Shown piece after piece: positions 1-64,000 of a stretch of 64,000 bases of DNA. The DNA comes from an uncultured Bacteroidales bacterium (lineage in GTDB: Bacteria; Bacteroidota; Bacteroidia; Bacteroidales; UBA932): contig CANPZS010000007.1 in assembly GCA_947588835.1 (NCBI GenBank), positions 1 through 64,000 on the forward strand. The letters are read 5' to 3'. The translations under genes were made by a program, and so were the position numbers. Each line of letters opens with the position of its first letter. Position 1 is the stretch's first letter. The notes beneath the pieces were generated by a model. It searched no databases and was not told the DNA's origin. It worked only from the letters and a program-made list of their open reading frames with translations.

Positions 1-62
1 CGCGGCATCCATTCGGTCTGGTAATCGAAGTAGAACTTCTCCAACTCTTCACTGCTGTACAT
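1..62 (-). CDS. 5' end of a small IS-encoded protein (partial, runs off the window)
   Basis: An ATG at 62 opens a frame on the minus strand that leaves the window after 20 codons. It begins MYSSEELEKFYFDYQTEWMP. From memory this resembles the short protein encoded ahead of the transposase genes in IS66-type elements of Bacteroidales. That assignment is family recollection; only the N-terminus is visible. It lies downstream of an acyltransferase reading frame that loses its homology at about position 125, which fits an inserted element. It could instead be an unrelated small protein. Confidence 0.4.
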   Translation of the reverse strand, partial: MYSSEELEKFYFDYQTEWMP

Positions 63-128
63 CTTTGCTCTTTTTTGACACAAAGATATCTCGATTCCTC
101 AATATGCCCTTTTTTGACCACTAACAGT
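1..128 (-). mobile_element. End of an insertion sequence (IS66-like, probable)
   Basis: The acyltransferase frame that starts at 322 reads as family sequence up to about 130-125. It then passes into AT-rich sequence containing two similar motifs, GTCAAAAAAGGGCAT and GTCAAAAAAGAGCAA (minus strand), followed by the start of a transposon-like small protein. This is the arrangement expected at one end of an insertion sequence. The exact terminus lies somewhere between about 115 and 130. The other end and any target duplication are outside the window. Confidence 0.4.
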
Positions 129-322
129 TTTTCTACCATAATATAAAACTTGCTCAGCCCAGAATGCGTAAGAGCCGTATAATCGCATCCGCCATTCGGT
201 GCTCCAAGCTTATAATATGTACAATGACCCACAATCACCAACATAGTGACTATTACGCGTACTACATCATATTCGGCAATCTTCTTATCTTCCAATAGTT
301 CCTTCGTTTCGTGAACGGCCAT
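123..322 (-). pseudogene. O-acyltransferase (acyltransferase 3 family), truncated by the insertion sequence
   Basis: An ATG at 322 follows the stop of the flippase gene with a two-base gap, so it was the next gene of the polysaccharide operon. Residues 15-35 read IAEYDVVRVIVTMLVIVGHC, followed by a TYYKLGAPNGGCDYTALTHS-type stretch. This matches the first membrane helix and conserved histidine of integral-membrane acyltransferase 3 proteins, which O-acetylate surface sugars. Full-length members have roughly 330-380 residues. Here homology ends after about 66 residues where the mobile element begins. The frame stays open into the element, so a short chimeric product is possible, but it would lack nearly all membrane helices. 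Loss of glycan O-acetylation is inferred. Confidence 0.6.
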
Positions 323-324
323 AT

Positions 325-1737
325 TTATTTCATGCTTTTTACGAACGTTACAGATTCTTGCAAGTCACTACGTTTGACAAACAGGTAGACGGCATAACAG
401 ACTGCGTACGCCAGCATTCCGGCAAAGCCGAAGAACCAATTGCAGACAATAAATGCGACGGTCATGGTTAATTCGATCATGATGTCACCTTTCACGTCAA
501 TGGCGATGTGTTTAGACAATAGCACTTCGCTTAGAATGCAGCGAAAAATGAGGACGATGAGGATGGACATGATAGCCGCCGTCACGCTGTCAAGCACAAG
601 GGTGGAAACGGCTGTGCACACCACGCTCAGTGCCAATGCCGCCATGTTGCACTTCTTCAGCAGATTTTCAAGCCGCAGCGTTTTGTAATAGGTGTTGACC
701 AGTAGTGACATTTTGCTTTGATACATACAGACAGGGAACAGGATCGCCGCATAGCGCAGGCTTTCCGCATACTGGGGAAGCCATGCAGTCAGAATCCGTT
801 GTACAGGATAGTACAGAATCAGCGCACCGAACGCAAAACCGACCAGAACAACCCGCATGATGCGGTATAGCGACGGAAGCCTATCTTCGCTTGTACGGCA
901 CAGCGTCGGATACATGACGACGGCAATAGCGTTGATGGCAGTCAACACAATGTTAGATACTGTAAGTGTTACGGAGACCTTACTAAATGTGGCTATGTCC
1001 CAATGCCCCTGCACCCCGAACCGCACGACGCCTATAATCAGCATATCGCACAACTGGGCCAACATGAATCTGAAGCCGACGGAGATGTTCTCTTTTATCT
1101 CGGGAAGGACGGACTTCACGGGCAGCGTCTTCGCTATGATCATGTCCCGGCAATACCATACACCTATAAAGAGCGATATATATTTGGCGGCCACATCTAC
1201 GATAACAAGAGGTTCGAATCCGCGATGCCCGCCAAGGACCAAGGGGACAGCCACGATCACATAGAGGATGCGCTCCGTAATCGTAACGACGGCATATTCC
1301 TTGATCCGCCCCGTAGCCTGCAGGATAAACGTGATGAACCACCTCAGGCACATCCCGACAGCGACAATGCAGACGCAGGCAATAACATAATGCTTGTTCG
1401 CATCCGTTACAAAAAACAGCGATCCGCAGAAAATGAACGTGTAGACGACGATCTCAAAAATCCCCAGCAAGCGGAACTGCGTGCTATACAAGGATTTGCC
1501 AAGCTCGTCGTAATACTTTCCGCCAATACGGAGATAAAAACCGTCGCACAACCCAAGATAAGACACCCCGACATAGCTCGTATAGAATATATAGAGCTGA
1601 TAATAGCCGTACTGCTCAACGCTGACCAGTTTCGGAATGACTAACGCGGCGATGACCGCGATCAGCAGCGAGAGGATGTTCGACGTGAAGGAGTAGGAAA
1701 AATCCTTGGTGAAATCAAGAAATTTCTTTTTCGGCAT
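325..1737 (-). CDS. Polysaccharide repeat-unit flippase (Wzx-like, MATE/MOP superfamily)
   Basis: A membrane protein of about 470 residues, the usual size for Wzx flippases, which move undecaprenyl-linked repeat units across the inner membrane. I chose the ATG at 1737 (MPKKKFLDFTKDFSYSFTSN). The longer frame from 1782 adds only a basic tail inside the upstream gene. The first helix (SNILSLLIAVIAALVIPKLV) is followed by the EQYGYYQLYIFYTSYVG segment typical of the family, and about 12-14 hydrophobic segments follow. It overlaps the end of the upstream glycosyltransferase gene by 23 bases and is followed directly by the truncated acyltransferase. The class is secure; the transported glycan is unknown. 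Confidence 0.85.
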   Translation of the reverse strand: MPKKKFLDFTKDFSYSFTSNILSLLIAVIAALVIPKLVSVEQYGYYQLYIFYTSYVGVSYLGLCDGFYLRIGGKYYDELGKSLYSTQFRLLGIFEIVVYTFIFCGSLFFVTDANKHYVIACVCIVAVGMCLRWFITFILQATGRIKEYAVVTITERILYVIVAVPLVLGGHRGFEPLVIVDVAAKYISLFIGVWYCRDMIIAKTLPVKSVLPEIKENISVGFRFMLAQLCDMLIIGVVRFGVQGHWDIATFSKVSVTLTVSNIVLTAINAIAVVMYPTLCRTSEDRLPSLYRIMRVVLVGFAFGALILYYPVQRILTAWLPQYAESLRYAAILFPVCMYQSKMSLLVNTYYKTLRLENLLKKCNMAALALSVVCTAVSTLVLDSVTAAIMSILIVLIFRCILSEVLLSKHIAIDVKGDIMIELTMTVAFIVCNWFFGFAGMLAYAVCYAVYLFVKRSDLQESVTFVKSMK

Positions 1738-2722
1738 TCTGTCGACTTTCTTTTTCCTCTTCCAGTTCGATGATCCGGTCAATCAGATGTGTCGGAGAGA
1801 ACCGGCCGTCATAGTGATAATCCACGGGAATGCGTTCCTTGACCCAGTCCCAGTCAATGTCTTCGGGCTTCTCAAATACGTGGATATAGTCGGGGTTATA
1901 GAACGGCAGACTAATAGCTTTTTTGTTGTTGGTCAGAAGTTTTTTGTTATAGCATACAGCCTCGTAGTAACGTTGAGTTGGCGCTGTTTGCACATCTAAC
2001 AACATTTCTAAAATACAATTACACTTTATTGTTTCTTTTAGTACAAAATCATATTTAATAAACTGATTATATATTATTCTATCTCTATGAATTTGCTCAT
2101 GTGAAGGAACACCTCTCAATCTTAATTTACTTGATACATTATATCTATTCATCAACGTACACATATCTCCTAAAATAAGAAGTCTGTCAGGTTCGTTACG
2201 GCCAACATAGTACAAATCATATTCCTGTTCTAAACCTATATTCAGTTGAAGCATTGAATAAAATGTTCCGCAATAATAATAGTTATGATTCTTAGCATCA
2301 GTTTGATCAAATGTCAATATATATTCAAATGGAATGCGATCAATATAGTAACGTGCCGCTTCTGAATGTGGTGATGCAAATGCATCAAATAGCATAATCG
2401 CATATTTAATATTGAATTGTTTTTTTAATGATAAAAGATATTCAGGTCTTATATATTTGTCAAAGACTCCACAAAAAAAAACAATATATTGTTCATCTAT
2501 TTCCCATTTAAAATAATTTAAAGAATACCACATCCGCTTAAATGGTATTTTGACGATATTATTGATTTTAGAATTGAAAAAGAACTTCCTAATTATTTTG
2601 ATCAACTTATTATTTATACTAATTGCAATAAAATAATCTATTATTATAATATTCTTATCATGAATATTCGAAAAATCTTTGAACAGAAGATTTTCCGAAT
2701 TATAAAAAACAAGCATTTTCAT
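1715..2722 (-). CDS. Probable glycosyltransferase of the surface-polysaccharide locus
   Basis: A soluble 335-residue protein. Residues about 170-290 carry the pattern DLYYVGRNEPDRL, then CNCILEMLLDVQTAPTQRYY, then AVCYNKKLLTNN. This recalls the C-terminal nucleotide-sugar domain of a family of LPS and capsule glycosyltransferases, where a Glu and a KKLLTNN segment lie near the sugar-nucleotide site. I recognise the pattern but cannot name a CAZy family. The gene is strikingly AT-rich, with many ATA and AAA codons, unlike the housekeeping genes further on, suggesting recent transfer. It sits between the mutase and the flippase and overlaps the flippase start. Donor and acceptor cannot be read from the sequence. 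Confidence 0.6.
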   Translation of the reverse strand: MKMLVFYNSENLLFKDFSNIHDKNIIIIDYFIAISINNKLIKIIRKFFFNSKINNIVKIPFKRMWYSLNYFKWEIDEQYIVFFCGVFDKYIRPEYLLSLKKQFNIKYAIMLFDAFASPHSEAARYYIDRIPFEYILTFDQTDAKNHNYYYCGTFYSMLQLNIGLEQEYDLYYVGRNEPDRLLILGDMCTLMNRYNVSSKLRLRGVPSHEQIHRDRIIYNQFIKYDFVLKETIKCNCILEMLLDVQTAPTQRYYEAVCYNKKLLTNNKKAISLPFYNPDYIHVFEKPEDIDWDWVKERIPVDYHYDGRFSPTHLIDRIIELEEEKESRQNAEKEIS

Positions 2723-2803
2723 AAATACTATAACGCTATACTCTTATATTAGGAGAAAATCGCACTAAACAATACAAACGAGTATAAATATAATTTCGAA
2801 TCA

Positions 2804-3874
2804 TTATATATTAAAATTCAAAATATTTTCCACAATCTGGTCAATACTATAATACCTGTACTCCCCCAGCCGTCCGATAAACGTCACTTTATCGTTCGGA
2901 ATAGACGCATATTTGTTATAGAGCGCCTTATTCTCATTTGTCGGAATGGGATAGGAGGGATCGCCATCGGAGCCGGGGATTTCTTTTGCAATCACCGTAT
3001 TTGCAGTCTTCCGGCGATAAAAATGCTTGAATTCAGTAATCCTCGTATAGTCGTAATTGTTCGGATAATTGACTACGGACACAGGCTGATACTGCTCGAT
3101 GGGGTACGTCTCCAACCGGAACATCACGCTTCGATACGGCAGTTTTCCGTAGCGGTAGTCGTAATACTCGTCGATTGGACCGCTGTAATAAATATGCTCA
3201 CATTCGATACTGTCTTTGATGTCTTTGTAATCTGTGTTGAGAAGGATATGGATATTCGGATGATCCAGCATCTTTTGAATCATCTTCGTATAGCCCTCTT
3301 TCGGCATAGCCTGATAGCGGTGGGTGAAATAGCGGTCGTCACGGTTCTTTCGGATTGGAATACGAGCGACGATCTCCGGAGGCAGCTGCTCGCACGGAAG
3401 CCCCCACTGCTTTTCTGTGTACTTTTCAAAGAATGCGTGGTAAAATTCCGGTCCTATCTGACTTTCTATTATATCCTTAACACTGGTGATTGCAGCGGGA
3501 TTCGTCCGGTGGGCAGCAAAATATTCATCTACATTTTCGGCGGTATAGTTCGTCCCGAGGAACTGATTGACCGTGTCGAGGTTTATCGGCATCGGATAGA
3601 GATGGCCGCTTACATTTGCAAGAACCTTATGCTGGTAATCCTCCCAATCGGTAAAACGCGAGAGAAACCGCCATACCTTTTCGGATTCCGTGCGGAAAAT
3701 ATGCGGTCCATGCTTATGAATTAGAATGCCGTTTTCGTCGCGATAATCATAGCAATAGCCGCCTATATAGTTTCGCTTTTCGACAATCAACACCTGATTG
3801 TTTCTTTCCTCAGCCAAACGCCGCGCCAATACGGAACCGGCTATGCCTGCGCCGACAATAACAATTGTCTTCAT
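2804..3874 (-). CDS. glf: UDP-galactopyranose mutase
   Basis: A flavoenzyme of 356 residues that interconverts UDP-galactopyranose and UDP-galactofuranose in the cytoplasm. The N-terminus has the FAD-binding Rossmann motif VIVGAGIAGSVLARRLAE (about residues 5-22) with the acidic residue of the second strand in VEKRNYIGGYCYD. HKHGPHIFRT and the later YTEKQWGLPCEQL segment are mutase hallmarks, and GRLGEYRYYSIDQ near the C-terminus is the FAD-pyrophosphate end. Length is normal (about 360-390). The gene lies four bases behind the probable galactofuranosyltransferase, so synthesis of the donor and its use are coupled. Start MKTIVIVGAG is unambiguous. Confidence 0.95.
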   Translation of the reverse strand: MKTIVIVGAGIAGSVLARRLAEERNNQVLIVEKRNYIGGYCYDYRDENGILIHKHGPHIFRTESEKVWRFLSRFTDWEDYQHKVLANVSGHLYPMPINLDTVNQFLGTNYTAENVDEYFAAHRTNPAAITSVKDIIESQIGPEFYHAFFEKYTEKQWGLPCEQLPPEIVARIPIRKNRDDRYFTHRYQAMPKEGYTKMIQKMLDHPNIHILLNTDYKDIKDSIECEHIYYSGPIDEYYDYRYGKLPYRSVMFRLETYPIEQYQPVSVVNYPNNYDYTRITEFKHFYRRKTANTVIAKEIPGSDGDPSYPIPTNENKALYNKYASIPNDKVTFIGRLGEYRYYSIDQIVENILNFNI

Positions 3875-3878
3875 AATG

Positions 3879-4931
3879 TCAATGATTTATTATTTTCTCC
3901 ATGGCTTTTCTGAGGAAATAGCCATTTCTCAATTTTTCTCCTATTTGCGCCGCATTGTGTCTCATCTTTTCATAATCCGCATCGGTCATATTGCGGACAA
4001 TATCGGCTATGTCGTAGAGAGAATCCACAACAAAACCGCAATCATGTTCCAGAATGAAATCGGCAACCGCCATTTTACTCCAACATATTACCGGTATTTC
4101 CGCTGCCAGATAGGACGATGTCCTGTGGGGATTGATTATCTTAAGATAGTTGTTTATCCTGCTGCTACATCTATCGCTGCGATCGCCATACCATACCAGC
4201 CCGAAACTTCCGCTGAATTTATAAGGCAGATCGGCTGAACTGAACGGCCCGTAATAATGGATATTCTTTTCCCCGCGGTCGATATATCCCTTCCCGTACA
4301 GGTTAAATTCCATGTTTTCAGGCAGCCGTTCAAGATATTTGCCGCTAAACTCGGGGTTTAGGGTACCCGAAATAATAACAGGTTTGTCTCTTCCTGTCAA
4401 GCGGCTGGCGGCTAAATCGGCATTAAAGGTATCCATGCAATAATCAAATATGCCTAACGGAACAACTTTTTCCCGGCTTACCCCTTTTTTATAGAGATAT
4501 TCCGCCATTTTATCGTTATGCACTAAGAGGTATGAACTTAATTTGAGGATATCGCTGTCTTCTTTAAGATATAGGAGTTTCTTATACAGAGGAGCAACAG
4601 TCAATGGAATGAAGTCATGAATAAGCGTTACGATTTTGACACCTCTTTTTGAAATACGTTCAAACAGGCGCATTAAAAAGAAACTGTTTTCTAATGAAGG
4701 ATATTGCAAAACGACCAAATCGTCTTCGGCCAAACCCGATAATTGTTCTTCCCATTGGGCGAGACATTTTATTTGCCGAATATAACGATTAAACCCTTGA
4801 TGGTCGGACTGCCTGATATAAAGAGGAACGAATCCCATAGAATGCAGAATAATATTAGTATCGCTATGTGCTTTCCCCCAAGCGCCTCGGTTTTGATTAT
4901 CGGTAGGTATTTCCTGTATATAATATTTCAT
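3879..4931 (-). CDS. Probable galactofuranosyltransferase (GlfT/WbbI-like)
   Basis: A protein of 350 residues. The opening MKYYIQEIPTDNQNRGAWGK, followed by LVVLQYPSLENSFFL and GVKIVTLIHDFIPLT, matches bacterial beta-1,6-galactofuranosyltransferases of the GT-B fold. The second half has GLVWYGDRSDRC and NPHRTSSYLAAEIPVICWSK, the donor-domain region. Adjacency to glf supports use of UDP-galactofuranose. The ATG overlaps, as ATGA, the stop of a 27-codon open stretch at 4928-5011 that looks like the leftover C-terminus of a lost gene (about ...FVVEFDADDYPNEITRFL). Family assignment is from recognition. The linkage and acceptor are inferred. Confidence 0.7.
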   Translation of the reverse strand: MKYYIQEIPTDNQNRGAWGKAHSDTNIILHSMGFVPLYIRQSDHQGFNRYIRQIKCLAQWEEQLSGLAEDDLVVLQYPSLENSFFLMRLFERISKRGVKIVTLIHDFIPLTVAPLYKKLLYLKEDSDILKLSSYLLVHNDKMAEYLYKKGVSREKVVPLGIFDYCMDTFNADLAASRLTGRDKPVIISGTLNPEFSGKYLERLPENMEFNLYGKGYIDRGEKNIHYYGPFSSADLPYKFSGSFGLVWYGDRSDRCSSRINNYLKIINPHRTSSYLAAEIPVICWSKMAVADFILEHDCGFVVDSLYDIADIVRNMTDADYEKMRHNAAQIGEKLRNGYFLRKAMEKIINH

Positions 4932-5011
4932 AAGAAACGGGTTATTTCATTTGGATAATCATCGGCATCGAATTCTACGACGAAAATGTGTAAAAACAAG
5001 TGACTACAGCG
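4928..5011 (-). pseudogene. Possible 3' remnant of a deleted gene
   Basis: Between the polymerase and the galactofuranosyltransferase a 27-codon frame without a start codon ends ...VVEFDADDYPNEITRFL and shares an ATGA stop-start overlap with the next gene. Such an overlap is normal for an intact upstream neighbour. The segment could therefore be the surviving tail of a gene removed by deletion. There is no recognisable family, and chance cannot be excluded. Confidence 0.25.
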
Positions 5012-5030
5012 CTATTAAGTTGCTGCGGGA

Positions 5031-6107
5031 TCACATGAATTTGTATGGATATGTGTCGCCAAAGCCGAAATAGATATACATTACGAACCAATATATAACC
5101 GCATACATTACCACTAAGGATTTAGACAATATTTTTTGGTTGCGATGACCTATCTTACAGGCAATAGACATTTCGATTATCCGACTCGCATTAAAATACG
5201 AACCAATCCTGCCGGCAAAGTCCATGATACTGTGCAATTGAGATATAATCATCTCCATCAGCATCATCAAAAACCAAAAAGCATGATGTCCGTCATGCTT
5301 TTTCATCGGTTTATATAGAACGGCACATAATGCAATGGCAGGAATCCTGATTGCCAGTTCCGGCCAAAACAAAGATACTTCTTCACCATCGGCATAGTGT
5401 AAATATTTAGGCATTATCTCCGAAATAACCGATGTTACAAAATATTGAAAGTAAACGACCCCGATGACAGTCAATGTCAACACCACGGTCTGCCGCCAAA
5501 AGGTATGCGGCTTCTCCACATACGCCGCAATCGCATATAAAAGTATTCCTATGAATGCAGTCCGATGGAACAACGTCGCAACAAGAATAACAACAATATA
5601 CTTAAATAAATTTCTGTCATAAATATATTTAATGCCATAAATGATAATAGCCATTGCCATCCATTGCCGCATCATGTTATATGTATGTTGATAAAACATA
5701 AAGCAATAAATCACTATGGCAATATTATATGATAAATGCTCTTTTATCCGATACAATCCTAAAAATACACCAGTATTGATAATCAAAGAAGTTAAAAATA
5801 ATAAGCCAAATAGGCTTCCGAATACCTTACTACCGATAAATGCTAAAACCAAATATCCTGATTCTATACCATTTATCGTGTAAACGGGCAGATTGAACAG
5901 TTCGTAGATATTTGAAACATGAGATACTTCATGATATACCGACTGAGCATATATCCTTACATCCGTACCCACTGAAACATCCCTGAATCCCGCCAAAAGC
6001 GAAAGAATCATTATGCACAAAAAAATCACCAGTTTCTGATGCTTCTGCCTTTCAAAATCATAAAGCAGAATGCTGACCAACAGGTAACAAAAAAGATATA
6101 TGAACAC
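5031..6107 (-). CDS. Polysaccharide polymerase of the EpsG/Wzy type
   Basis: An integral membrane protein of 358 residues with around ten hydrophobic segments. It contains LLAGFRDVSVGTDVRIY near residue 37, an ESGYL motif, YQHTYNMMRQWMAMAI around residue 140 and ATLFHRTAFIGI around residue 180. These are the conserved blocks of the EpsG family, which polymerises repeat units in Wzx/Wzy-dependent pathways at the periplasmic face. The start lies one base after the stop of the GT2 gene, so translation is probably coupled. The gene is AT-rich like its neighbours. As the only polymerase-like gene in the locus it pairs naturally with the Wzx-like flippase. Confidence 0.8.
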   Translation of the reverse strand: MFIYLFCYLLVSILLYDFERQKHQKLVIFLCIMILSLLAGFRDVSVGTDVRIYAQSVYHEVSHVSNIYELFNLPVYTINGIESGYLVLAFIGSKVFGSLFGLLFLTSLIINTGVFLGLYRIKEHLSYNIAIVIYCFMFYQHTYNMMRQWMAMAIIIYGIKYIYDRNLFKYIVVILVATLFHRTAFIGILLYAIAAYVEKPHTFWRQTVVLTLTVIGVVYFQYFVTSVISEIMPKYLHYADGEEVSLFWPELAIRIPAIALCAVLYKPMKKHDGHHAFWFLMMLMEMIISQLHSIMDFAGRIGSYFNASRIIEMSIACKIGHRNQKILSKSLVVMYAVIYWFVMYIYFGFGDTYPYKFM

Positions 6108-6108
6108 T

Positions 6109-7107
6109 TTAATGCTTCAAAATATAGATTCTATATATTATTCTCAACATGGGGACAAGCATATAATTATTCCACCGCATCAACTTCACAAACCACTCCT
6201 TCCCAAGTTTTTCAAATACGCCGGGCGAGATTTTCTTCACTTCATTATCAAATTCCTTAATATTTTTCGCGGATTCATTTTTGTCTGGGAATAATAAATA
6301 CGTTCTGAAAGTACTTCCAATGCTTTGAGCGACTCTTTTATAAATCGCTTGGTCTTTAGATTCGCATAAATGGTTCTCTTCCAGAAATGCGGAATACATC
6401 CTGCATACATTGCATGCGACTCTCTCCTGCATTCCTATATTTTTTACCATATTCTTCTTGCTGGTGCTTTGAGAGACATTGCTTTTTCGATACATATATA
6501 CAGGTATTCCCATATACATCACTGTATCAGCATAGAACAACGACCAGATTGTATATTCTATATCTACATAATAGCACTTTTCCGTTATCTTGATATTATT
6601 ATCTCTTAACAGGTTTGTCTTTATAGTCATTATTGACAGACCTATTTGTGCGAATTCAGCAATCTCCTCCCATCTGTATACCTTACCATCTGTCAGGTTC
6701 CTAATGGGCAGATTATAAGTTTCACCGTTATCCTTGATTATCTTGCATTGAGTCAGAACCATATCGGCGTCGCTCTGCTTCAACCGTTGTATATATTCAG
6801 CAAATCCGTTTTGTTCGACCCAATCATCGCCATCGAGAACCCGAAAATATTTTCCATTGGCAAGTTCAAGACTTTTGTTTATCGTCGAGCCATGTCCGCC
6901 ATTCTCTTTCGCTATATATTTGAATGACTCCGGCGCCATAGCTTGATATTTCAATGCGATATCTGCGGTGCCGTCCGTGGAACCGTCATCCACAACCAGC
7001 ACCTCGATATCGTTCAGGAACCTTGCATCATTGAGCGAAGCCAAAGTTTGATCGAGGAATTTCTCGACATTGTATGCAGCTACCGATACGGTTAGAATTT
7101 TACTCAT
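6109..7107 (-). CDS. Family 2 glycosyltransferase
   Basis: A GT-A protein of 332 residues. The N-terminus KILTVSVAAYNVEKFLDQTL is the classic GT2 nucleotide-binding start. VLVVDDGSTDGT (about residues 36-47) and FRVLDGDDWVEQNGF (about 89-103) supply the DDGS and DXD-type acidic motifs for the metal-sugar nucleotide. The C-terminal third has no membrane helix. The gene follows the CDP-alcohol phosphotransferase by 15 bases and precedes the polymerase by one base. A broken paralogue of its first codons survives at 11028-11108. The sugar transferred is unknown. Confidence 0.85.
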   Translation of the reverse strand: MSKILTVSVAAYNVEKFLDQTLASLNDARFLNDIEVLVVDDGSTDGTADIALKYQAMAPESFKYIAKENGGHGSTINKSLELANGKYFRVLDGDDWVEQNGFAEYIQRLKQSDADMVLTQCKIIKDNGETYNLPIRNLTDGKVYRWEEIAEFAQIGLSIMTIKTNLLRDNNIKITEKCYYVDIEYTIWSLFYADTVMYMGIPVYMYRKSNVSQSTSKKNMVKNIGMQERVACNVCRMYSAFLEENHLCESKDQAIYKRVAQSIGSTFRTYLLFPDKNESAKNIKEFDNEVKKISPGVFEKLGKEWFVKLMRWNNYMLVPMLRIIYRIYILKH

Positions 7108-7122
7108 AACATATTTATGTTT

Positions 7123-7875
7123 TTATTCATAATCTGGCATCTCATATTCTTTTGCTTTCCTTATTGCTTTACGTACAAGTAACATCGTGCTTAATACAAA
7201 TGACCCTCCGTAATAGAAAAGATAATATATTATGGCAATATCTAAAACCTTGAATATTGCTGCAAACAATACTATTTCAGGTATTACTCCAAGTCCGAAA
7301 CGGCTTACCAAATTCATAAGCTTATTATCGGTGCGAAAATCCGCTTCCTGTTTGATTATCCTTTGTTCAACCAATTTGCAAGCATTGTTGTTGTACTTTT
7401 GATATACAAGTCTCATCATGGTATCGGAACTCGATGCCAATGCTCCTATAAGAATTATCCATGGATTGCCGGGAGTGAAAATTAAGCCGCCTTCAAAATA
7501 CACCGCTATTCCCATAGCAGCACCGGTGAAACCGACCAGAAAGTAACTGCTCATACTATCCGCAAATTCACCGAAAGGCTGTTTTTTTACAACTCTGGCA
7601 AGATTGCCGTCAACACAATCTAAAATCTTCCAAAGTATCATCAATATCGATCCGACTATGTGGTATGTCTGGATTCTGAACAAAAACATTACTGCCGCTA
7701 CAAGTGCTACAAGCGTCGAGAAATAGGAAACTGCATTTGCAGATATTCTGAGATTGGCGCAGATACTCGCCAGAACAAATGAAATGGGTCTATACAATAT
7801 TCCCGTTAATATTGAATCTTTCTTTCGTTTCCAATCAGGAAAGTTTTCCTTAAAATACTTAGGTGTAAGTTTCAT
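7123..7875 (-). CDS. CDP-alcohol phosphotransferase family membrane protein with a degenerate signature
   Basis: A 250-residue membrane protein with about six helices. The CDP-alcohol phosphotransferase signature D-xx-DG-xx-AR-x8-G-xxx-D-xxx-D is recognisable at residues 86-110 (DCVDGNLARVVKKQPFGEFA, then DSMSS). Two departures are visible: only seven residues separate AR from G, and the last aspartate, the proposed catalytic base, is a serine (S110). Canonical members transfer a phospho-alcohol from a CDP-alcohol to an acceptor alcohol. In this locus the expected donor would be the product of the nucleotidyltransferase-aminotransferase at 9209-11023. Activity is uncertain because of the missing residue. 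No frameshift is visible and the fold seems complete. Confidence 0.75.
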   Translation of the reverse strand: MKLTPKYFKENFPDWKRKKDSILTGILYRPISFVLASICANLRISANAVSYFSTLVALVAAVMFLFRIQTYHIVGSILMILWKILDCVDGNLARVVKKQPFGEFADSMSSYFLVGFTGAAMGIAVYFEGGLIFTPGNPWIILIGALASSSDTMMRLVYQKYNNNACKLVEQRIIKQEADFRTDNKLMNLVSRFGLGVIPEIVLFAAIFKVLDIAIIYYLFYYGGSFVLSTMLLVRKAIRKAKEYEMPDYE

Positions 7876-7913
7876 AATTTTCTTAATTTATATAGTTGTA
7901 TTCGATGATTCTA

Positions 7914-8132
7914 CTATAATATCTTTCGTGACTTTGAAAAATCGGCTTTTCCTGCGAACAAAGTCTTAACTTTAGTTCTAATTCCAATTTTCAAGGGAGA
8001 TTGCAAGACATCTACATCCAGCATATGATTACCTTCGATAATTTCGATGTTGTTATTTGAGTCAATGCAAATATCCCAACCCACGATTGGCGCATCAGGC
8101 ATTATGGCGTGAGCGGCTTTGCAGGACAGACA
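7914..8132 (-). pseudogene. C-terminal remnant of a sugar-transfer-associated ATP-grasp protein
   Basis: About 70 codons remain. The segment AAHAIMPDAPIVGWDICID, followed by IEIIEGNHMLDVDVLQSP, matches the end of ATP-grasp enzymes found in glycan loci, where the consensus is close to GWDIAITPDGPVLIEGN and the Asn/Glu residues hold Mg-ATP. Full proteins are about 300 residues or more. The homologous frame begins only just after the stop of the preceding gene (8135), so the N-terminal three quarters are gone. A product could start at the ATG at 8102 (62 residues), but it could not bind ATP in the usual way. The remnant implies a former ligase step in this pathway. Confidence 0.65.
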
Positions 8133-8134
8133 TC

Positions 8135-9103
8135 TTATATATAATATTTTTCTGTTTCCTTTATAATCGGTATTTCTGGCAAATTTCTATCTGCAACCAT
8201 TTCGTAAATTTTAGAAGCATACACCACATCATGCAATGCGAGACCGTAATTATAACATAAAATACGTTGTTGGTCAGACTTGCGTCCCAAATCTCTACCG
8301 TCAAGTACTTCACTTATTTCATTATAATCATGGAATTGAGAAAAATATTTGAAACCTTTGATATGATTGGTATCATCGCCGAAAATGCGGTCGAAAGTTG
8401 TATCGCAATTCTGAAATCCTCGTGTGTGAATAGGGATAACAGTTATTCCGCTTTCGAAAGATTTTTCATTTTCTACAAGGAGTCCCTCAGCACTTGTAAT
8501 GCAACTGAAAAGTACATCGACTGTTCCGACAAGCTTCTCGATGTTATCAACTATTTCAAATTTTACATTATCGTATTGATTGAACCGTTCTATAAATTGT
8601 TCTGTCTGATTCTTGTAATTAAAAAGTTTTACGTTAAAAAACATATTCGGTTCGCTTGATAATACACACAACAAAGTAGCTCGTGCTGTATTGCCTAATC
8701 CAATAAATCCATATATAGAAGCGTTTTTTTTGCGTACCGCCTTGGCAGATACAGCGCCCACAGCACCTGTACGCATGGTTGTAATCCAATCGCAATCCAT
8801 AAGCGCAAGTAAATCGCCGTTATAGGCATTGTAGAGCAACATATCGCTGCCTAAACTCGGGATAGCTCCGGCTATACGGTGTACTTCTTTTATGCCGAAA
8901 AACCTTAATTTGCTGCTATTCGATTTTGAGGGTGGAAGAAGACACGGCATGGAAGTGAAAAAATCTTCCTCTGTCGGATGTACGCTGATTTTTGCAGGGA
9001 GTTGAGCCTCTTTTTTCATTTGAAAACTCTCGTATATCCATTCTACGCACTGCATGGGAGATATATTCAATGAACGAATAAGTTGTTCAGAAATAATTTT
9101 CAT
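8135..9103 (-). CDS. Ornithine cyclodeaminase/mu-crystallin family dehydrogenase
   Basis: A protein of 322 residues. Hallmarks are MPCLLPPS, then GIKEVHRIAGAIPSLGSDML, then DCDWITTMRTGAVGAVSAK (substrate-side residues), and the Rossmann loop YGFIGLGNTARATLLCVLS around residue 133, followed by a second-domain DGRDLG motif. The family includes ornithine cyclodeaminase, alanine dehydrogenase, ketimine reductase and the SbnB enzyme of diaminopropionate synthesis. The substrate cannot be chosen from sequence. Its place between an opine-dehydrogenase scar and an ATP-grasp remnant, in a glycan locus with an aminotransferase, suggests formation of an unusual amino or imino acid substituent. That is inference. 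Confidence 0.75.
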   Translation of the reverse strand: MKIISEQLIRSLNISPMQCVEWIYESFQMKKEAQLPAKISVHPTEEDFFTSMPCLLPPSKSNSSKLRFFGIKEVHRIAGAIPSLGSDMLLYNAYNGDLLALMDCDWITTMRTGAVGAVSAKAVRKKNASIYGFIGLGNTARATLLCVLSSEPNMFFNVKLFNYKNQTEQFIERFNQYDNVKFEIVDNIEKLVGTVDVLFSCITSAEGLLVENEKSFESGITVIPIHTRGFQNCDTTFDRIFGDDTNHIKGFKYFSQFHDYNEISEVLDGRDLGRKSDQQRILCYNYGLALHDVVYASKIYEMVADRNLPEIPIIKETEKYYI

Positions 9104-9125
9104 ATATTATCTGATTTTTTCATTT

Positions 9126-9209
9126 CTATTTGTTTTGCGTCTGTATACCGGCACAAACATGCGCCAAATTGCCACCTCCCACAATGCAGATATTCACAAA
9201 TCTTACCAT
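9126..9209 (-). pseudogene. Opine-dehydrogenase N-terminal scar (27 codons)
   Basis: This is a mini-frame of 27 residues whose ATG overlaps the stop of the fusion gene as TAATG. Residues 7-21 (ICIVGGGNLAHVCAG) are the NAD-binding loop at the extreme N-terminus of octopine/opine dehydrogenases, normally IxGGGNLGHxxAG. The frame then stops after IQTQNK. A complete enzyme has about 360 residues, so nearly everything has been deleted while the start, the coupling to the upstream gene and a stop codon remain. Family recognition rests on this short motif only. Confidence 0.55.
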
Positions 9210-11023
9210 TATTTATCCAGTGATTTGAGAGCCTCTATCAACTTCTCATTGTCCGTATGGCCGCGGACGGCTATGCGCAAATATTGTTTCCCGTCGAAGC
9301 CGATTTTATCGGAGCAGTCCCTGATAAGAATATTTTGTTCTTTGAGCAGTCGTATGACGAGGGTTGCCGCTTTGCGGGGTGGCAATACTTTGGCAAGAAA
9401 ATAATTCGCCTGTGAGGGCATCACCCTGAGATACGGAATAGAACGAAGTCCTTCCTCGAAATTCCGGCGTTCCTCTATAAACCGGACACATGCTTTCTTG
9501 TAATCTTTTTCGTACTTGGTAAATATCTGCATGAAAAATTCGGCAAATGAATTCAGATTCCAAATGCTTACTGATTTTTTCATGTCTGCAATCATTTCCT
9601 TGTCGCTTGAGGCCAGAATCCCCAATCGCAATCCGGGGACTCCGTAGCTCTTTGATATGGACTTAATAACGACCAAATGGGGATATGTCTCAAGAATGTC
9701 GTCCCGCAGCAGGGAGCAGGTCTTCCATTGCTCACTGAAATCCACAAAACTTTCATCTACAATCAGCCGTATATCCGATTCCTCGCACCATGCAGCCAGC
9801 GACAGGATATCATCAAAAGGAATGAAATTGCCCGAAGGATTGTCCGGATTGATGAGCAACAGGGTATCTACAGGATGTGTACCGAAATATTCTTTTAAGT
9901 CTTGCGCCGAATAGCGGTATTCATCGTTATCCGGAATGAAGGTGACCAGTGCGTTATTATTAACCCGGTTGGGGTATTCCTCAAAAGTCGGCCGGGTAAT
10001 GCCTATCTTGCCTTTTTCCTTCTCCATGAGGATTTTGATAAGCTCCGCTGCACCATTGCCCGGAATGATATACTCCTCACTTACTCCCCAGCATTTACTG
10101 GCAAGCAGCGAATTGATTTTCATTCCGGACGGGTATTCCGTAAGCAATGTCTTGAAATTCGCCTGCATCTCATCGATGATCTTCGACGAGGGGAAAAAGG
10201 GATTCACCAAGTAGCAATAATCCAACATTTTTGGGAATCTCCAATAGCCGCCATACCGTCCGTAATACTTGCGGAGCATGTCGTCATCTTCAGCAAACAG
10301 AGCTTCAGCAATATCCAGATCTTGCTTGTCGTCTATCTCGTACCATTTTTTGTCGGGAATAGGCAATGCTTTCAGTTCATGTGAATTGAGAAACGAAATT
10401 ATGCGCAATACATTTTCGTAGTATTCGTTGTTTCCTTCAACTTTACAATAGGCATCAAGGAAAGGAACATACTTTGTTGAACTGAAATCCTTTGAAAATT
10501 TATAGACGTTCATCGTCTTGTAGTAATTGCTCGCCTCGTTGTATTTGAACGCATCTTTGGTTATGAAATTGATGATGTTGTTGTCTTCGTCTATTCTCAC
10601 CATCGTTCCGTCCATCCACGTTTCGTATTTGCTGACAAGAGCCAGATTGGGATATGGACTTTCAAGCAGGATCTCGAATATGCCGTCTTCGAATATAAGA
10701 TCACTTTCCACCAGAAGGGTGTCATCCTCCTGCAGTTGCCGCTTGGTCAAAGCCAATGAATATATATTGTTGGTTTTATCATAAACCGGATTGGTAACAT
10801 ATTCTATCTTCAAATCCCCGTATGTATGACCGACATAATCCATCAGTTTCTCCCCTTTATAACCCACGACAATGATCACCCGATTGAGTTTCAATCGGGA
10901 CAGTTGGGTCAGTAATCGATCAATCAAAAGAGTTCCGTTGACCGGCACCATACATTTGGTATTATGCTCGGTATATTTGCCGAAACGTCTGCCCATTCCG
11001 GCTGCTAATATGATTGCCTGCAT
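9209..11023 (-). CDS. Bifunctional sugar/alcohol-phosphate nucleotidyltransferase and class I aminotransferase-fold (CobD-like) enzyme
   Basis: A fusion of 604 residues. Residues 1-235 are a LicC/RmlA-type nucleotidyltransferase: IILAAGMGRRFGKYTEHNTK with the signature GxGxR-K, and LLVESDLIFED as the metal-binding region. Residues about 245-604 are a fold-type I PLP enzyme resembling HisC and CobD: EEYIIPGNGAAELIKILM, NPDNPSGNFIPFDD, and IKSISKSYGVPGLRLGIL with the PLP lysine. In relatives the second domain decarboxylates phosphoserine or phosphothreonine, or transaminates; the first makes a CDP adduct. A product such as CDP-ethanolamine or CDP-aminopropanol for the phosphotransferase at 7123-7875 is a reasonable inference, not shown. 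The gene lies four bases after the GT2 scar and overlaps the opine-dehydrogenase scar. Confidence 0.8.
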   Translation of the reverse strand: MQAIILAAGMGRRFGKYTEHNTKCMVPVNGTLLIDRLLTQLSRLKLNRVIIVVGYKGEKLMDYVGHTYGDLKIEYVTNPVYDKTNNIYSLALTKRQLQEDDTLLVESDLIFEDGIFEILLESPYPNLALVSKYETWMDGTMVRIDEDNNIINFITKDAFKYNEASNYYKTMNVYKFSKDFSSTKYVPFLDAYCKVEGNNEYYENVLRIISFLNSHELKALPIPDKKWYEIDDKQDLDIAEALFAEDDDMLRKYYGRYGGYWRFPKMLDYCYLVNPFFPSSKIIDEMQANFKTLLTEYPSGMKINSLLASKCWGVSEEYIIPGNGAAELIKILMEKEKGKIGITRPTFEEYPNRVNNNALVTFIPDNDEYRYSAQDLKEYFGTHPVDTLLLINPDNPSGNFIPFDDILSLAAWCEESDIRLIVDESFVDFSEQWKTCSLLRDDILETYPHLVVIKSISKSYGVPGLRLGILASSDKEMIADMKKSVSIWNLNSFAEFFMQIFTKYEKDYKKACVRFIEERRNFEEGLRSIPYLRVMPSQANYFLAKVLPPRKAATLVIRLLKEQNILIRDCSDKIGFDGKQYLRIAVRGHTDNEKLIEALKSLDK

Positions 11024-11027
11024 AATA

Positions 11028-11108
11028 CTATTTATTTAATTTGAGCATAAATTCTTTTCCTATGTAATTTTTGTATGTGGCAATTGATACAGTTAGGATT
11101 TTATTCAT
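11028..11108 (-). pseudogene. Glycosyltransferase family 2 scar (26 codons)
   Basis: A frame from ATG 11108 to TAG 11028 begins MNKILTVSIATYKNYIGKEF. The first 12 residues are a standard GT2 start and resemble the intact GT2 of this locus (KILTVSVAAYNVE). The last dozen do not continue the family and end at a stop. An internal deletion has thus removed almost the whole gene but left start, stop and operon spacing. The nucleotide sequence around the start also resembles that of the gene at 6109-7107, so it was a paralogue. Confidence 0.55.
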
Positions 11109-11135
11109 AATATATTGTTTATCCTTTATTGTCTT

Positions 11136-11531
11136 TTATTCTTTCTCTAATTGGGTTATAGCGTTATTATAAAAATTTTCTAAACTGCTGGCCTGACTGC
11201 ATATATCAAATAATTGAGACAATCCGCAAACACTCCTATTGTATTCGTATCCCAATATAATGCTTGCCCATATTTTTGGACATGTTTCAATACTTTGAAA
11301 CGTAACGCACTCCGTCATTGCCATCTCTACCGTTATCTTGTCCGACAATACACACGGCAGGCCTGTCGCCTGCGCTTCAATACCTACAACCGGAAGTCCT
11401 TCGTATCTTGACGGCAATACGAACACATCCATTGCCTGATACAGTCTATACACATCATCTCGGTTTCCTAAGAACAATATATTATCCTGTATATTCCGTG
11501 ATGCTTCTATTTTCTCAAATAACATCTCCAT
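11136..11531 (-). pseudogene. C-terminal half of a second GT4 glycosyltransferase
   Basis: An open frame of 131 residues that corresponds only to the donor-binding half of a GT4 enzyme. It contains NILFLGNRDDVYRLYQAMDV, then FVLPSRYEGLPVVGIEAQAT with the E-x7-E sugar-nucleotide motif region, then GLPCVLSDK. It is homologous to, but clearly diverged from, the C-terminal half encoded at 11515-11808. It starts inside the last 17 bases of that gene. There is no N-terminal acceptor domain anywhere nearby, so this is a truncated paralogue or a recombination by-product. It could in principle be expressed by translational coupling. Confidence 0.7.
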
Positions 11532-12590
11532 AATAATTTATCAACTTGATTGATGCTTTTGTAACGTCATACTTAGAATACACCCAATGCGATATTTCTG
11601 CTGTTGGTATTTGTCCCAAGATGCTTTCAGCCCATTTTTCAACAGAATTATAGAGAGACATTCTTTGTGTACTGTCTGAAATAACAGCATCATCTGGAAC
11701 TACGTCTGACATTACCGTCCTAACACCGCAAAACTGAGCTTCGACTGCCGCTATGCCAAGGCCCTCATATCTTGACGGGAAAACAAACACATCCATAGCC
11801 TCATACAACCTATAGACATCATTTCTGTTGCCGAAAAGTTTTACCCCCCCCTGAGTCGCTTGACTTTTTCTTCTATCTTCTTTCTGTCGGGGCCATCACC
11901 GATGAGAATCAGAACCGCATCTGGATTCTGCTTATATACTTCTTCGAAAACATCTATAAGAAACTCCTGGTTCTTCTGATAACAGAATCGTCCTACATGG
12001 CCTATCACAAATTTTCCTTCAAGTCCAAGTTCTTTTCTTACTTCATTGCGAACGTTCTCATTATACTTGAACTTGTCTAAATCAATGGCATTATTAAATA
12101 TTGTCACCTCGCCGCGTTCCATGGATCTTCTGCCGAACAACCATTCGCCTGCATATCTGGAACATGCAGCATAGTGTGTCGCATAAACCTTCGCAAACGG
12201 GCGGAGTGTGTATTTCAGAATATTTTTCTTCCACTCTCCCGGAGCCGCTGTTGAATGGCTATGTGCAATTCTGACCGGCACTCCAGCCTTTTTGGCTGCA
12301 TATAGCGGGAATACACTTAAAGTGTTGATATGGGAATGTACTATCTTATAATGATTTTCTTTGAAAAGATTTTTTAAAGCAAATATGTATTTTCCGAGTT
12401 TCTGATACGGTGGAACTATATAGACTTTGCCGCCAAGACTCTCGATTTCCTCGCGGGGGATGCATGTCGAATCCTCATCGACTATAAAGTCAAACTGTAT
12501 CTTGCTGCGGTTGATATAGCGATAGTAGTTCATTACGACCGCTTCAACCCCTGCATTGTTCATCTTTCCGACAACCTGTGCGACACGCAT
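11515..12590 (-). pseudogene. GT4 glycosyltransferase interrupted at a G8 tract (possible phase-variable gene)
   Basis: The first part starts at ATG 12590 (MRVAQVVGKMNNAGVEAVVM) and has SHSTAA, FNNAIDLDKF and VIGHVGRFCYQKNQEFLIDV, all typical of capsule GT4 enzymes. It ends ...KVKRLRGG and TAA at 11841 directly after eight G (minus strand, 11844-11851). One more G would continue the frame as VKLFGNRNDVYRLYEAMDVF and on through PSRYEGLGIAAVEAQ to the stop at 11515, giving about 358 residues, a normal GT4 length. As read, the donor-binding half is out of frame. The run of eight identical bases exactly at the break suggests slipped-strand phase variation, but a homopolymer sequencing error would look the same. 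Confidence 0.8.
11844..11851 (-). repeat. G8 homopolymer tract inside the GT4 gene
   Basis: Eight consecutive C on the plus strand read as eight G in the coding strand, between codons for KRL and the continuing donor domain. With 8 G the next codon is TAA. With 9 (or 6) G the GT4 frame is restored. Tracts of this length are typical contingency loci for slipped-strand mispairing. Confidence 0.85.
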
Positions 12591-12616
12591 TCTGCCCGAT
12601 CTCCCTTTCACATATA

Positions 12617-13429
12617 TTATACTCCATTGCCCCTCAAGACCGATTTCACCGTAGCGAACATGATTTTCATATCCACCCACAACGATCGGTTCTTACAGTA
12701 CCATAGTTCCATATGCTGTCGCCTGCCGTCCGAATATGCGGCGTCATTCCTCGCATATGCCTGCCAATAGCCGGTCAATCCTGGCTTCACCGATAACAGC
12801 ATCTCCTGCTGCTCCTGTGTGTAGTTATCTCTGAGTTCTTCCTCAATGACGGGACGAGGACCCACCAATGACAAATCGTTTTTTATCAATATATTATATG
12901 TAATCTGTGGAAGTTCATCGATGCTCAATTGCCGGATTTTTGCTCCGAAGCATCTGCTTCCGTCACCAGGCTTCTTCCAACCGATAAGACGCCTGTCGTC
13001 GCGGAGCTTGTATTCGTGCCTGTATTCCTCCAATTGCTCCGGCGTCAGCATATCTTCAAGCCTGTCGGCCCCTTTTTGCATTGTCCTCAATTTCAATATC
13101 CTTATCGGCTTTCGGTTACGGCCTACCCTTGTATGCATATAGAACGGATTCCCGGGATCTTTGCACATTATCATGACTGCAATGATCATAACAGGTATTA
13201 GAAGTACAATGCTTGCAAGCGCGGATATCACTATGTCGAAACTCCGTTTGAAGAATTCATATGCGGGCTTCGGTCTGACTTCGGCGGCAGTATCATTGCG
13301 TTTTTGGATAGGAGCTGCGACGTTGGTTCGCCGTAAATTACTCCCATTCGATTGCCACCCGGCCGTGATATCAACCGCTTCATCCATCATCTCCAATCCG
13401 ACAGGCCGTTCTTCCAAGTCAATGTTCAT
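12617..13429 (-). CDS. Initiating undecaprenyl-phosphate sugar phosphotransferase (WcaJ/WbaP C-terminal-domain type)
   Basis: A small monotopic phosphoglycosyltransferase of 270 residues. After a variable 55-residue cytoplasmic start come YEFFKRSFDIVISALASIVL and the re-entrant membrane helix. Then follow FYMHTRVGRNRKPIRILKLR, the catalytic-region pattern DELPQITYNIL, LSLVGPRPVIEEEL and VKPGLTGYWQAYARND. These are the conserved blocks of the bacterial sugar transferase family, which moves a sugar-1-phosphate from UDP-sugar to undecaprenyl phosphate and starts repeat-unit synthesis. It is the first glycan gene transcribed here, ahead of the GT4 gene, as expected. The sugar is unknown. Confidence 0.9.
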   Translation of the reverse strand: MNIDLEERPVGLEMMDEAVDITAGWQSNGSNLRRTNVAAPIQKRNDTAAEVRPKPAYEFFKRSFDIVISALASIVLLIPVMIIAVMIMCKDPGNPFYMHTRVGRNRKPIRILKLRTMQKGADRLEDMLTPEQLEEYRHEYKLRDDRRLIGWKKPGDGSRCFGAKIRQLSIDELPQITYNILIKNDLSLVGPRPVIEEELRDNYTQEQQEMLLSVKPGLTGYWQAYARNDAAYSDGRRQHMELWYCKNRSLWVDMKIMFATVKSVLRGNGV

Positions 13430-13487
13430 TGCTGCTTTTCTTCGAAAATGTTTTATTGCTCAAAACGGGGGTAATGCGTTTCCGCAC

Positions 13488-14594
13488 TCAGGCGCTCTGC
13501 GCCAAAGTGCGACGCTTTACGGCTTCGTTGATTTTCATGCACGTCAGGTCGATGAGCACCGCAAGGCTCCAAAGACGACCGTCACTACCTTGCGGGCAGG
13601 CCTCCAGCTGCATTGCCGCCACATTTGCGACGGCTTCGGCGCGCTTCCAGTCGGCTGGGCCGATGCCCCACATCAATGTCCGGTACAGCATGAACACGTC
13701 ACGGGAATTCAGCGTCGTGGCCTTCACGGCATCAGAGACTGTCATATCCGCCACACCTGCCTTGATAGCAGAGCACGTGGTACTTGCATGGTTCGTCGTA
13801 TAGGCGGCATCCGTCATATCCGACGTGCTTGCCATGGCGGGCACGGTCTTCGATCCGCAGCCGATAATCCGCTCAAAGCAACGGTTGCGGGCCTTCACGA
13901 TGAACGCGTCAAATCGCGTGTCGCCATGGACGTTCGAGTTTCCCGTCATCACGTCTATACGCTGCAATGCTTCGCCTGTCCCGATGCCCTCCCAGCTGCC
14001 GGCGGCGTTAAGTTCCTCTGCCCATGTTTCTACGTGGCTGCGCATGTACTGAAATGCAGGATTCTCTAACTTGTCTTCTTCCGCGGCATAGCGCATGGAT
14101 TCGATGATGCAGTTCAGTATGCCGTACTCAGTCCGGCGTTCTTCTTCAGTGAATGAACGGGATGAATTGTTGGCCTTAGACTGCCATTCCTCTATGGCAC
14201 GACAAGCACGGCGGGCAACCATAATGTCCCTGCGGACATCGAATGCCGCATCAGGCATGTGAAAGATATTGTACAGCACTGGGACAAGGCGGCCGCAGCG
14301 CTCCAAGGACGAATTGCTGAGGCAACGCCTCAGGCAGATCCCGAAAAGCCTCTCAATCGCCGCACGGTGAGATGCGACGCTGCCGTACCAAGCCTCTCCC
14401 CTGCAGGACACACTCTCTCCGTTAGCACTTCTGACATCACCGTTGACATACCCGCTCTCGCCGCCGACGGCCGCCATGCCCGCAACGGAGAGATGTATCT
14501 CCATCAATGCCTCCACGGCATCGTCCGACAGGGTCCTCCCCGTCTCGACGGCGTTTACCTCGGCTATGTATTTCTTCAGTTTCGCATCCAACAT
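13488..14594 (-). CDS. Conserved protein of unknown function at the head of the polysaccharide locus
   Basis: I cannot name this protein. I chose ATG 14594 (MLDAKLKKYIAEVNAVETGR), giving 368 residues. The longer frame to 14813 adds 73 Arg-rich residues with non-coding character. The protein is predicted largely helical, has no signal peptide or membrane helix, and is rich in Cys, Arg and Glu (for example FGICLRRCLSNSSLERCGRL). It is followed after 58 bases by the sugar phosphotransferase. In Bacteroides the first genes of such loci are often UpxY/UpxZ antitermination factors. This protein shows no NusG-like motif, and any regulatory role would be a guess from position. Confidence 0.55.
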   Translation of the reverse strand: MLDAKLKKYIAEVNAVETGRTLSDDAVEALMEIHLSVAGMAAVGGESGYVNGDVRSANGESVSCRGEAWYGSVASHRAAIERLFGICLRRCLSNSSLERCGRLVPVLYNIFHMPDAAFDVRRDIMVARRACRAIEEWQSKANNSSRSFTEEERRTEYGILNCIIESMRYAAEEDKLENPAFQYMRSHVETWAEELNAAGSWEGIGTGEALQRIDVMTGNSNVHGDTRFDAFIVKARNRCFERIIGCGSKTVPAMASTSDMTDAAYTTNHASTTCSAIKAGVADMTVSDAVKATTLNSRDVFMLYRTLMWGIGPADWKRAEAVANVAAMQLEACPQGSDGRLWSLAVLIDLTCMKINEAVKRRTLAQSA

Positions 14595-14965
14595 ATTTCT
14601 TCGTTCTCTTTGCGCAGCCCTGACGGACAACGCACTATGCGGCGCCGTCATGGCGCTTCTCCCTCTCCCGCGCCGCGTGAGCTTCCGCCCACATGCGACG
14701 TGGCATCTCCGGTCCGGCCGACTGCGGCTTACGCCGCCCGGCTCCCGGCAACTCGCAATGTTGCACCACCGCCCCTGCCGTGAACCTCCTACTTTTGTAT
14801 CCTTTCTTTGCAAGAGTGAACACTATTCCGCAATGGGCTGATTGTTACTGCGATGCAATGCCGTTCGAAATATCTTTATTCGATTGTTGTGACTTTTTTT
14901 ATGACAAACGATGTTTCGTGGCGCAGGCATGATTGTGCCGCATGCATACGCAGACTATATACAAG

Positions 14966-15001
14966 TATTGCCGACACGGAGGACGTCTCATGTCGGCAAT
15001 A
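14966..15001. repeat. Perfect 11-base inverted repeat (dyad)
   Basis: TATTGCCGACA (14966-14976) and TGTCGGCAATA (14991-15001) are perfect inverted copies separated by 14 bases that contain the palindrome GACGTC. There is no T-run afterwards, so it is not an ordinary terminator. It could be a regulator-binding dyad or an RNA hairpin. The spacer is too short for an invertible promoter. Confidence 0.5.
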
Positions 15002-15027
15002 TGCTGCAAACCACCCTATTACAATCC

Positions 15028-15035
15028 GGGGGGGG
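15028..15035 (+). repeat. Intergenic G8 homopolymer tract
   Basis: Eight G followed by TAATA. The same string GGGGGGGGTAA occurs on the coding strand at the break in the GT4 gene. Here it lies about 55 bases upstream of a plus-strand -7 box, outside any credible coding frame. Confidence 0.7.
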
Positions 15036-15067
15036 TAATATTCCAGAAAATTTATTTGCCTGTTTTC

Positions 15068-15097
15068 TTGGCGAATGACGGAATTATTGTACCTTTG
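15068..15097 (+). promoter_or_regulatory. Promoter upstream of a leader or small RNA ahead of trkA
   Basis: TACCTTTG at 15090-15097 is a full match to the Bacteroidetes -7 box TAnnTTTG, with a TTGG at 15068-15071 in the -33 region. Transcription would start near 15104, about 240 bases before trkA. Confidence 0.5.
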
Positions 15098-15103
15098 CAC
15101 CCG

Positions 15104-15176
15104 ACTTTGTATTCACTCTTGCAAAGAGATAGCACTTTTTTGCAGGAATGCGTTTTCAGAAGGAGAAAACGTTTTT
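15104..15176 (+). ncRNA. Candidate small RNA or attenuated leader
   Basis: Between the promoter at 15090-15097 and a terminator-like hairpin lies a stretch of about 73 bases. It contains a possible stem TGCAAA/TTTGCA and then CGTTTTC (15151-15157) pairing with GAAAACG (15165-15171), followed by five T. It could be a free small RNA or a transcription attenuator for trkA. There is no family recognition; the evidence is only promoter plus terminator geometry. Confidence 0.3.
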
Positions 15177-15333
15177 CATTCAATTCAGTATTACGACTCG
15201 CAGTTCAGTTCTCTCGCCTGCTCCTTATTAATCAGTTGTGTCCTGCGCCTTGTTACGACCCGGCATCACGACAAAAATTCTTCAAAAACGATTGCAAAGA
15301 CGCACGCGGTTTTCCGTTTCACGGTTTTTGTGC

Positions 15334-15341
15334 TAAATTCG
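15334..15341 (+). promoter_or_regulatory. Possible trkA-proximal -7 box
   Basis: TAAATTCG lies five bases before the trkA ATG, with a T-rich -33 region about 20 bases upstream. If used, the message would be essentially leaderless. Confidence 0.3.
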
Positions 15342-15345
15342 CAGC

Positions 15346-16698
15346 ATGAAGATAATCATTGCAGGAGCCGGAGAAGTAGGATCGCATCTTGCAAAGATGC
15401 TGAGCAACAATTCTTACGAAATCACGGTCATAGATGATGACGCGGCGCGCCTCGAGCGCCTGAACGCGATTGCGGACATTTTCCCGGTATCGGGAGATCC
15501 GTCCTCCATGGACGTACTCAGACGTGCCGGGGTGGAGAAGGCTGACCTTTTCATCGCTGTGAATCCGTATGTAAACCAGGCCGTGAACATAGTCAGCGCC
15601 CTGATGGCGAAGAAGGCCGGCAGCAAAAGGGTCACCGCGCGCGTCAATGAAGAATCATACCTGACTTCGGAAAACAAGCTGCTGTTCAAGGACATGGGAA
15701 TCGACCTGCTGTTCTATCCCGAGAAGATAGCGAGCGACGAAATACTGGACCTGCTCCGGCATTCTTCGTCCACCGATTCCATGGATTTCGCCAGGGGGCG
15801 GCTCAGGATGTCGGTGTTCAAAATCGACGACGACTCCCCCATATTGGACATGAGGCTGTCGGAATTCGTGGCCGCCAATCCGGACGTGCCTTTCCGCATA
15901 GTCGCCATTTCCCGCAACAATGAGACCATCATTCCCAAATTCGACACGGTCTTCAAGGATCTCGACAACGTCTATGTGATAGCCACCCGCGAAGGCACCG
16001 AAAAGCTCATGCGATTCCTCGGCATAAACAAGGTGGAGATTTCCAGCCTCATGATTCTCGGCGGGGGCAACATCGGCGAAATGGTTGCGAAGCAGCTCAG
16101 CCGCATGATCGACGACGTCAAGATAATCGAGAGCGACCGCGAACGCTGCATGGAGCTGTCGGAAAAGCTGCAAGGGAAAGTCACCGTAGTGAACGGAGAC
16201 GGCCGCAATCCCGATCTTCTGCTGGAAGAATCCCTGAAAGACTACGACGCATTCCTCGCGGTGACGTCCAACGACGAAGCCAACATCCTCGCCTGCGTGG
16301 CTGCGAAGAAGTTCGGGGTCAGGCGCACAATAGCGGAAGTGGAAAATCTCGAATACCTGCGTCTCGCCGAAGAAATGGGCGTGGACGCATCCATCAACAA
16401 GAAACTGATTACCGCGGGCAGGATATTCAAATTCACCCTCAGCGACAAGGTGCGCTTCGTCAGATACATGAGCGGTACCGACGCGGAAGTGCTCGAATAC
16501 ACGGTGGCTCCTGAGAGCAAAATCACGAAGGCGCCGCTGCGCGACATGGACTTCCCCGCCAATGCCATAGTGGGCGGCGTCATTAGGGGCGGAGAATCTT
16601 TCATCGCCGTAGGGGACACGCACATACAGGCCTACGACAGGGTGATAGTGTTCGCCCTGCCCGAAGCCGTCAAAGAGATAGACCGTCTGTTCAAATAA
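15346..16698 (+). CDS. trkA: Trk/Ktr potassium-uptake regulatory subunit TrkA
   Basis: A cytoplasmic NAD-binding regulator of 450 residues for a K+ channel-like transporter. It has the full TrkA layout: two repeats of RCK-N and RCK-C domains. The first Rossmann loop is IIIAGAGEVGSHLAKMLSNN (residues 3-22) with the acidic strand end VIDDD; the second is MILGGGNIGEMVAKQLSRM near residue 235 with IIESDRERC. Length fits TrkA rather than the single-unit KtrA (about 220). No TrkH pore gene is present in this window. The next gene (ABC-F) starts eight bases downstream, probably in the same transcript. Confidence 0.92.
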   Translation: MKIIIAGAGEVGSHLAKMLSNNSYEITVIDDDAARLERLNAIADIFPVSGDPSSMDVLRRAGVEKADLFIAVNPYVNQAVNIVSALMAKKAGSKRVTARVNEESYLTSENKLLFKDMGIDLLFYPEKIASDEILDLLRHSSSTDSMDFARGRLRMSVFKIDDDSPILDMRLSEFVAANPDVPFRIVAISRNNETIIPKFDTVFKDLDNVYVIATREGTEKLMRFLGINKVEISSLMILGGGNIGEMVAKQLSRMIDDVKIIESDRERCMELSEKLQGKVTVVNGDGRNPDLLLEESLKDYDAFLAVTSNDEANILACVAAKKFGVRRTIAEVENLEYLRLAEEMGVDASINKKLITAGRIFKFTLSDKVRFVRYMSGTDAEVLEYTVAPESKITKAPLRDMDFPANAIVGGVIRGGESFIAVGDTHIQAYDRVIVFALPEAVKEIDRLFK

Positions 16699-16705
16699 TC
16701 GTGCG

Positions 16706-18544
16706 ATGGCCTCGTTTCTCCAGATAGAGAACATATCCAAGTCATACGGCCCGAAGGTGCTTTTCGAGCACATCGGATTCAATGTCAATGAAGGCGACAA
16801 GATAGCCCTCATAGCGCCGAACGGCACGGGCAAGACCTCCCTTCTGAGGATTATTTCCGGCAAGGACAAATCCGACGGCGGAGGCAGGATAATGTTCATG
16901 AAGGACATCCGCATCTGCTTTCTGGAGCAGGAATACGCCTTTGACCCTGAAAAGGACGTGTTCAGGCAGATAATGGACGACAGCTCCGAATGGTCCGCAG
17001 GCCTCGACGGAGAAGGGTTGGACGGATACGGACACCGCGTCAGGGCGCTGCTCGATTCGTTCGGCATCACCGATCCCGGAAAGCCCATGGGCTCCCTGTC
17101 CGGCGGCGAAGTCAAGAGGGTGGCGCTCACCCGCATGCTGGCCTCGGAAGCGGACTTCTACATCATGGACGAGCCCACAAACCACCTCGACATAGACGCC
17201 ATCGAGTTTCTGGAAAGCTGTCTCAAACACAGCCGCCGCACACTGCTCATGGTAACGCATGACAGATATTTCCTCGACAACGTATGCAACACGGTGATGG
17301 AGTTGGATCACGGAGAACTGCATATCTACCGCGGCGGATACATGAATTTCCTCGAAAAAAGGCAGGAGCGCATAGACAATTACGACGCTGAGACCGTCAA
17401 GGTGCGGAACATCCTGCGCAGGGAAATGGAATGGATGCATAGCAGCCCGCAGGCGAGGACAGGAAAGTCGAAATCGCGCAAAAAGGCTTTCTACGAACTG
17501 AAAGAGCGCGCCGAAAGCGAACGGGTGTCGCGCAGCGTGGACATCAGTGACTTCAAGGACGGGAGCAGCTATCTCGGCAACAAGATAATAAATTGCAGAA
17601 ACCTGTCGTTTTTCCGCGGAGACGCATGCTATCTTAAAGATTTCACGTACAATTTCCAGCGATACGAAAAAGTTGGCATAGTCGGCGGCAACGGCACAGG
17701 CAAGACCACTTTCCTGAATCTCATTACCGGCGTACACCCGGAAGGGGACGGCGATGTAAGCGGAATCATCGAGAGAGGCGAATCATTGAAAATAGGCTAT
17801 TACCGTCAGGACGGCATCCGTTTCGACGAAGGACAGACAGTGCTTGAAACTGTCAACGACACCGGCCTGCTCGGACGTTTCCTGTTTCCGCACGAAATGC
17901 TCAACAACAAGGTGGAGCGGCTCTCCGGAGGGGAAAAACGCAGGCTATACCTGCTCACGATCCTGATGCGCCGGCCCAACCTCCTGATACTCGACGAACC
18001 CACCAACGACCTCGACATAGTGACGCTCGACATCCTCGAAGAATATCTCCAGGAGTTCAGCGGTACGCTCATAATCGTATCGCACGACCGCCATTTCCTC
18101 GACAGGCTCGTGGATCACCTTCTGATATTCTGCGGAAACGGAGTGATAAAGGACTTCATAGGAGACTATTCCGGATACCGGGAATACATGCGGGAGCAAG
18201 AGGCTGAGAACCGGCGACGGAAAAAGGAAAGCAAGCCCGCGGCGCGTACGGCGACGGCAAGGACGGCGGCAACAACGGCAAATGCGGCAACGGCAAATGC
18301 GGCAACGGCAAGTGCGGAGAATGCCGTCGCGCGGCCCGCCAGACTCTCGTACAAGGAGAGAATGGAGCTGCAGGAGCTGGAAAAGCGCATCGGCGAACTC
18401 GAAGCCGAAAAAGCCGAACTCGAAGCCGGGCTCAGCGGCGGCACGCTGGACCCGGAGGCCCTGATGGCCGCCTCGACAAGGTACGGCGAACTGTGCGCCG
18501 AACTCGACGCCAAAGAAACCCGGTGGATAGAGCTTACTCTTTGA
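16706..18544 (+). CDS. ABC-F family ATPase (Uup-like)
   Basis: A ribosome-associated duplicated ABC ATPase of 612 residues without membrane domain. Domain 1 has APNGTGKTSLLRIISG (Walker A), SLSGGEVKRVALTRML and YIMDEPTNHLDIDAIEFLES. Domain 2 has GGNGTGKTTFLNLITG, RLSGGEKRRLYLLTIL and LILDEPTNDLDIVTLDIL. The C-terminus has an Ala-rich linker encoded by a 15-base tandem repeat (about 18276-18320) and then a coiled coil (ELQELEKRIGELEAEKAELE), as in Uup. ABC-F proteins modulate stalled ribosomes. A role in antibiotic protection cannot be decided. The 3' end overlaps the convergent sialidase gene by 11 bases. Confidence 0.9.
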   Translation: MASFLQIENISKSYGPKVLFEHIGFNVNEGDKIALIAPNGTGKTSLLRIISGKDKSDGGGRIMFMKDIRICFLEQEYAFDPEKDVFRQIMDDSSEWSAGLDGEGLDGYGHRVRALLDSFGITDPGKPMGSLSGGEVKRVALTRMLASEADFYIMDEPTNHLDIDAIEFLESCLKHSRRTLLMVTHDRYFLDNVCNTVMELDHGELHIYRGGYMNFLEKRQERIDNYDAETVKVRNILRREMEWMHSSPQARTGKSKSRKKAFYELKERAESERVSRSVDISDFKDGSSYLGNKIINCRNLSFFRGDACYLKDFTYNFQRYEKVGIVGGNGTGKTTFLNLITGVHPEGDGDVSGIIERGESLKIGYYRQDGIRFDEGQTVLETVNDTGLLGRFLFPHEMLNNKVERLSGGEKRRLYLLTILMRRPNLLILDEPTNDLDIVTLDILEEYLQEFSGTLIIVSHDRHFLDRLVDHLLIFCGNGVIKDFIGDYSGYREYMREQEAENRRRKKESKPAARTATARTAATTANAATANAATASAENAVARPARLSYKERMELQELEKRIGELEAEKAELEAGLSGGTLDPEALMAASTRYGELCAELDAKETRWIELTL

Positions 18545-20177
18545 TTATGTCTTTCAGCGGAATGGCCTGGAACGTCATGTGGGCCACCGAACTTTCATAC
18601 AATATGCCCACCGTCTCCCCGTCTATCATCGACAGGCAGGAATAGCCCCATCCGGTGCCTTCGTCGAGAAGGACGCTGTGCTCCGGAGACCATGTCAGTC
18701 CGCCGTCAAGGCTGGCCTTTATCGTCATCCTGTTGCGCGCACGCGTGCTCTCTGGATTGGAGAACAGCAGCAGATCCTTTCCTGTGACATTGTCTTCGGC
18801 GCGCACGCTTATCAGGCTCGCCATGCATACGGGCTCGATGAGAGCCTTGCGCGACGAAGGATGCTCCTCCCATGTGCGGCCGAGGTCGCGCGTGACGGCC
18901 ACCGAGCGGGCCCCGCCGCGGTTGTCCCTCATGTTCAGCATGAGGCTTCCGTCGGGCAGTTCGGCCACCTGTGCCTCCGTAGTGCTGTCTTTGGCGGCCT
19001 TGTGCATATTCCACGTCTTGCCGTGATCCTTGCTGTACATTATGCCGGCATGCGGGGTGCGGCCTGCATCGAATTCAGTGTATTGGGTAGCGAACACCAG
19101 AGTGCCGTCGGAAGTGGTGATGCCGCGGCCGGGGCCCTGGAAGAAAAAGGCCCATGAGGAATCCTTGAGCTGAGGCGTCACGCTCACCGGAGCGCTCCAG
19201 GTCTTGCCGTCGTCGCTGCTGCGGGACAGCACGAGCTGCGCAGTATAGTCGGGCGAAATGCCGGGCACCGTGCTCCACCACGAAAGGCCGTTGCCCATCC
19301 CATGCGCCCAGATGGACGCGATGATAAGGTCGCCGGTGACGTTGTCCACGAGAATGGCAGGATCCCCCGCCCCGTTCTGCGCAGCCGGCAGGCCGCCGTA
19401 TTCTCCGTAACTGATGGCGCGGCGCATCTTTTCCCATGTGCGTCCGCCGTCACGGCTGCGGCTTACACCTATGTCTATATGTCCCTGCAAGTCCCTGGAG
19501 GATTCGTAGCGGATGTCATAAACGGCCACGAGAGTGCCTGCATTGGAGGTCACGAGCCCCGGAATGCGGAACGCCTTGGAGCCATCGTCCCCGGCATGGC
19601 GCACGCCGACGCCCATGCGGTGCACTATTCCGTCAGGAGATACTTTCTCCACAGCCGCCTCGACGCCGTCTATGCGGACGGAAGTGATGGCGGCGCTTAT
19701 CTTGTCGGACAGCTTCGCCTTGTTCTTCATGCGGACGCTTACCCACAGATAATTCACTCCGGGAAACAGCGTCATGCCCGGATTGAACGTCACAGTCCTG
19801 CCGGGGTTGCGCACCTCGCATTTGAGAATAGAGAACGCAGGATTGGCCTTGAGCGTGTTTCCGGGATCATTCGAAGCGATATATTCGGCCGGCTCGAAAA
19901 CGCCGCGATGGTCGCGCGTCCTTGACTCCGTGCCTCCGTAATACAACTTGAGGCTGTGGATATGCGACGCGTCGCATTCAGGGCCGAGCTGCAGGGCCAC
20001 CCTGTCGAGGCGGCCTCCCTCGTCGGCGGAGATTTTCAGCCGGAAAAGGACGTTGTCGTACCTCTCTATCAATATCGGTATTCTTGTTTCCTGCACCTTG
20101 ACGGTGGTCTCGGCATAGACGGCGGAAACGCTCAAAACGGCGGACAGGGCAAGCGCCAATGACTTTATTCTTTTCAT
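18534..20177 (-). CDS. Exo-alpha-sialidase (GH33), secreted
   Basis: This enzyme cleaves terminal sialic acids from host glycans. I chose ATG 20177 (MKRIKSLALALSAVLSVSAV, then YAE), which gives a clean signal peptide and 547 residues. The longer frame from 20237 runs into the preceding gene. Residues about 25-180 are the sialidase-associated N-terminal sandwich. The catalytic propeller begins at KAFRIPGLVTSNAGTLVAVY (FRIP arginine). Asp boxes follow: SRSRDGGRTWEKM, SRSSDDGKTWSAP, YSKDHGKTWNMH, VTRDLGRTWEEH and KASLDGGLTWSPE. It is transcribed 13 bases behind the glycerol-1-phosphate dehydrogenase gene. Confidence 0.93.
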   Translation of the reverse strand: MKRIKSLALALSAVLSVSAVYAETTVKVQETRIPILIERYDNVLFRLKISADEGGRLDRVALQLGPECDASHIHSLKLYYGGTESRTRDHRGVFEPAEYIASNDPGNTLKANPAFSILKCEVRNPGRTVTFNPGMTLFPGVNYLWVSVRMKNKAKLSDKISAAITSVRIDGVEAAVEKVSPDGIVHRMGVGVRHAGDDGSKAFRIPGLVTSNAGTLVAVYDIRYESSRDLQGHIDIGVSRSRDGGRTWEKMRRAISYGEYGGLPAAQNGAGDPAILVDNVTGDLIIASIWAHGMGNGLSWWSTVPGISPDYTAQLVLSRSSDDGKTWSAPVSVTPQLKDSSWAFFFQGPGRGITTSDGTLVFATQYTEFDAGRTPHAGIMYSKDHGKTWNMHKAAKDSTTEAQVAELPDGSLMLNMRDNRGGARSVAVTRDLGRTWEEHPSSRKALIEPVCMASLISVRAEDNVTGKDLLLFSNPESTRARNRMTIKASLDGGLTWSPEHSVLLDEGTGWGYSCLSMIDGETVGILYESSVAHMTFQAIPLKDIIKE

Positions 20178-20190
20178 ATCATTATTGGTT

Positions 20191-21183
20191 TCAGACAGTG
20201 TTGAGCACGGTATATCTCTTGCGGATCCGTTTCGCATAAGGAATCAGTTCCTGCAAGTCCTCGCTTTTCCATGGGATCATGTCGGCTATCACCTTCGACA
20301 GCCCTATCCTGTCGTAGAACTCCTGAAGCCTGTCGGCGAACTCGGCGTCCTTGCGTATCTGGCGCTCGATCTCCAAGAAGGCCCAGGCGGCCTGGATACC
20401 GTGCATCGTCGCTTTTTCGGAGAAATATTCGTCGATGGCGTGGCTTACGAGATGCTCCGAACCGCTGCATGAACGGGAGCTTCCCGCTATGGTCATGGAG
20501 AGTCCGGACGTCACGAGGCCATGGAAGAGGTCGAGCAGGAAATTGTCGGAGAAAAGCTCGTCCTCCGTGTAATTCCAGATCGATATGGCCGCCTGCTTCG
20601 ACAGGATGCAGGCCAGTTCATTCATCGATTCTCTGTTGTTTTCATGCGCGAGCGTCCAGTCCTTCACGGCCGACAGGTTGGTGATCAGGTCGCCGGCGCC
20701 GGCAAGTATGAGTTCCCGCGGGGACATCTTTATCACGGAAAGGTCGAGGATGACCCCGAGAGGCGGCTGCACGGTGAAGCTGCGCTTCTTCATATTTGCC
20801 GTCAGGCGCGCCACGCTTGAATATATGGCATCGTTCGAAAGAGTGGAAGGGACTGTGAGATAGGGGTTGTTTATGCGCGTGGCAACATATTTCACAAGGT
20901 CCAGCACGCTGCCTCCGCCGAAAGCCATGAGCACGGCCTCCGAATCGCGCAGCCTGCCGATTATCTCGTTGGCCTCATCAAGCTCTCCCCCCTTGCAGAA
21001 TATTATATCCGAAAAAACGTTGCCCGAAAGCTTGTCCTTGAAAATGTCATAAAGATTTTCCTGGGTGACAAGAACTTTTTCCGGAAAAAAAAGGTGCGAC
21101 TCTTCCAAAAGTGAATCCAGATCCTGAAGAATGCCTTCTCCGGCCTCGATGAACGCCGGGATGTGTATGGTGTTATAGTACAT
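20191..21183 (-). CDS. sn-glycerol-1-phosphate dehydrogenase-like protein (AraM/EgsA family)
   Basis: A 330-residue iron-containing-alcohol-dehydrogenase-fold protein. VLMAFGGGSVLDLVKYVATR (about residues 86-105) is the NAD-binding GGGS region. The block LTVPSTLSNDAIYSSVARLT and later SGSEHLVSHAID (metal-binding His residues) point to the glycerol-1-phosphate dehydrogenase branch rather than to dehydroquinate synthase. Such enzymes reduce dihydroxyacetone phosphate to sn-glycerol-1-phosphate, the archaeal-type backbone. In Bacillus the enzyme (AraM) feeds heptaprenylglyceryl lipids. A weak minus-strand -7 box TATTTTTG lies at 21227-21234. The divergent neighbour is a NagD/AraL-type phosphatase. 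Substrate is inferred from family. Confidence 0.75.
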   Translation of the reverse strand: MYYNTIHIPAFIEAGEGILQDLDSLLEESHLFFPEKVLVTQENLYDIFKDKLSGNVFSDIIFCKGGELDEANEIIGRLRDSEAVLMAFGGGSVLDLVKYVATRINNPYLTVPSTLSNDAIYSSVARLTANMKKRSFTVQPPLGVILDLSVIKMSPRELILAGAGDLITNLSAVKDWTLAHENNRESMNELACILSKQAAISIWNYTEDELFSDNFLLDLFHGLVTSGLSMTIAGSSRSCSGSEHLVSHAIDEYFSEKATMHGIQAAWAFLEIERQIRKDAEFADRLQEFYDRIGLSKVIADMIPWKSEDLQELIPYAKRIRKRYTVLNTV

Positions 21184-21257
21184 GTCTTTATTCGGTTTTC
21201 ACCGCGGGCGTACCCCCGCACGAGCACAAAAATAGAAAATAATTTGGTAAAAAGAGT

Positions 21258-21265
21258 TATCTTTG
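21258..21265 (+). promoter_or_regulatory. -7 box of the HAD phosphatase gene
   Basis: TATCTTTG is an exact TAnnTTTG match eight bases before the ATG at 21274, implying a very short or absent leader. The -33 region is not well conserved. Confidence 0.45.
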
Positions 21266-21273
21266 GCCGATTT

Positions 21274-22122
21274 ATGGGACAAAACGAGACTTTGACGGCC
21301 GCATGCGCCCGCATCAGGCATGTGGCATTGGATATGGACGGGACCATATATGTAGGTTCAAGGCTTTTCCCTTGGACGCAGCCGTTCCTCGGAACCCTGC
21401 GGCGTCTGGGCATAAGCTATTCTTTCCTTACGAACAACCCCACCAAGAGCGGCAGGGACTACCTTAAGAAGCTGTCCTCGCTCGGCATAGACGCCGTTCC
21501 GTCGCAGATGTTCACCTCGGCGGCGGCCACCATTGACTATATCCGACTGCACCGTCCGGAAGTGCGGAAAGTGTTCATCCTCGGCACTCCGAGCATGCAG
21601 GAAGAATTTGCCGAAGCCGGTTTCGCCATCGCGGAGGACAGCGCCGGCGACAGGCCGGACACGCTCATAGTGGCTTTCGACACCACGCTCACATACAGCC
21701 GCCTGTGCCGTGCTGCGTGGTGGGCCGCACAGGGGCTGCCTTACATAGCCACCAACCCCGACAGGATATGCCCTACGGAAGATCGCACGGTGCTCGTGGA
21801 CTGCGGCTCCGTCTGCAACGCCATCGAGACGGCCACCGGACGCAGGCCCGACATCGTCATCGGGAAGCCCAATCCGGGAATGCTCCGCGTGATAATGGAG
21901 AAGTACGGGCTGGCCCCGGACGAGCTGGCCATGTGCGGAGACAGGCTCTACACCGACATCGAGGCCGCCCGGAACGCGGGGGCGCTCGGCGTGCTCGTAC
22001 TGAGCGGCGAGACGACTCCGGAAATGGCGGAGGCCGCGGAAACGAAGCCTGACATCACGGTGGAAACCATAGAATGCTTCGGCAGGATGCTGGAGCGTGC
22101 GCACGGGGAAGCCGGGCACTGA
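21274..22122 (+). CDS. HAD-superfamily phosphatase, NagD/AraL subfamily
   Basis: A cytoplasmic sugar-phosphate phosphatase of 282 residues. ATG 21274 (MGQNETLTAACARIRHVALD) was chosen because the upstream extension lies ahead of the promoter. Motif I is ALDMDGTIYVG with the nucleophile Asp, motif II is SFLTNNPTKSGRDY, the C2-type cap follows, and IVIGKPNPGML gives the motif III lysine with CGDRLYTDIEAARNAGALGV as motif IV. This is the layout of NagD, AraL and phosphoglycolate phosphatases. In Bacillus subtilis araL lies next to araM, the homologue of the divergent neighbour here. The substrate is not determinable. Confidence 0.88.
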   Translation: MGQNETLTAACARIRHVALDMDGTIYVGSRLFPWTQPFLGTLRRLGISYSFLTNNPTKSGRDYLKKLSSLGIDAVPSQMFTSAAATIDYIRLHRPEVRKVFILGTPSMQEEFAEAGFAIAEDSAGDRPDTLIVAFDTTLTYSRLCRAAWWAAQGLPYIATNPDRICPTEDRTVLVDCGSVCNAIETATGRRPDIVIGKPNPGMLRVIMEKYGLAPDELAMCGDRLYTDIEAARNAGALGVLVLSGETTPEMAEAAETKPDITVETIECFGRMLERAHGEAGH

Positions 22123-22186
22123 CAGATTGGCAGTAAAAGTCCTTGGCAGATTATTTGAATATGCACAGGCGGAATAACAATTGATC

Positions 22187-22729
22187 ATGGCAAAGAAAAA
22201 AGAAACGGCTGCGGCTTCTCCCCAAAAGGAGGGGCAGAAACATGCAAAAGAACTTGAAAATAAGATAGCGGAACTTGAAAAGAAAGGCGCCGAACTTGAA
22301 GCGGCGTTGGAGAAAGAAAAGAACGACTACCTCCGGCTGATGGCGGAATTCGACACTTTCCGCAGGAGAAGCGCCGAAGAAAAGCTGACGCTGGTCACCA
22401 CGGCGGCATCGGAGACCATCAAGGGCCTGCTGCCAATACTTGACGACTGCGAGATAGCTCTCGGACAATTGAAAAAGACCTCCGACAGTTCTGCCGCCAT
22501 AGAAGGGACCGAACTTATTTTCAATAAATTGACTGCATATCTCAAGAGCAGGGGCCTTTCTCCCATCGAAGCGAAAGGCCAGCCTTTCGACACTGATTTC
22601 CATGAGGCCGTCACACGTTTCCCCGTGGAAGACGAAAAGCAGAAAGGCGTGGTCATCGACGTAGTCCAGACGGGCTACATGCTCGGTGACAAGGTGCTGC
22701 GTTATGCAAAAGTCGTCGTAGGAGCTTAA
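22187..22729 (+). CDS. grpE: Nucleotide exchange factor GrpE
   Basis: GrpE, 180 residues, releases ADP from DnaK. I chose the ATG at 22187 (MAKKKETAAASPQKEGQKHA), since the frame from 22181 begins at a TTG. Residues about 20-60 are the long dimerising coiled coil (ELENKIAELEKKGAELEAAL). The block YLRLMAEFDTFRRRSAEEKL and the beta-wing motif VIDVVQTGYMLGDKVLRYAKV near the C-terminus are diagnostic. It is followed by dnaJ after three bases, the common Bacteroidales heat-shock pair. dnaK is not in the window. Confidence 0.95.
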   Translation: MAKKKETAAASPQKEGQKHAKELENKIAELEKKGAELEAALEKEKNDYLRLMAEFDTFRRRSAEEKLTLVTTAASETIKGLLPILDDCEIALGQLKKTSDSSAAIEGTELIFNKLTAYLKSRGLSPIEAKGQPFDTDFHEAVTRFPVEDEKQKGVVIDVVQTGYMLGDKVLRYAKVVVGA

Positions 22730-22732
22730 ATT

Positions 22733-23908
22733 ATGGCAAAAAGAGATTATTACGAAGTGCTCGGAGTCGGCAAGAACGCCTCGGCTGATGAAATAAAGTC
22801 GGCTTACAGGAAGCAGGCGCTGCAGTGGCATCCGGACCGCTGGGTGAACGGCACTGAAGATGAGAAGAAAAAGGCGGAAGAAAACTTCAAGGAGGCCGCC
22901 GAAGCCTACTCCGTGCTCGGCGATGCTGACAAAAAGGCAAAATACGACCAGTTCGGATTTGACGGGGTGAACGGCCAGTTCGGCGGCCAGGATTTCGGCA
23001 ACTTCAGCAATTTCGGCGACATATTCAAGGACATCTTCAGCGGCTTCGGCGGAGGCGGCATCAACATAGAGGACATCCTTTACGGAAAACAGTCCAAAAA
23101 ACAGCGCGTAAACAAAGGGCGCGACATAATCACGAGGATACCGCTCACCCTTGAGGAAATAGCCCGCGGATGCGAGAAGGAGAGGCAGCTCGAACGCCTG
23201 CGCCCATGCTCCGAATGCGGAGGGAAAGGCGCCATAAACTCGTCGGACATAAAGACTTGCCCCACCTGCAACGGCACGGGCAGAGTACAGAACGTGAGCA
23301 TGTCGTTTTTCGGCCGCACCGTTTCATACGCCGAATGCCCGCGCTGCAAGGGTGAAGGCAAGATCATCACCAATCCGTGCCGCAGATGCAACGGGACCGG
23401 ACTGGAGCGCAAGCGGGAGACCGTCAGGGTGAAGATACCAGCGGGAGTGGAAGACGGGATGGAGATCAGAATCAGCGGAGAAGGGCATTCCGCCGCACAC
23501 AACGGCATAAACGGCGACCTCATAGTCGCCATAGAGGAAGTGGCGGACAAGAATCTGCTCCGTGAGGGACAGAATCTGTACTATACCCACATGATTTCCG
23601 TTATGGACGCCATGCTCGGCACGGAAATAAGCATTCCGGGCATAGGGAACAGGCTGAGCCTGAAGATAGAGCCCGGCACGCAGTCCGGCACCATCATAAA
23701 AATGCGCGGGCAAGGCCTGCCGTCCCCCAACGGATACAGGGGCGTCGGGGATCTTTTCGTGAAGATACTCGTATGGGTGCCGCGCAAACTGAGCCGGAGC
23801 GAAAAAGACCTGCTGGCCTCGATGAAGGACAGTCCCTCTTTCAGGCCGGACCCGTCGAGGGACGACCGCAACCTCTTTGAAAAGGAAAGAAACAATTTCC
23901 AATTATAG
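22733..23908 (+). CDS. dnaJ: Chaperone DnaJ
   Basis: A type I Hsp40 of 391 residues. The J domain occupies residues 1-72 with HPD (LQWHPDRW). A Gly/Phe-rich region follows (FGDIFKDIFSGFGGGG). Four CxxCxGxG zinc motifs lie at about residues 155-225 (CSECGGKG, CPTCNGTG, CPRCKGEG, CRRCNGTG), then the C-terminal substrate-binding sandwich. It stimulates DnaK ATPase and delivers unfolded substrates. Length and order match canonical DnaJ. It is translated in one operon with grpE. Confidence 0.97.
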   Translation: MAKRDYYEVLGVGKNASADEIKSAYRKQALQWHPDRWVNGTEDEKKKAEENFKEAAEAYSVLGDADKKAKYDQFGFDGVNGQFGGQDFGNFSNFGDIFKDIFSGFGGGGINIEDILYGKQSKKQRVNKGRDIITRIPLTLEEIARGCEKERQLERLRPCSECGGKGAINSSDIKTCPTCNGTGRVQNVSMSFFGRTVSYAECPRCKGEGKIITNPCRRCNGTGLERKRETVRVKIPAGVEDGMEIRISGEGHSAAHNGINGDLIVAIEEVADKNLLREGQNLYYTHMISVMDAMLGTEISIPGIGNRLSLKIEPGTQSGTIIKMRGQGLPSPNGYRGVGDLFVKILVWVPRKLSRSEKDLLASMKDSPSFRPDPSRDDRNLFEKERNNFQL

Positions 23909-23937
23909 ACAAATTTCCGGCGCAGGCGCAAAAAAAG

Positions 23938-23969
23938 TTTGCCGTAAATAAAAATTATTGCTACTTTTG
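23938..23969 (+). promoter_or_regulatory. Promoter of rplS
   Basis: TTTG at 23938-23941 and TACTTTTG at 23962-23969 are separated by exactly 20 bases, the standard Bacteroidetes sigma-factor spacing. Transcription should start near 23976, giving a leader of about 67 bases before rplS. Confidence 0.75.
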
Positions 23970-24042
23970 CACCCTTGAAAACAAGCAACCTCTTACTGCC
24001 ACGGCTCGGACAGCCTTGTAACGTTGCGCAAACATTACGAAA

Positions 24043-24426
24043 ATGGATTTGATTAAGATTGCCCAGCAGGCTTTTGAGAACGAGAAAGCCTCTACATACC
24101 CTCGGTTCAGGGCCGGCGACACCGTGACGGTGACATATCGCATCAAGGAGGGTGACAAGGACAGGCTTCAGAAATTCAGAGGCGTTGTCATTCAGATTAA
24201 AGGCGCAGACGCTTTCTCGAGGACTTTCACCGTCCGCAAGATTTCCGGCGGCATCGGCGTGGAAAGGATTTTCCCGTTCCAGTCACCGTTCATCGACAGC
24301 ATCGAGATCAACAAGTTAGGCAAGGTGCGCAGGGCGAGAATATTCTATCTCCGCAACCTCTCCGGCAAGAAGGCCCGCATCAAGGAAAAGGCTAACGTCG
24401 CCGTAAAGCAGGAAACGGAAGAATAG
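24043..24426 (+). CDS. rplS: 50S ribosomal protein L19
   Basis: Ribosomal protein of 127 residues at the 30S-50S interface. [53 protein letters not shown] and [20 protein letters not shown] are the conserved L19 blocks. The tail ([13 protein letters not shown]) is a slightly extended acidic end often seen in Bacteroidetes. It is monocistronic with its own promoter, and tRNA-Arg follows 120 bases downstream with a separate promoter. Confidence 0.97.
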
Positions 24427-24480
24427 CCTGCCGAATCAAGACATTATACGCGGCGCACTGCTTGGATTGTTGCCGAAATA

Positions 24481-24512
24481 TTTGTCTGATTGTTTGAAAT
24501 TGCATATCTTTG
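24481..24512 (+). promoter_or_regulatory. Promoter of tRNA-Arg
   Basis: TTTG at 24481-24484 and TATCTTTG at 24505-24512 with a 20-base spacer. The mature tRNA begins 34 bases after the -7 box. Confidence 0.75.
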
Positions 24513-24545
24513 TATCCGTCGATGAAACATTTCGGCGGCATAATT

Positions 24546-24619
24546 GGCTCCTTAGCTCAACTGAATAGAGCATTTGACTACGGATCAAAAGGTTACAGGT
24601 TTGAATCCTGTAGGAGTCA
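24546..24619 (+). tRNA. tRNA-Arg (anticodon ACG)
   Basis: A 74-base cloverleaf. The acceptor stem GGCTCCT pairs with AGGAGTC, the D stem is GCTC/GAGC, the anticodon stem TTTGA/TCAAA encloses the loop CTACGGA, and the T stem ACAGG/CCTGT encloses TTTGAAT. The anticodon at 24580-24582 is ACG, read as ICG after A34 deamination, so it decodes CGU, CGC and CGA. The 3' CCA is not encoded. A four-gene accessory operon begins shortly after it, so this may be an integration-prone site. Confidence 0.93.
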
Positions 24620-24627
24620 CTTTTATG

Positions 24628-24669
24628 AATCGTCAATTAACTAAAAATCAGTTGATTGACGATTTTTTT
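24628..24669 (+). terminator. Rho-independent terminator after tRNA-Arg
   Basis: AATCGTCAATTAACT and AGTTGATTGACGATT form a 15-base stem with one wobble pair around a seven-base loop, followed by a run of seven T. It starts nine bases after the tRNA. Confidence 0.85.
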
Positions 24670-24754
24670 CTTTTGCCCCTCCGCCGACTTTCCGGCAGCC
24701 TGATGATTTATTGAATTTGGCTTGAAAATTGATTAAGTATTAGAAATTTATTTT

Positions 24755-24762
24755 TATTTTTG
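24755..24762 (+). promoter_or_regulatory. -7 box of the retropepsin/Panacea operon
   Basis: TATTTTTG matches TAnnTTTG, 25 bases before the first ATG of the operon. The -33 region is AT-rich with TTGA at about 24729-24732. No further promoter is visible before the downstream three genes. Confidence 0.45.
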
Positions 24763-24787
24763 CGTACCTAATAGAACTTGTCAAAAG

Positions 24788-25024
24788 ATGTTGGACAACG
24801 AGTACAAATATTACCTTGAACACCAACAGGAACTTCTATCCCGCTACAAAGGCCGGTTTATCGTTATATGCGGAGATGCCGTTGTAGGTGATTATGACTC
24901 CCAAGACGCCGCATATCTGGATTCTATCAAGAAATATGAACTTGGGACCTTTCTCATCCAAGAATGTACTGACGGATCTTCCGGATACACTCAGACTTAT
25001 CATTCACGGGTTATCTTTGCCTAA
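24788..25024 (+). CDS. Small conserved protein paired with a retropepsin-like protease
   Basis: A soluble 78-residue protein. Its pattern is YKYYLEHQQELLSRYKGRFI, then VICGDAVVGDYDSQDAAYLD, then YELGTFLIQECTDG and YTQTYHSRVIF. I recall very similar small proteins directly upstream of retropepsin-like aspartic proteases in many bacteria. I know of no defined function. Its stop overlaps the protease start as TAATG, implying coupled translation and stoichiometric production. It could be a protease partner or regulator; that is inference from the pairing. Confidence 0.7.
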   Translation: MLDNEYKYYLEHQQELLSRYKGRFIVICGDAVVGDYDSQDAAYLDSIKKYELGTFLIQECTDGSSGYTQTYHSRVIFA

Positions 25025-25524
25025 TGCCTAATATTCACAGAACTTCAGCATTTACGCAGCAGTACGACGGATTGGCGAATGTCCTTCGGTCTGAATGCAT
25101 AGTTTCTCAGGCATTTGATCCGGCAGGCCCGGAACGGCCCGATACCTGCACGGTAACCTGCGTCTGGGATACCGGGGCCACAAACTCTGTCATTTCACCC
25201 CGTCTGGTTGGGGCGCTTAAGCTTGTACCTACAGGGAGAATGCCGGTAAACGATGCAAGAGGCACAAAAATTTCCAATACATACATAGTCAATGTCATGT
25301 TGCCGAATAATGTTGAGATTCCCTTTCTTCAGGTGACAGAAGGCATCTTGCTCGGCTTTGACATGTTGGTTGGAATGGACATTATTTCAAAAGGTGATTT
25401 CTCCGTCTCGTGTCCCGAGGGGAAAACAGTGTTTTCTTTCCGGCTGCCGTCAGCCCATGAAGTTGATTTTGTTGATGGGAAGGTGCTCCAAACGCCTATA
25501 CGAATCAGGCACTTGCAGCGATAA
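25024..25524 (+). CDS. Retropepsin-like aspartic protease domain protein
   Basis: A protein of 166 residues without signal peptide. The active-site motif is VWDTGATNSVISPRLVGAL (about residues 46-64), the DTGA signature of retroviral-type aspartic proteases, which act as dimers. A glycine-rich flap-like region (TGRMPVNDARGTKISNTYI) and the hydrophobic LGFDMLVGMDIIS block follow, as in bacterial retropepsins, where the second motif is hydrophobic-hydrophobic-Gly. Only one Asp is present, so dimerisation would be required. The gene is coupled to the small upstream protein and followed 11 bases later by the Panacea antitoxin. Targets are unknown. Confidence 0.8.
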   Translation: MPNIHRTSAFTQQYDGLANVLRSECIVSQAFDPAGPERPDTCTVTCVWDTGATNSVISPRLVGALKLVPTGRMPVNDARGTKISNTYIVNVMLPNNVEIPFLQVTEGILLGFDMLVGMDIISKGDFSVSCPEGKTVFSFRLPSAHEVDFVDGKVLQTPIRIRHLQR

Positions 25525-25535
25525 AAAATAATACC

Positions 25536-26102
25536 ATGACCAGAGAAGAAACATTAACTCTAAAAGCCATAGTTCTTTACATATTAAAAAACGGTACGAC
25601 TCGAGCAAGTCATACTGTTTATTATATCGTCAAGATCGCTTTTGTCGCGCAGCAGAAACATCTGGCAAAATATCTGTGTCCGCTTTTTGAAGATAAGATC
25701 ATGGCTCTCCAATTCGGGCCGGTTCCTTCAGACATTTATGATGCACTGAAAATCGCACGCGGCGATGCAAATGCGATGTATTACCACAGGAACGACGACC
25801 TGCATCTAATATATGATTCGATATCATTCAGCGATGAAATATTTACCGCCGATGAAAATCCGGATATGAATTATCTGTCTCCGTCAGCGATTGAATGTCT
25901 TGATGAGGCACTCAAAACTGTTTCTTCCATGACGTTTGAAGAAATCGTAAATGCCACTCATGGAGACGAATGGACTCGGGCATATAACAATCAAGACAGT
26001 AAGGATATGAACTGTCTGGCAATTGCAAAAGAGGGCGGAGCCGATGAAGCTTCCATTCCGTATCTGAAAGAGAATCTTGAACTTGATTCCATGCTCAAGT
26101 AA
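25536..26102 (+). CDS. Panacea-domain (DUF4065, SocA-like) antitoxin
   Basis: A 188-residue protein. The start LTLKAIVLYILKNGTTRASH, then YYIVKIAFVAQQKHLAKYL, then MALQFGPVPSDIYDALK follow the Panacea domain, in which a GPV motif is diagnostic. Panacea domains are promiscuous antitoxin modules that pair with many unrelated toxins (established knowledge). The C-terminal 60 residues (SMTFEEIVNATHGDEWTRAY) resemble the end of the domain (HxxxW). Its stop overlaps the next start as TAATG, the expected antitoxin-toxin arrangement. The antitoxin is intact although its partner is frameshifted. Confidence 0.8.
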   Translation: MTREETLTLKAIVLYILKNGTTRASHTVYYIVKIAFVAQQKHLAKYLCPLFEDKIMALQFGPVPSDIYDALKIARGDANAMYYHRNDDLHLIYDSISFSDEIFTADENPDMNYLSPSAIECLDEALKTVSSMTFEEIVNATHGDEWTRAYNNQDSKDMNCLAIAKEGGADEASIPYLKENLELDSMLK

Positions 26103-26555
26103 TGAATTTAGGCGATCTCTCCTCTCAGTTAAAGGGTATTTTCATTCAGCCGGGCAGCATATTCAAAATGACGTTGTTCCCGAAGGATGGCGTCACGCCT
26201 AAAAATGCTGGTGACACTTCCCGCACCAAATATTTCGTAGTCATCGGTAAAGACGAAAATTCCATTCTTGTCGGGTCGCTTCTTATCAATTCTGATATTA
26301 ATACCAATATGGCAAAAATTATCGCTCCATATCAGCATTGCATACCCAAAGGACTATTCTTTCCTCGGTGATAAATACAGATTCATTGACTGCTATCGCA
26401 TAAAAGAACTTCAGTTCAATCAGATAATTGAATCCGGCGAATACATCGGGACACTATCGGCGGTTGATCTGGACAAAGCTATTGATTTGGCTAACGCTTC
26501 ACCCGTAAACAAACCACATACACTCATCAAATTCGGAGTATACAAAGTGAAATGA
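26102..26555 (+). pseudogene. PemK/MazF-like toxin partner, split by a one-base frameshift
   Basis: The first frame (26102-26371) reads QPGSIFKMTLFPKDGVTPKN, RTKYFVVIGKDENSILVGSL and LINSDINTNM, then ends PKGLFFPR and stop. The second frame continues the same protein as PKDYSFLGDKYRFIDCYRIK to 26555. Removing one C from the CCC at 26345-26347 joins the two as ...HCIPKDYSFL. The combined product would be about 150 residues with the SH3-like barrel pattern of PemK/MazF endoribonucleases, where R-xx-FVVIG corresponds to the R-P-VVV strand. The toxin assignment is by pattern and by pairing with Panacea. A sequencing error or +1 recoding are alternatives to a true mutation. Confidence 0.6.
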
Positions 26556-26606
26556 TACCATGTAAGCAAGGCTTTGTAAAGAAACGACAGTAATAAATTT
26601 TTGCAT

Positions 26607-26614
26607 TATCTTTG
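26607..26614 (+). promoter_or_regulatory. -7 box of the GH53 gene
   Basis: TATCTTTG, 27 bases before the chosen ATG (26642). The -33 region is not clear. The position rules out the longer frame beginning at 26612, which would overlap the promoter. Confidence 0.55.
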
Positions 26615-26641
26615 TATTCCGGTCATAAACATAATATGATT

Positions 26642-27781
26642 ATGAAAAAAATAGGATATTCCGCAGCTATGGCTTTGGCGGCCTTCTTCATAGGCACTGC
26701 GCTCACGGTGTCCTGCGGGAATGAGAACGGAAAAGAGAACGGAAAAGAAAATGTAGACGTCGGCGACGGCGATGAAAACGAAGACACAGGCGGCAAGGCG
26801 GACTATGCGAAAGGAGCCGACCTCGGCTGGCTGTCGGAGATGGAGCACGACGGCGTGAAATTCAAAGATACGGACGGCAATGCGGCCGATGTCCTTGAAT
26901 CGCTGCAGAAGATAGGGATGAACGCGGTAAGGCTGCGCGTCTGGGTGGATCCGCCCGGAGGTTGGAGCGGAAAGGAGGACGTGGTATCGCTTGCGGAAAG
27001 GGCCGCGGCGCTCGGGCTCGACATCATGATCGATTTCCATTACAGCGACTTTTTCGCCGATCCGGGGAAACAGGACATTCCGGCTTCATGGGCCGGCGAC
27101 TCCGATGACTTAGATGCCATGGCACGGCACGTGTCGGAGCACACGACTGAAGTACTGAATGCATTGAAAGCCAAAAACATCACTCCCAAATGGGTTCAAA
27201 TCGGGAATGAAACGACCAACGGAATGCTTTGGGACTGCGGCCGCCTGTGGACCGACAAGGAAGACATACCCGACGGCAGAAAACATTTCGCGACCCTGCT
27301 CAACGCCGGATACGCGGCGGCAAAATCCGTTTTTCCGTCGGTGATCACCATAGCGCACATAGACAATGCCTATGACTACAGGGACTGGTGGTTCAAACAG
27401 GTACGTGAGGCCGGAGGGAAGTTCGACATGATAGCCCTGTCACATTATCCGCAGACCAATAGTGAATTGAGCTGGAAAGAGATGAACGCGCAGGCGATCG
27501 AGAACATAGGCAGGCTCGGCAAGGAATTCGGATGCAAGGTAATGGTATCCGAAATAGGCACTAAGTCTTCGGACCAGACGCTTGCCGCGCAGATAACCGG
27601 AGAATTCATCCGGGAAGCGGGGAAGCTCGATGCCTTCGCCGGCGTATTCTACTGGGAGCCGGAAGTCTACGGAGGATGGAAGCCTGCCGTATATGAAGAA
27701 AAGGGCTGGGGCTCATACGATATGGGAGCCTATACAAGCGACGGCCGTCCGGGCAAAGCCTTGACGGAACTCTTCAAATAG
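26642..27781 (+). CDS. Endo-beta-1,4-galactanase lipoprotein (GH53)
   Basis: This enzyme cleaves beta-1,4-galactan of pectic arabinogalactan at the cell surface. Start ATG 26642 gives MKKIGYSAAMALAAFFIGTA and the lipobox LTVSC at residue 25, so the protein is lipid-anchored; an acidic, Gly-Asn-rich linker follows. The barrel begins at KGADLGWLSEMEHDGVKF and has the acid/base Glu in WVQIGNETTNGMLW and the nucleophile Glu in KVMVSEIGTKS. The end FAGVFYWEPEVYGGW is typical of GH53. Length is about 379 residues. The closest neighbours are unrelated, so it is probably a monocistronic scavenging enzyme. Confidence 0.93.
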   Translation: MKKIGYSAAMALAAFFIGTALTVSCGNENGKENGKENVDVGDGDENEDTGGKADYAKGADLGWLSEMEHDGVKFKDTDGNAADVLESLQKIGMNAVRLRVWVDPPGGWSGKEDVVSLAERAAALGLDIMIDFHYSDFFADPGKQDIPASWAGDSDDLDAMARHVSEHTTEVLNALKAKNITPKWVQIGNETTNGMLWDCGRLWTDKEDIPDGRKHFATLLNAGYAAAKSVFPSVITIAHIDNAYDYRDWWFKQVREAGGKFDMIALSHYPQTNSELSWKEMNAQAIENIGRLGKEFGCKVMVSEIGTKSSDQTLAAQITGEFIREAGKLDAFAGVFYWEPEVYGGWKPAVYEEKGWGSYDMGAYTSDGRPGKALTELFK

Positions 27782-27896
27782 TTTCCGTGGCGGACAGGCG
27801 GAAGGACATACTGCTCGGGATGATTCGTTCCGACGAAGACGATGGGCCTTCAGGGCGTATGGATCGCCATGTGCCTTGAACTGAATTTCCGGGAAA

Positions 27897-29144
27897 TTAT
27901 TTTCCTTCTGCGTCTGCGCGGATCGAGCTGGATGAGGAAATCCGGGATTTCGCATAGTCAAGCGTAAGCCTGAAAGTCTTGCGCCTCGACGAAGGAGCCT
28001 CAAACATGGCGTCGCTCATTATCTGCTCGCAGATGGCGCGCAGGCCCCTGGCCCCGAGCTTGTTTTCGATGGCCGTATCGACGATGAAGTCAAGCGCCGC
28101 AGGTTCCGTCTCAAGCCTGATGCCGTCGAGCTCGAACAATCTTTCGTACTGGCGCATTATGGCGTTCTTCGGCTCCGTGAGTATGCGCAGAAGAGCGCCG
28201 CGGTCGAGCTGCTCCAGTCCGGTCACCATAGGCAGGCGCCCGACGATCTCAGGGATAAGCCCGTATGCACGCAGGTCCTTCGCATTGACGTAGTGCAGAA
28301 GTTCATCCGTTCCGATGCGGTGCTTTGCCTCATTGCCGAAACCTATCACCATAGTGTTCAGCCGCTGGGCTATTTTTCTTTCTATGCCCTCGAACGCTCC
28401 CCCGCATATAAAGAGGATGTTGCTCGTATCCACATGGATGAATTCCTGCTCGGGATGCTTCCTGCCGCCCTGCGGAGGCACGTTCACCACGCTGCCCTCC
28501 AGCAGTTTCAGAAGGGCCTGCTGGACGCCTTCGCCGGACACGTCGCGGGTAATCGACGGATTGTCGCTCTTGCGCGCTATCTTGTCTATTTCGTCGATGA
28601 AGACTATGCCCCTCTCAGCCTGCGCCACGTCATAATCGGCTTCCTGAAGGAGTCTCGTAAGCAGACTCTCGACGTCTTCCCCCACATACCCGGCCTCGGT
28701 AAGCACGGTGGCGTCCACGATGGTGAACGGGACTTTCAACATGCGGGCTATGGTCTTGGCCAGAAGCGTTTTGCCCGTACCGGTCGGACCCACCAGAAGT
28801 ATGTTGGATTTCTCTATCTCGACGTCGTCTCCTCCGTCCGATGGACGGCACAGATTGTTGTTGATGCGTTTGTAATGATTGTAGACGGCCACCGACAGCA
28901 CTTTCTTGGCATGGTCCTGTCCTATGACGTAACGGTCGAGGAAGGCCTTTATCTCCTTTGGCTTCGGGATGTTGTCTATGGCCGCGACTTCATGCTTCGA
29001 CTGCTTCTCGAACCGTTTCAGATAGTCCGACGCGATTCTGACGCAATCCCCGCATATGTTGCCGCTTTCACCCTCCAGCAGAAAAGGGACTTCGTTCTCT
29101 CCCCTTCCGCAGAAAGAGCAATGTTTCAGATTTTTGCCGGCCAT
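27897..29144 (-). CDS. clpX: ATP-dependent Clp protease ATP-binding subunit ClpX
   Basis: A AAA+ unfoldase of 415 residues. The N-terminal zinc-binding domain has CSFCGRG and CGDCV. Walker A is [19 protein letters not shown], Walker [14 protein letters not shown], and the pore and sensor regions include [16 protein letters not shown] and [16 protein letters not shown]. An IGF-type ClpP-binding loop (VIGFGNE) lies near residue 270. It feeds tagged proteins to ClpP. It lies two bases after clpP in the tig-clpP-clpX order. The next gene (GH53) converges, with 115 intergenic bases that contain only a weak AATTTC/GAAATT hairpin. Confidence 0.97.
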
Positions 29145-29146
29145 CG

Positions 29147-29818
29147 CTATTTCTTCTTCACCAATATTTCATCGATCATGCCGTATTCAAGAGCTTCCTG
29201 TGAAGTCATCCAGAAATCCCTGTCCGCATCCTTGAACACCTGATCGTACGGCCGGCCGCTGTGCGCGGATATGATGCGGCAAAGTTCTTCGCGTATCTTT
29301 TCAATCTCTCGGGCGGCTATAATGATGTCCGAGGCCTGTCCTTCGGCTCCCCCGAGAGGCTGATGTATGAGCACCCTCGAATGCGGCAGCGCGGCGCGCT
29401 TGCCCGGAGCCCCGGCGCAAAGCAGGACGGAACCCATCGAAGCGGCCAGTCCGGTGCAGATGGTCGCCACGTCAGGAGTGACAAGCTGCATGGTGTCGTA
29501 AATCCCGAGGCCCGAACTTACCTTGCCGCCGGGAGTATTGAGATACAGGGATATGTCGGCCCCGCTGTCGGTAGACGCCAGGAACAGAAGCTGCGCCTGG
29601 ATTATGTTGGCCACGTCATCGTCGATGGGAACCCCGAGAAAAATGATGCGGTCCATCATCAGACGGCTGAACACGTCCATGGAGGCCACGTTCAGTTTCC
29701 TTTCTTCAATGATGGTGGGATTTATATAAGAAGCGCTTACGGAAGCGTAGCGATGAAGCGTCATCGAACTGATACCGCGGTCCGACACCGCATATTTTTC
29801 AAATTCCTTCCCGTTCAT
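29147..29818 (-). CDS. clpP: ATP-dependent Clp protease proteolytic subunit ClpP
   Basis: A serine peptidase of 223 residues forming the tetradecameric barrel. The catalytic Ser is in [15 protein letters not shown] (about residue 121), His in [11 protein letters not shown] (about 146), and the Asp in [10 protein letters not shown] near residue 195. The N-terminal extension of some 30 residues is typical of Bacteroidetes ClpP. The start [17 protein letters not shown] at 29818 lies two bases after the tig stop. The gene is in one transcript with tig and clpX. Confidence 0.96.
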
Positions 29819-29820
29819 GA

Positions 29821-31137
29821 CTATTTCAATGCAATGAATTCATCGTGACCGATTTTCTTGTTTTCCAATGCGGCGTGTTCGCGCACGGCGGCGATGGCCT
29901 TGTTGTCCTCCACCTGTTCCTCGAGACGGCGCACCTGGCGCTCGTCGCCGAGAATATGATGCGCGGCTTCATGGATCTGGTCCTGCGGCACGTTGGCGAT
30001 GCCGTACATGGCATACTGATAGGCCACGTATGACTCCGCCGCCTCATGCAGGTCATTCTCTTCCACCTTGAGGCCGAAAAGCTGCATTATATGCCCGCGG
30101 ACAAGCTGCCAGCGGAAATCTTCGAGGAAGGCGCCGAATTCTTTCTCCACGTCTTCTTCGGTCACTTTGCCGCGGTTGGCCTCAAGCAGCCATCTCTTCA
30201 GGAAAGCTTCCGGCAGAGCTATCGCGGCCTTGTTCAGGAAATGGTCGCGCACGTCCTTGGAGAATCGATAATCCGCTTCCTGCCTGTATTCGGCCTTAAG
30301 GCGCTCCTCTATCTTGGCGTCGAATTCTTCTTCAGTCTTGACGGCACCCTCGCCGAACATTTTGTCGAAAGTCTCCTGATTCGCCTCGGCCGGCACGAAA
30401 GTCTTGACGTTCACGATCGTCGCCACGAACTGCGGATTCAGTTCCGCAAGCTTGCCTTTGTCCGTCCTGAGCAGCGAAGCCCTGTCGGTCTCGTTCGTGA
30501 AAGCCTGATTCACGTCAAGTTCTATCTTGTCCCCGGCCTTGGCGCCGATGAATCTGTCATGGGCGGCTCCGGCCACGTTCGGGATGGAGATGTAAGCCGA
30601 TTCCACGGAATGCTCGCCGTTGGTGAGGTCGGCTATCACATAGTCCTCGGCACCCGCCGCCTCGGTCTCCTGCATGGAGCCGTACTGGCGCAGCATCTCG
30701 GATTTCATGTCCTTTCTGGCCTTGTCCGTCACCTCGATTTCATAATAGGGCAATACGTCTTCTTTGTCCACCGCAAATGTTATCTCCGGAGTGACAGCGA
30801 TGTCGAACTTGAAAGTGAAATTTTCGTCCGACTTCCAGTCCACGGTCTCCTGATCCTCGCTGGCAAGCGGTTCCCCGACTATGCGGAGCTTGTTGGTATT
30901 TATATACGAATCCAGCTGCTCCGAAATGACTGCGTTCACGCTCTCGGCTTTGACCTGCTCGCCGTAAATCCTTTGTATCAGGCTCATGGGAACCATTCCC
31001 TTGCGGAAGCCCTTGAACTCCGCATTTCTCTTGTGTTCCTTCAGTTTCTTCATCTCGGCCTCGGCATAGTCCTCCTTGGAAACCGAAAGGACCAGCTGAA
31101 GATTAAGATCATCGATTTTGTTTGTCTGTATATTCAT
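29821..31137 (-). CDS. tig: Trigger factor
   Basis: A ribosome-associated folding factor of 438 residues. The ribosome-binding loop region reads NAEFKGFRKGMVPMSLIQRI (consensus GFRxGxxP). The middle portion corresponds to the degenerate PPIase domain of Bacteroidetes trigger factors and lacks a clear FKBP active site. The C-terminal helical arms (EKEFGAFLEDFRWQLVRGHI) complete the protein. Promoter elements precede it at 31166-31196. It heads the tig-clpP-clpX operon. Confidence 0.94.
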   Translation of the reverse strand: MNIQTNKIDDLNLQLVLSVSKEDYAEAEMKKLKEHKRNAEFKGFRKGMVPMSLIQRIYGEQVKAESVNAVISEQLDSYINTNKLRIVGEPLASEDQETVDWKSDENFTFKFDIAVTPEITFAVDKEDVLPYYEIEVTDKARKDMKSEMLRQYGSMQETEAAGAEDYVIADLTNGEHSVESAYISIPNVAGAAHDRFIGAKAGDKIELDVNQAFTNETDRASLLRTDKGKLAELNPQFVATIVNVKTFVPAEANQETFDKMFGEGAVKTEEEFDAKIEERLKAEYRQEADYRFSKDVRDHFLNKAAIALPEAFLKRWLLEANRGKVTEEDVEKEFGAFLEDFRWQLVRGHIMQLFGLKVEENDLHEAAESYVAYQYAMYGIANVPQDQIHEAAHHILGDERQVRRLEEQVEDNKAIAAVREHAALENKKIGHDEFIALK

Positions 31138-31165
31138 AGTGCATATGTTTTATCAAAAAAGTCAG

Positions 31166-31196
31166 CAAAAATAGTCATTATACCGCAAATCGCAAA
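31166..31196 (-). promoter_or_regulatory. Promoter of tig-clpP-clpX
   Basis: On the minus strand TTTG (31193-31196) and TATTTTTG (31166-31173) are 19 bases apart. Transcription should start near 31159, about 22 bases before the tig ATG. The -33 element touches the stop end of the upstream HD-hydrolase gene. Confidence 0.65.
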
Positions 31197-31199
31197 TTC

Positions 31200-33260
31200 C
31201 TATCTCTGCCTCTTGGGATATTCCACCCGTTCATGGTACAGCTGCAGAAGATAAGATTTGATGACGTCGGTCACTTTGTTGAAGTCGCGTATGGAAATGT
31301 CGGCGTTTTCGAACTGCCCGTCGCGGTTCTTTCCCGCCACGATATTGTCCACGAGCTTAGAATAAGCGTCGGGCGAAGAATCCTTCACTGTCCTGGACGC
31401 AGCCTCGATCGAGTCGCAGAGCATCAGTATCACCTGCTCCCTCGTCTCCGGCTTGACACCCGTATAGAAAAAATCCTTCACGTCGTCCGGATCGCCCCCG
31501 CCGTTCAGATAACGGTTGTAGAAATATCCCGTGGCGGAAGTGCCGTGATGGCTCATTATGAACTCCTTGATTACGTCCGGAAGTCCGTATTTGACGGCTA
31601 TTTCAATGCCGTCGCTTACATGCCGTATTATGTCCCTGGCGCTCTGCTTGGGATCGAGCCCCGCATGATAATTGACGCTGCCGGCGCCGGAAGTCTCGTT
31701 CTCGATGAAGCACAACGGATTGCGCATCTTGCCTATGTCATGGTAGAGGGCTCCGGCACGGACCAGCTCCACGTTGGCGTTCACGGCCCTGGCGGCGGCC
31801 TCGGACATGTTCATGACCTGAAGCGAATGCTGGAAAGTCCCGGGCGCCTTATGCGCAAGTTCCTGCAGCAAGGCGTTGTTGGTGTCGCTCAATTCGATGA
31901 GCCTCGCCGTTGACACGAGGTTGAACAATTTTTCGAACAGATATATAAGAGGATATGCCGCCACCGAAAGCATCGAGCCGAGGAACATGAGCAGCAGAGG
32001 CTTCAGAGCGTTGGCATCCGCCTGATCCGTAAGGATGAAACCGCAATGTACTATAGCCAGTACGGCGAAGGAAATAAGCGCCGTGATGAATTGTTTCCAC
32101 CCGCGGTTGAAAAACTGGAACGCATATATCGTCACGACGCCGGCCGTGAGATACATGGTGAAAAGCTCCACGCCGTTGCCTGAAAACATCAGGAGCGGCA
32201 GCAGGGATATGATATATACCGGCAGCACGACCCTTTTCTGGAAAAACGCCAGCATGAACAGCGCTATGGACGGGAAAGGAATGAGATAGACGTATTCGGG
32301 GATGAACCTTTCCACGGAAAATGCCGCGGCCGACGATATGAAGAATACGAACAGAAGATAAATGTAGCGGTTCCTGTCCGCAAAGACGAAGGGATTGGTG
32401 TACCAGATGCTCAGGTACAATATAAGCACCATACTGAGGGCCAGCAGGATGTTCCCGAGCCATAGGAGGACGATGGGCCTTTCGTAGCCGAAGGCGCTGT
32501 CGTATTCCACCCTGTAAGAATCCAATATCTGCGCTATCTCGGCCGTGACTATCTCTCCTTTGGAGACTATGGTCTGGCCGGCGCTCACGTACCCCTGGGT
32601 GGGCGAGATGTAGTCCGCGGACTGGGCATGTACGAGCTCGGTGGCCGCCTTGTCAAATACGAGGTTGGGAGCTATGAGGTTGTATACCCCGGTCTTGCTG
32701 AACAGCGAATCCATGTTGATGCGGGTATATAGCCCCGACATGTCCGCAAGCAGCTTGTCGCGTGCCGATGATACATTGTACACCTCCGAAACCGGATATT
32801 TGTCGGCCCTTTTGTCCTTTTGTATGAACAGCACGTCTTCGGACACAGCCCCCACTCCCCTTTCGAGGCGTATCTCGCCGTCGGGCATGACGCCGTTGGC
32901 ATAGATTTTCCTGAACGACAGGATCAGGTTGGGCCTTATGTATCCGTATTCGCCGAAATCAAGTCCTTCGAGGGCACGGATGCTGCCGTTCATCTTGGAA
33001 TCGGAATATCTGAAATAAGGTACTATCCCCTTGCCGGCCTTTTCCCTTTCAAGCTCCATCTGCTCATCGGTCTTGAGTATGGGAAAATCTATCTTGGAAA
33101 TGAGCGTCTCGTATTGCCACGGAGAGCCGCGGCGATAGTCATAGCTGAACTTTCCCATCCTCGGCATCAGTGCGACGAGGAAAAGGAGCAGGACTGCCAA
33201 CGGCAGAACGATTCTCGGAGAATGCGGTGGTATAACGTTTTGGTGCATGGACGGTATCAT
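31200..33260 (-). CDS. PgpH-type membrane HD-domain phosphohydrolase (7TMR-HDED)
   Basis: A protein of 686 residues from ATG 33260 (MIPSMHQNVIPPHSPRIVLP), which overlaps the stop of the SDR gene as ATGA. The longer frame to 33713 is antisense-like Arg-rich sequence. The layout is one N-terminal helix, an extracytoplasmic domain (about residues 40-260), seven membrane helices (about 270-460) and a C-terminal HD domain with ALYHDIGKMRNP and MSHHGTSATGYF. PgpH proteins of this layout hydrolyse c-di-AMP. Bacteroidetes members are usually annotated only as HDIG proteins, so the substrate is inferred from family. Confidence 0.88.
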   Translation of the reverse strand: MIPSMHQNVIPPHSPRIVLPLAVLLLFLVALMPRMGKFSYDYRRGSPWQYETLISKIDFPILKTDEQMELEREKAGKGIVPYFRYSDSKMNGSIRALEGLDFGEYGYIRPNLILSFRKIYANGVMPDGEIRLERGVGAVSEDVLFIQKDKRADKYPVSEVYNVSSARDKLLADMSGLYTRINMDSLFSKTGVYNLIAPNLVFDKAATELVHAQSADYISPTQGYVSAGQTIVSKGEIVTAEIAQILDSYRVEYDSAFGYERPIVLLWLGNILLALSMVLILYLSIWYTNPFVFADRNRYIYLLFVFFISSAAAFSVERFIPEYVYLIPFPSIALFMLAFFQKRVVLPVYIISLLPLLMFSGNGVELFTMYLTAGVVTIYAFQFFNRGWKQFITALISFAVLAIVHCGFILTDQADANALKPLLLMFLGSMLSVAAYPLIYLFEKLFNLVSTARLIELSDTNNALLQELAHKAPGTFQHSLQVMNMSEAAARAVNANVELVRAGALYHDIGKMRNPLCFIENETSGAGSVNYHAGLDPKQSARDIIRHVSDGIEIAVKYGLPDVIKEFIMSHHGTSATGYFYNRYLNGGGDPDDVKDFFYTGVKPETREQVILMLCDSIEAASRTVKDSSPDAYSKLVDNIVAGKNRDGQFENADISIRDFNKVTDVIKSYLLQLYHERVEYPKRQR

Positions 33261-34072
33261 TTGAACGGACTGTCGCTCTCCTTGGCGATGAAGCTGTAGG
33301 TAAGACGGTCCGTCAGCCTCGGGAAAAGCCTGTGGGCCAATACGGTGGCCTTGCCGAGACCGGTCAGTATAATTTCCTTCCTGCGCCTGCGTAGCCCGTC
33401 CGCCAGATGCCGGGCGCATTCTTCGGCGCTCATCAGCCGGCTTTCGTCGAGCGGAGTCTCTCCCTGCGCGGAACCGTCGGCGGTCAGCGCGGCGCACCTC
33501 ACGTTGGACGCCGTGTACCCGGGAGCGAACACGAGCACGTTGAGCCCGTCCTTCATATGTTCGATGCGCAGAGTATCGAGAAATCCGCGGACGGCATATT
33601 TCGAACTCGAATAGCCGCTTCTGGCCGGCAGGGCTGAATACCCTGCGATGCTTATGACTCCGACCACCTGCCCCTTGCTCCTGAGCAGCCATGGAAGCGC
33701 GTACTTGGTGCAATAGACGGTGCCCCAGAAATTGACGTCCATAAGCGACCTGATGACCTTAAGGTCCAGATCGCGGAACATCGCCCTCATGGATATGCCG
33801 GCGTTGTTGACAAGTATGTCAATGCCTCCGAAACGCTCTACGGTACGGTCCACGAGGCTGCGGCAATCTTCTTCGACGCTTACGTCGGTCTTGACGCACA
33901 GCACCCTGGACGCATCAGGCGACACGGAATGGGCGAGTTCCTCCATCTTCTCAAGGGATCTCGCGGCCATCACGACGTTGGCCCCGAGGGATCCGAACAA
34001 TCGTGCGGAAGCAAGCCCGATTCCTGAACTCGCTCCCGTAACGATTATTGTCTTGTCCCTGAAGAAATCCAC
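33257..34072 (-). CDS. Short-chain dehydrogenase, probable 3-ketodihydrosphingosine reductase
   Basis: A 271-residue SDR. The cofactor motif is IIVTGASSGIGLASARLFGS, followed by an NADP-favouring AARS. The active-site residues are in the NNAG motif (ILVNNAGISM), Ser in ISIAGYSA and YSSSKYA. The C-terminal GLGKATVLAHRLFPRLTDRL tail resembles the SDRs that reduce ketone lipids. It is directly behind the serine palmitoyltransferase gene (shared base at 34072), so reduction of 3-ketosphinganine is the natural role. That step is inferred from neighbourhood; other ketolipid reductions are possible. Confidence 0.72.
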   Translation of the reverse strand: MDFFRDKTIIVTGASSGIGLASARLFGSLGANVVMAARSLEKMEELAHSVSPDASRVLCVKTDVSVEEDCRSLVDRTVERFGGIDILVNNAGISMRAMFRDLDLKVIRSLMDVNFWGTVYCTKYALPWLLRSKGQVVGVISIAGYSALPARSGYSSSKYAVRGFLDTLRIEHMKDGLNVLVFAPGYTASNVRCAALTADGSAQGETPLDESRLMSAEECARHLADGLRRRRKEIILTGLGKATVLAHRLFPRLTDRLTYSFIAKESDSPFK

Positions 34073-35337
34073 TATTTTACAGTCATCTGTGCGATTTCGT
34101 CGCTGTAATATCCTTCCTGCAGCTTCTTGCGTATTTCCTTGAAGGCATCGAGCGTCCTCTGCACGTCATCAAGCGTATGCGCAGCGGTGGCGATGATGCG
34201 GAATATAATCATTCCCTTGGGTATCACCGGATAAATGACCATGGAGCAGAAGATCTTGTAATTTTCGCGCAGGTCCTTCACCACGTTGGTGGCCTCGGAA
34301 ATGCCGCCCTTCACCTTCACCGGAGTCACGCAGGCCTCGGCCTCGCCTATGTCGAATCCTTCCTTGCGGAAACCGTCCTGCAATGCACGGGTAACGATGA
34401 ACAGGCGCCTGCGAAGTTCATCTCCCTCAGGAGAATCTATTATCTCGAGGCGTTTCAGATTGCCCATTACGAAAGGCATCGGCAGCGCCTTGGCGTACAT
34501 CTGGGAACGCATGTTGAAACGCAGGTATCCGATTATCGAAGCCGGCCCGGCTATGAAGCCGCCTATCGAAGCCATCGACTTGGCGAACGCGCCTATGTAG
34601 AGGTCTATCCCGTCCATCACTCCGAAGTGCTCGGAGGTGCCGCGTCCGTGCTCTCCCATTACTCCGAATCCGTGGGCGTCGTCTATCATTATCCTGAAAT
34701 CGTATTTCTTTTTCAGGGCGACGATCTTGTCGAGTATGCCCAATGCGCCGGTCATGCCGTACACCCCTTCGGTGATGAGCAGCACGCCTCCGCCCTGTTC
34801 TTCGGCCTTTGCGCAGGCGCGGGAGATTATCTGTTCGCAATGCGCTATGTCGTTGTGGCGATATTTGTATTTCTCGCCGGCATGAAGCCTGATGCCGTCA
34901 AGCAGGCAGGCATGGCATTCAGCGTCGTAAACCACCACGTCATGACGGGCCAGAAGGGAATCTATGGCCGACACTATGCCCTGGTAGCCGAAATTGAACA
35001 GGAAAGCGTCCTCCTTCTTCTCGAATGCGGCCAGCTTCCGTTCGAGTTCCTCATGCCAGCGGGTATGTCCTGTCAGCATGCGGCTCCCCATGGGATATGC
35101 CAGGCCCCATTCACGGGCCGCTTCGGCATCCGCCTTGCGAACCTCGGGATGATTGGCGAGGCCGAGATAATTGTTCAGGCTCCAGTTAAGGCACTCCACT
35201 CCGTTGAACGTCATGTGGGGGCCGAGTTCGCCTTCGAGGCGCGGAAACATATAATAACCGAATCCCTGCTCACGGTATTGCCCTATGGGGCCTCCGGAAT
35301 CACGCGAGATGCGGTCGAAAATGTCAAGTTTTGCCAT
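34072..35337 (-). CDS. Serine palmitoyltransferase (alpha-oxoamine synthase family)
   Basis: A PLP enzyme of 421 residues that condenses serine with an acyl-CoA to start sphingolipid synthesis. WSLNNYLGLANHPEVRKADA, GSRMLTGHTRWHEELERKLA, YDAECHACLLDGIRLHAG and MIDDAHGFGVMGEHGRGT are family blocks, and the PLP lysine lies in IGAFAKSMASIGGFI. The SPT-like YMFPRLEGELG N-terminus and the AKSMAS variant fit Bacteroidetes SPTs rather than KBL or BioF. The product is presumably reduced by the adjacent SDR. Length is slightly above the bacterial norm (about 395-420). Confidence 0.87.
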   Translation of the reverse strand: MAKLDIFDRISRDSGGPIGQYREQGFGYYMFPRLEGELGPHMTFNGVECLNWSLNNYLGLANHPEVRKADAEAAREWGLAYPMGSRMLTGHTRWHEELERKLAAFEKKEDAFLFNFGYQGIVSAIDSLLARHDVVVYDAECHACLLDGIRLHAGEKYKYRHNDIAHCEQIISRACAKAEEQGGGVLLITEGVYGMTGALGILDKIVALKKKYDFRIMIDDAHGFGVMGEHGRGTSEHFGVMDGIDLYIGAFAKSMASIGGFIAGPASIIGYLRFNMRSQMYAKALPMPFVMGNLKRLEIIDSPEGDELRRRLFIVTRALQDGFRKEGFDIGEAEACVTPVKVKGGISEATNVVKDLRENYKIFCSMVIYPVIPKGMIIFRIIATAAHTLDDVQRTLDAFKEIRKKLQEGYYSDEIAQMTVK

Positions 35338-35368
35338 TGCAGAAGTATAGTTTTAGTACGTGTTGATG

Positions 35369-37427
<2,059 letters not shown>

Positions 37428-37434
<7 letters not shown>

Positions 37435-39119
37435 TTCAAGCATATCCCGCCCGTGGCCCAAGCGCCTTTTTCGGCGAAGCCGGGCACTCTCTGTACCGTC
37501 ATGCCGAGCAGATTGGAGCCTTTGGCCCAAAGCGAAAGAGACTTTGTAAGCGGAGTCTCCGCAAATACCCCGAAATCGGCATATCCCGGCAGCTTCGTTC
37601 CGTTCAGGGCTTCGCGCGAAGACGAGAATCTGCATGACAGGCCCGCCTTGACGGCGTCGCCGGCGGTGATGGTAAGCTCCATGTCACCCGAGAACATCGC
37701 AGGCTTGAAAAGCCCCTGCCCGGCATCCTCGGACATCGAAGCATTCTTGAACGATACGTGCCCGTTGAAATCCACCGTATGCGACTTTACCGCATAAAAC
37801 AGGTCGGCGTAGACCATGCCGTAGTCGGCATAGCCTATGACAGGCACGGACAAATCTTCCTTCCATCCGTCCAAGAGGCCGTTCGCGACGTTGGAATAGC
37901 CACCGGAAAAATCAAGCTGGAAGACCGAGGCGTCCCCGACGCGCACGCCGGCGGCCGCATTTATGCGTTCCACGGTGTGGTCGAGAGCCCTCCTGCCGTC
38001 GTAGATACCGTAAAGCGGATGGAAATGACTGTTCCCGCGCAGCATGTCGGAATATGAATTGAACCTGTCCCCTCCTTCAGCCTTTATGTAGAACGAGAAC
38101 CTGCCGTTCCGAGAAGTGAGGCTGAGCCTGACGTCCGGATACAGGAACTGTCCCCTTACCCTCTTTTCGAAATATTCCTTAGGCTCTTCATTGCCCCCCG
38201 GATGGGTCATGACTGACAATTTGCCGCCTAAGTCCAAATGGAATATGCCCGAAGAGAAACTGTATTTCCCGGTGACGCTTACGGTGCCGGCAAGATCGTC
38301 AATGGAACCGTCGCATTTGGACACGTCAGCGTGCACGTCCGCCGAAAAAACGCTTTTCGAGCGCAGCGCTCCCCCTACGGATGCGTCCAGCACCAGTCCG
38401 CCTTCATTGAGTCCGTCGGCCGCGTATGCCTTGAAAGAATCCGCGCCGAAGCGCCCGGACAGCCTCACGTCGTAGGAGATGCCCTTCTTGTCACTGTTCT
38501 CGGAAAAGGCTCTCAGATTGAATTCGCCTGAGTTGAACATCCTGTCGACGGCATTGTCCTTCACCATGAGATTGCCGAACGATGCGTCAAAGGTCAGCAA
38601 ACCGTTTTTCCACGCATAGAGCCCGTCCAGGCCGGCCTTGGTCGTCATGTCGCGTCCGTCCCAGAACTCCCCGCTTTTGACCAAAGAGCCGCCGTCCGGC
38701 GTTATGCCGTGATATTTGCCGAGATACGAAAGATGATGTCCGTATATGCTGAAACGGAACGGTCCGTCGAGGCGCGGCGAGAACACTATGTCTCCCTCCG
38801 GATGCAACGGGAAGCCTCCGCCGAGCCTGAAATAGAATTTGCCGTCGTCGGCTTTCCGCACGTCGGGACGCACGTTGATGAGGTACGGCGAAAAATCGTA
38901 TGAACCTCCGTAGGGATTGTCGAATACGGAATAGTCCACCGCCATGTTGAATCTGAGCACGGAGTCCGGTATGTTCATGGACTGGAGAGGCTTCCGTATC
39001 TCCGGAGTCCTCACTTCATAGTCCCGCGTCACGTCCACGGTCGGATTCAGGTTCTGTCCCGATGACAGCGCCGGCACAAAGACCGCAGCCGCGGCTGTCG
39101 CAAAAAAAAGTTTTTTCAT
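37428..39119 (-). CDS. Outer-membrane beta-barrel protein (TonB-receptor-like, plug-less)
   Basis: A protein of 563 residues from ATG 39119 (MKKLFFATAAAAVFVPALSS, signal peptide ending before GQNLNP). The body is a series of alternating amphipathic strands with aromatic girdles (for example YSFSSGIFHLDLGGKLSVM, then FLYPDVRLSLTSRNGRFSFY) and ends in a strand with terminal Phe (GGICLNF), as outer-membrane barrels do. No plug or TonB box is visible. It follows the large TPR protein by 11 bases. Such TPR-plus-barrel pairs near gyrB recur in Bacteroidetes, but I know of no demonstrated function. Confidence 0.7.
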
Positions 39120-39130
39120 GTCCATACCGC

Positions 39131-42109
39131 TTATTTGTTTTCCTCCTCAATTTTGGCCAGCCTCATCTCAATCTGGCTCCTTATATCGTCCGAAGTACCG
39201 GTTTCGGGCTCATATCCGTTCAGCACGCTTTCGTAGGTAGCCCGTGCCTGCGCCACGTTGTCCCTTTCCATGAAAGAATCGCCCAGCACGATGAAAGCCT
39301 TGGCGAGCCAGTAGGCCTGGCCCCCGGCCGAATCCGAGAACGCGTACACCTTGTCTTCTATGCCGTCGAAACGCCCCCTGTCGTAAAGGTCCTGAATGAT
39401 CATATATGACGCTTCGGCGCCCTCCGAGGTGGACGGATGCCTGCTCAGGCGCTCCAGAATGGAGAAAGCCTTGTCGCGCTCGCTGGTGGCGAGCAAGGAT
39501 TTGGCCTCGATGTAATCGGCCTCCCGCTTGTCGTCTGCGTTCGCGCGGGCCTCGCGGCGCACCGCGGCCGCGGCGTTTATGGCGCTTGCATAATCGTGTC
39601 TCCTGTACGCCGAACGCATCATGCCCTGCACGGCGGCATAGCGGTTGTTCTCGAGCTTGGCCGCATCGAGCAGGGAGACATAGGCCTCGTATGCGTCGGA
39701 ATAGTGTTCAAGAGAATAGGACAGATTGGCGAAATTGAGCATGGACAATTCCACGAAAGAGCCGTCGCCGCTGTCGATGGCATGCCTGTACCAGTCTCTC
39801 GCCTGCTCCTTCCTGCCGAGCTGCTTGTAGCTTTCCGCCATGTAGAACTCCGCGGCGCCCCTGTGGCTTCCGGACGGATAGCGCTGCATGTAATCCTGCA
39901 GAAGGCTGAGCGTCTTTTCGTAATTTTCTGAAAGGAACACCTGCTCCGCAGTGTTGAAGTACATCGTTTCCTTTTCCTCGTCCGTCTTGTCGGTCCCCTG
40001 TCCGAGCCCCTCGAGATACGCCAGATATTCGTCCGGAGCCTGCTTCGACTGATAGATGGACTCTATTGCGAGAAGCGCCGCTTCGGCGGACTCCGAGGCC
40101 GGCACGAGGGCTACCACCTGCTTATAATATCCGAGAGCCTCGTCGTAACGGCCGGCGTTGCGGCTTATCATTCCCAGCTCGATGAGGGCAGAAGACTTGG
40201 ACATCTTGTCCGGGGACGAGGCCGCCATTTCCCGGAACACGGCCACCGCCTCGTCGTCCTGGCCGTTGGCCACGTAAGCGCGTCCGAGCTCATACATGGC
40301 GTCGGAACGGTAGGCCGCTCCCGCGGACGCCCCGCGCACGTTTTCAAGCATGCGGACCTTTCCCGCCTTGTCGCCGGCAAGACCTAAAGAAATGCCCGCA
40401 CGATAATAAGGATATACGTCGTCCGCATCGGGATATTCATTTATCTTGGCCTCGTACGCCGCCACAGCGGACTTGAAATCCTTCTCATTGAAATAGCAGT
40501 CGCCCTTGCGCGTCTCGGCATCGGCCCTGTAAAGTCCGTGGCCGCTGTCCACATATCTGTCGAACCATTTTATGGCATCGGCATAGTCGCCGCTCCTGAA
40601 ATAGCAATAGGCTATGTCATAGGGCAGCAGGCTGCCTTCCGTATGGCCGTCCAGGGCCGCCTGGTTGTAAAGGTCGGTAAAGCCTGCAAGGGCTTCCGCA
40701 TAGTTTTCGTCCCTGAAATATGACTCGGCGAGCCAATACCTCGAAAGCTGGTTGAACGGATCCCTGCGCGTGCTGTAATACGACGCAGCCTTAAGGCAGG
40801 GAATTGCCTTGCGGTAGGAGCCTCCGGACACGAGCTGTTCCGCCCTCAGGAAATAGGCCTTCATATAATTGCCCCTCATCTCCCCGTCCAATTCGTCTAT
40901 CTTGTCATAGGCTTCTACGGCACCTTCGTAATCATGGTTATAAAGGCATGCAAGTGCTATATAGCCATATATTTTGTCGCTTCTGCCAGGATTGTCGAAC
41001 TTCACGAGATACTCTTTGAAAGCCGACGCGTCATGATTCAGGTCGAAAGCGAGCTTGGCGTAATTGAAATAGGCGTCTTCCTGTATGGCCTTGTCGAAAG
41101 AGGCGTCCGCGGCCGCGCGGAACGCATCCATGGCGGCGACCTTGTCCTTGGTCTCTATGTAGCTGTAGCCGAGATGATAGTTGGCTATCTGCCCTATGTC
41201 GTCGCCGTCGCGTCCGCTCATTTTCAAATAATTGTCTATGGCTCCGCGGTAATCCTGCATGGCGTACATCAGCGAGCCGGCATAGAAATAGTCGGAACGG
41301 CCTCCGCTGAGCGCCGCGTCGCTGTTCTTTTCGTAATATTCCATGGCCTTGCCGGCGTCACCGAGCACGAGATAGGACTCGGAAATGATGCGCGCAAGGT
41401 GCGGCTTGCGGTTGTCGGGCACGGAGTCGTACATCTCCTCGCCGTGTCCGGCCACATATCCGTAGTCCTTGAGCATAAAGCGGCACTCAAGTATGTAATA
41501 GTCCGACAACTGGCTGAAGCGCGGATCGCCGGCCGACTTGCCGAACCATTCTTCGGCTTCGGCGAAACGCCTGTCCGAATAAGCTATGTAGCCTATCAGG
41601 AACCTCGACGGCGCGGAATAGTCCGAATGCCTGCGGCCCTCCACCGTCCGGAAAAGACGGTCCGCCTGTACATAGTCCCCGACGCGGAAGGCGCTGTATG
41701 CGCGCTTGAAGCCGTATTCTGCCTTCTCCTTGCGGGGAAGCGCATCTTCGTCCACTGACGAAAACAGTTTCAGCGCATACCCGTATTCCTGATCGTCGAA
41801 AACGACAAGCGCCAGCCCGTAGCGTATCGCGGGCACAAGGAACGACTCCGGACAGCGCGCGCAATAGAGCTCCGCGGCCTCGCGGCAGTCGTCGGATTTC
41901 ATGCTTACGGCGCACAGGGCCGAATATCCCTCGGCCAAAGGCTCGTTTTCAAAAGAATTGAAAATGTTTCTCGCCCTCTCGTACATCCCGTGTCCGTACA
42001 GCCTTACAGCAGTTCTGAACTCCTTAGAGCGGCTGACGTCCCCGGCCGATGCAATGGAACAGGAAAGAAGCACGGCCGCAAGCACGGCGGAAAAAAACTT
42101 TCTGAGCAT
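39131..42109 (-). CDS. Large TPR-repeat protein, exported
   Basis: A protein of 992 residues with a signal peptide (MLRKFFSAVLAAVLLSCSIA, then SAG) and about twenty degenerate tetratricopeptide repeats, many of the form A-x-x-x-Y-x-x-A/G-I-x-x-Y (for example YRGAIDNYLKMSGRDGD and YEGAVEAYDKIDELDGEM). TPR arrays scaffold protein complexes, here in the periplasm. A Cys near residue 17 (LLSC) could be a lipobox, so lipid anchoring is possible. It is transcribed ahead of the barrel gene, from a -7 box TAGATTTG at 42155-42162, divergent from nth. The specific partner is unknown. Confidence 0.8.
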   Translation of the reverse strand: MLRKFFSAVLAAVLLSCSIASAGDVSRSKEFRTAVRLYGHGMYERARNIFNSFENEPLAEGYSALCAVSMKSDDCREAAELYCARCPESFLVPAIRYGLALVVFDDQEYGYALKLFSSVDEDALPRKEKAEYGFKRAYSAFRVGDYVQADRLFRTVEGRRHSDYSAPSRFLIGYIAYSDRRFAEAEEWFGKSAGDPRFSQLSDYYILECRFMLKDYGYVAGHGEEMYDSVPDNRKPHLARIISESYLVLGDAGKAMEYYEKNSDAALSGGRSDYFYAGSLMYAMQDYRGAIDNYLKMSGRDGDDIGQIANYHLGYSYIETKDKVAAMDAFRAAADASFDKAIQEDAYFNYAKLAFDLNHDASAFKEYLVKFDNPGRSDKIYGYIALACLYNHDYEGAVEAYDKIDELDGEMRGNYMKAYFLRAEQLVSGGSYRKAIPCLKAASYYSTRRDPFNQLSRYWLAESYFRDENYAEALAGFTDLYNQAALDGHTEGSLLPYDIAYCYFRSGDYADAIKWFDRYVDSGHGLYRADAETRKGDCYFNEKDFKSAVAAYEAKINEYPDADDVYPYYRAGISLGLAGDKAGKVRMLENVRGASAGAAYRSDAMYELGRAYVANGQDDEAVAVFREMAASSPDKMSKSSALIELGMISRNAGRYDEALGYYKQVVALVPASESAEAALLAIESIYQSKQAPDEYLAYLEGLGQGTDKTDEEKETMYFNTAEQVFLSENYEKTLSLLQDYMQRYPSGSHRGAAEFYMAESYKQLGRKEQARDWYRHAIDSGDGSFVELSMLNFANLSYSLEHYSDAYEAYVSLLDAAKLENNRYAAVQGMMRSAYRRHDYASAINAAAAVRREARANADDKREADYIEAKSLLATSERDKAFSILERLSRHPSTSEGAEASYMIIQDLYDRGRFDGIEDKVYAFSDSAGGQAYWLAKAFIVLGDSFMERDNVAQARATYESVLNGYEPETGTSDDIRSQIEMRLAKIEEENK

Positions 42110-42154
42110 AGAATCTACTTTGTCAGGCCTCTTCCAGGCCTGGAAATTATTTTA

Positions 42155-42184
42155 CAAATCTAATCATTTTTTCCAGTATATTTG
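42155..42184. promoter_or_regulatory. Divergent -7 boxes of the TPR gene and nth
   Basis: TAGATTTG on the minus strand (42155-42162) faces the TPR gene and TATATTTG on the plus strand (42177-42184) faces nth. The -33 elements are not clear, so each is supported by the -7 match and position only. Confidence 0.45.
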
Positions 42185-42201
42185 CATTTTCCTACAGTTT
42201 T

Positions 42202-42831
42202 ATGATGACAAAAGAGGAGAGATATTCCCGCATCCTTGACTGGTTCGAAACGAACAGGCCGGCGGCGGAGACGGAACTCAGATACGATTCCCCATTCCAG
42301 CTGCTGGTGGCCGTCATATTGTCGGCCCAATGTACTGACAAGCGGGTGAACACTGTGACGCCGGCCCTCTTCGAACGCTTCCCCGATCCGGAGAGCATGG
42401 CCGCAGCCGACGCCGGCGAGCTCCTACGGTACATCGGCAGCGTCTCGTACCCCAACAGCAAGGCCGCCCACCTCATAGGAATGGCCGGGAAGCTCGTGTC
42501 GGACTTCGGCGGGAAAGTGCCGTCGGACATCGACGACCTGATGAGCCTCCCCGGAGTCGGCAGAAAGACCGCCAACGTCATCGCATCCATAGTCTACGAC
42601 AAGCCGGTGATAGCGGTGGACACGCACGTGTTCAGGGTCGCGAGGCGGCTCGGCCTGTCGGACGGGAAGACGGTGGACGCCGTGGAAAGGGATCTGGAAA
42701 GGCACGTGCCGGAACGGCTCAGGGCAAAATCCCATCACTGGCTCATACTGCACGGCAGATACGTATGCACGGCACGGGCCCCGAAATGCGACGGATGCCG
42801 GCTCAGCGGCTGGTGCGAGAAGAATTTTTAA
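42202..42831 (+). CDS. nth: Endonuclease III
   Basis: A bifunctional DNA glycosylase/AP lyase for oxidised pyrimidines, 209 residues. The helix-hairpin-helix with the catalytic Lys is LMSLPGVGRKTANVIASIVY (about residues 115-134), the catalytic Asp is in VIAVDTHVFRVARR, and the 4Fe-4S cluster ligands are CTARAPKCDGCRLSGWC at the C-terminus (C-x6-C-x2-C-x5-C). Length is normal. It is divergent from the TPR gene and followed 32 bases later by ftsE with its own -7 box. Confidence 0.96.
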   Translation: MMTKEERYSRILDWFETNRPAAETELRYDSPFQLLVAVILSAQCTDKRVNTVTPALFERFPDPESMAAADAGELLRYIGSVSYPNSKAAHLIGMAGKLVSDFGGKVPSDIDDLMSLPGVGRKTANVIASIVYDKPVIAVDTHVFRVARRLGLSDGKTVDAVERDLERHVPERLRAKSHHWLILHGRYVCTARAPKCDGCRLSGWCEKNF

Positions 42832-42835
42832 TTAT

Positions 42836-42843
42836 TATATTTG
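42836..42843 (+). promoter_or_regulatory. -7 box of ftsE
   Basis: TATATTTG, overlapping the end of the nth intergenic gap, 20 bases before the ftsE ATG. The -33 region falls inside nth and is weak. Confidence 0.45.
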
Positions 42844-42863
42844 CGCGTTAATCCACCGACACC

Positions 42864-43580
42864 ATGAACGAACGCCAGGTTCTCATATCATTTTCTTCGG
42901 CCGACATCGTAAACGGCGAAAGCACCGTCATATACGGGCTCGACATGACCGTATGCAAAGGGGATTTCGTCTACATAATAGGACGCGTGGGCTGCGGCAA
43001 GACCTCCATAATACGCACCATGACAGGCGAAAACCCGCTGCTGAAAGGCCGCGGCGAAATATGCGGCTTCAGGCTCGACCGCCTGAAGGAAAAGGACATC
43101 CCGTACCTCAGGCGCAAGATAGGCGTCGTCTTCCAGGATTTCCAGCTGCTGATGGACAGGAGCGTCCACGACAACCTCGAATTCGTCCTGCGCGCCACCG
43201 GGTGGAAAGACAAGGTGCAGACGGAAAAGAGGATAGAGGAAGTCCTTCACGACGTAGGCATGTCGACCAAATCCCACAAAATGCCTCACCAGCTTTCAGG
43301 AGGAGAACAGCAGAGGATTGCCATAGCCCGCTCCATCCTCAACAACCCCGAAGTGATACTGGCCGACGAGCCCACCGGCAATCTCGACAACGAGACCGCG
43401 GAAGGCATCATAAAACTGCTGAAGCGCATAAACTGCGAAAACGGCACGGCCGTGGTGATGGTGACGCACAACCGCAGCATATTCGAGACGCACAGAGGAC
43501 GTCTCTTCGTATGTCAGAACGAGACCTGCACCGAAAAAATCGACGAAGAAGTGATAGAACTGTCCCTGTCGCTGTTCTGA
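42864..43580 (+). CDS. ftsE: Cell-division ABC ATPase FtsE
   Basis: An ATPase of 238 residues that pairs with FtsX to activate septal peptidoglycan hydrolases. Walker A is YIIGRVGCGKTSIIRTMTGE, the Q-loop region IGVVFQDFQLLMDRSVHDNL is the FtsE-type sequence, the signature is HQLSGGEQQRIAIARSIL and Walker B is VILADEPTGNLDNETAEGI. The N-terminus (ISFSSADIVNGESTVIYGLD) agrees with Bacteroidetes FtsE. ftsX is not adjacent, since the next gene is convergent; in Bacteroidetes ftsX often lies elsewhere. Confidence 0.88.
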   Translation: MNERQVLISFSSADIVNGESTVIYGLDMTVCKGDFVYIIGRVGCGKTSIIRTMTGENPLLKGRGEICGFRLDRLKEKDIPYLRRKIGVVFQDFQLLMDRSVHDNLEFVLRATGWKDKVQTEKRIEEVLHDVGMSTKSHKMPHQLSGGEQQRIAIARSILNNPEVILADEPTGNLDNETAEGIIKLLKRINCENGTAVVMVTHNRSIFETHRGRLFVCQNETCTEKIDEEVIELSLSLF

Positions 43581-43587
43581 TCCGCCG

Positions 43588-45945
43588 TTACCGTCCGAAT
43601 TTCACTGTTTTTCCTTGCCTGCAGCTTATGTCCGACTCCTTCCCGTCAGGGAAACGGACCTTATAGACGCCGTCACGCGGCGCGACAAGCCGGCATTCGA
43701 CTATTTCACCGTCTTTCCACGTACAGCCCGCTACGACGCCACCTTGCGCCACAAGGCCGTCGAAACGGCCCTCCGGCCATGCGGAAGGCAGCGCAGGCAA
43801 AAATTCGATCGCACCGTCGTGGCTTTGCAGCAGCATTTCCATTATTCCCGAAGATCCGCCGAAATTGCCGTCTATCTGGAAAGGCGGATGGGCGCAGAAC
43901 AGGTTGGGATAGGTGCCGCCGCCATGACGTCCGTCGCCGGCTATGGCAGGATGCAGCAGGTTGCAAAGCAATTTATATGCCCTGTCCCCATCCCCGATGC
44001 GGGCCCAGAAATTCACTTTCCATGCGCGGGACCAGCCCGTGCCCCCGTCGCCTCTCATGTCAAGAGTAGCACGGCAGGCATCAATAAGCTCCGGCGTACG
44101 GCTGCGGGTAATCTCCGTGCCCGGGTGGAGGCCGAACAGATGGGACACGTGACGGTGATGGACGTCCATCTCCCTGTATTCTTCGAGCCACTCCATCAGG
44201 CGGCCGTCAGATCCGACCCTGTTCGGAGGGAGCCTGAGCGCCGTCCCGCGAAGCGACGAAGCGTATTCTCCTTCGATGCCGAGCACGTCGGCGGCATCCG
44301 CCGCAGCGGAAAATAGTTCGCGCACGATCTGATTGTCCATCGTGGAACCGAGACACACATACGTGACGATATCGTCGCTTTCATCATAATAGCCGTTTTC
44401 GGGCGACGAAGTAGGCGAAGTGACCAGCCAGCCGTGGGAGGGCTCCTCTATAAGGATGGACCGGAAGAAATCCGCGGCCCCGCGCAGCACAGGCCACACG
44501 TCGCGGAGATAGTCCTCGTCAAGCGTATAAAGGTAATGCTGCCAAAGATGCAGGGCAAGCCACGCGCCCCCGGTATTCGTGGCGCCCCATGACGGGTCCT
44601 CGGAGGGGGCGGAGAAATTCCATGCGTTCGCCAGCACGTGGGCGCACCACCCGTCGGCGCCATAGAACGTGCGGGCGGATTCGGCTCCCGACACCGCAAG
44701 CCGCTTCACGTATTCCGTCAGCGGCAGATGCAGTTCCGACAGATTGCCCTGCTCGGCCACCCAATGGTTCATCTCCACGTTTATGTTCAGATGGTAGTCC
44801 CCGTTCCACGGCGTACGTATCGTATTGGCCCACAGTCCCTGCAGATTGGGCGGCAATATGCCGCGGGCCGTCGACGATATGAACAGATAGCGGCCGTACT
44901 GCATATAAAGGGCGGCGAGAGCCGGATCGTCCTGTCCGGCGGCGAAATTCTCAAGCCTCCTGTCGACAGGGACCGCCGCGTCATGGGCCTTCCCGTCTCC
45001 GAGAGTCAGGGACACCCTGTCGAAAAGCCGTCCGAAAGCCTCGCGGTGCTCGCTTTCCATTCTGCCGAAACCGCATTCCACGGCTCCGCGCATGAGGCTG
45101 TCGACCCTGGCCGCGAAATCGTCTCCCCTGTACGAAGTGGCGGCGGAGACATATATCGTCGCCTCATCCGCACCGCTTACCGCAAGGCTGTCGCCTCCGG
45201 CCGTCACGGCGCCTCCGTCGGCCACCACGCGGGCCATGGCCACATAACGCACACCTTCGACGCCTTCCTGTCCGCTGTCAAGTTCTCCGCTGAGCGTGAC
45301 TGTCCCGCCGGAAGCGGCCGCCGTTCCCCTTTCGGGACGTGACAGAGACAAGGAAAAATCCAGTGAACCGGGCTCGGACGCACTCAGATGCACGGCAATG
45401 ACGTCCCTTGTCATGGACACGAGATATTCGCGCCTATATTCTACGCCCCCGGCGGTAAAAACCGTAAAGGCCTCCGCATCGGGCAGGGACAGGCTGCGCC
45501 GGTAGCCGCCGACGTCACAGGTCTCAAAGCCGAAATGCAGGTCGAGGTCCGCAAGTATCTGATAGCTTCCGTATGCGGCCGAGGCGGAGCCTCCGTTGGC
45601 ACACACGAAACGCCTGTACATGAGGTCCTGAGCCTCCAAGTTGCGGCCTTCAAGAAGCAGACGGCGTATCTCCGAGAGCGCCTTGAGCGCATCGGGATTG
45701 CCCGCGTCGAACTCCGAGCCGCTCCACATGGATTCCTCGTTCAGCACTATGCGTTCATGGCGGACGCCTCCGTCAGGCATGGCGCCCAGACGTCCGTTGC
45801 CGAGCGGAAGTGTCTCCTCCCATATCTCCGCAGGGGCGTCGTAAAACAATTCGAGACCCTCGTTCCCGTCATCCGCCGCGTTGCACGCCGGCACAAGCGC
45901 CAGCGGCAGAAAAGCGAGGAGGCGGACTATACGTCGATTTCCCAT
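43588..45945 (-). CDS. Alpha-L-fucosidase of family GH95, lipoprotein
   Basis: A protein of 785 residues. The signal sequence ends in LALVPAC, a lipobox, so it is membrane-anchored. The GH95 start WEETLPLGNGRLGAMPDGGV, the region HLNINVEMNHWVAEQGNLSE with the conserved Asn pair, WGATNTGGAWLALHLWQHYL and HRHVSHLFGLHPGTEI are family blocks, as is FQIDGNFGGSSGIMEMLLQS near the C-terminus. GH95 enzymes remove alpha-1,2-linked fucose (some act on galactose) from host or plant glycans. It stands alone next to phosphoglucomutase and is not part of a SusCD locus here. Confidence 0.93.
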   Translation of the reverse strand: MGNRRIVRLLAFLPLALVPACNAADDGNEGLELFYDAPAEIWEETLPLGNGRLGAMPDGGVRHERIVLNEESMWSGSEFDAGNPDALKALSEIRRLLLEGRNLEAQDLMYRRFVCANGGSASAAYGSYQILADLDLHFGFETCDVGGYRRSLSLPDAEAFTVFTAGGVEYRREYLVSMTRDVIAVHLSASEPGSLDFSLSLSRPERGTAAASGGTVTLSGELDSGQEGVEGVRYVAMARVVADGGAVTAGGDSLAVSGADEATIYVSAATSYRGDDFAARVDSLMRGAVECGFGRMESEHREAFGRLFDRVSLTLGDGKAHDAAVPVDRRLENFAAGQDDPALAALYMQYGRYLFISSTARGILPPNLQGLWANTIRTPWNGDYHLNINVEMNHWVAEQGNLSELHLPLTEYVKRLAVSGAESARTFYGADGWCAHVLANAWNFSAPSEDPSWGATNTGGAWLALHLWQHYLYTLDEDYLRDVWPVLRGAADFFRSILIEEPSHGWLVTSPTSSPENGYYDESDDIVTYVCLGSTMDNQIVRELFSAAADAADVLGIEGEYASSLRGTALRLPPNRVGSDGRLMEWLEEYREMDVHHRHVSHLFGLHPGTEITRSRTPELIDACRATLDMRGDGGTGWSRAWKVNFWARIGDGDRAYKLLCNLLHPAIAGDGRHGGGTYPNLFCAHPPFQIDGNFGGSSGIMEMLLQSHDGAIEFLPALPSAWPEGRFDGLVAQGGVVAGCTWKDGEIVECRLVAPRDGVYKVRFPDGKESDISCRQGKTVKFGR

Positions 45946-45956
45946 ATTTTTTCAGA

Positions 45957-47618
45957 TCAATTGACAAACTGTGCTTTAAGACGTTCTATCTTGGCCGCCG
46001 CATCATCCCCTTTGGCGCCGAAATAGAATTTGATCTTCGGCTCCGTGCCCGAAGGGCGCACGGTCACCACGTCGCCGGCCTCGCTAAAGAACTGCAGTAC
46101 GTTGGACTTCGGCAGTCCCGTCTCGTCAGGCCTGTCATAGTCAATGACTTTCACCACCTTGCTTCCTGCCAGTTCGGCGGGAGGCGTCGCGCGGTAGCCG
46201 GCCATTATCTTCTGTATTTCCTCGGCGCCGCTCTTGCCGCTCCGCACGATATACACCATGCTTTCGAGCCTACGGCCGTATTCGGCATATATCTTGTCCA
46301 TCAGCTGATAAAGCGTAAGGCCCCGTTCGGCGGCCCATGCCGCGCATTCGGCCACCATCGAGCAGGACACCTGGGCGCATTTGTCGCGCACGAACTGTCC
46401 CACGTTGAAGCCGTAGCTTTCCTCGCCGCCGCATATGAATTCTCCGGTCAGTTCGTGCGCCTTCACCACATCGGCAATGTACTTGAATCCTGTAAGCACA
46501 TTGTAGCACTTGACTCCGAACGACTTGCAGATGTCCGCCATCAGCTCGGTGGTGACTATGGTCTTGACGCAGTATTTGCCTTCGCCGAGCCTGCCGAGCT
46601 CCTTCCAGCGCGTGAGGATATAATATGTAAGCATCGAAGCCGTCTGGTTCCCGTTGAAAAGCACCATCTTACCATCGTTGTCGCGCACGGCGATGCCCAT
46701 GCGGTCGGCGTCCGGATCCGTGGCCATGACTATGTCCGCCCCGACCTCGTCAGCCTTTTCAATGGCCATCTTCATCGCCGCCGGCTCTTCGGGATTGGGA
46801 GAGACCACCGTCGGGAAATTCCCGTCGCTGACATCCTGCTCAGGGACATGGAATACGTTCGAGAAGCCGAGGCGCGCGAGGCACTCCGGCACGAGCCTTA
46901 CTCCGCATCCGTGAAGCGGGGTATACACAATCTTGATGTCCCTGTGGGCGGCGCGGGCCTCCGGAGAAAGGGTAAGCGAAAGTATATCGTTCAGATACAT
47001 TTCGTCCATCTCCTTGCCCATGATTTCTATGCCGCCCGTGGCGCCCGAGGCCGAGAACTTCACCATGGAAGGCCCGGTGATCTTCGCGACTTCGGCGACG
47101 ATGTCCTTGTCCACGGGAGAAGTGATCTGCCCGCCATCCGACCAGAACACCTTATAGCCGTTGTACTCCTTGGGATTGTGCGAAGCCGTTATCATGATGC
47201 CTGCCGTGGCGCCCTTGGCCCTTATGGAATAGCTGAGCTCCGGAGTGGGCCGTATGCCGTCGAAAAGATAGACATGTATGCCGTTGTTGGACAGCACGTC
47301 GGCAGTTATCCTGGCGAAAAGTTCGCTGTTGTTGCGGCTGTCATAAGATACGCACGCGCTGAGCGCCTTTCCGTCCGCATGGGACTTCATGTAATTGGCA
47401 AGTCCCTGCGTAGCCATGCCTACGGTGTATCTGTTCATACGGTTGGTGCCTGCGTCCATTATGCCGCGCAGTCCGCCCGTGCCGAATTCGAGGTTCTTGT
47501 AAAATGCATCCTCAAGCCCCGCGGGATCATTGTCACGGAGTTCCGCCACCCTTGCCTTGGTCTGCGGATCGAAATCACCTTTCAGCCATTCTTCGGCTAT
47601 TTCCCTATAATTTTTCAT
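45957..47618 (-). CDS. Phosphoglucomutase/phosphomannomutase, large PGM2-like type
   Basis: An alpha-D-phosphohexomutase of 553 residues that interconverts hexose 1- and 6-phosphates and feeds UDP- and dTDP-sugars. The phosphoserine loop is MITASHNPKEYNGYKVFWSD (about residues 140-159), the metal-binding loop MATDPDADRMGIAVRDND (about 300), the sugar-binding loop GGEESYGFNVGQF (about 393) and the phosphate-binding end VRPSGTEPKIKFYFG (about 523). Length and the early GTGGLRGIMDAGTNRMNRYT segment place it in the PGM2-like group. It could supply glucose-1-phosphate for the rfbA product encoded nearby. Confidence 0.94.
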   Translation of the reverse strand: MKNYREIAEEWLKGDFDPQTKARVAELRDNDPAGLEDAFYKNLEFGTGGLRGIMDAGTNRMNRYTVGMATQGLANYMKSHADGKALSACVSYDSRNNSELFARITADVLSNNGIHVYLFDGIRPTPELSYSIRAKGATAGIMITASHNPKEYNGYKVFWSDGGQITSPVDKDIVAEVAKITGPSMVKFSASGATGGIEIMGKEMDEMYLNDILSLTLSPEARAAHRDIKIVYTPLHGCGVRLVPECLARLGFSNVFHVPEQDVSDGNFPTVVSPNPEEPAAMKMAIEKADEVGADIVMATDPDADRMGIAVRDNDGKMVLFNGNQTASMLTYYILTRWKELGRLGEGKYCVKTIVTTELMADICKSFGVKCYNVLTGFKYIADVVKAHELTGEFICGGEESYGFNVGQFVRDKCAQVSCSMVAECAAWAAERGLTLYQLMDKIYAEYGRRLESMVYIVRSGKSGAEEIQKIMAGYRATPPAELAGSKVVKVIDYDRPDETGLPKSNVLQFFSEAGDVVTVRPSGTEPKIKFYFGAKGDDAAAKIERLKAQFVN

Positions 47619-47627
47619 ATCATTATA

Positions 47628-47677
47628 TTTTTATCTGCAATGAACTTTCAACTTTTTATTTGCAATAAACTTTCAAC
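47628..47677. repeat. Tandem duplication, 2 x 25 bases
   Basis: TTTTTATCTGCAATGAACTT plus TCAAC (47628-47652) is directly followed by a second copy with two substitutions (47653-47677). The second copy forms the last codons of the aminotransferase gene and the first lies in the gap before pgm. It looks like a recent tandem duplication at the gene's 3' end. Confidence 0.8.
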
Positions 47678-48864
47678 GCCGCGTCAAGCACTTTCAGGGC
47701 GCGCCGCAGATCCTCGATATTAAGGACATACGCCACGCGGACCTGGCGCCGTCCGAGCTCATGATTGCTGTAGAACCCGGCGCAGGGGGCCATCATCACC
47801 GTCTCCGGCACTGAATCCGGAGTCTCGCGGTATTCGAAATCGGTGAGCAGCCATCTGCAGAAATCCTCGGCATCGTCCACCGGCAGTGAAGCCACCGTAT
47901 AGAATGCTCCCTGAGGCATAGGAGAATAGACCCCGGGGATCCTGTTCAGCCCGTCTATGAAGAAATCGCGGCGGGCCTTGTATTCCTCAAAACATTCGCG
48001 GGCATAGTCCTCGGTGCCTTCGATGGAAGCCTCGGCGACTATCTGGCCGACGAGCGGCGGGCTCAGGCGCGCCTGGCAGAATTTCAATATGGTTTCGCGG
48101 ACCGCCGCGTTGCGCGTCACTACCATGCCTATGCGCACTCCGCACTCCGAATAGCGCTTGGAGACGCTGTCCACCATTATGACGTTTTCGTCGATGCCTT
48201 CCAGACACATCGTCGAGAGATAGGGCTTTCCGTTGTAGACGAACTCCCTGTACACCTCGTCGGCAATGAGATACAGATCGTGGCCGCGCACTATGTCGCG
48301 GAGCCGGTGCAGCTCCTCCCCGGAGTACAGGCAGCCCGTGGGGTTGTTGGGATTGCATATAAGGATGGCCCTTGTGCGCGGAGTGACGGCCTGTTCGAAC
48401 TCTTCCACCGACGGCAGCGCAAAGCCGTTCTCGATGGTGGAGGTGACCGTACGGACAATGACGCCGGCCGCGACCGCGAATGAAAGATAATTGGCATAGC
48501 ACGGCTCCGGCACTATGATCTCGTCGCCCGGATTAAGGCATGCCAGGAATGTGAGCAGCAGCGCTTCGGAGCCTCCCGCGGTAATGGTGATCTCGTCGGG
48601 CGTGACCTCGACGCCGAAACGCCGGTAATAGCCGCACAGCTTTTCCCGAAGGGAAGCATATCCCTGGCTGGGGCTGTATTCGAGAGTCCTGCGGTCGATG
48701 TTCTTCAATGCATCCAATGCCTTCCGGGGCGTCGGCAGGTCCGGCTGCCCTATGTTGAGATGATACACTTTCACGCCGCGCTCCTTGGCTGCCGCGGCGA
48801 AAGGAGCCAGCTTCCTTATGGGAGAAGCGGGCATTTCATGGCCTCTTTGTGAAATCGTTGGCAT
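47656..48864 (-). CDS. Class I aminotransferase (aspartate/aromatic type)
   Basis: A PLP enzyme of 402 residues. The N-terminal block VYHLNIGQPDLPTPRKALDA, TITAGGSEALLLTFLACLNP, LICNPNNPTGCLYSGEELHR, LIADEVYREFVYNG and the PLP lysine in MVDSVSKRYSECGVRIGMVV define the AspC-like Ib group. The SKRY-S-x-C-G-x-R-x-G signature with Cys is frequent in Bacteroidetes pyridoxal aminotransferases. The amino donor is not determinable. The final codons lie in one copy of a 25-base tandem duplication. It is followed by pgm, probably in the same transcript. Confidence 0.85.
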   Translation of the reverse strand: MPTISQRGHEMPASPIRKLAPFAAAAKERGVKVYHLNIGQPDLPTPRKALDALKNIDRRTLEYSPSQGYASLREKLCGYYRRFGVEVTPDEITITAGGSEALLLTFLACLNPGDEIIVPEPCYANYLSFAVAAGVIVRTVTSTIENGFALPSVEEFEQAVTPRTRAILICNPNNPTGCLYSGEELHRLRDIVRGHDLYLIADEVYREFVYNGKPYLSTMCLEGIDENVIMVDSVSKRYSECGVRIGMVVTRNAAVRETILKFCQARLSPPLVGQIVAEASIEGTEDYARECFEEYKARRDFFIDGLNRIPGVYSPMPQGAFYTVASLPVDDAEDFCRWLLTDFEYRETPDSVPETVMMAPCAGFYSNHELGRRQVRVAYVLNIEDLRRALKVLDAALKVYCK

Positions 48865-48915
48865 AATGGCTATCAGTATTGTGTTTTTATATTTCCATAA
48901 AACGGTCCCGCCATG

Positions 48916-49464
48916 TCAAAAGAGATCTTCGACTTCCGACAACGGCGGACGGCATCCGTCCTTCGTGGACACTCTCACTTTGTCGGCCGGAACGCCCCAG
49001 TCGATGCCGAGGGCGGGATCGTTCCATGCGATGCCTCCCTCCGACTCCGGAGCGTAGAAATTGTCGCACTTGTACTGGAACACCACCTCGTCCGACAGGA
49101 CGCTGAAACCATGCGCTAAACCGCGCGGGATGAACAGCTGCCTGTGGTTCTCGCCGCTCAGCTCCACCGCCACGTGCTTCCCGAAAGTCGGGGAACTCCT
49201 GCGCAGGTCGACGGCCACGTCAAGCACCCGGCCGCATACCACGCGGAGCAGCTTGGCCTGGCTGAACGGGGGCTTCTGGAAATGCAGGCCGCGGATGACG
49301 CCGTATGATGAACGACTTTCATTGTCCTGCACGAAACGGACCGGAGCCACCTTCGCCGAAAAGTCCCGTTCGGAAAAGGACTCGAAAAAATATCCCCTGC
49401 CGTCATTGAACACGCGCGGTTCTATTATCACCACGCCATCGATATCCGTCCTTATGACATTCAT
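48916..49464 (-). CDS. rfbC: dTDP-4-dehydrorhamnose 3,5-epimerase
   Basis: A cupin enzyme of 182 residues and the third step of dTDP-L-rhamnose synthesis. Start ATG 49464 overlaps the rfbD stop as ATGA; the longer frame from 49500 is rejected. EPRVFNDGRGYFFESFSERD, SSYGVIRGLHFQKPPFSQAK with the catalytic His, VAVDLRRSSPTFGKHVAVEL and IPRGLAHGFSVLSDEVVFQY with the Tyr are diagnostic. It is the last gene of an A-D-C rhamnose operon with no rfbB. Confidence 0.95.
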   Translation of the reverse strand: MNVIRTDIDGVVIIEPRVFNDGRGYFFESFSERDFSAKVAPVRFVQDNESRSSYGVIRGLHFQKPPFSQAKLLRVVCGRVLDVAVDLRRSSPTFGKHVAVELSGENHRQLFIPRGLAHGFSVLSDEVVFQYKCDNFYAPESEGGIAWNDPALGIDWGVPADKVRVSTKDGCRPPLSEVEDLF

Positions 49465-50333
49465 AATCTTTCCATGCATTTGCAAAGCGACTCGTACCAA
49501 TGCGGCACGCGGACGCCGAACACGTTTTTAACCTTTGTCTTGTCGAGCACCGAATAATGGGGCCGACGCACCCTGCCGGGATATTCATCGCTGCGGCAAG
49601 GCTCTATGCGGCATTCGTTGCCGCTCAGGTCCCGTATGGCGCAGGCGAAATCGAACCACGAGCATACACCTTCGCCGCTGTAATGATATATGCCGGACAC
49701 GTCTGTCCTGCGTTCTCCTATCACTTTCATGATCACCGCGGCGAGGTCGGCGGCACAAGTGGGGCTGCCCACCTGGTCGGACACCACCTTTATGACGTCC
49801 TTTTCGGAAGTGAGCCTGCGGATGGTCTTGACGAAATTCTTGCCGTAAGGAGAATACAGCCATGCGGTGCGGAATATGATGAAAGGGCAGCCGGACGATG
49901 CAACGGCCTCTTCGCCGAGCATCTTGGTGGCCCCGTATACCCCGAGAGGCGCCGGCGGCACGTCCTCCGTGTAAGGCACGGAACGGTCGCCGCGGAAGAC
50001 ATAGTCGCTGGAAATATGGATGAGCGACGCCCCGCGTTCCGCCGCCACGGCCGCCAGATTGCCCGGAGCCACATGATTGAGGGCGTCGGCCATGTCCACG
50101 TCGGTCTCGGCCCGTTCCACGTCATTGTAGGCCGCGCAGTTCACTATGGCGTCTATCTTCTCGGAGCCGCACGTCAGCCGCACCGCCTTTATGTTCGTAA
50201 TGTCGAGATAGACCGTCTCCACGCCCGGCATGCGGTTCACGTCGGTGAAGACATACCTGTCGGAGCCCGTCGCGGCTGCACGCCTCAACTCAGTCCCCAG
50301 CTGGCCGTTGGCCCCTGTGACGAGAATGTTCAT
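49461..50333 (-). CDS. rfbD: dTDP-4-dehydrorhamnose reductase
   Basis: An extended SDR of 290 residues and the last step of dTDP-L-rhamnose synthesis. The N-terminus [20 protein letters not shown] is typical. [56 protein letters not shown] (Tyr-x3-Lys) and [20 protein letters not shown] are conserved RmlD blocks. Its ATG overlaps the rfbA stop, and its stop overlaps the rfbC start. Confidence 0.95.
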
Positions 50334-51220
50334 GCCCCCCGTCCTCCGCGGCCGGCTATTTTCAGCAGATATTGCCCGTACTGGTTCTTGAGCATCGGAC
50401 GCGCAAGGGAGGCCAGCCCGTCGGCGTCTATCCAGCCGTTCACGTAAGCGATTTCCTCTATGCAGGCCACTTTGAGCCCCTGCCTCTTCTCGATTACCTC
50501 GATATAGGTCGAAGCCTCCGACAGCGAATCATGAGTGCCGGTATCGAGCCAGGCGAAGCCCCTTTCCAATTTCCGCACCTTCAGCTTCCCGTCACGGAGA
50601 AAGCGTTGGTTCACGGAGGTAATTTCAAGTTCCCCGCGCGCGGAAGGCTTTATGTCCCCGGCCACTCCGACCACCTCGTTCGGATAGAAATACAGCCCCG
50701 TCACCGCATAGTTCGACTTTGGCTCCGCAGGCTTTTCCTCGATGCCTAGACAGTTGCCGTCCCCGTCCGTCTCCACCACGCCGTAGCGCTGCGGATCATC
50801 CACCCAGTAGGCGAATACGGTGGCTTTCGCCTCCTCCTCGGCATCATGCACGGCCTCGCGCAGCAGAGGCACGAAACCGTTTCCATGAAAGATATTGTCC
50901 CCGAGGACAAGGCAGACGGCATCGTCGCCTATGAATTCCCTGCCTATGATGAAAGCCTGGGCGATGCCGTCCGGAGAGGGCTGCACCTCATACGAAAACC
51001 TTACGCCTATCTCCGATCCGTCGCCGAGCAGCCTTTTGAAGCAAGGCATGTCGCAGGGCGTGGCAATGACGAGGATGTCCCGTATCCCGGCCTGCATGAG
51101 CACGGAGACCGGATAATAAATCATCGGCTTGTCGAAAACGGGCAAAAGCTGCTTGCTGACGCCCTTTGTTATAGGATAAAGGCGGGTGCCGCCGCCTCCT
51201 GCGAGTACTATTCCCTTCAT
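50330..51220 (-). CDS. rfbA: Glucose-1-phosphate thymidylyltransferase
   Basis: The first enzyme of dTDP-rhamnose synthesis, 296 residues. I chose ATG 51220 ([20 protein letters not shown]), the canonical start; the frame from 51262 adds unrelated residues. The dTTP loop [11 protein letters not shown], the [20 protein letters not shown] block, and [17 protein letters not shown] with the metal-binding Asp, [20 protein letters not shown] and [13 protein letters not shown] are diagnostic. It is the first gene of rfbA-rfbD-rfbC, with four-base overlaps between each pair. rfbB is not in the window. Confidence 0.96.
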
Positions 51221-51327
51221 AACGATGCCACAATATCGATGCCCTCGGCTTGCAATCTGCAATTTTAACGATTATTTCGCAGAAATCATAAAAAAACGCG
51301 ATAATGTTTTTTTTATGAATTAATTAT

Positions 51328-51335
51328 TAATTTTG
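51328..51335 (+). promoter_or_regulatory. -7 box of the outer-membrane receptor gene
   Basis: TAATTTTG matches the -7 consensus, with a T-rich block at 51304-51314 in the -33 region. The transcription start near 51342 excludes the GTG at 51337 as the initiation codon and supports ATG 51358. Confidence 0.55.
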
Positions 51336-51357
51336 CGTGTATCAACATATTGAATCT

Positions 51358-53439
51358 ATGAAAGCTATACTTTGCATGCTTGTCCTGTCTCTGTCCGCCG
51401 CAGTCTCCGGATATGCGCAGGAAGTGCCGGACAGTCTGAACTACACGCTTGAGACGTCGGTTATCAAGGCAGAGAGAATCATCCACAAAGGGGACCATCA
51501 TGTGATGTATCCGTCCGAAGCCAACAAGTCGTTCGGGACGAACGCATTGGATGCCGTGTCATCGCTGGATATGTTTCAGAGTGCACTCAACGAAACGGTG
51601 CTTACGTCGTGGGACAGGAAAGCGGTATATATACTTATAAACGGCGTTCCGTCGACGGCATACGACCTCAGAGGCTACAAGGGTCAGGATATAAAAAAGG
51701 TGGAGTATTATCCTGTCGCTCCCGCACAATATATGAGCCTGACCGAAGGCCCCGTAGTCAACGTCATCGTCAAAAAGAGGCATGACGTTCAGTATACCGG
51801 ATATTTCAATTTGCTCAATGCCGTAAACACGGGATTCGGGGAGAATCAGGCGGATCTGACATACTCCGATTCATTGAATCAGGTGAAGCTGGACTATCTG
51901 TACAGTTACAGGAATTACGGCAGGCTCGGCAGACAGGCCGAATATACCTATGGATCCCAATTGCATACGCAATATGACGGGCCAAGCCGGTACAAGGGGA
52001 CTCTGCACAACATCGGGGCCTCATACCAGAGATTCCAGGGCAAACACCTGTTCAACGCGAGACTCTACACCAGACTTATGCCGCTGCAGGATATTGAAAC
52101 GAGGACAGGCGTCATCACCGCCCCGGACGGCACATATCAAGGCTCCGGCATCAATGCCATGAAGACCTCATCCAACACGCTGGCGGCGGACTTGTACTAC
52201 AGTTATAATATGGACAACGGCGGGCTGTTCGCCATAAACGTCGTAAATACTTTCGGCAACAGTTTCTCGGATTCCGAACGGTCGATGAAATTCGACGGCT
52301 CCGAAGCCGCAGGCTATGATTACGACATCCGGTCGAGAGTGGACAATGATTCCTATTCATTGATCGGAAACGCCCTTTATACCGCTCCGCTCTGGGGCGG
52401 CAGGATAAGCGCCAGCTCAAGATATGAATACAGGCAGCTTGACCAGGTTTCATCCGGCAACGAATACAGACCTTATTCGCACACTGGATCCCTGAACGCC
52501 GGAGGAGCCTGGTTTAACAATGGTATGTCTTTTGTTCCTACGGCTGGCGTGAAAATAGTGAAGCAAGAGTCGGCCGGCGTGTCTCAGACATCAGCGTCGC
52601 CTTACCTGAGATTGTATTGCGACTGGTGGGGAAAAGGCAAAGCCGACGGACTAACCGTACAGATGACATTGCTGATGCGCAATACCGTCCCGTCATTGGA
52701 CAAACTTACCGAAAGCACGACATATCTGGATCCGTGGCTGATTTCCATAGGGAACCCGCATTTGAAAAGCAGCCTGATCTACTCCGGAGATCTGGTTCTG
52801 GGATGGTTCCCCACCAGTTCCAGAAATCAGCTTTTTGTCAAGCTGTCTCCGTCGTACGCCAGCGACAAGATAGCCACCACCGTGGTCAAGGAGGGTGAAA
52901 ACATATATTTAAAGCCGCAGAACATCGGAGGCGATTTCGAGTTCATGCTCTATGCGTACGGCAGCCTGTATCCGTTCAAGTGGCTTGAATTGTCCCCGTA
53001 CGTAGAGTATTACCGCTCGAGATTCGACACGCCCGCACAAAAAGTGAAATTCGATTACTGGCGCGTCGGAGGCAACATCACGGCATCGGTCAGGAATGTG
53101 GAGATGATCGTCGCCATAAATTCTCCGACCAAGGAATACGACGGAGATTTGCTGTCACGCGGAAGTCTTCAGTATGCAGGGGTCGTGCAATATAAGATAG
53201 GCGACTGGTCCGTCGGCGTAAGATGCAATTATAGAGGACACAACGACTACACCGCCGCCGAATTGCCTGCATTCAGATTCTACGAAAGACAGGACTGGCG
53301 CCCTTATCATTTGGTGCAGTTGACGGCTACCTACACTTTCTCCGTCGGCAGATCAAGAAGGCATGCAAGCAAGATGATCAATGAATCGGGCACGGACAAT
53401 ACAGGACTGAACAGATTCAACACAATTGAAATGAAATAG
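51358..53439 (+). CDS. TonB-dependent-receptor-like outer-membrane protein
   Basis: A protein of 693 residues with signal peptide MKAILCMLVLSLSAAVSGYA. Residues about 30-145 resemble a plug: TNALDAVSSLDMFQSALNET, then YILINGVPSTAYDLRGYKGQ, then IKKVEYYPVAPAQYMSLTEG and VVNVIVKKR, the usual plug strands. A 20-odd-strand barrel follows (for example LYYSYNMDNGGLFAINVVNT). The C-terminus (...NRFNTIEMK) is not the classic terminal-Phe strand, and the last aromatic strand VQLTATYTFSVG lies about 30 residues earlier. No SusD partner or carboxypeptidase-like N-domain is present, so it belongs to the smaller solo receptors. The ligand is unknown. Confidence 0.75.
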   Translation: MKAILCMLVLSLSAAVSGYAQEVPDSLNYTLETSVIKAERIIHKGDHHVMYPSEANKSFGTNALDAVSSLDMFQSALNETVLTSWDRKAVYILINGVPSTAYDLRGYKGQDIKKVEYYPVAPAQYMSLTEGPVVNVIVKKRHDVQYTGYFNLLNAVNTGFGENQADLTYSDSLNQVKLDYLYSYRNYGRLGRQAEYTYGSQLHTQYDGPSRYKGTLHNIGASYQRFQGKHLFNARLYTRLMPLQDIETRTGVITAPDGTYQGSGINAMKTSSNTLAADLYYSYNMDNGGLFAINVVNTFGNSFSDSERSMKFDGSEAAGYDYDIRSRVDNDSYSLIGNALYTAPLWGGRISASSRYEYRQLDQVSSGNEYRPYSHTGSLNAGGAWFNNGMSFVPTAGVKIVKQESAGVSQTSASPYLRLYCDWWGKGKADGLTVQMTLLMRNTVPSLDKLTESTTYLDPWLISIGNPHLKSSLIYSGDLVLGWFPTSSRNQLFVKLSPSYASDKIATTVVKEGENIYLKPQNIGGDFEFMLYAYGSLYPFKWLELSPYVEYYRSRFDTPAQKVKFDYWRVGGNITASVRNVEMIVAINSPTKEYDGDLLSRGSLQYAGVVQYKIGDWSVGVRCNYRGHNDYTAAELPAFRFYERQDWRPYHLVQLTATYTFSVGRSRRHASKMINESGTDNTGLNRFNTIEMK

Positions 53440-53450
53440 CGCATCTGTTG

Positions 53451-53501
53451 TTGTCATATATGAATATATATTGCTATATTTGCAATTAAATAGTCATATA
53501 T
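53451..53501 (+). promoter_or_regulatory. hipBA promoter with repeated operator candidate
   Basis: TTGT (53451-53454) and TATATTTG (53475-53482) are 20 bases apart and form a Bacteroidetes promoter. Two direct copies of GTCATATAT at 53453-53461 and 53493-53501 (40 bases apart, about four helical turns) flank the -7 box, one overlapping the -33 element. They are a natural candidate for HipB autoregulation. Binding is inferred. Confidence 0.6.
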
Positions 53502-53508
53502 TGCACGC

Positions 53509-53820
53509 ATGGAAGAATACACGACCAACTGGGATCTGATGCGGCTTTTGGCAAAACGCATCCGTGAATATCGTCTGGCGGCGCGCATCAGCCAGCAGGA
53601 AATGGCGGAGGAATCGGGCGTCAGCAAGAGCACGATATGCCGCTTTGAGCAGGGACAGAACGTCAATCTGACTTTGGGGAATTTCATATCGCTGCTGCGT
53701 GTCGTCGGGCAGGAACGGCGCATCGAGGAATTGCTGCCCGAACTGCCCGTTCCGCCTATGGCCTTGAAAGAAATCGAGAAATTGATTCCCAAAAGAGTGC
53801 GGAGGGCAAGACATGATTGA
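53509..53820 (+). CDS. hipB: HipB-like Xre-family antitoxin
   Basis: A helix-turn-helix protein of 103 residues. LAKRIREYRLAARISQQEMA followed by EESGVSKSTICRFEQG (about residues 15-50) is a clear Cro/CI domain; TLGNFISLLRVVGQERRIEE is the HipB-type continuation. It would repress its own operon and neutralise the kinase encoded next. The 3' end overlaps hipA by eight bases, so translation is coupled. Confidence 0.88.
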   Translation: MEEYTTNWDLMRLLAKRIREYRLAARISQQEMAEESGVSKSTICRFEQGQNVNLTLGNFISLLRVVGQERRIEELLPELPVPPMALKEIEKLIPKRVRRARHD

Positions 53821-55102
53821 GAGCCTGGACGTGATGCTGTGGGGCCGGAAAGTCGGAGCGCTGGTCGCCGGCCGTGAAAAATATCGCGAAAGAATCTGTT
53901 TCTATTTCGACCGGGAATATGTCCGGAACGGATATGATATAGCGCCGTTGCGGGCCCCTATAAACGACGCCGCCGCACAAAAGGGATTGCCGGTATATCC
54001 GGAAGATGACAAGATTTTCGGCGGTCTGCCGTCTTTCATCGCAGACTCCCTTCCGGACAATTGGGGAAATACGGTGTTCAGCGAATGGGCCAGTACACAT
54101 GGTATCCGCATAAAAGATCTGACCGCGCTGGACCGCCTGGCGTACATCGGCCGTCGCGGAATGGGGGCGCTGGAGTTCATCCCTCCGACAGCCGAGGAAC
54201 TGGAAACGCCGTTCAAGGTAGAAGTCGCGGAGCTCTATGAGCTTGCCCGCAGGACATATGAAAAGGCAAAAGATTTCAAGGCCGTCATGTCGGGCGATCT
54301 GATGATTGAAAGTTTGTTCCGGGTGGGCACCTCGGCCGGCGGCAAACGTCCGAAGGCAGTCATCAACGTAAACTACGGGACCGGACAGTGCTATTCCGGA
54401 CAGGTCGGCACGCCATATCCGGGATATACGCCTGTAATCATCAAATTCGACGAATACGGCACCATGCCGACGACACGGATAGAATACAGTTATTATCTCA
54501 TGGCGCCAGACGCCGGCCTCCCGATGATGCCGAGCCGCCTGCTGGAAGGAGAACACAATGCACATTTCATTACGGAACGGTTCGACAGAAAAGGAAACGA
54601 GAAAGTCCACGTCCAGACGTTGGCCGCATTGAATCCTTCGTCCAAATCATATGAGGACCTTATCGGCACAGCCTGCAAAATCGGCGTTCCGTCTGCGGAA
54701 GTCGCGCAGCTGTTCAGGATGATGGTGATGAATGTGCTGTGCGGAAATGTGGACGACCACAACAAGAATTTCAGCTTCACGATGCAGCCCGACGGGCAGT
54801 GGCACGTCGCGCCGGCATACGACTTCACTTTCGCCGTCGACCCCGCGGCGCCACGGTATGTCAACCGGCATAGCATGACCATAAACGGCAAGAACGAGTG
54901 CGTCTCCCGAGCCGATCTGCTGGCCGTGGCGGAGAGATTCGGAATAAAATCCGCCCGCTCCAGCATCGACAAAGCGGCTGACATTGCGCGCAATTATCCG
55001 GAATATGCCGTCAAGGCCGGAATAGACAGCCGATGGACAAAGATTGTTCATGAGGAGATTTTGTCCCGCATCGGACAACTCTCCGCACCTGAAATGATTT
55101 AG
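53813..55102 (+). CDS. hipA: HipA-family serine/threonine kinase toxin
   Basis: A kinase-fold protein of 429 residues. The HipA N-domain is DVMLWGRKVGALVAGREKYR. The P-loop-like ejectable segment is RVGTSAGGKRPKAVINVN (about residues 168-185) with the likely autophosphorylated Ser. The ATP-binding Lys region is YTPVIIKFDEYG. The catalytic loop is CGNVDDHNKNFSFTM (about 305-319), and the metal-binding motif is APAYDFTFAVD. E. coli HipA phosphorylates glutamyl-tRNA synthetase and causes persistence. No residue appears to be missing. A decayed copy of its first codons follows the gene at 55104-55150. Confidence 0.9.
   Translation: MIESLDVMLWGRKVGALVAGREKYRERICFYFDREYVRNGYDIAPLRAPINDAAAQKGLPVYPEDDKIFGGLPSFIADSLPDNWGNTVFSEWASTHGIRIKDLTALDRLAYIGRRGMGALEFIPPTAEELETPFKVEVAELYELARRTYEKAKDFKAVMSGDLMIESLFRVGTSAGGKRPKAVINVNYGTGQCYSGQVGTPYPGYTPVIIKFDEYGTMPTTRIEYSYYLMAPDAGLPMMPSRLLEGEHNAHFITERFDRKGNEKVHVQTLAALNPSSKSYEDLIGTACKIGVPSAEVAQLFRMMVMNVLCGNVDDHNKNFSFTMQPDGQWHVAPAYDFTFAVDPAAPRYVNRHSMTINGKNECVSRADLLAVAERFGIKSARSSIDKAADIARNYPEYAVKAGIDSRWTKIVHEEILSRIGQLSAPEMI
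53843..53863 (+). repeat. 21-base direct repeat, copy 1 (inside the hipA 5' end)
   Basis: GGCCGGAAAGTCGGAGCGCT plus G is identical to 55123-55143 just after the hipA stop, 1.28 kb away. It encodes GRKVGAL in hipA. Confidence 0.9.
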
Positions 55103-55103
55103 G

Positions 55104-55150
55104 GTGCGGCTTGACGTAACTCGGCCGGAAAGTCGGAGCGCTGCATCATA
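55104..55150 (+). pseudogene. Decayed duplicate of the hipA 5' end
   Basis: A stretch directly after the hipA stop repeats, in degenerate form, the hipA codons for SLDVMLWGRKVGAL. The last 21 bases (55123-55143) are identical to 53843-53863, and the earlier part reads GCTTGACGTAA where hipA has GCCTGGACGTGA, with a stop in frame. This points to a former tandem second hipA, or to a duplication formed when the hipBA block inserted. Confidence 0.55.
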
Positions 55151-55195
55151 AAAAAGTTTTTTCTGTTTCTTAATGGCAATTCCGGCTTTATTTCA

Positions 55196-55203
55196 TAACT
55201 TTG
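55196..55203 (+). promoter_or_regulatory. -7 box of recA
   Basis: TAACTTTG matches TAnnTTTG, giving a leader of roughly 60 bases before recA. No LexA-type dyad was recognised around it. The -33 element is unclear. Confidence 0.5.
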
Positions 55204-55268
55204 TAAATGGCGGTGCGGATGCTGTCTGCCGCCCATTGAATTATCACTTAAACTGTTATTAAGACATT

Positions 55269-56303
55269 ATGACCAAAGGAACTGAAGAGAAGCCCGGTGC
55301 TGAGCTCAATGCCGCAAAGCTCAAGGCGCTGCAGGCTACCATAGACAAAATCGAAAAAGATTACGGAAAGGGCACCATAATGAAGCTCACCGACCGGCCG
55401 GAATGGGACGAGAAGCAGGTCATCCCGAGCGGCTCCATCGCCCTCGACCACGCGCTCGGCATCGGCGGCTATCCCAGGGGAAGGATCATCGAGATTTACG
55501 GCCCTGAGTCCAGCGGAAAGACCACGCTTGCCATACATGCGATAGCGCAGGCCCAGAAGCTCGGAGGGATAGCGGCCATGATAGATGCGGAGCATGCCTT
55601 CGACAGGACATACGCCAAGAATCTCGGAGTGGACCTCGAAACTCTGCTGATTTCCCAGCCCGACAACGGCGAACAGGCTCTTGAAATAGCCGACAACCTC
55701 ATACGTTCCGGAGCCGTAGACATCATAGTCATAGACTCCGTGGCCGCGCTGACCCCGAAAGCCGAGATAGAGGGCGAGATGGGAGACAACAAGGTGGGCC
55801 TGCAGGCAAGGCTGATGAGCCAGGCGCTCCGCAAGCTGACCGCGAACATAAGCAAGACCAACACCTGCTGCATATTCATCAACCAGCTCCGCGAGAAAAT
55901 CGGCATAATGTTCGGAAATCCGGAGACGACCACGGGAGGCAACGCCCTCAAATTCTACGCTTCGGTGCGCATCGACGTGCGCAGGACAACCCAGATAAAA
56001 GACGGGGACGAGGCCCTCGGCAACAGGACCAAGGTCAAGGTTGTGAAGAACAAGATGGCTCCGCCTTTCAAGAAAGCGGAATTCGACATAGTGTTCGGAG
56101 AAGGGATTTCCCACATAGGCGAGGTGCTCGATCTCGGCGTGGAGACCGGAGTCGTAATCAAGAGCGGCTCGTGGTTCAGCTACAACGACCAAAAGCTCGC
56201 TCAGGGGCGCGAAGGCACCAAGCAGCTGCTTGCGGACAACCCGGAACTTTGCGAAGAAATAGAAGCCAAAATCCGGGAGATCATGAAAAACCTGAAAGAC
56301 TAA
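55269..56303 (+). CDS. recA: Recombinase RecA
   Basis: A strand-exchange protein of 344 residues. [20 protein letters not shown] contains the Walker A loop, [18 protein letters not shown] precedes Walker [21 protein letters not shown], loop L1 contains [19 protein letters not shown], and loop L2 is [20 protein letters not shown]. The C-terminal domain ends in a short acidic tail. It is monocistronic, with its own promoter after hipBA. The convergent ComEA-like gene follows 23 bases later. Confidence 0.98.
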
Positions 56304-56326
56304 GCGATGCCCATCGTGTCCGCCGC

Positions 56327-57289
56327 TCAGAGCGGCGCGGCGATGAGGCATTTCGAAAGGCGGCCGGCGGACTCTTCATCGAGTACGCCGGCTTGTTTCA
56401 GCCCCTCGACGGTCCATTCCCCGCGCGGCTGGTTGTCCCGATAGAGCACTATGCCGTGCGCCGCACGCCTGCCTATGTACGGATGCAGGGCAAGCGAGTC
56501 CTCAGGCAGTGTCCACAGGGGATACGGTTCCGGAGGGGAAAGCGTGATCAGATCCGACAAGGCTTCATATTTTTCCTCCGAGAAATTGTATATATCCATC
56601 AGCTGGGCCGTATGGGAATACCCGTGCAGTTCCCCGCGGTATGACACCATTCTGGAGGCGAAATATTTTCCGATGCCGGGAAGGAGTTCGAACAGGGCCG
56701 AATCGGCCGTGTTTATATCTATTTTAGGAATGGCGATGAACGGCTCCAGACGCCTGTAGACACTGTCCGACACTACGAATGAGCGGGAGAAGTCTTCGGG
56801 CCTGTGAAAACGTCCGCCTTTGGAGCGGTAATTTTCTATGGCCTGGGCCTGTTTAGGGGAAAAGCCGAGACGCTGCAGGTCCTCCACGCTCACCGTGTTG
56901 GGGTCGAAATCGAACGACTCGACGCGGCGGGCAGGCCGTCCATAGACGGCCTGGCGCTCCGCCACGCGCGGATGCGCGTGCGCCCGCCGCACCGTGACGT
57001 CTCCGTAGCCCCCTCGCGGCGCCCCGGCATCACGGGACAGGCCCGCGACGGATTTCAGGCTATCGACCTCGGCGTCGGAAAGCGACGACAGGATGGACTC
57101 CGCCAACGCACGGTCGATGACGAACACCGTATCCGGACGGTCATTGGCCTCCGACACCCTCCCGACGACTGCCTTATGTACAAAAAGAGCTATCTGATAA
57201 CCTATTATCAGAAACATTAAAGCTATTGCGCCCATGGCAAACGAGGACCTCGGGGTTCCCTCATCCTCTTTCCGTTTCTTCCTCTCCAT
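56327..57289 (-). CDS. ComEA-like helix-hairpin-helix membrane-anchored protein
   Basis: A protein of 320 residues from ATG 57289, overlapping the end of rsmI by 29 bases. The frame from 57331 is longer but starts deeper in rsmI. One N-terminal membrane helix (GAIALMFLIIGYQIALFV) places the rest outside the cytoplasm. Then come HhH-type repeats: FDPNTVSVEDLQRLGFSPKQ, IDINTADSALFELLPGIGKY and a third, GEWTVEGLKQAG. Such proteins bind DNA non-specifically, and ComEA serves natural transformation. Bacteroidetes members are conserved but mostly unstudied, so a competence role is inferred. Confidence 0.75.
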   Translation of the reverse strand: MERKKRKEDEGTPRSSFAMGAIALMFLIIGYQIALFVHKAVVGRVSEANDRPDTVFVIDRALAESILSSLSDAEVDSLKSVAGLSRDAGAPRGGYGDVTVRRAHAHPRVAERQAVYGRPARRVESFDFDPNTVSVEDLQRLGFSPKQAQAIENYRSKGGRFHRPEDFSRSFVVSDSVYRRLEPFIAIPKIDINTADSALFELLPGIGKYFASRMVSYRGELHGYSHTAQLMDIYNFSEEKYEALSDLITLSPPEPYPLWTLPEDSLALHPYIGRRAAHGIVLYRDNQPRGEWTVEGLKQAGVLDEESAGRLSKCLIAAPL

Positions 57290-57989
57290 ATTCTCCCCCT
57301 CTTCCTGAACGTTTATGCTGCGCTCCCGCAACGATGATGACTATCTCGCCCTTCGGCTCATGCGCCGCATACCATGCCGCGACTTCGGCGAGAGTGCCGC
57401 GGCGGTGTTCTTCATGCACTTTGGACATTTCCCTCGCGACGGAACATTCCCTGTCCGCCCCGAATGTCTCGGCAAACTGTTCCAGCGTCTTCACGAGACG
57501 ATACGGCGACTCGTAAAAAATCATCGTCCTCGTCTCGGAGGCAAGTTCCTGCAACCTTGTCATGCGGCCCTTCTTCACAGGCAGGAACCCTTCGAAACAA
57601 AACCTGTCGCACGGCAGGCCGGAAGTGACCACTGCCGGAATGCAGGCGGTGGCGCCCGGAAGCGTGCGGACCTCTATCCCCTCCTCCGCACAGGTGCGCA
57701 CAAGCAGGAACCCCGGATCGGATATGCCGGGAGTGCCGGCGTCGCTTATCAACGCGACGTTCATTCCGGCCATGATGCGCTCCTTTATCTGCCCTACGGT
57801 CTTGTGCTCGTTGAACTTATGATGAGACTGCACGCGCCCTTCTATGCCGTAATGCTTCAACAGCACCGAACTGGTGCGGGTATCCTCGGCAAGTATCAAA
57901 TCAGCCTCCTTAAGCACCCTGACGGCCCTGAGCGTCATATCCTCAAGATTTCCGACAGGCGTCGGCACTATGTAAAGCAACCCCGCCAC
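57261..57989 (-). CDS. rsmI: 16S rRNA (cytidine(1402)-2'-O)-methyltransferase
   Basis: A SAM-dependent methyltransferase of 242 residues. YIVPTPVGNLEDMTLRAVRV at residues 6-25, LAEDTRTSSVLLKHYGI, ALISDAGTPGISDPGFLLVR and LPGATACIPAVVTSGLPCDR are classic RsmI blocks, followed by FEGFLPVKKG. It modifies the P-site region of 16S rRNA. The short C-terminal tail (GRGGEYGEEETERG) is variable. The gene follows the repeat-rich protein by three bases. Confidence 0.94.
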   Translation of the reverse strand: MAGLLYIVPTPVGNLEDMTLRAVRVLKEADLILAEDTRTSSVLLKHYGIEGRVQSHHKFNEHKTVGQIKERIMAGMNVALISDAGTPGISDPGFLLVRTCAEEGIEVRTLPGATACIPAVVTSGLPCDRFCFEGFLPVKKGRMTRLQELASETRTMIFYESPYRLVKTLEQFAETFGADRECSVAREMSKVHEEHRRGTLAEVAAWYAAHEPKGEIVIIVAGAQHKRSGRGGEYGEEETERG

Positions 57990-57992
57990 GTC

Positions 57993-58934
57993 CTATCCGA
58001 GTTTTTTCCTCACCGCCATCATAAAGCAATACACCACCTCCGAACCGAAATTCCAGTCTGGAAAATGTTTCATGACATATTTTTCCGCCTCGGCAATGGA
58101 TCCGGCGGCATTGAGGTCATTTATAGTCTTGTCATACAATACATTATCTTCGCGGAACAGGGTATTAATGAACAAAGCCCTGTCATACAGCGAAATGGCG
58201 CTGCGTATATTTTTCACCGGCACGCCGGGCAAATCGCTCTGCCATGCATAATGCTTCTGCGGTTCCGACGCAGATTCCGGTTCCGGTGCAGATTCCGGTT
58301 CCAGTGCAGATTCCGGTTCCAGTGCAGATTCCGGTTCCAGTGCAGATTCCGGCGATTGTGCAGACTCCGGCACGACTTCTTCTTGCACCTCAGGCACTGT
58401 CTCCGCAGACACTTCAGCTGTATCTGCTTCCACAGGTGTATCAGTCTCAACAGTTTCCGCAGGCGCTTCGGCCGTTTCCTGCACAAATTCATCGCCGGCC
58501 TCAGCCGCAGGTGCTGTCTCAACTGCCGGTGCCGGCTCAGCCGCGGGCGCAGGCTCTGTCGCAGGCACAGGTTCTGTCGCGGGCACAGGTTCAGATTCAG
58601 GCACAAGCTCTGTTGCAGACACCTGCTCAGCATCCGGCACTGAAGCAGCCGCGGGCGCAGGCTCAACTTCCTGCGATAGTTCAGCTTCAGGCACTGAAGC
58701 AGCCGCAGGCACAGGCGCAGATTCAGGCACAGGCTCCGGTTCGGGCGCAGGCACTGCGATTTCGCTCCAGTCCACCGGAGCATCCTCCGCCTCCGGCTCA
58801 GCGGAATCCTGCCGCAATCCCTGTCCGTCCGGGGCGCCCAGCTCTTCAACACGCCTTTCCAGTTCTTCGAGCCGTTCCCTCAACGAGCGTATGCCGGCCT
58901 GTATTTCGTCAAGTATTTCCGTCCTTTTGTCCAT
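57993..58934 (-). CDS. Conserved Bacteroidetes protein with a Pro/Glu/Ala-rich repeat region
   Basis: A protein of 313 residues. Residues 1-35 form a coiled coil ([20 protein letters not shown]). Residues about 50-230 are a low-complexity Pro-Glu-Ala-Val-Ser region, partly an 18-base tandem repeat coding for LEPESA. The C-terminal 80 residues ([60 protein letters not shown]) are a domain I recognise as conserved in Bacteroidetes, without known function. No signal peptide is visible, so it is probably cytoplasmic. The repeat may vary in length between strains. It is divergent from tdk. Confidence 0.75.
58270..58352 (-). repeat. Tandem 18-base repeat, about 4.5 units
   Basis: GCAGATTCCGGTTCCAGT (plus strand) recurs from 58270 to about 58352 with one base change in the first unit. 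It encodes LEPESA units in the minus-strand protein. Unit number is a likely variable trait. It is coding and in phase, so it is not a CRISPR array. Confidence 0.9.
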
Positions 58935-58941
58935 AAAATAC

Positions 58942-58949
58942 TATATTTG
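58942..58949 (+). promoter_or_regulatory. -7 box of tdk
   Basis: TATATTTG lies 25 bases before the tdk ATG at 58975, in the 40-base gap to the divergent gene. A TTTC at about 58916-58919 could serve as -33, with a 22-base spacer. Confidence 0.5.
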
Positions 58950-58974
58950 CAACACAATCATCAAAGTTAAGGAA

Positions 58975-59535
58975 ATGTTCTCAGAAAAAACAAAAAAAAC
59001 AGGATGTATCGAAGTCATTTGCGGCTCCATGTTCTCAGGAAAGACCGAAGAACTGATCCGCAGGCTTAAAAGGGCCCGGTTCGCCAACCAGAAAATAGAA
59101 ATTTTCAAGCCGGCCATCGACAACCGCTATTCCGACAAGGACGTAGTATCGCATGACAGCCACAGCATTCCGAGCACTCCAGTACGGAATCCCGAAGACA
59201 TACTGAACATTTCCCCGGACGTGCAGGTAGTAGGAATCGACGAAGCGCAATTCTTCGGCGAAAGCCTGATCGAGATAGTGCAGCAGCTTGCCGACCGCGG
59301 AGTGCGCGTCGTAGTCGCCGGCCTCGACATGGACTATTCAGGCAAGCCGTTCGGCCCCATGCCGGGACTGATGGCGATAGCGGAAGACGTGCAGAAAGTC
59401 CATGCGATATGCGTCAAATGCGGCAACCTGGCCAACTTCTCCCACCGTCTCACCACGAGCGACGAACTGGTGGTGCTCGGAGAGAAGGACGTCTACGAGC
59501 CGCTGTGCCGCGAATGCTTCAATAAAGTCAAATAA
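58975..59535 (+). CDS. tdk: Thymidine kinase
   Basis: A type II (tetrameric, zinc-binding) thymidine kinase of 186 residues in nucleoside salvage. ATG 58975 is preceded by AAGG; the longer frame from 58891 runs through the promoter. Walker A is [20 protein letters not shown], the lid and Walker B are [20 protein letters not shown], thymidine-binding residues lie in [20 protein letters not shown], and zinc ligands are CVKCGN and CREC. All expected residues are present. Confidence 0.96.
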
Positions 59536-59574
59536 AGTCAGGCACTGTCCGCGAAATCATGCATTGCCGCAGCA

Positions 59575-60462
59575 TCATGCCTTGCCGCGGCGGGGATGAT
59601 GGCTCAGAATGGCGGACTGCCACGTGCTGCTGTCTATATGCGTATATATTTCAGTAGTAAGGATGCTTTCGTGTCCGAGCATCTCCTGTACCACGCGGAG
59701 GTCGGCGCCGTTCTCGATGAGATGCGTCGCAAAAGAATGCCTGAACGTATGAGGGGAAATCTCTTTTTGGACACCGGCCGCGACCGCCTGCCGCTTGACC
59801 ATACTGAACACTGACACGCGGCTCAGCGACCTGCCGAAACGGTTGAGGAACAGGATGTCCGAATATTCCGGAGACGCCGGCCCGATACGGACGTCCATAT
59901 AGCGGACAATCGCCTCCGCGGCCATTTCGCCGAGGGGCACCATCCTTTGTTTGTCCCCCTTGCCTATGACGCTGACGAACCCGTCCTGCAGATACACATT
60001 GGATATCTTAAGCCCGACGGCCTCCGACACCCGCAGTCCGCAGCCGTACAATACCTCCAGCAGGGCCCTGTCCCGCGGCCCGGACGGCGACTTCAGGTCC
60101 ACCGATTCGATTATCCTCTCCACTTCCTCCACCGAAAGGACTTCCGGCAGATAAAGCCCGAGCTTCGGGGAATCCATGCCGTCGCAGGGATTGTCCTTGC
60201 GCTCCCCTTCCATCACAGCCCAGCCGAAAAAAGACCGGAATGCACTCAGCATGCGCGCCTGCGACCTGCCCGACAGCCCGCTTCTCCCGGCGAAATAAGA
60301 TATTATATCCCCCGTGCCGATGTCCTTCAGGGACTTGTCCACAACGTCCATAAATTCGGAGACATCGGAAACATAGGATGCCACCGTATTCGGCGACATC
60401 CCCCTTTCGACTTTCAGGTAATAGGAATAGTCCCTGAGTATCCTTCCCGCAGGCCCGTCCAT
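59575..60462 (-). CDS. Tyrosine recombinase XerC/XerD
   Basis: A chromosome-dimer-resolving recombinase of 295 residues. The N-terminal core-binding domain (DYSYYLKVERGMSPNTVASY) is followed by the catalytic domain with Arg in LLEVLYGCGLRVSEAVGLKI, Lys in IGKGDKQRMVPLGE, His-x2-Arg in HTFRHSFATHLIENGADLRV, His in QEMLGHESILTTEIYTHIDS and Tyr in the same block. The sequence looks housekeeping (XerD-like) rather than an integrase. No dif site is recognised nearby. It lies nine bases after the DPP III gene. Confidence 0.93.
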   Translation of the reverse strand: MDGPAGRILRDYSYYLKVERGMSPNTVASYVSDVSEFMDVVDKSLKDIGTGDIISYFAGRSGLSGRSQARMLSAFRSFFGWAVMEGERKDNPCDGMDSPKLGLYLPEVLSVEEVERIIESVDLKSPSGPRDRALLEVLYGCGLRVSEAVGLKISNVYLQDGFVSVIGKGDKQRMVPLGEMAAEAIVRYMDVRIGPASPEYSDILFLNRFGRSLSRVSVFSMVKRQAVAAGVQKEISPHTFRHSFATHLIENGADLRVVQEMLGHESILTTEIYTHIDSSTWQSAILSHHPRRGKA

Positions 60463-60471
60463 GCAAGGCCG

Positions 60472-62478
60472 TCAAAGAGTGGAATACTTCCTGCCGTACT
60501 CCAGCTGCTGGCCGAGAAAATCGTCCACGGCCACTATCTCGTAATCGACCGTCTTCCCGTTTTTCACTACGGGCACAATGTCCGGATTGACGAATCCGCT
60601 GTACGGCTTCAGGCCGAGTGCAGCATACCTTTGGCGTACCTCAGCGTGCAGCTCCGGATCTATGTTCACCGCATACGTTTCTATAAGGGCCTTTCCGGCT
60701 TCAAAATCGCCCTCGGACTTTATCCGCTGTATCTCGGCGAGCAGTTCGGCGAACAGGCCGCGCAGCGCCTCGAAATCATTGACGACGAAATAAGTCTTGC
60801 CGTCGCGGACCTTTTTCTCTATGACATTGTCTTTCAGACCTTTTTCATAGCACCACTGAGCAATCAGCTTGCGGTTCTGCATGTGGGCCTCGGTATTGGG
60901 CCGGCCGAGCTCTACCCTGGTGAACTGCGTGAAGAGTCCGTTGCGTATATATTCAGTATACTGCACCTTGTATGCCTCGGCGTCAGGAATGATGCCGAGC
61001 TCGACAAGCTTGGGATCGGCTATGTAATACAGCGCGAAAAGATCGGCGCGGGCCTCTTCGAGAGCCGAGCCGTATTCGCCCATCGCCGTGGATGACACTC
61101 CCGGCAGAAGCTGTCCCGAAGCGTGTCCGAGGCATTCGTGAAGGTCGGTATGCACCTCGTCCGTGTAATTGCCGTATTTCTTGTACGCGGCAATCTCATC
61201 CTCCGACCATGCGAATTCGCCCAGGACGCTGTTGGGAGACTCCAAAGCCGCGAAATCATATGCATGGGTGATATTGGCGATCGTCACCGATTTGGAACCG
61301 TGCTCCTTGCGGATCCAGTCAGCGTTGGGAAGATTGATCCCGATGGGCGTGGCCGGGTAGCAGGCGCCGGCGAGGGCTACCGCATTCACCACCTTGGCCG
61401 AAATGCCCTTCACGTTCTTTTTCCTGAAACGGGGATCCACGGGAGAATTGTCTTCAAACCACTGCGCATTGGCGCTGAGCAGCTCGGTCCTTGCGGAAGC
61501 GTCGGGATCCTTAATGTGTACGTAGCCCTCCCATGTGGCCTTGCGTCCGAGAGGATCGTCATAATCCTCTATGAAGCCGTTTATGAAATCCACGGTGCCG
61601 AGAGTATCTTTCACCCATTCGATGTTGAATTCGTCCCACAGCTTCAAATCGCCCGTGCGGTAATACTCCACGAGCAGCCCGAGGGCGCGTTTCTGGATGT
61701 CGTTCTCCGCCACGGCGGCCGCCTTCTCCAATTCTCCGGCAATCTTCTCGAGGGCCGGGCCGTAGATGCCGCCTATCTTCCACTTTTCTTCTCTCACCAC
61801 GCCGTCGGCGCCTTTGACCACCTTGCTGTTGAGACCGTAGGAAACAGGCTCCGGATCATCCGGATCCACGATGCCGGCATAGTAGCGCTCGACCTCGCCG
61901 CGGGTGACGCCTTCATAGAAATTGACGGCCGACAGGGCCACTATGTCGCCGTCCGTCGCAGTGGAGCGGCGCTGATAAAGGTCGTCCCTGTCATAAATGA
62001 AATCGAGAAGCCTGCCGTCCGCAACACCGACGGCATCCATAAGCGACGCAAAATATTCTTTCGGGCACGAAGGCACGAACTTGTCCTCCGCATAATGATG
62101 ATGCACGCCGCAGCTGAAAAACAGCCTCTTGGCGTATTCCTCGAACAGGGCGAAATCCGACGCCCCCCTGTCCCCGCCGTAGTCTTCAAGAATCTTCTCC
62201 ACCGCATGGCGCACCGGCAGGTTCCAGGCGCAATATTGGTCCCAGGTAATGTCGCGGCCGTATTTTGCGGCCTCCGAAAGATGGTAGGCATATTCTTTCT
62301 GCCTCAGACTGAGCGACTCCCATCCTGGCACCTGAAAACGCAGCACCTTGAGATCGGCGAACTCGTCCACGGTATATTTGAAACCGTCCTTTCCGGCATC
62401 TCCGGCCGGATTTTTACCGCATGCCGCAACTATCGACACGGCTCCGGCAAAAATTGTCATTTTGGAAATAACGTTCAT
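60472..62478 (-). CDS. Dipeptidyl peptidase III family (M49) metallopeptidase, lipoprotein
   Basis: A protein of 668 residues. The signal sequence ends in SIVAACGK, a lipobox, so the enzyme is lipid-anchored outside the cytoplasm. The zinc motif is HECLGHASGQ (HExxGH, variant of the usual HELLGH), and the second motif is EEARADLFALYY (EExRA). The region YTDEVHTDLHECLGH and the preceding helical domain agree with bacterial DPP III. Such enzymes remove N-terminal dipeptides from short peptides. The length is close to the bacterial norm (about 650-680). Confidence 0.92.
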   Translation of the reverse strand: MNVISKMTIFAGAVSIVAACGKNPAGDAGKDGFKYTVDEFADLKVLRFQVPGWESLSLRQKEYAYHLSEAAKYGRDITWDQYCAWNLPVRHAVEKILEDYGGDRGASDFALFEEYAKRLFFSCGVHHHYAEDKFVPSCPKEYFASLMDAVGVADGRLLDFIYDRDDLYQRRSTATDGDIVALSAVNFYEGVTRGEVERYYAGIVDPDDPEPVSYGLNSKVVKGADGVVREEKWKIGGIYGPALEKIAGELEKAAAVAENDIQKRALGLLVEYYRTGDLKLWDEFNIEWVKDTLGTVDFINGFIEDYDDPLGRKATWEGYVHIKDPDASARTELLSANAQWFEDNSPVDPRFRKKNVKGISAKVVNAVALAGACYPATPIGINLPNADWIRKEHGSKSVTIANITHAYDFAALESPNSVLGEFAWSEDEIAAYKKYGNYTDEVHTDLHECLGHASGQLLPGVSSTAMGEYGSALEEARADLFALYYIADPKLVELGIIPDAEAYKVQYTEYIRNGLFTQFTRVELGRPNTEAHMQNRKLIAQWCYEKGLKDNVIEKKVRDGKTYFVVNDFEALRGLFAELLAEIQRIKSEGDFEAGKALIETYAVNIDPELHAEVRQRYAALGLKPYSGFVNPDIVPVVKNGKTVDYEIVAVDDFLGQQLEYGRKYSTL

Positions 62479-62502
62479 TTTATATCAACTGAATAACTCC
62501 TG

Positions 62503-62550
62503 CAAAATTAAGAAACACTTTTGAATTATATCAAATAATGCGTAATTTTG
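62503..62550. promoter_or_regulatory. Divergent promoters of the DPP III and C11 protease genes
   Basis: Minus strand: TTTG (62532-62535) and TAATTTTG (62503-62510), 21 bases apart, facing DPP III. Plus strand: TTTG (62520-62523) and TAATTTTG (62543-62550), 19 bases apart, facing the C11 gene. The two promoters interlock, so they may compete or be co-regulated. Confidence 0.65.
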
Positions 62551-62573
62551 TCCGTATTACAGAACAGGAAATC

Positions 62574-63893
62574 ATGCGAAGACTGTTTGCGATGACACGT
62601 GCCCTGGCGGCCGCGGCGATGTGCGCGGCCGTGTCCATATCCTGCCACAAGGATAATTTCATCGACCCGGGTTCGAGGAAAGTGTTTCTGCTGTATGCGG
62701 CGGCACACAACGACCTGAGGGACGACATATACGCCAACCTGCAGGATCTGAAAAAAGGCTATCTCCCGGCCGCCGGCGACGAAGACGACATACTGCTCGT
62801 GTTCCAGCGCATCGCACGCAACAGCAGCACCGCAACCATGACATCCGACATGCAGACCGCCCCGGTCCTGCTCAGGTATTACAAAGGCAGCGCAGGCATG
62901 CCGGCGGCCGACACCCTGAAAGTGTTCCCCAAAAACACCAACGCGGCCGATCCCGCCACTTTGAAAGAAGTCCTTGAATTCGTCAGGGACGCATTCCCGG
63001 CCGGCAGTTACGGCATGATGTTCTCCTCACATGCCACCGGATGGCTTCCCAAAGGCTATTACGCCAATTCCTCGTCCTATGAAAGGGGCGCCGGCGTATC
63101 GTCCGTACCTTCCGGGCTTCCTGACGGGGCCGTGCCCTACGTCGCGCCGAAGCTCAGGCCAGGAGAGCCGAGGACCAAAAGCATAGGCCAGGACATAGTC
63201 GACGGAAATGCCTATGAACTTACCGTAAAAGAATTCGTCGGCGCCATACCGTTCAGGCTCGACTATATAATTTTCGACGCATGCCTGATGGGCTGCATAG
63301 AAGTCGCGTACGGACTGAAAGACGTGGCGGACGAAGTGGCGTTCTCCCCCGCCGAAGTGCTTGCGGCAGGCTTCGACTACACCAAAGTCGCCTCCCGTCT
63401 GTTGGAGCGCGACGAACCTGACCTGAAGGGCCTGTGTTCGGACTATTTCGAATATTACGACACAAGGGAAGGAATAGAGCGGGCGGCCACGATCACGCTC
63501 GTGGATCTAAGGAAAATCGGACCGGTGGCCGAGGTGTGCAGGACGCTTTTCGACAAATACGCCGACAATATCGCCGCGCTCAACCCTGCCAGGGTGCAGA
63601 GATATTATTGCTACGACTACCGATGGTTCTATGATCTCGAGGACATCCTCCTGCAGGCGGGAATCGACGGCGCGGAACAGGCGGAGCTGCGGGCCGCATT
63701 GGACGGATGCATCGTCTACAAGGCGGCGACGCCCTCATTCCTCTCATCTTACGGAGGCTTCAATTACGGCGGCTTCGAAATAAGGCACTATTCCGGACTA
63801 AGCATGTATCTCCCTATCCAGTCGAGCCGCTATCTGAACACATTCTACCGCGGCGACATCACATGGAACGCCGCCACGGGCCTGCTGGAATAG
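62574..63893 (+). CDS. Clostripain-like cysteine protease (C11), lipoprotein
   Basis: A secreted protease of 439 residues. I chose ATG 62574 (MRRLFAMTRALAAAAMCAAV, lipobox ISC), since the frame from 62538 begins in the promoter. KVFLLYAAAHNDL is the first strand. The catalytic His is in YGMMFSSHATGWLPKG, and the catalytic Cys is in DYIIFDACLMGCIEVAYGLK, followed by FSPAEVLAAGFDY. C11 enzymes cleave after Arg or Lys and often self-activate. The C-terminal region (GFEIRHYSGLSMYLPIQSSR) ends normally at 63893. It is divergent from the DPP III gene. Confidence 0.92.
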   Translation: MRRLFAMTRALAAAAMCAAVSISCHKDNFIDPGSRKVFLLYAAAHNDLRDDIYANLQDLKKGYLPAAGDEDDILLVFQRIARNSSTATMTSDMQTAPVLLRYYKGSAGMPAADTLKVFPKNTNAADPATLKEVLEFVRDAFPAGSYGMMFSSHATGWLPKGYYANSSSYERGAGVSSVPSGLPDGAVPYVAPKLRPGEPRTKSIGQDIVDGNAYELTVKEFVGAIPFRLDYIIFDACLMGCIEVAYGLKDVADEVAFSPAEVLAAGFDYTKVASRLLERDEPDLKGLCSDYFEYYDTREGIERAATITLVDLRKIGPVAEVCRTLFDKYADNIAALNPARVQRYYCYDYRWFYDLEDILLQAGIDGAEQAELRAALDGCIVYKAATPSFLSSYGGFNYGGFEIRHYSGLSMYLPIQSSRYLNTFYRGDITWNAATGLLE

Positions 63894-63940
63894 CTCCGCA
63901 TGCGCGGATGCTTTGCCCCGGCAATACGCAATGCATAAAA

Positions 63941-63974
63941 TTTCAGCGAATTCAAATAATTTTGCATATATTTG
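63941..63974 (+). promoter_or_regulatory. Promoter directed out of the window
   Basis: TTTC (63941-63944) and TATATTTG (63967-63974) are about 22 bases apart. Transcription would start near 63981 and serve a gene to the right of this window. The remaining bases show no identifiable gene start. Confidence 0.5.
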
Positions 63975-64000
63975 CAGGCTCATAAAAAGCAAAGGTGCTT

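Follow-up and report, generated by a model that had tools for sequence, protein, structure and literature searches.

What is a 27-codon frame that begins like an opine dehydrogenase (OpDH) gene doing between two intact genes of an apparent surface-polysaccharide operon? The frame lies in the window, a stretch of 64,000 nt from an uncultured Bacteroidales bacterium whose assembly (2.15 Mb, 104 contigs) is 98% complete. On the minus strand, the region from 3.9 to 13.4 kb looks like a surface-polysaccharide operon: it encodes a sugar transferase (named by eye), GT4 glycosyltransferases, a protein that we call NTP-AT, an OCD-family protein, a CDP-alcohol phosphatidyltransferase family protein, a GT2, an EpsG-family protein, and a galactofuranosyltransferase-related protein. 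NTP-AT (9209 to 11023) is a PF12804 nucleotidyltransferase fused to a CobD/HisC-like PLP domain. The OCD gene (8135 to 9103, 322 aa) matches PF02423 over residues 16 to 305 (E 1.6e-27), nearly the whole protein, and thus belongs to that family. Farther along are the CDP-alcohol phosphatidyltransferase family gene (7123 to 7875; PF01066, E 1.1e-8) and the window's own GT2 gene (6109 to 7107); at E 1e-60, the gene at 3879 to 4931 was not matched in any of 150 other genomes of the genus. The initial annotation had singled out two minus-strand frames, at 9126 to 9209 (27 aa) and 11028 to 11108 (26 aa), both of which we recovered, as scars of internal deletions selected to spare the translation of the next gene.

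We examined the first frame, which translates as MVRFVNICIVGGGNLAHVCAGIQTQNK. Against a profile of the first 60 residues of the OpDHs of relatives, it scored 32.2 bits (E 1.1e-8), far above chance, as the next best place in the 64 kb reached 13.4 bits and 20 shuffled windows reached at most 12.8 bits. The match covers profile positions 2 to 20 in the place that OpDH occupies in relatives, so that about 20 residues are recognizable, and the OpDH-like DNA extends to about nucleotide 62 of the frame (about position 9148). The start codon and the stop of NTP-AT share the sequence TAATG, as had been noted, and 22 nt separate the stop end of the frame from the OCD start. Since the PF02317 Octopine_DH helical domain, present in full-length relatives, gave no Pfam match in the 27 residues, the frame is a remnant rather than a member gene. 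Judged by sequence comparison, these data show that 9126 to 9209 is the 5' stump of an OpDH gene.

We then looked at what follows NTP-AT in relatives, using NTP-AT as the query. The collection combined 80 named loci (the best 80 of 215 confirmed) with loci from the same genus, in which 27 of the 400 genomes searched gave a match, the window's own included. The genus offered 27 places besides the window, and 25 were taken with their flanks (G354:C55 and G043:C20 [partial] were left out). From 108 assembled loci, we counted the 103, window included, that have a complete NTP-AT, leaving out L130, L135, and L137 (partial NTP-AT), L138 (weak match), and L139 (none). The slot after NTP-AT, which forms its upstream border, holds OpDH in 62 of the 103 loci, OCD in 30, both genes in 2, and neither in 9. 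Among the 62 OpDH genes, one is cut by a contig end, one is inverted, one lies behind two inserted genes, and three are fused to NTP-AT; among the 30 OCD genes, one is broken and one was matched only over residues 1 to 268 (L057). For the tree described below, two rows were labeled by hand, L126, whose OpDH runs off the contig, and L146, whose OCD is broken; L057 was "none" in the first labeling but OCD in the census and in a later recount.

The two slot genes belong to different Pfam families (PF02317 for OpDH and PF02423 for OCD), and hhalign aligns their profiles poorly (probability 3.9%, E 0.011, 52 columns). They coexist only in L082 and L091, where OCD comes first and is diverged (32 to 34% identical to that of the window, versus 68 to 72% for the OCDs of L025, L028, and L041). 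In L096 to L098, NTP-AT and OpDH form a single frame of 946 residues (8001 to about 10840; Pfam domains checked for L096). In one pair of loci, an amino acid permease gene and a second nucleotidyltransferase gene come first, followed by OCD in L041 (Pfam domains checked) or OpDH in L045. The slot gene is inverted relative to NTP-AT in L085 (OpDH) and L099 (OCD). In L137 (G225:C93, about 6486 to 8000 after orientation), an internal piece of NTP-AT seems to be missing and an OpDH start lies at the contig end; the NTP-AT match ends at residue 274, and the later residues that follow were read by eye. Same-family OCD genes were also seen in stretches without a full NTP-AT (L138 and L139, in G006 and G197), possibly representing another pathway variant or a donor pool.

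As to the origin of these records, it counts against the exchange reading proposed below that all 21 named OCD loci are titled as MAG or uncultured; the two named isolates in the set (L053, from Prevotella ruminicola KHT3, and L085) carry OpDH. Five records (L025 and L028 to L031) have Fibrobacter in their titles, the other named ones being Bacteroidales-type, with one just "Bacteroidetes". NTP-AT in the Fibrobacter-titled records is 73 to 74% identical to that of the window, and the OCDs of L025 and L028 are the most window-like of the 29 compared. This likeness in sequence suggests transfer between phyla.

We next asked how often the slot has changed its content. On the NTP-AT tree, we counted at least 24 changes between OpDH and OCD, and 22 on a reduced tree of 87 rows from which the window and the inverted, broken, and cut rows had been dropped; well-supported (starred) branches hold 18 independent OpDH/OCD pairs. 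With shuffled labels (30 shuffles), 19 to 27 changes were obtained, and the observed scatter of types is about the same. The tree was built by a quick method that gave long-branch warnings, with the window among the long branches.

Pairwise comparisons of DNA located the borders of the swaps. In 18 of 21 OpDH/OCD pairs, picked for their similar neighbors, DNA matched on both sides of the slot; the three others (L041/L045, L044/L047, and L134/L133) matched on the left side only, and L061/L078 and L048/L064 had poor right flanks. In the pair L025 (OCD) and L030 (OpDH), the left match spans 8.7 kb at 82% identity overall, with 95 to 100% per 150-nt window over the last 2 kb, and the right match spans 7.0 kb at 97.9%, with 150-nt windows mostly at 95 to 100% and one at 82%; the swap is bordered by the stop of NTP-AT and by the beginning of the LicD gene that follows. 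For L020/L022, identity per 150-nt window is 92 to 99% in the 1.8 kb to the left of the slot; to its right, it is 94 to 98%, with one window at 99%, for about 1 kb, and beyond that point homology is lost. The flanks are 94.0% and 91.7% identical for L056/L060, 87.8% and 92.2% for L072/L077, and 86.2% over 5.4 kb and 97.4% over 1.1 kb for L122/L123, in which about 200 nt more follow OpDH than follow OCD. The closest pairs differ in the slot gene only, between flanks that are mostly 95 to 100% identical. These alignments of near relatives, in which nonhomologous genes alternate between homologous flanks, show at the level of DNA comparison a recurrent swap of a single gene and alternative contents of the slot.

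Within each type, the identity of the slot gene tracks that of NTP-AT (Mantel rho of 0.63, with none of 999 permutations as high, n = 63; in a second within-type test, rho of 0.40, with 1 of 999 as high, n = 30), so that most swaps seem to take place within groups of relatives in which both types are present. We infer that the slot gene is transferred by means of the homologous flanking DNA.

Stumps of OpDH directly follow NTP-AT in three loci, those of the window, L087, and L120. The L087 stump covers 54 residues by profile match and precedes an asparagine-synthetase-like gene (named by eye); the L120 stump, too short for the profile and read by eye, has about 11 codons and an internal stop, and the LicD-like gene after it was named by eye and went unreported by the LicD search. 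Because the L087 and L120 stumps differ in length and sequence, the stumps are unlike a conserved peptide, and the outcome that the initial annotation named as fatal to its view, scars conserved as expressed peptides, finds no support. A related possibility is that the mini-ORFs act as functional translated leaders, coupling NTP-AT with the gene that follows, and that selection keeps their sequence. The TAATG overlap and a stop only 22 nt ahead of OCD would suit such a role, but the variation among stumps at the same place speaks against it, as does the gap between NTP-AT and a plus-strand OCD, which measures 105 nt in the window but never exceeds 33 nt in the 27 other loci for which it was determined. 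Close spacing is, moreover, often present with an intact OpDH, and we regard a leader function as highly improbable. Selection for coupling is likewise not needed, since intact OpDH often abuts or overlaps NTP-AT (24 of 59 loci have a gap of -6 to +3 nt; the 59 include the three fused ones). With this tight spacing, and with just the 5' end of OpDH recognizable, the proposed internal deletion retained for coupling is not supported.

The OCD gene of the window is flanked on its other side by a second stump (7914 to 8134, minus strand), the 3' end of a sugar-transfer-associated ATP-grasp gene. It matches positions 222 to 274 of PF14397 (at 8123 to 7965; E 1.9e-7, 30.9 bits, with a whole-protein cutoff of 31.4), beginning 11 nt past the OCD stop. 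This is only the C-terminal end of the profile, matched above chance, and the ATP-grasp remnant reported earlier is thereby upheld; loose matches to PF14397 occur in 12 of 14 control genomes, 3 of them over the cutoff. The stump had no match in 150 other genomes of the genus. It also counts against the swap proposed next that the order NTP-AT, OpDH, ATP-grasp, CDP-alcohol transferase was not found in any relative; ATP-grasp did not come after OpDH in any of those seen, and none of the close relatives found has the arrangement intact.

Both stumps, of OpDH and of ATP-grasp, probably mark where a single untidy swap ended on either side, and we infer one event: a block from inside OpDH to inside ATP-grasp would have been replaced by a piece carrying OCD. 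As OCD lies between the two stumps, the simplest reading of the direction is OpDH out, OCD in. We then searched the 29 other OCD-only loci by profile for an OpDH end piece in the 4.2 kb that follow NTP-AT and found none, although a stump of the size of that in L120 would be missed. OCD is therefore usually found in place of OpDH; for the same reason, the border in the window is unusual, and OCD may have come apart from the loss of OpDH.

The same observations bear on an explanation by simple decay, in which OpDH, ATP-grasp, GT2, and GT4 suffered independent deletions in a degrading locus where OCD already lay downstream. Several gene fragments do lie within about 4 kb, OpDH was lost without OCD in L087 and L120, and OCD occurs together with an OpDH in L082 and L091. 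Against decay stand the lack of a profile-detected OpDH end piece in the other 29 loci with OCD only, the reversed gene order and diverged OCD of L082 and L091, and the intact state of both NTP-AT and OCD in the window. We consider simple decay unlikely. We propose instead, with good confidence, that the slot is a two-allele OpDH/OCD exchange site and that 9126 to 9209 is the OpDH stump left when OCD replaced that gene. The slot after NTP-AT would carry either OpDH or the unrelated OCD-family reductase, and the neighbors would stay in place during the replacement.

We also analyzed the other putative remnants of the region. The 26-codon frame at 11028 to 11108 (minus strand) has a GT2 N terminus, possibly joined to a GT2 C-terminal piece. 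Of its first 12 residues, 9 match the window's own GT2 (E 0.011), as do 30 of 38 nt at its start. The second half resembles the C-terminal region of the window GT2 (E 0.96, without support from a GT2 profile), and shuffled sequences did as well in 3 of 200 cases against that GT2 and in 6 of 200 against seven GT2s. The frame is probably a gene remnant; because the match of its second half is weak, an internal deletion is at most suggested. Queries with the window GT2 gave no match in 150 other genomes of the genus at E 1e-60 or in 294 other genomes of the order at E 1e-50. The idea that relatives would carry full-length genes at the positions of the scars was hence borne out for OpDH; for GT2, no source was found at these thresholds. 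In L006 and L007, a GT2 with a different N terminus lies 2 nt upstream of NTP-AT.

A further remnant, absent from the initial list, lies directly after the first GT4 gene: a minus-strand GT4 C-terminal fragment without the N-terminal part (11136 to 11531; positions 54 to 108 of 142 in Pfam Glyco_trans_1_4). The GT4 gene itself (11515 to 12680, minus strand) changes frame, according to its sequence and translations, at a run of eight G residues (11844 to 11851, C on the plus strand), as expected either for slipped-strand phase variation or for a homopolymer assembly error. The minus-strand segment at 4928 to 5011, previously taken for a gene tail and counted as a fourth remnant, is not supported as a recognizable remnant: it has no start codon at its beginning, a tblastn search of 94 loci at E 1 gave no hit for it, and chance alone often produces an open frame of 27 codons (about 1 in 4 by our own estimate).

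What chemistry might the slot serve? The closest match to the PLP domain of NTP-AT is a threonine-phosphate-decarboxylase-like enzyme (PDB 6oux, E 3.3e-51), and the domain scored 184.1 bits against NCBIfam TIGR01140, below the cutoff of that model. LicD genes are present in the held flanks of 76 of the 103 loci, and the combination of a nucleotidyltransferase with LicD-type transferases therefore suggested a CDP-activated amino alcohol phosphate that is put on a glycan. The OpDH of L053 matches PDB 3c7a (E 4e-34) and 1bg6 (E 2.3e-6) over nearly its full length, the closest solved structures of OpDH being octopine dehydrogenase and N-(1-D-carboxylethyl)-L-norvaline dehydrogenase. The best structure matches of OCD are alanine dehydrogenase and pyrroline-carboxylate reductase. 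Opine dehydrogenases join an amine and a keto acid, and OCD-family enzymes reduce imines. Some known O-antigens contain carboxyethyl amino groups, and both amine examples in the excerpt that we cite are (S) (PMC10609480). It may therefore be that either enzyme makes N-carboxyalkyl decorations, perhaps with opposite handedness.

We propose that NTP-AT would make the CDP-activated amino alcohol phosphate, that OpDH or OCD would perform alternative versions of one step, its reductive N-alkylation, and that LicD would move the decorated group to the surface glycan. In the window, the CDP-alcohol phosphatidyltransferase family protein is a candidate for this transfer, whereas LicD is found there in many relatives. 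The two slot enzymes would thus probably offer alternative ways of reductive N-alkylation of a CDP-activated amino alcohol that is destined for a surface glycan. A phosphonate (PntC) pathway was set aside, as no PEP mutase (TIGR02320) was matched at E 0.001 in the 98%-complete genome of the window; none of the 14 control genomes exceeded the cutoff of this model either, so the search has no positive control.

PntC is itself fused to a transaminase. The slot loci resemble LicC/LicD and PntC-type activation in having a PF12804 nucleotidyltransferase, of which LicC is an example in the excerpt consulted (PMC6697681), with a LicD-type transferase nearby. They differ in that the nucleotidyltransferase is fused to a CobD/HisC-like PLP domain and a reductase is added, and, with respect to PntC, in the lack of a TIGR02320 match in the genome of the window. 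The OpDHs of relatives share the PF02317 domain with octopine dehydrogenase and N-(1-carboxyethyl)norvaline dehydrogenase, whereas the slot OpDH lies in glycan loci, where its gene is a neighbor of NTP-AT or is fused to it.

In pneumococcus 6C, the wciN gene is of foreign origin and unrelated to the gene whose place it has taken, a case that concerns one glycosyltransferase position in one species. The excerpt consulted presents types 6A and 6C as differing by this one capsule-locus gene, which alters the polysaccharide (PMC2949764). The OpDH/OCD slot is similar in that a single gene of a surface-polysaccharide locus differs between types; unlike wciN, it has alternated at least 18 to 24 times over many records, mostly Bacteroidales-type and some with Fibrobacter titles. 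Among the matches listed in the open-licence full-text literature, judged by their titles, none describes an OpDH/OCD slot.

Could selection maintain both states? One tentative idea, which we rate as possible but doubtful, is that the slot is an idiomorph-like, balanced two-state locus. Its alleles would give mirror-image or otherwise differing N-carboxyalkyl forms of one CDP-amino-alcohol decoration, they would be swapped under selection on surface antigens by phage or antibody, and both states would be kept in Bacteroidales and Fibrobacter.

To our knowledge, most descriptions of the in-place replacement of a gene by a nonhomologous one concern a single event. The present slot, in contrast, records at least 18 to 24 exchanges between two unrelated reductases, and the window keeps the debris of one of them, which gives its direction, OpDH out and OCD in. 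The exchange-slot reading predicts two alternative decorations that can be checked by chemistry, and the slot would provide a small, testable system for the diversity that surface glycans may gain through single-gene swaps.
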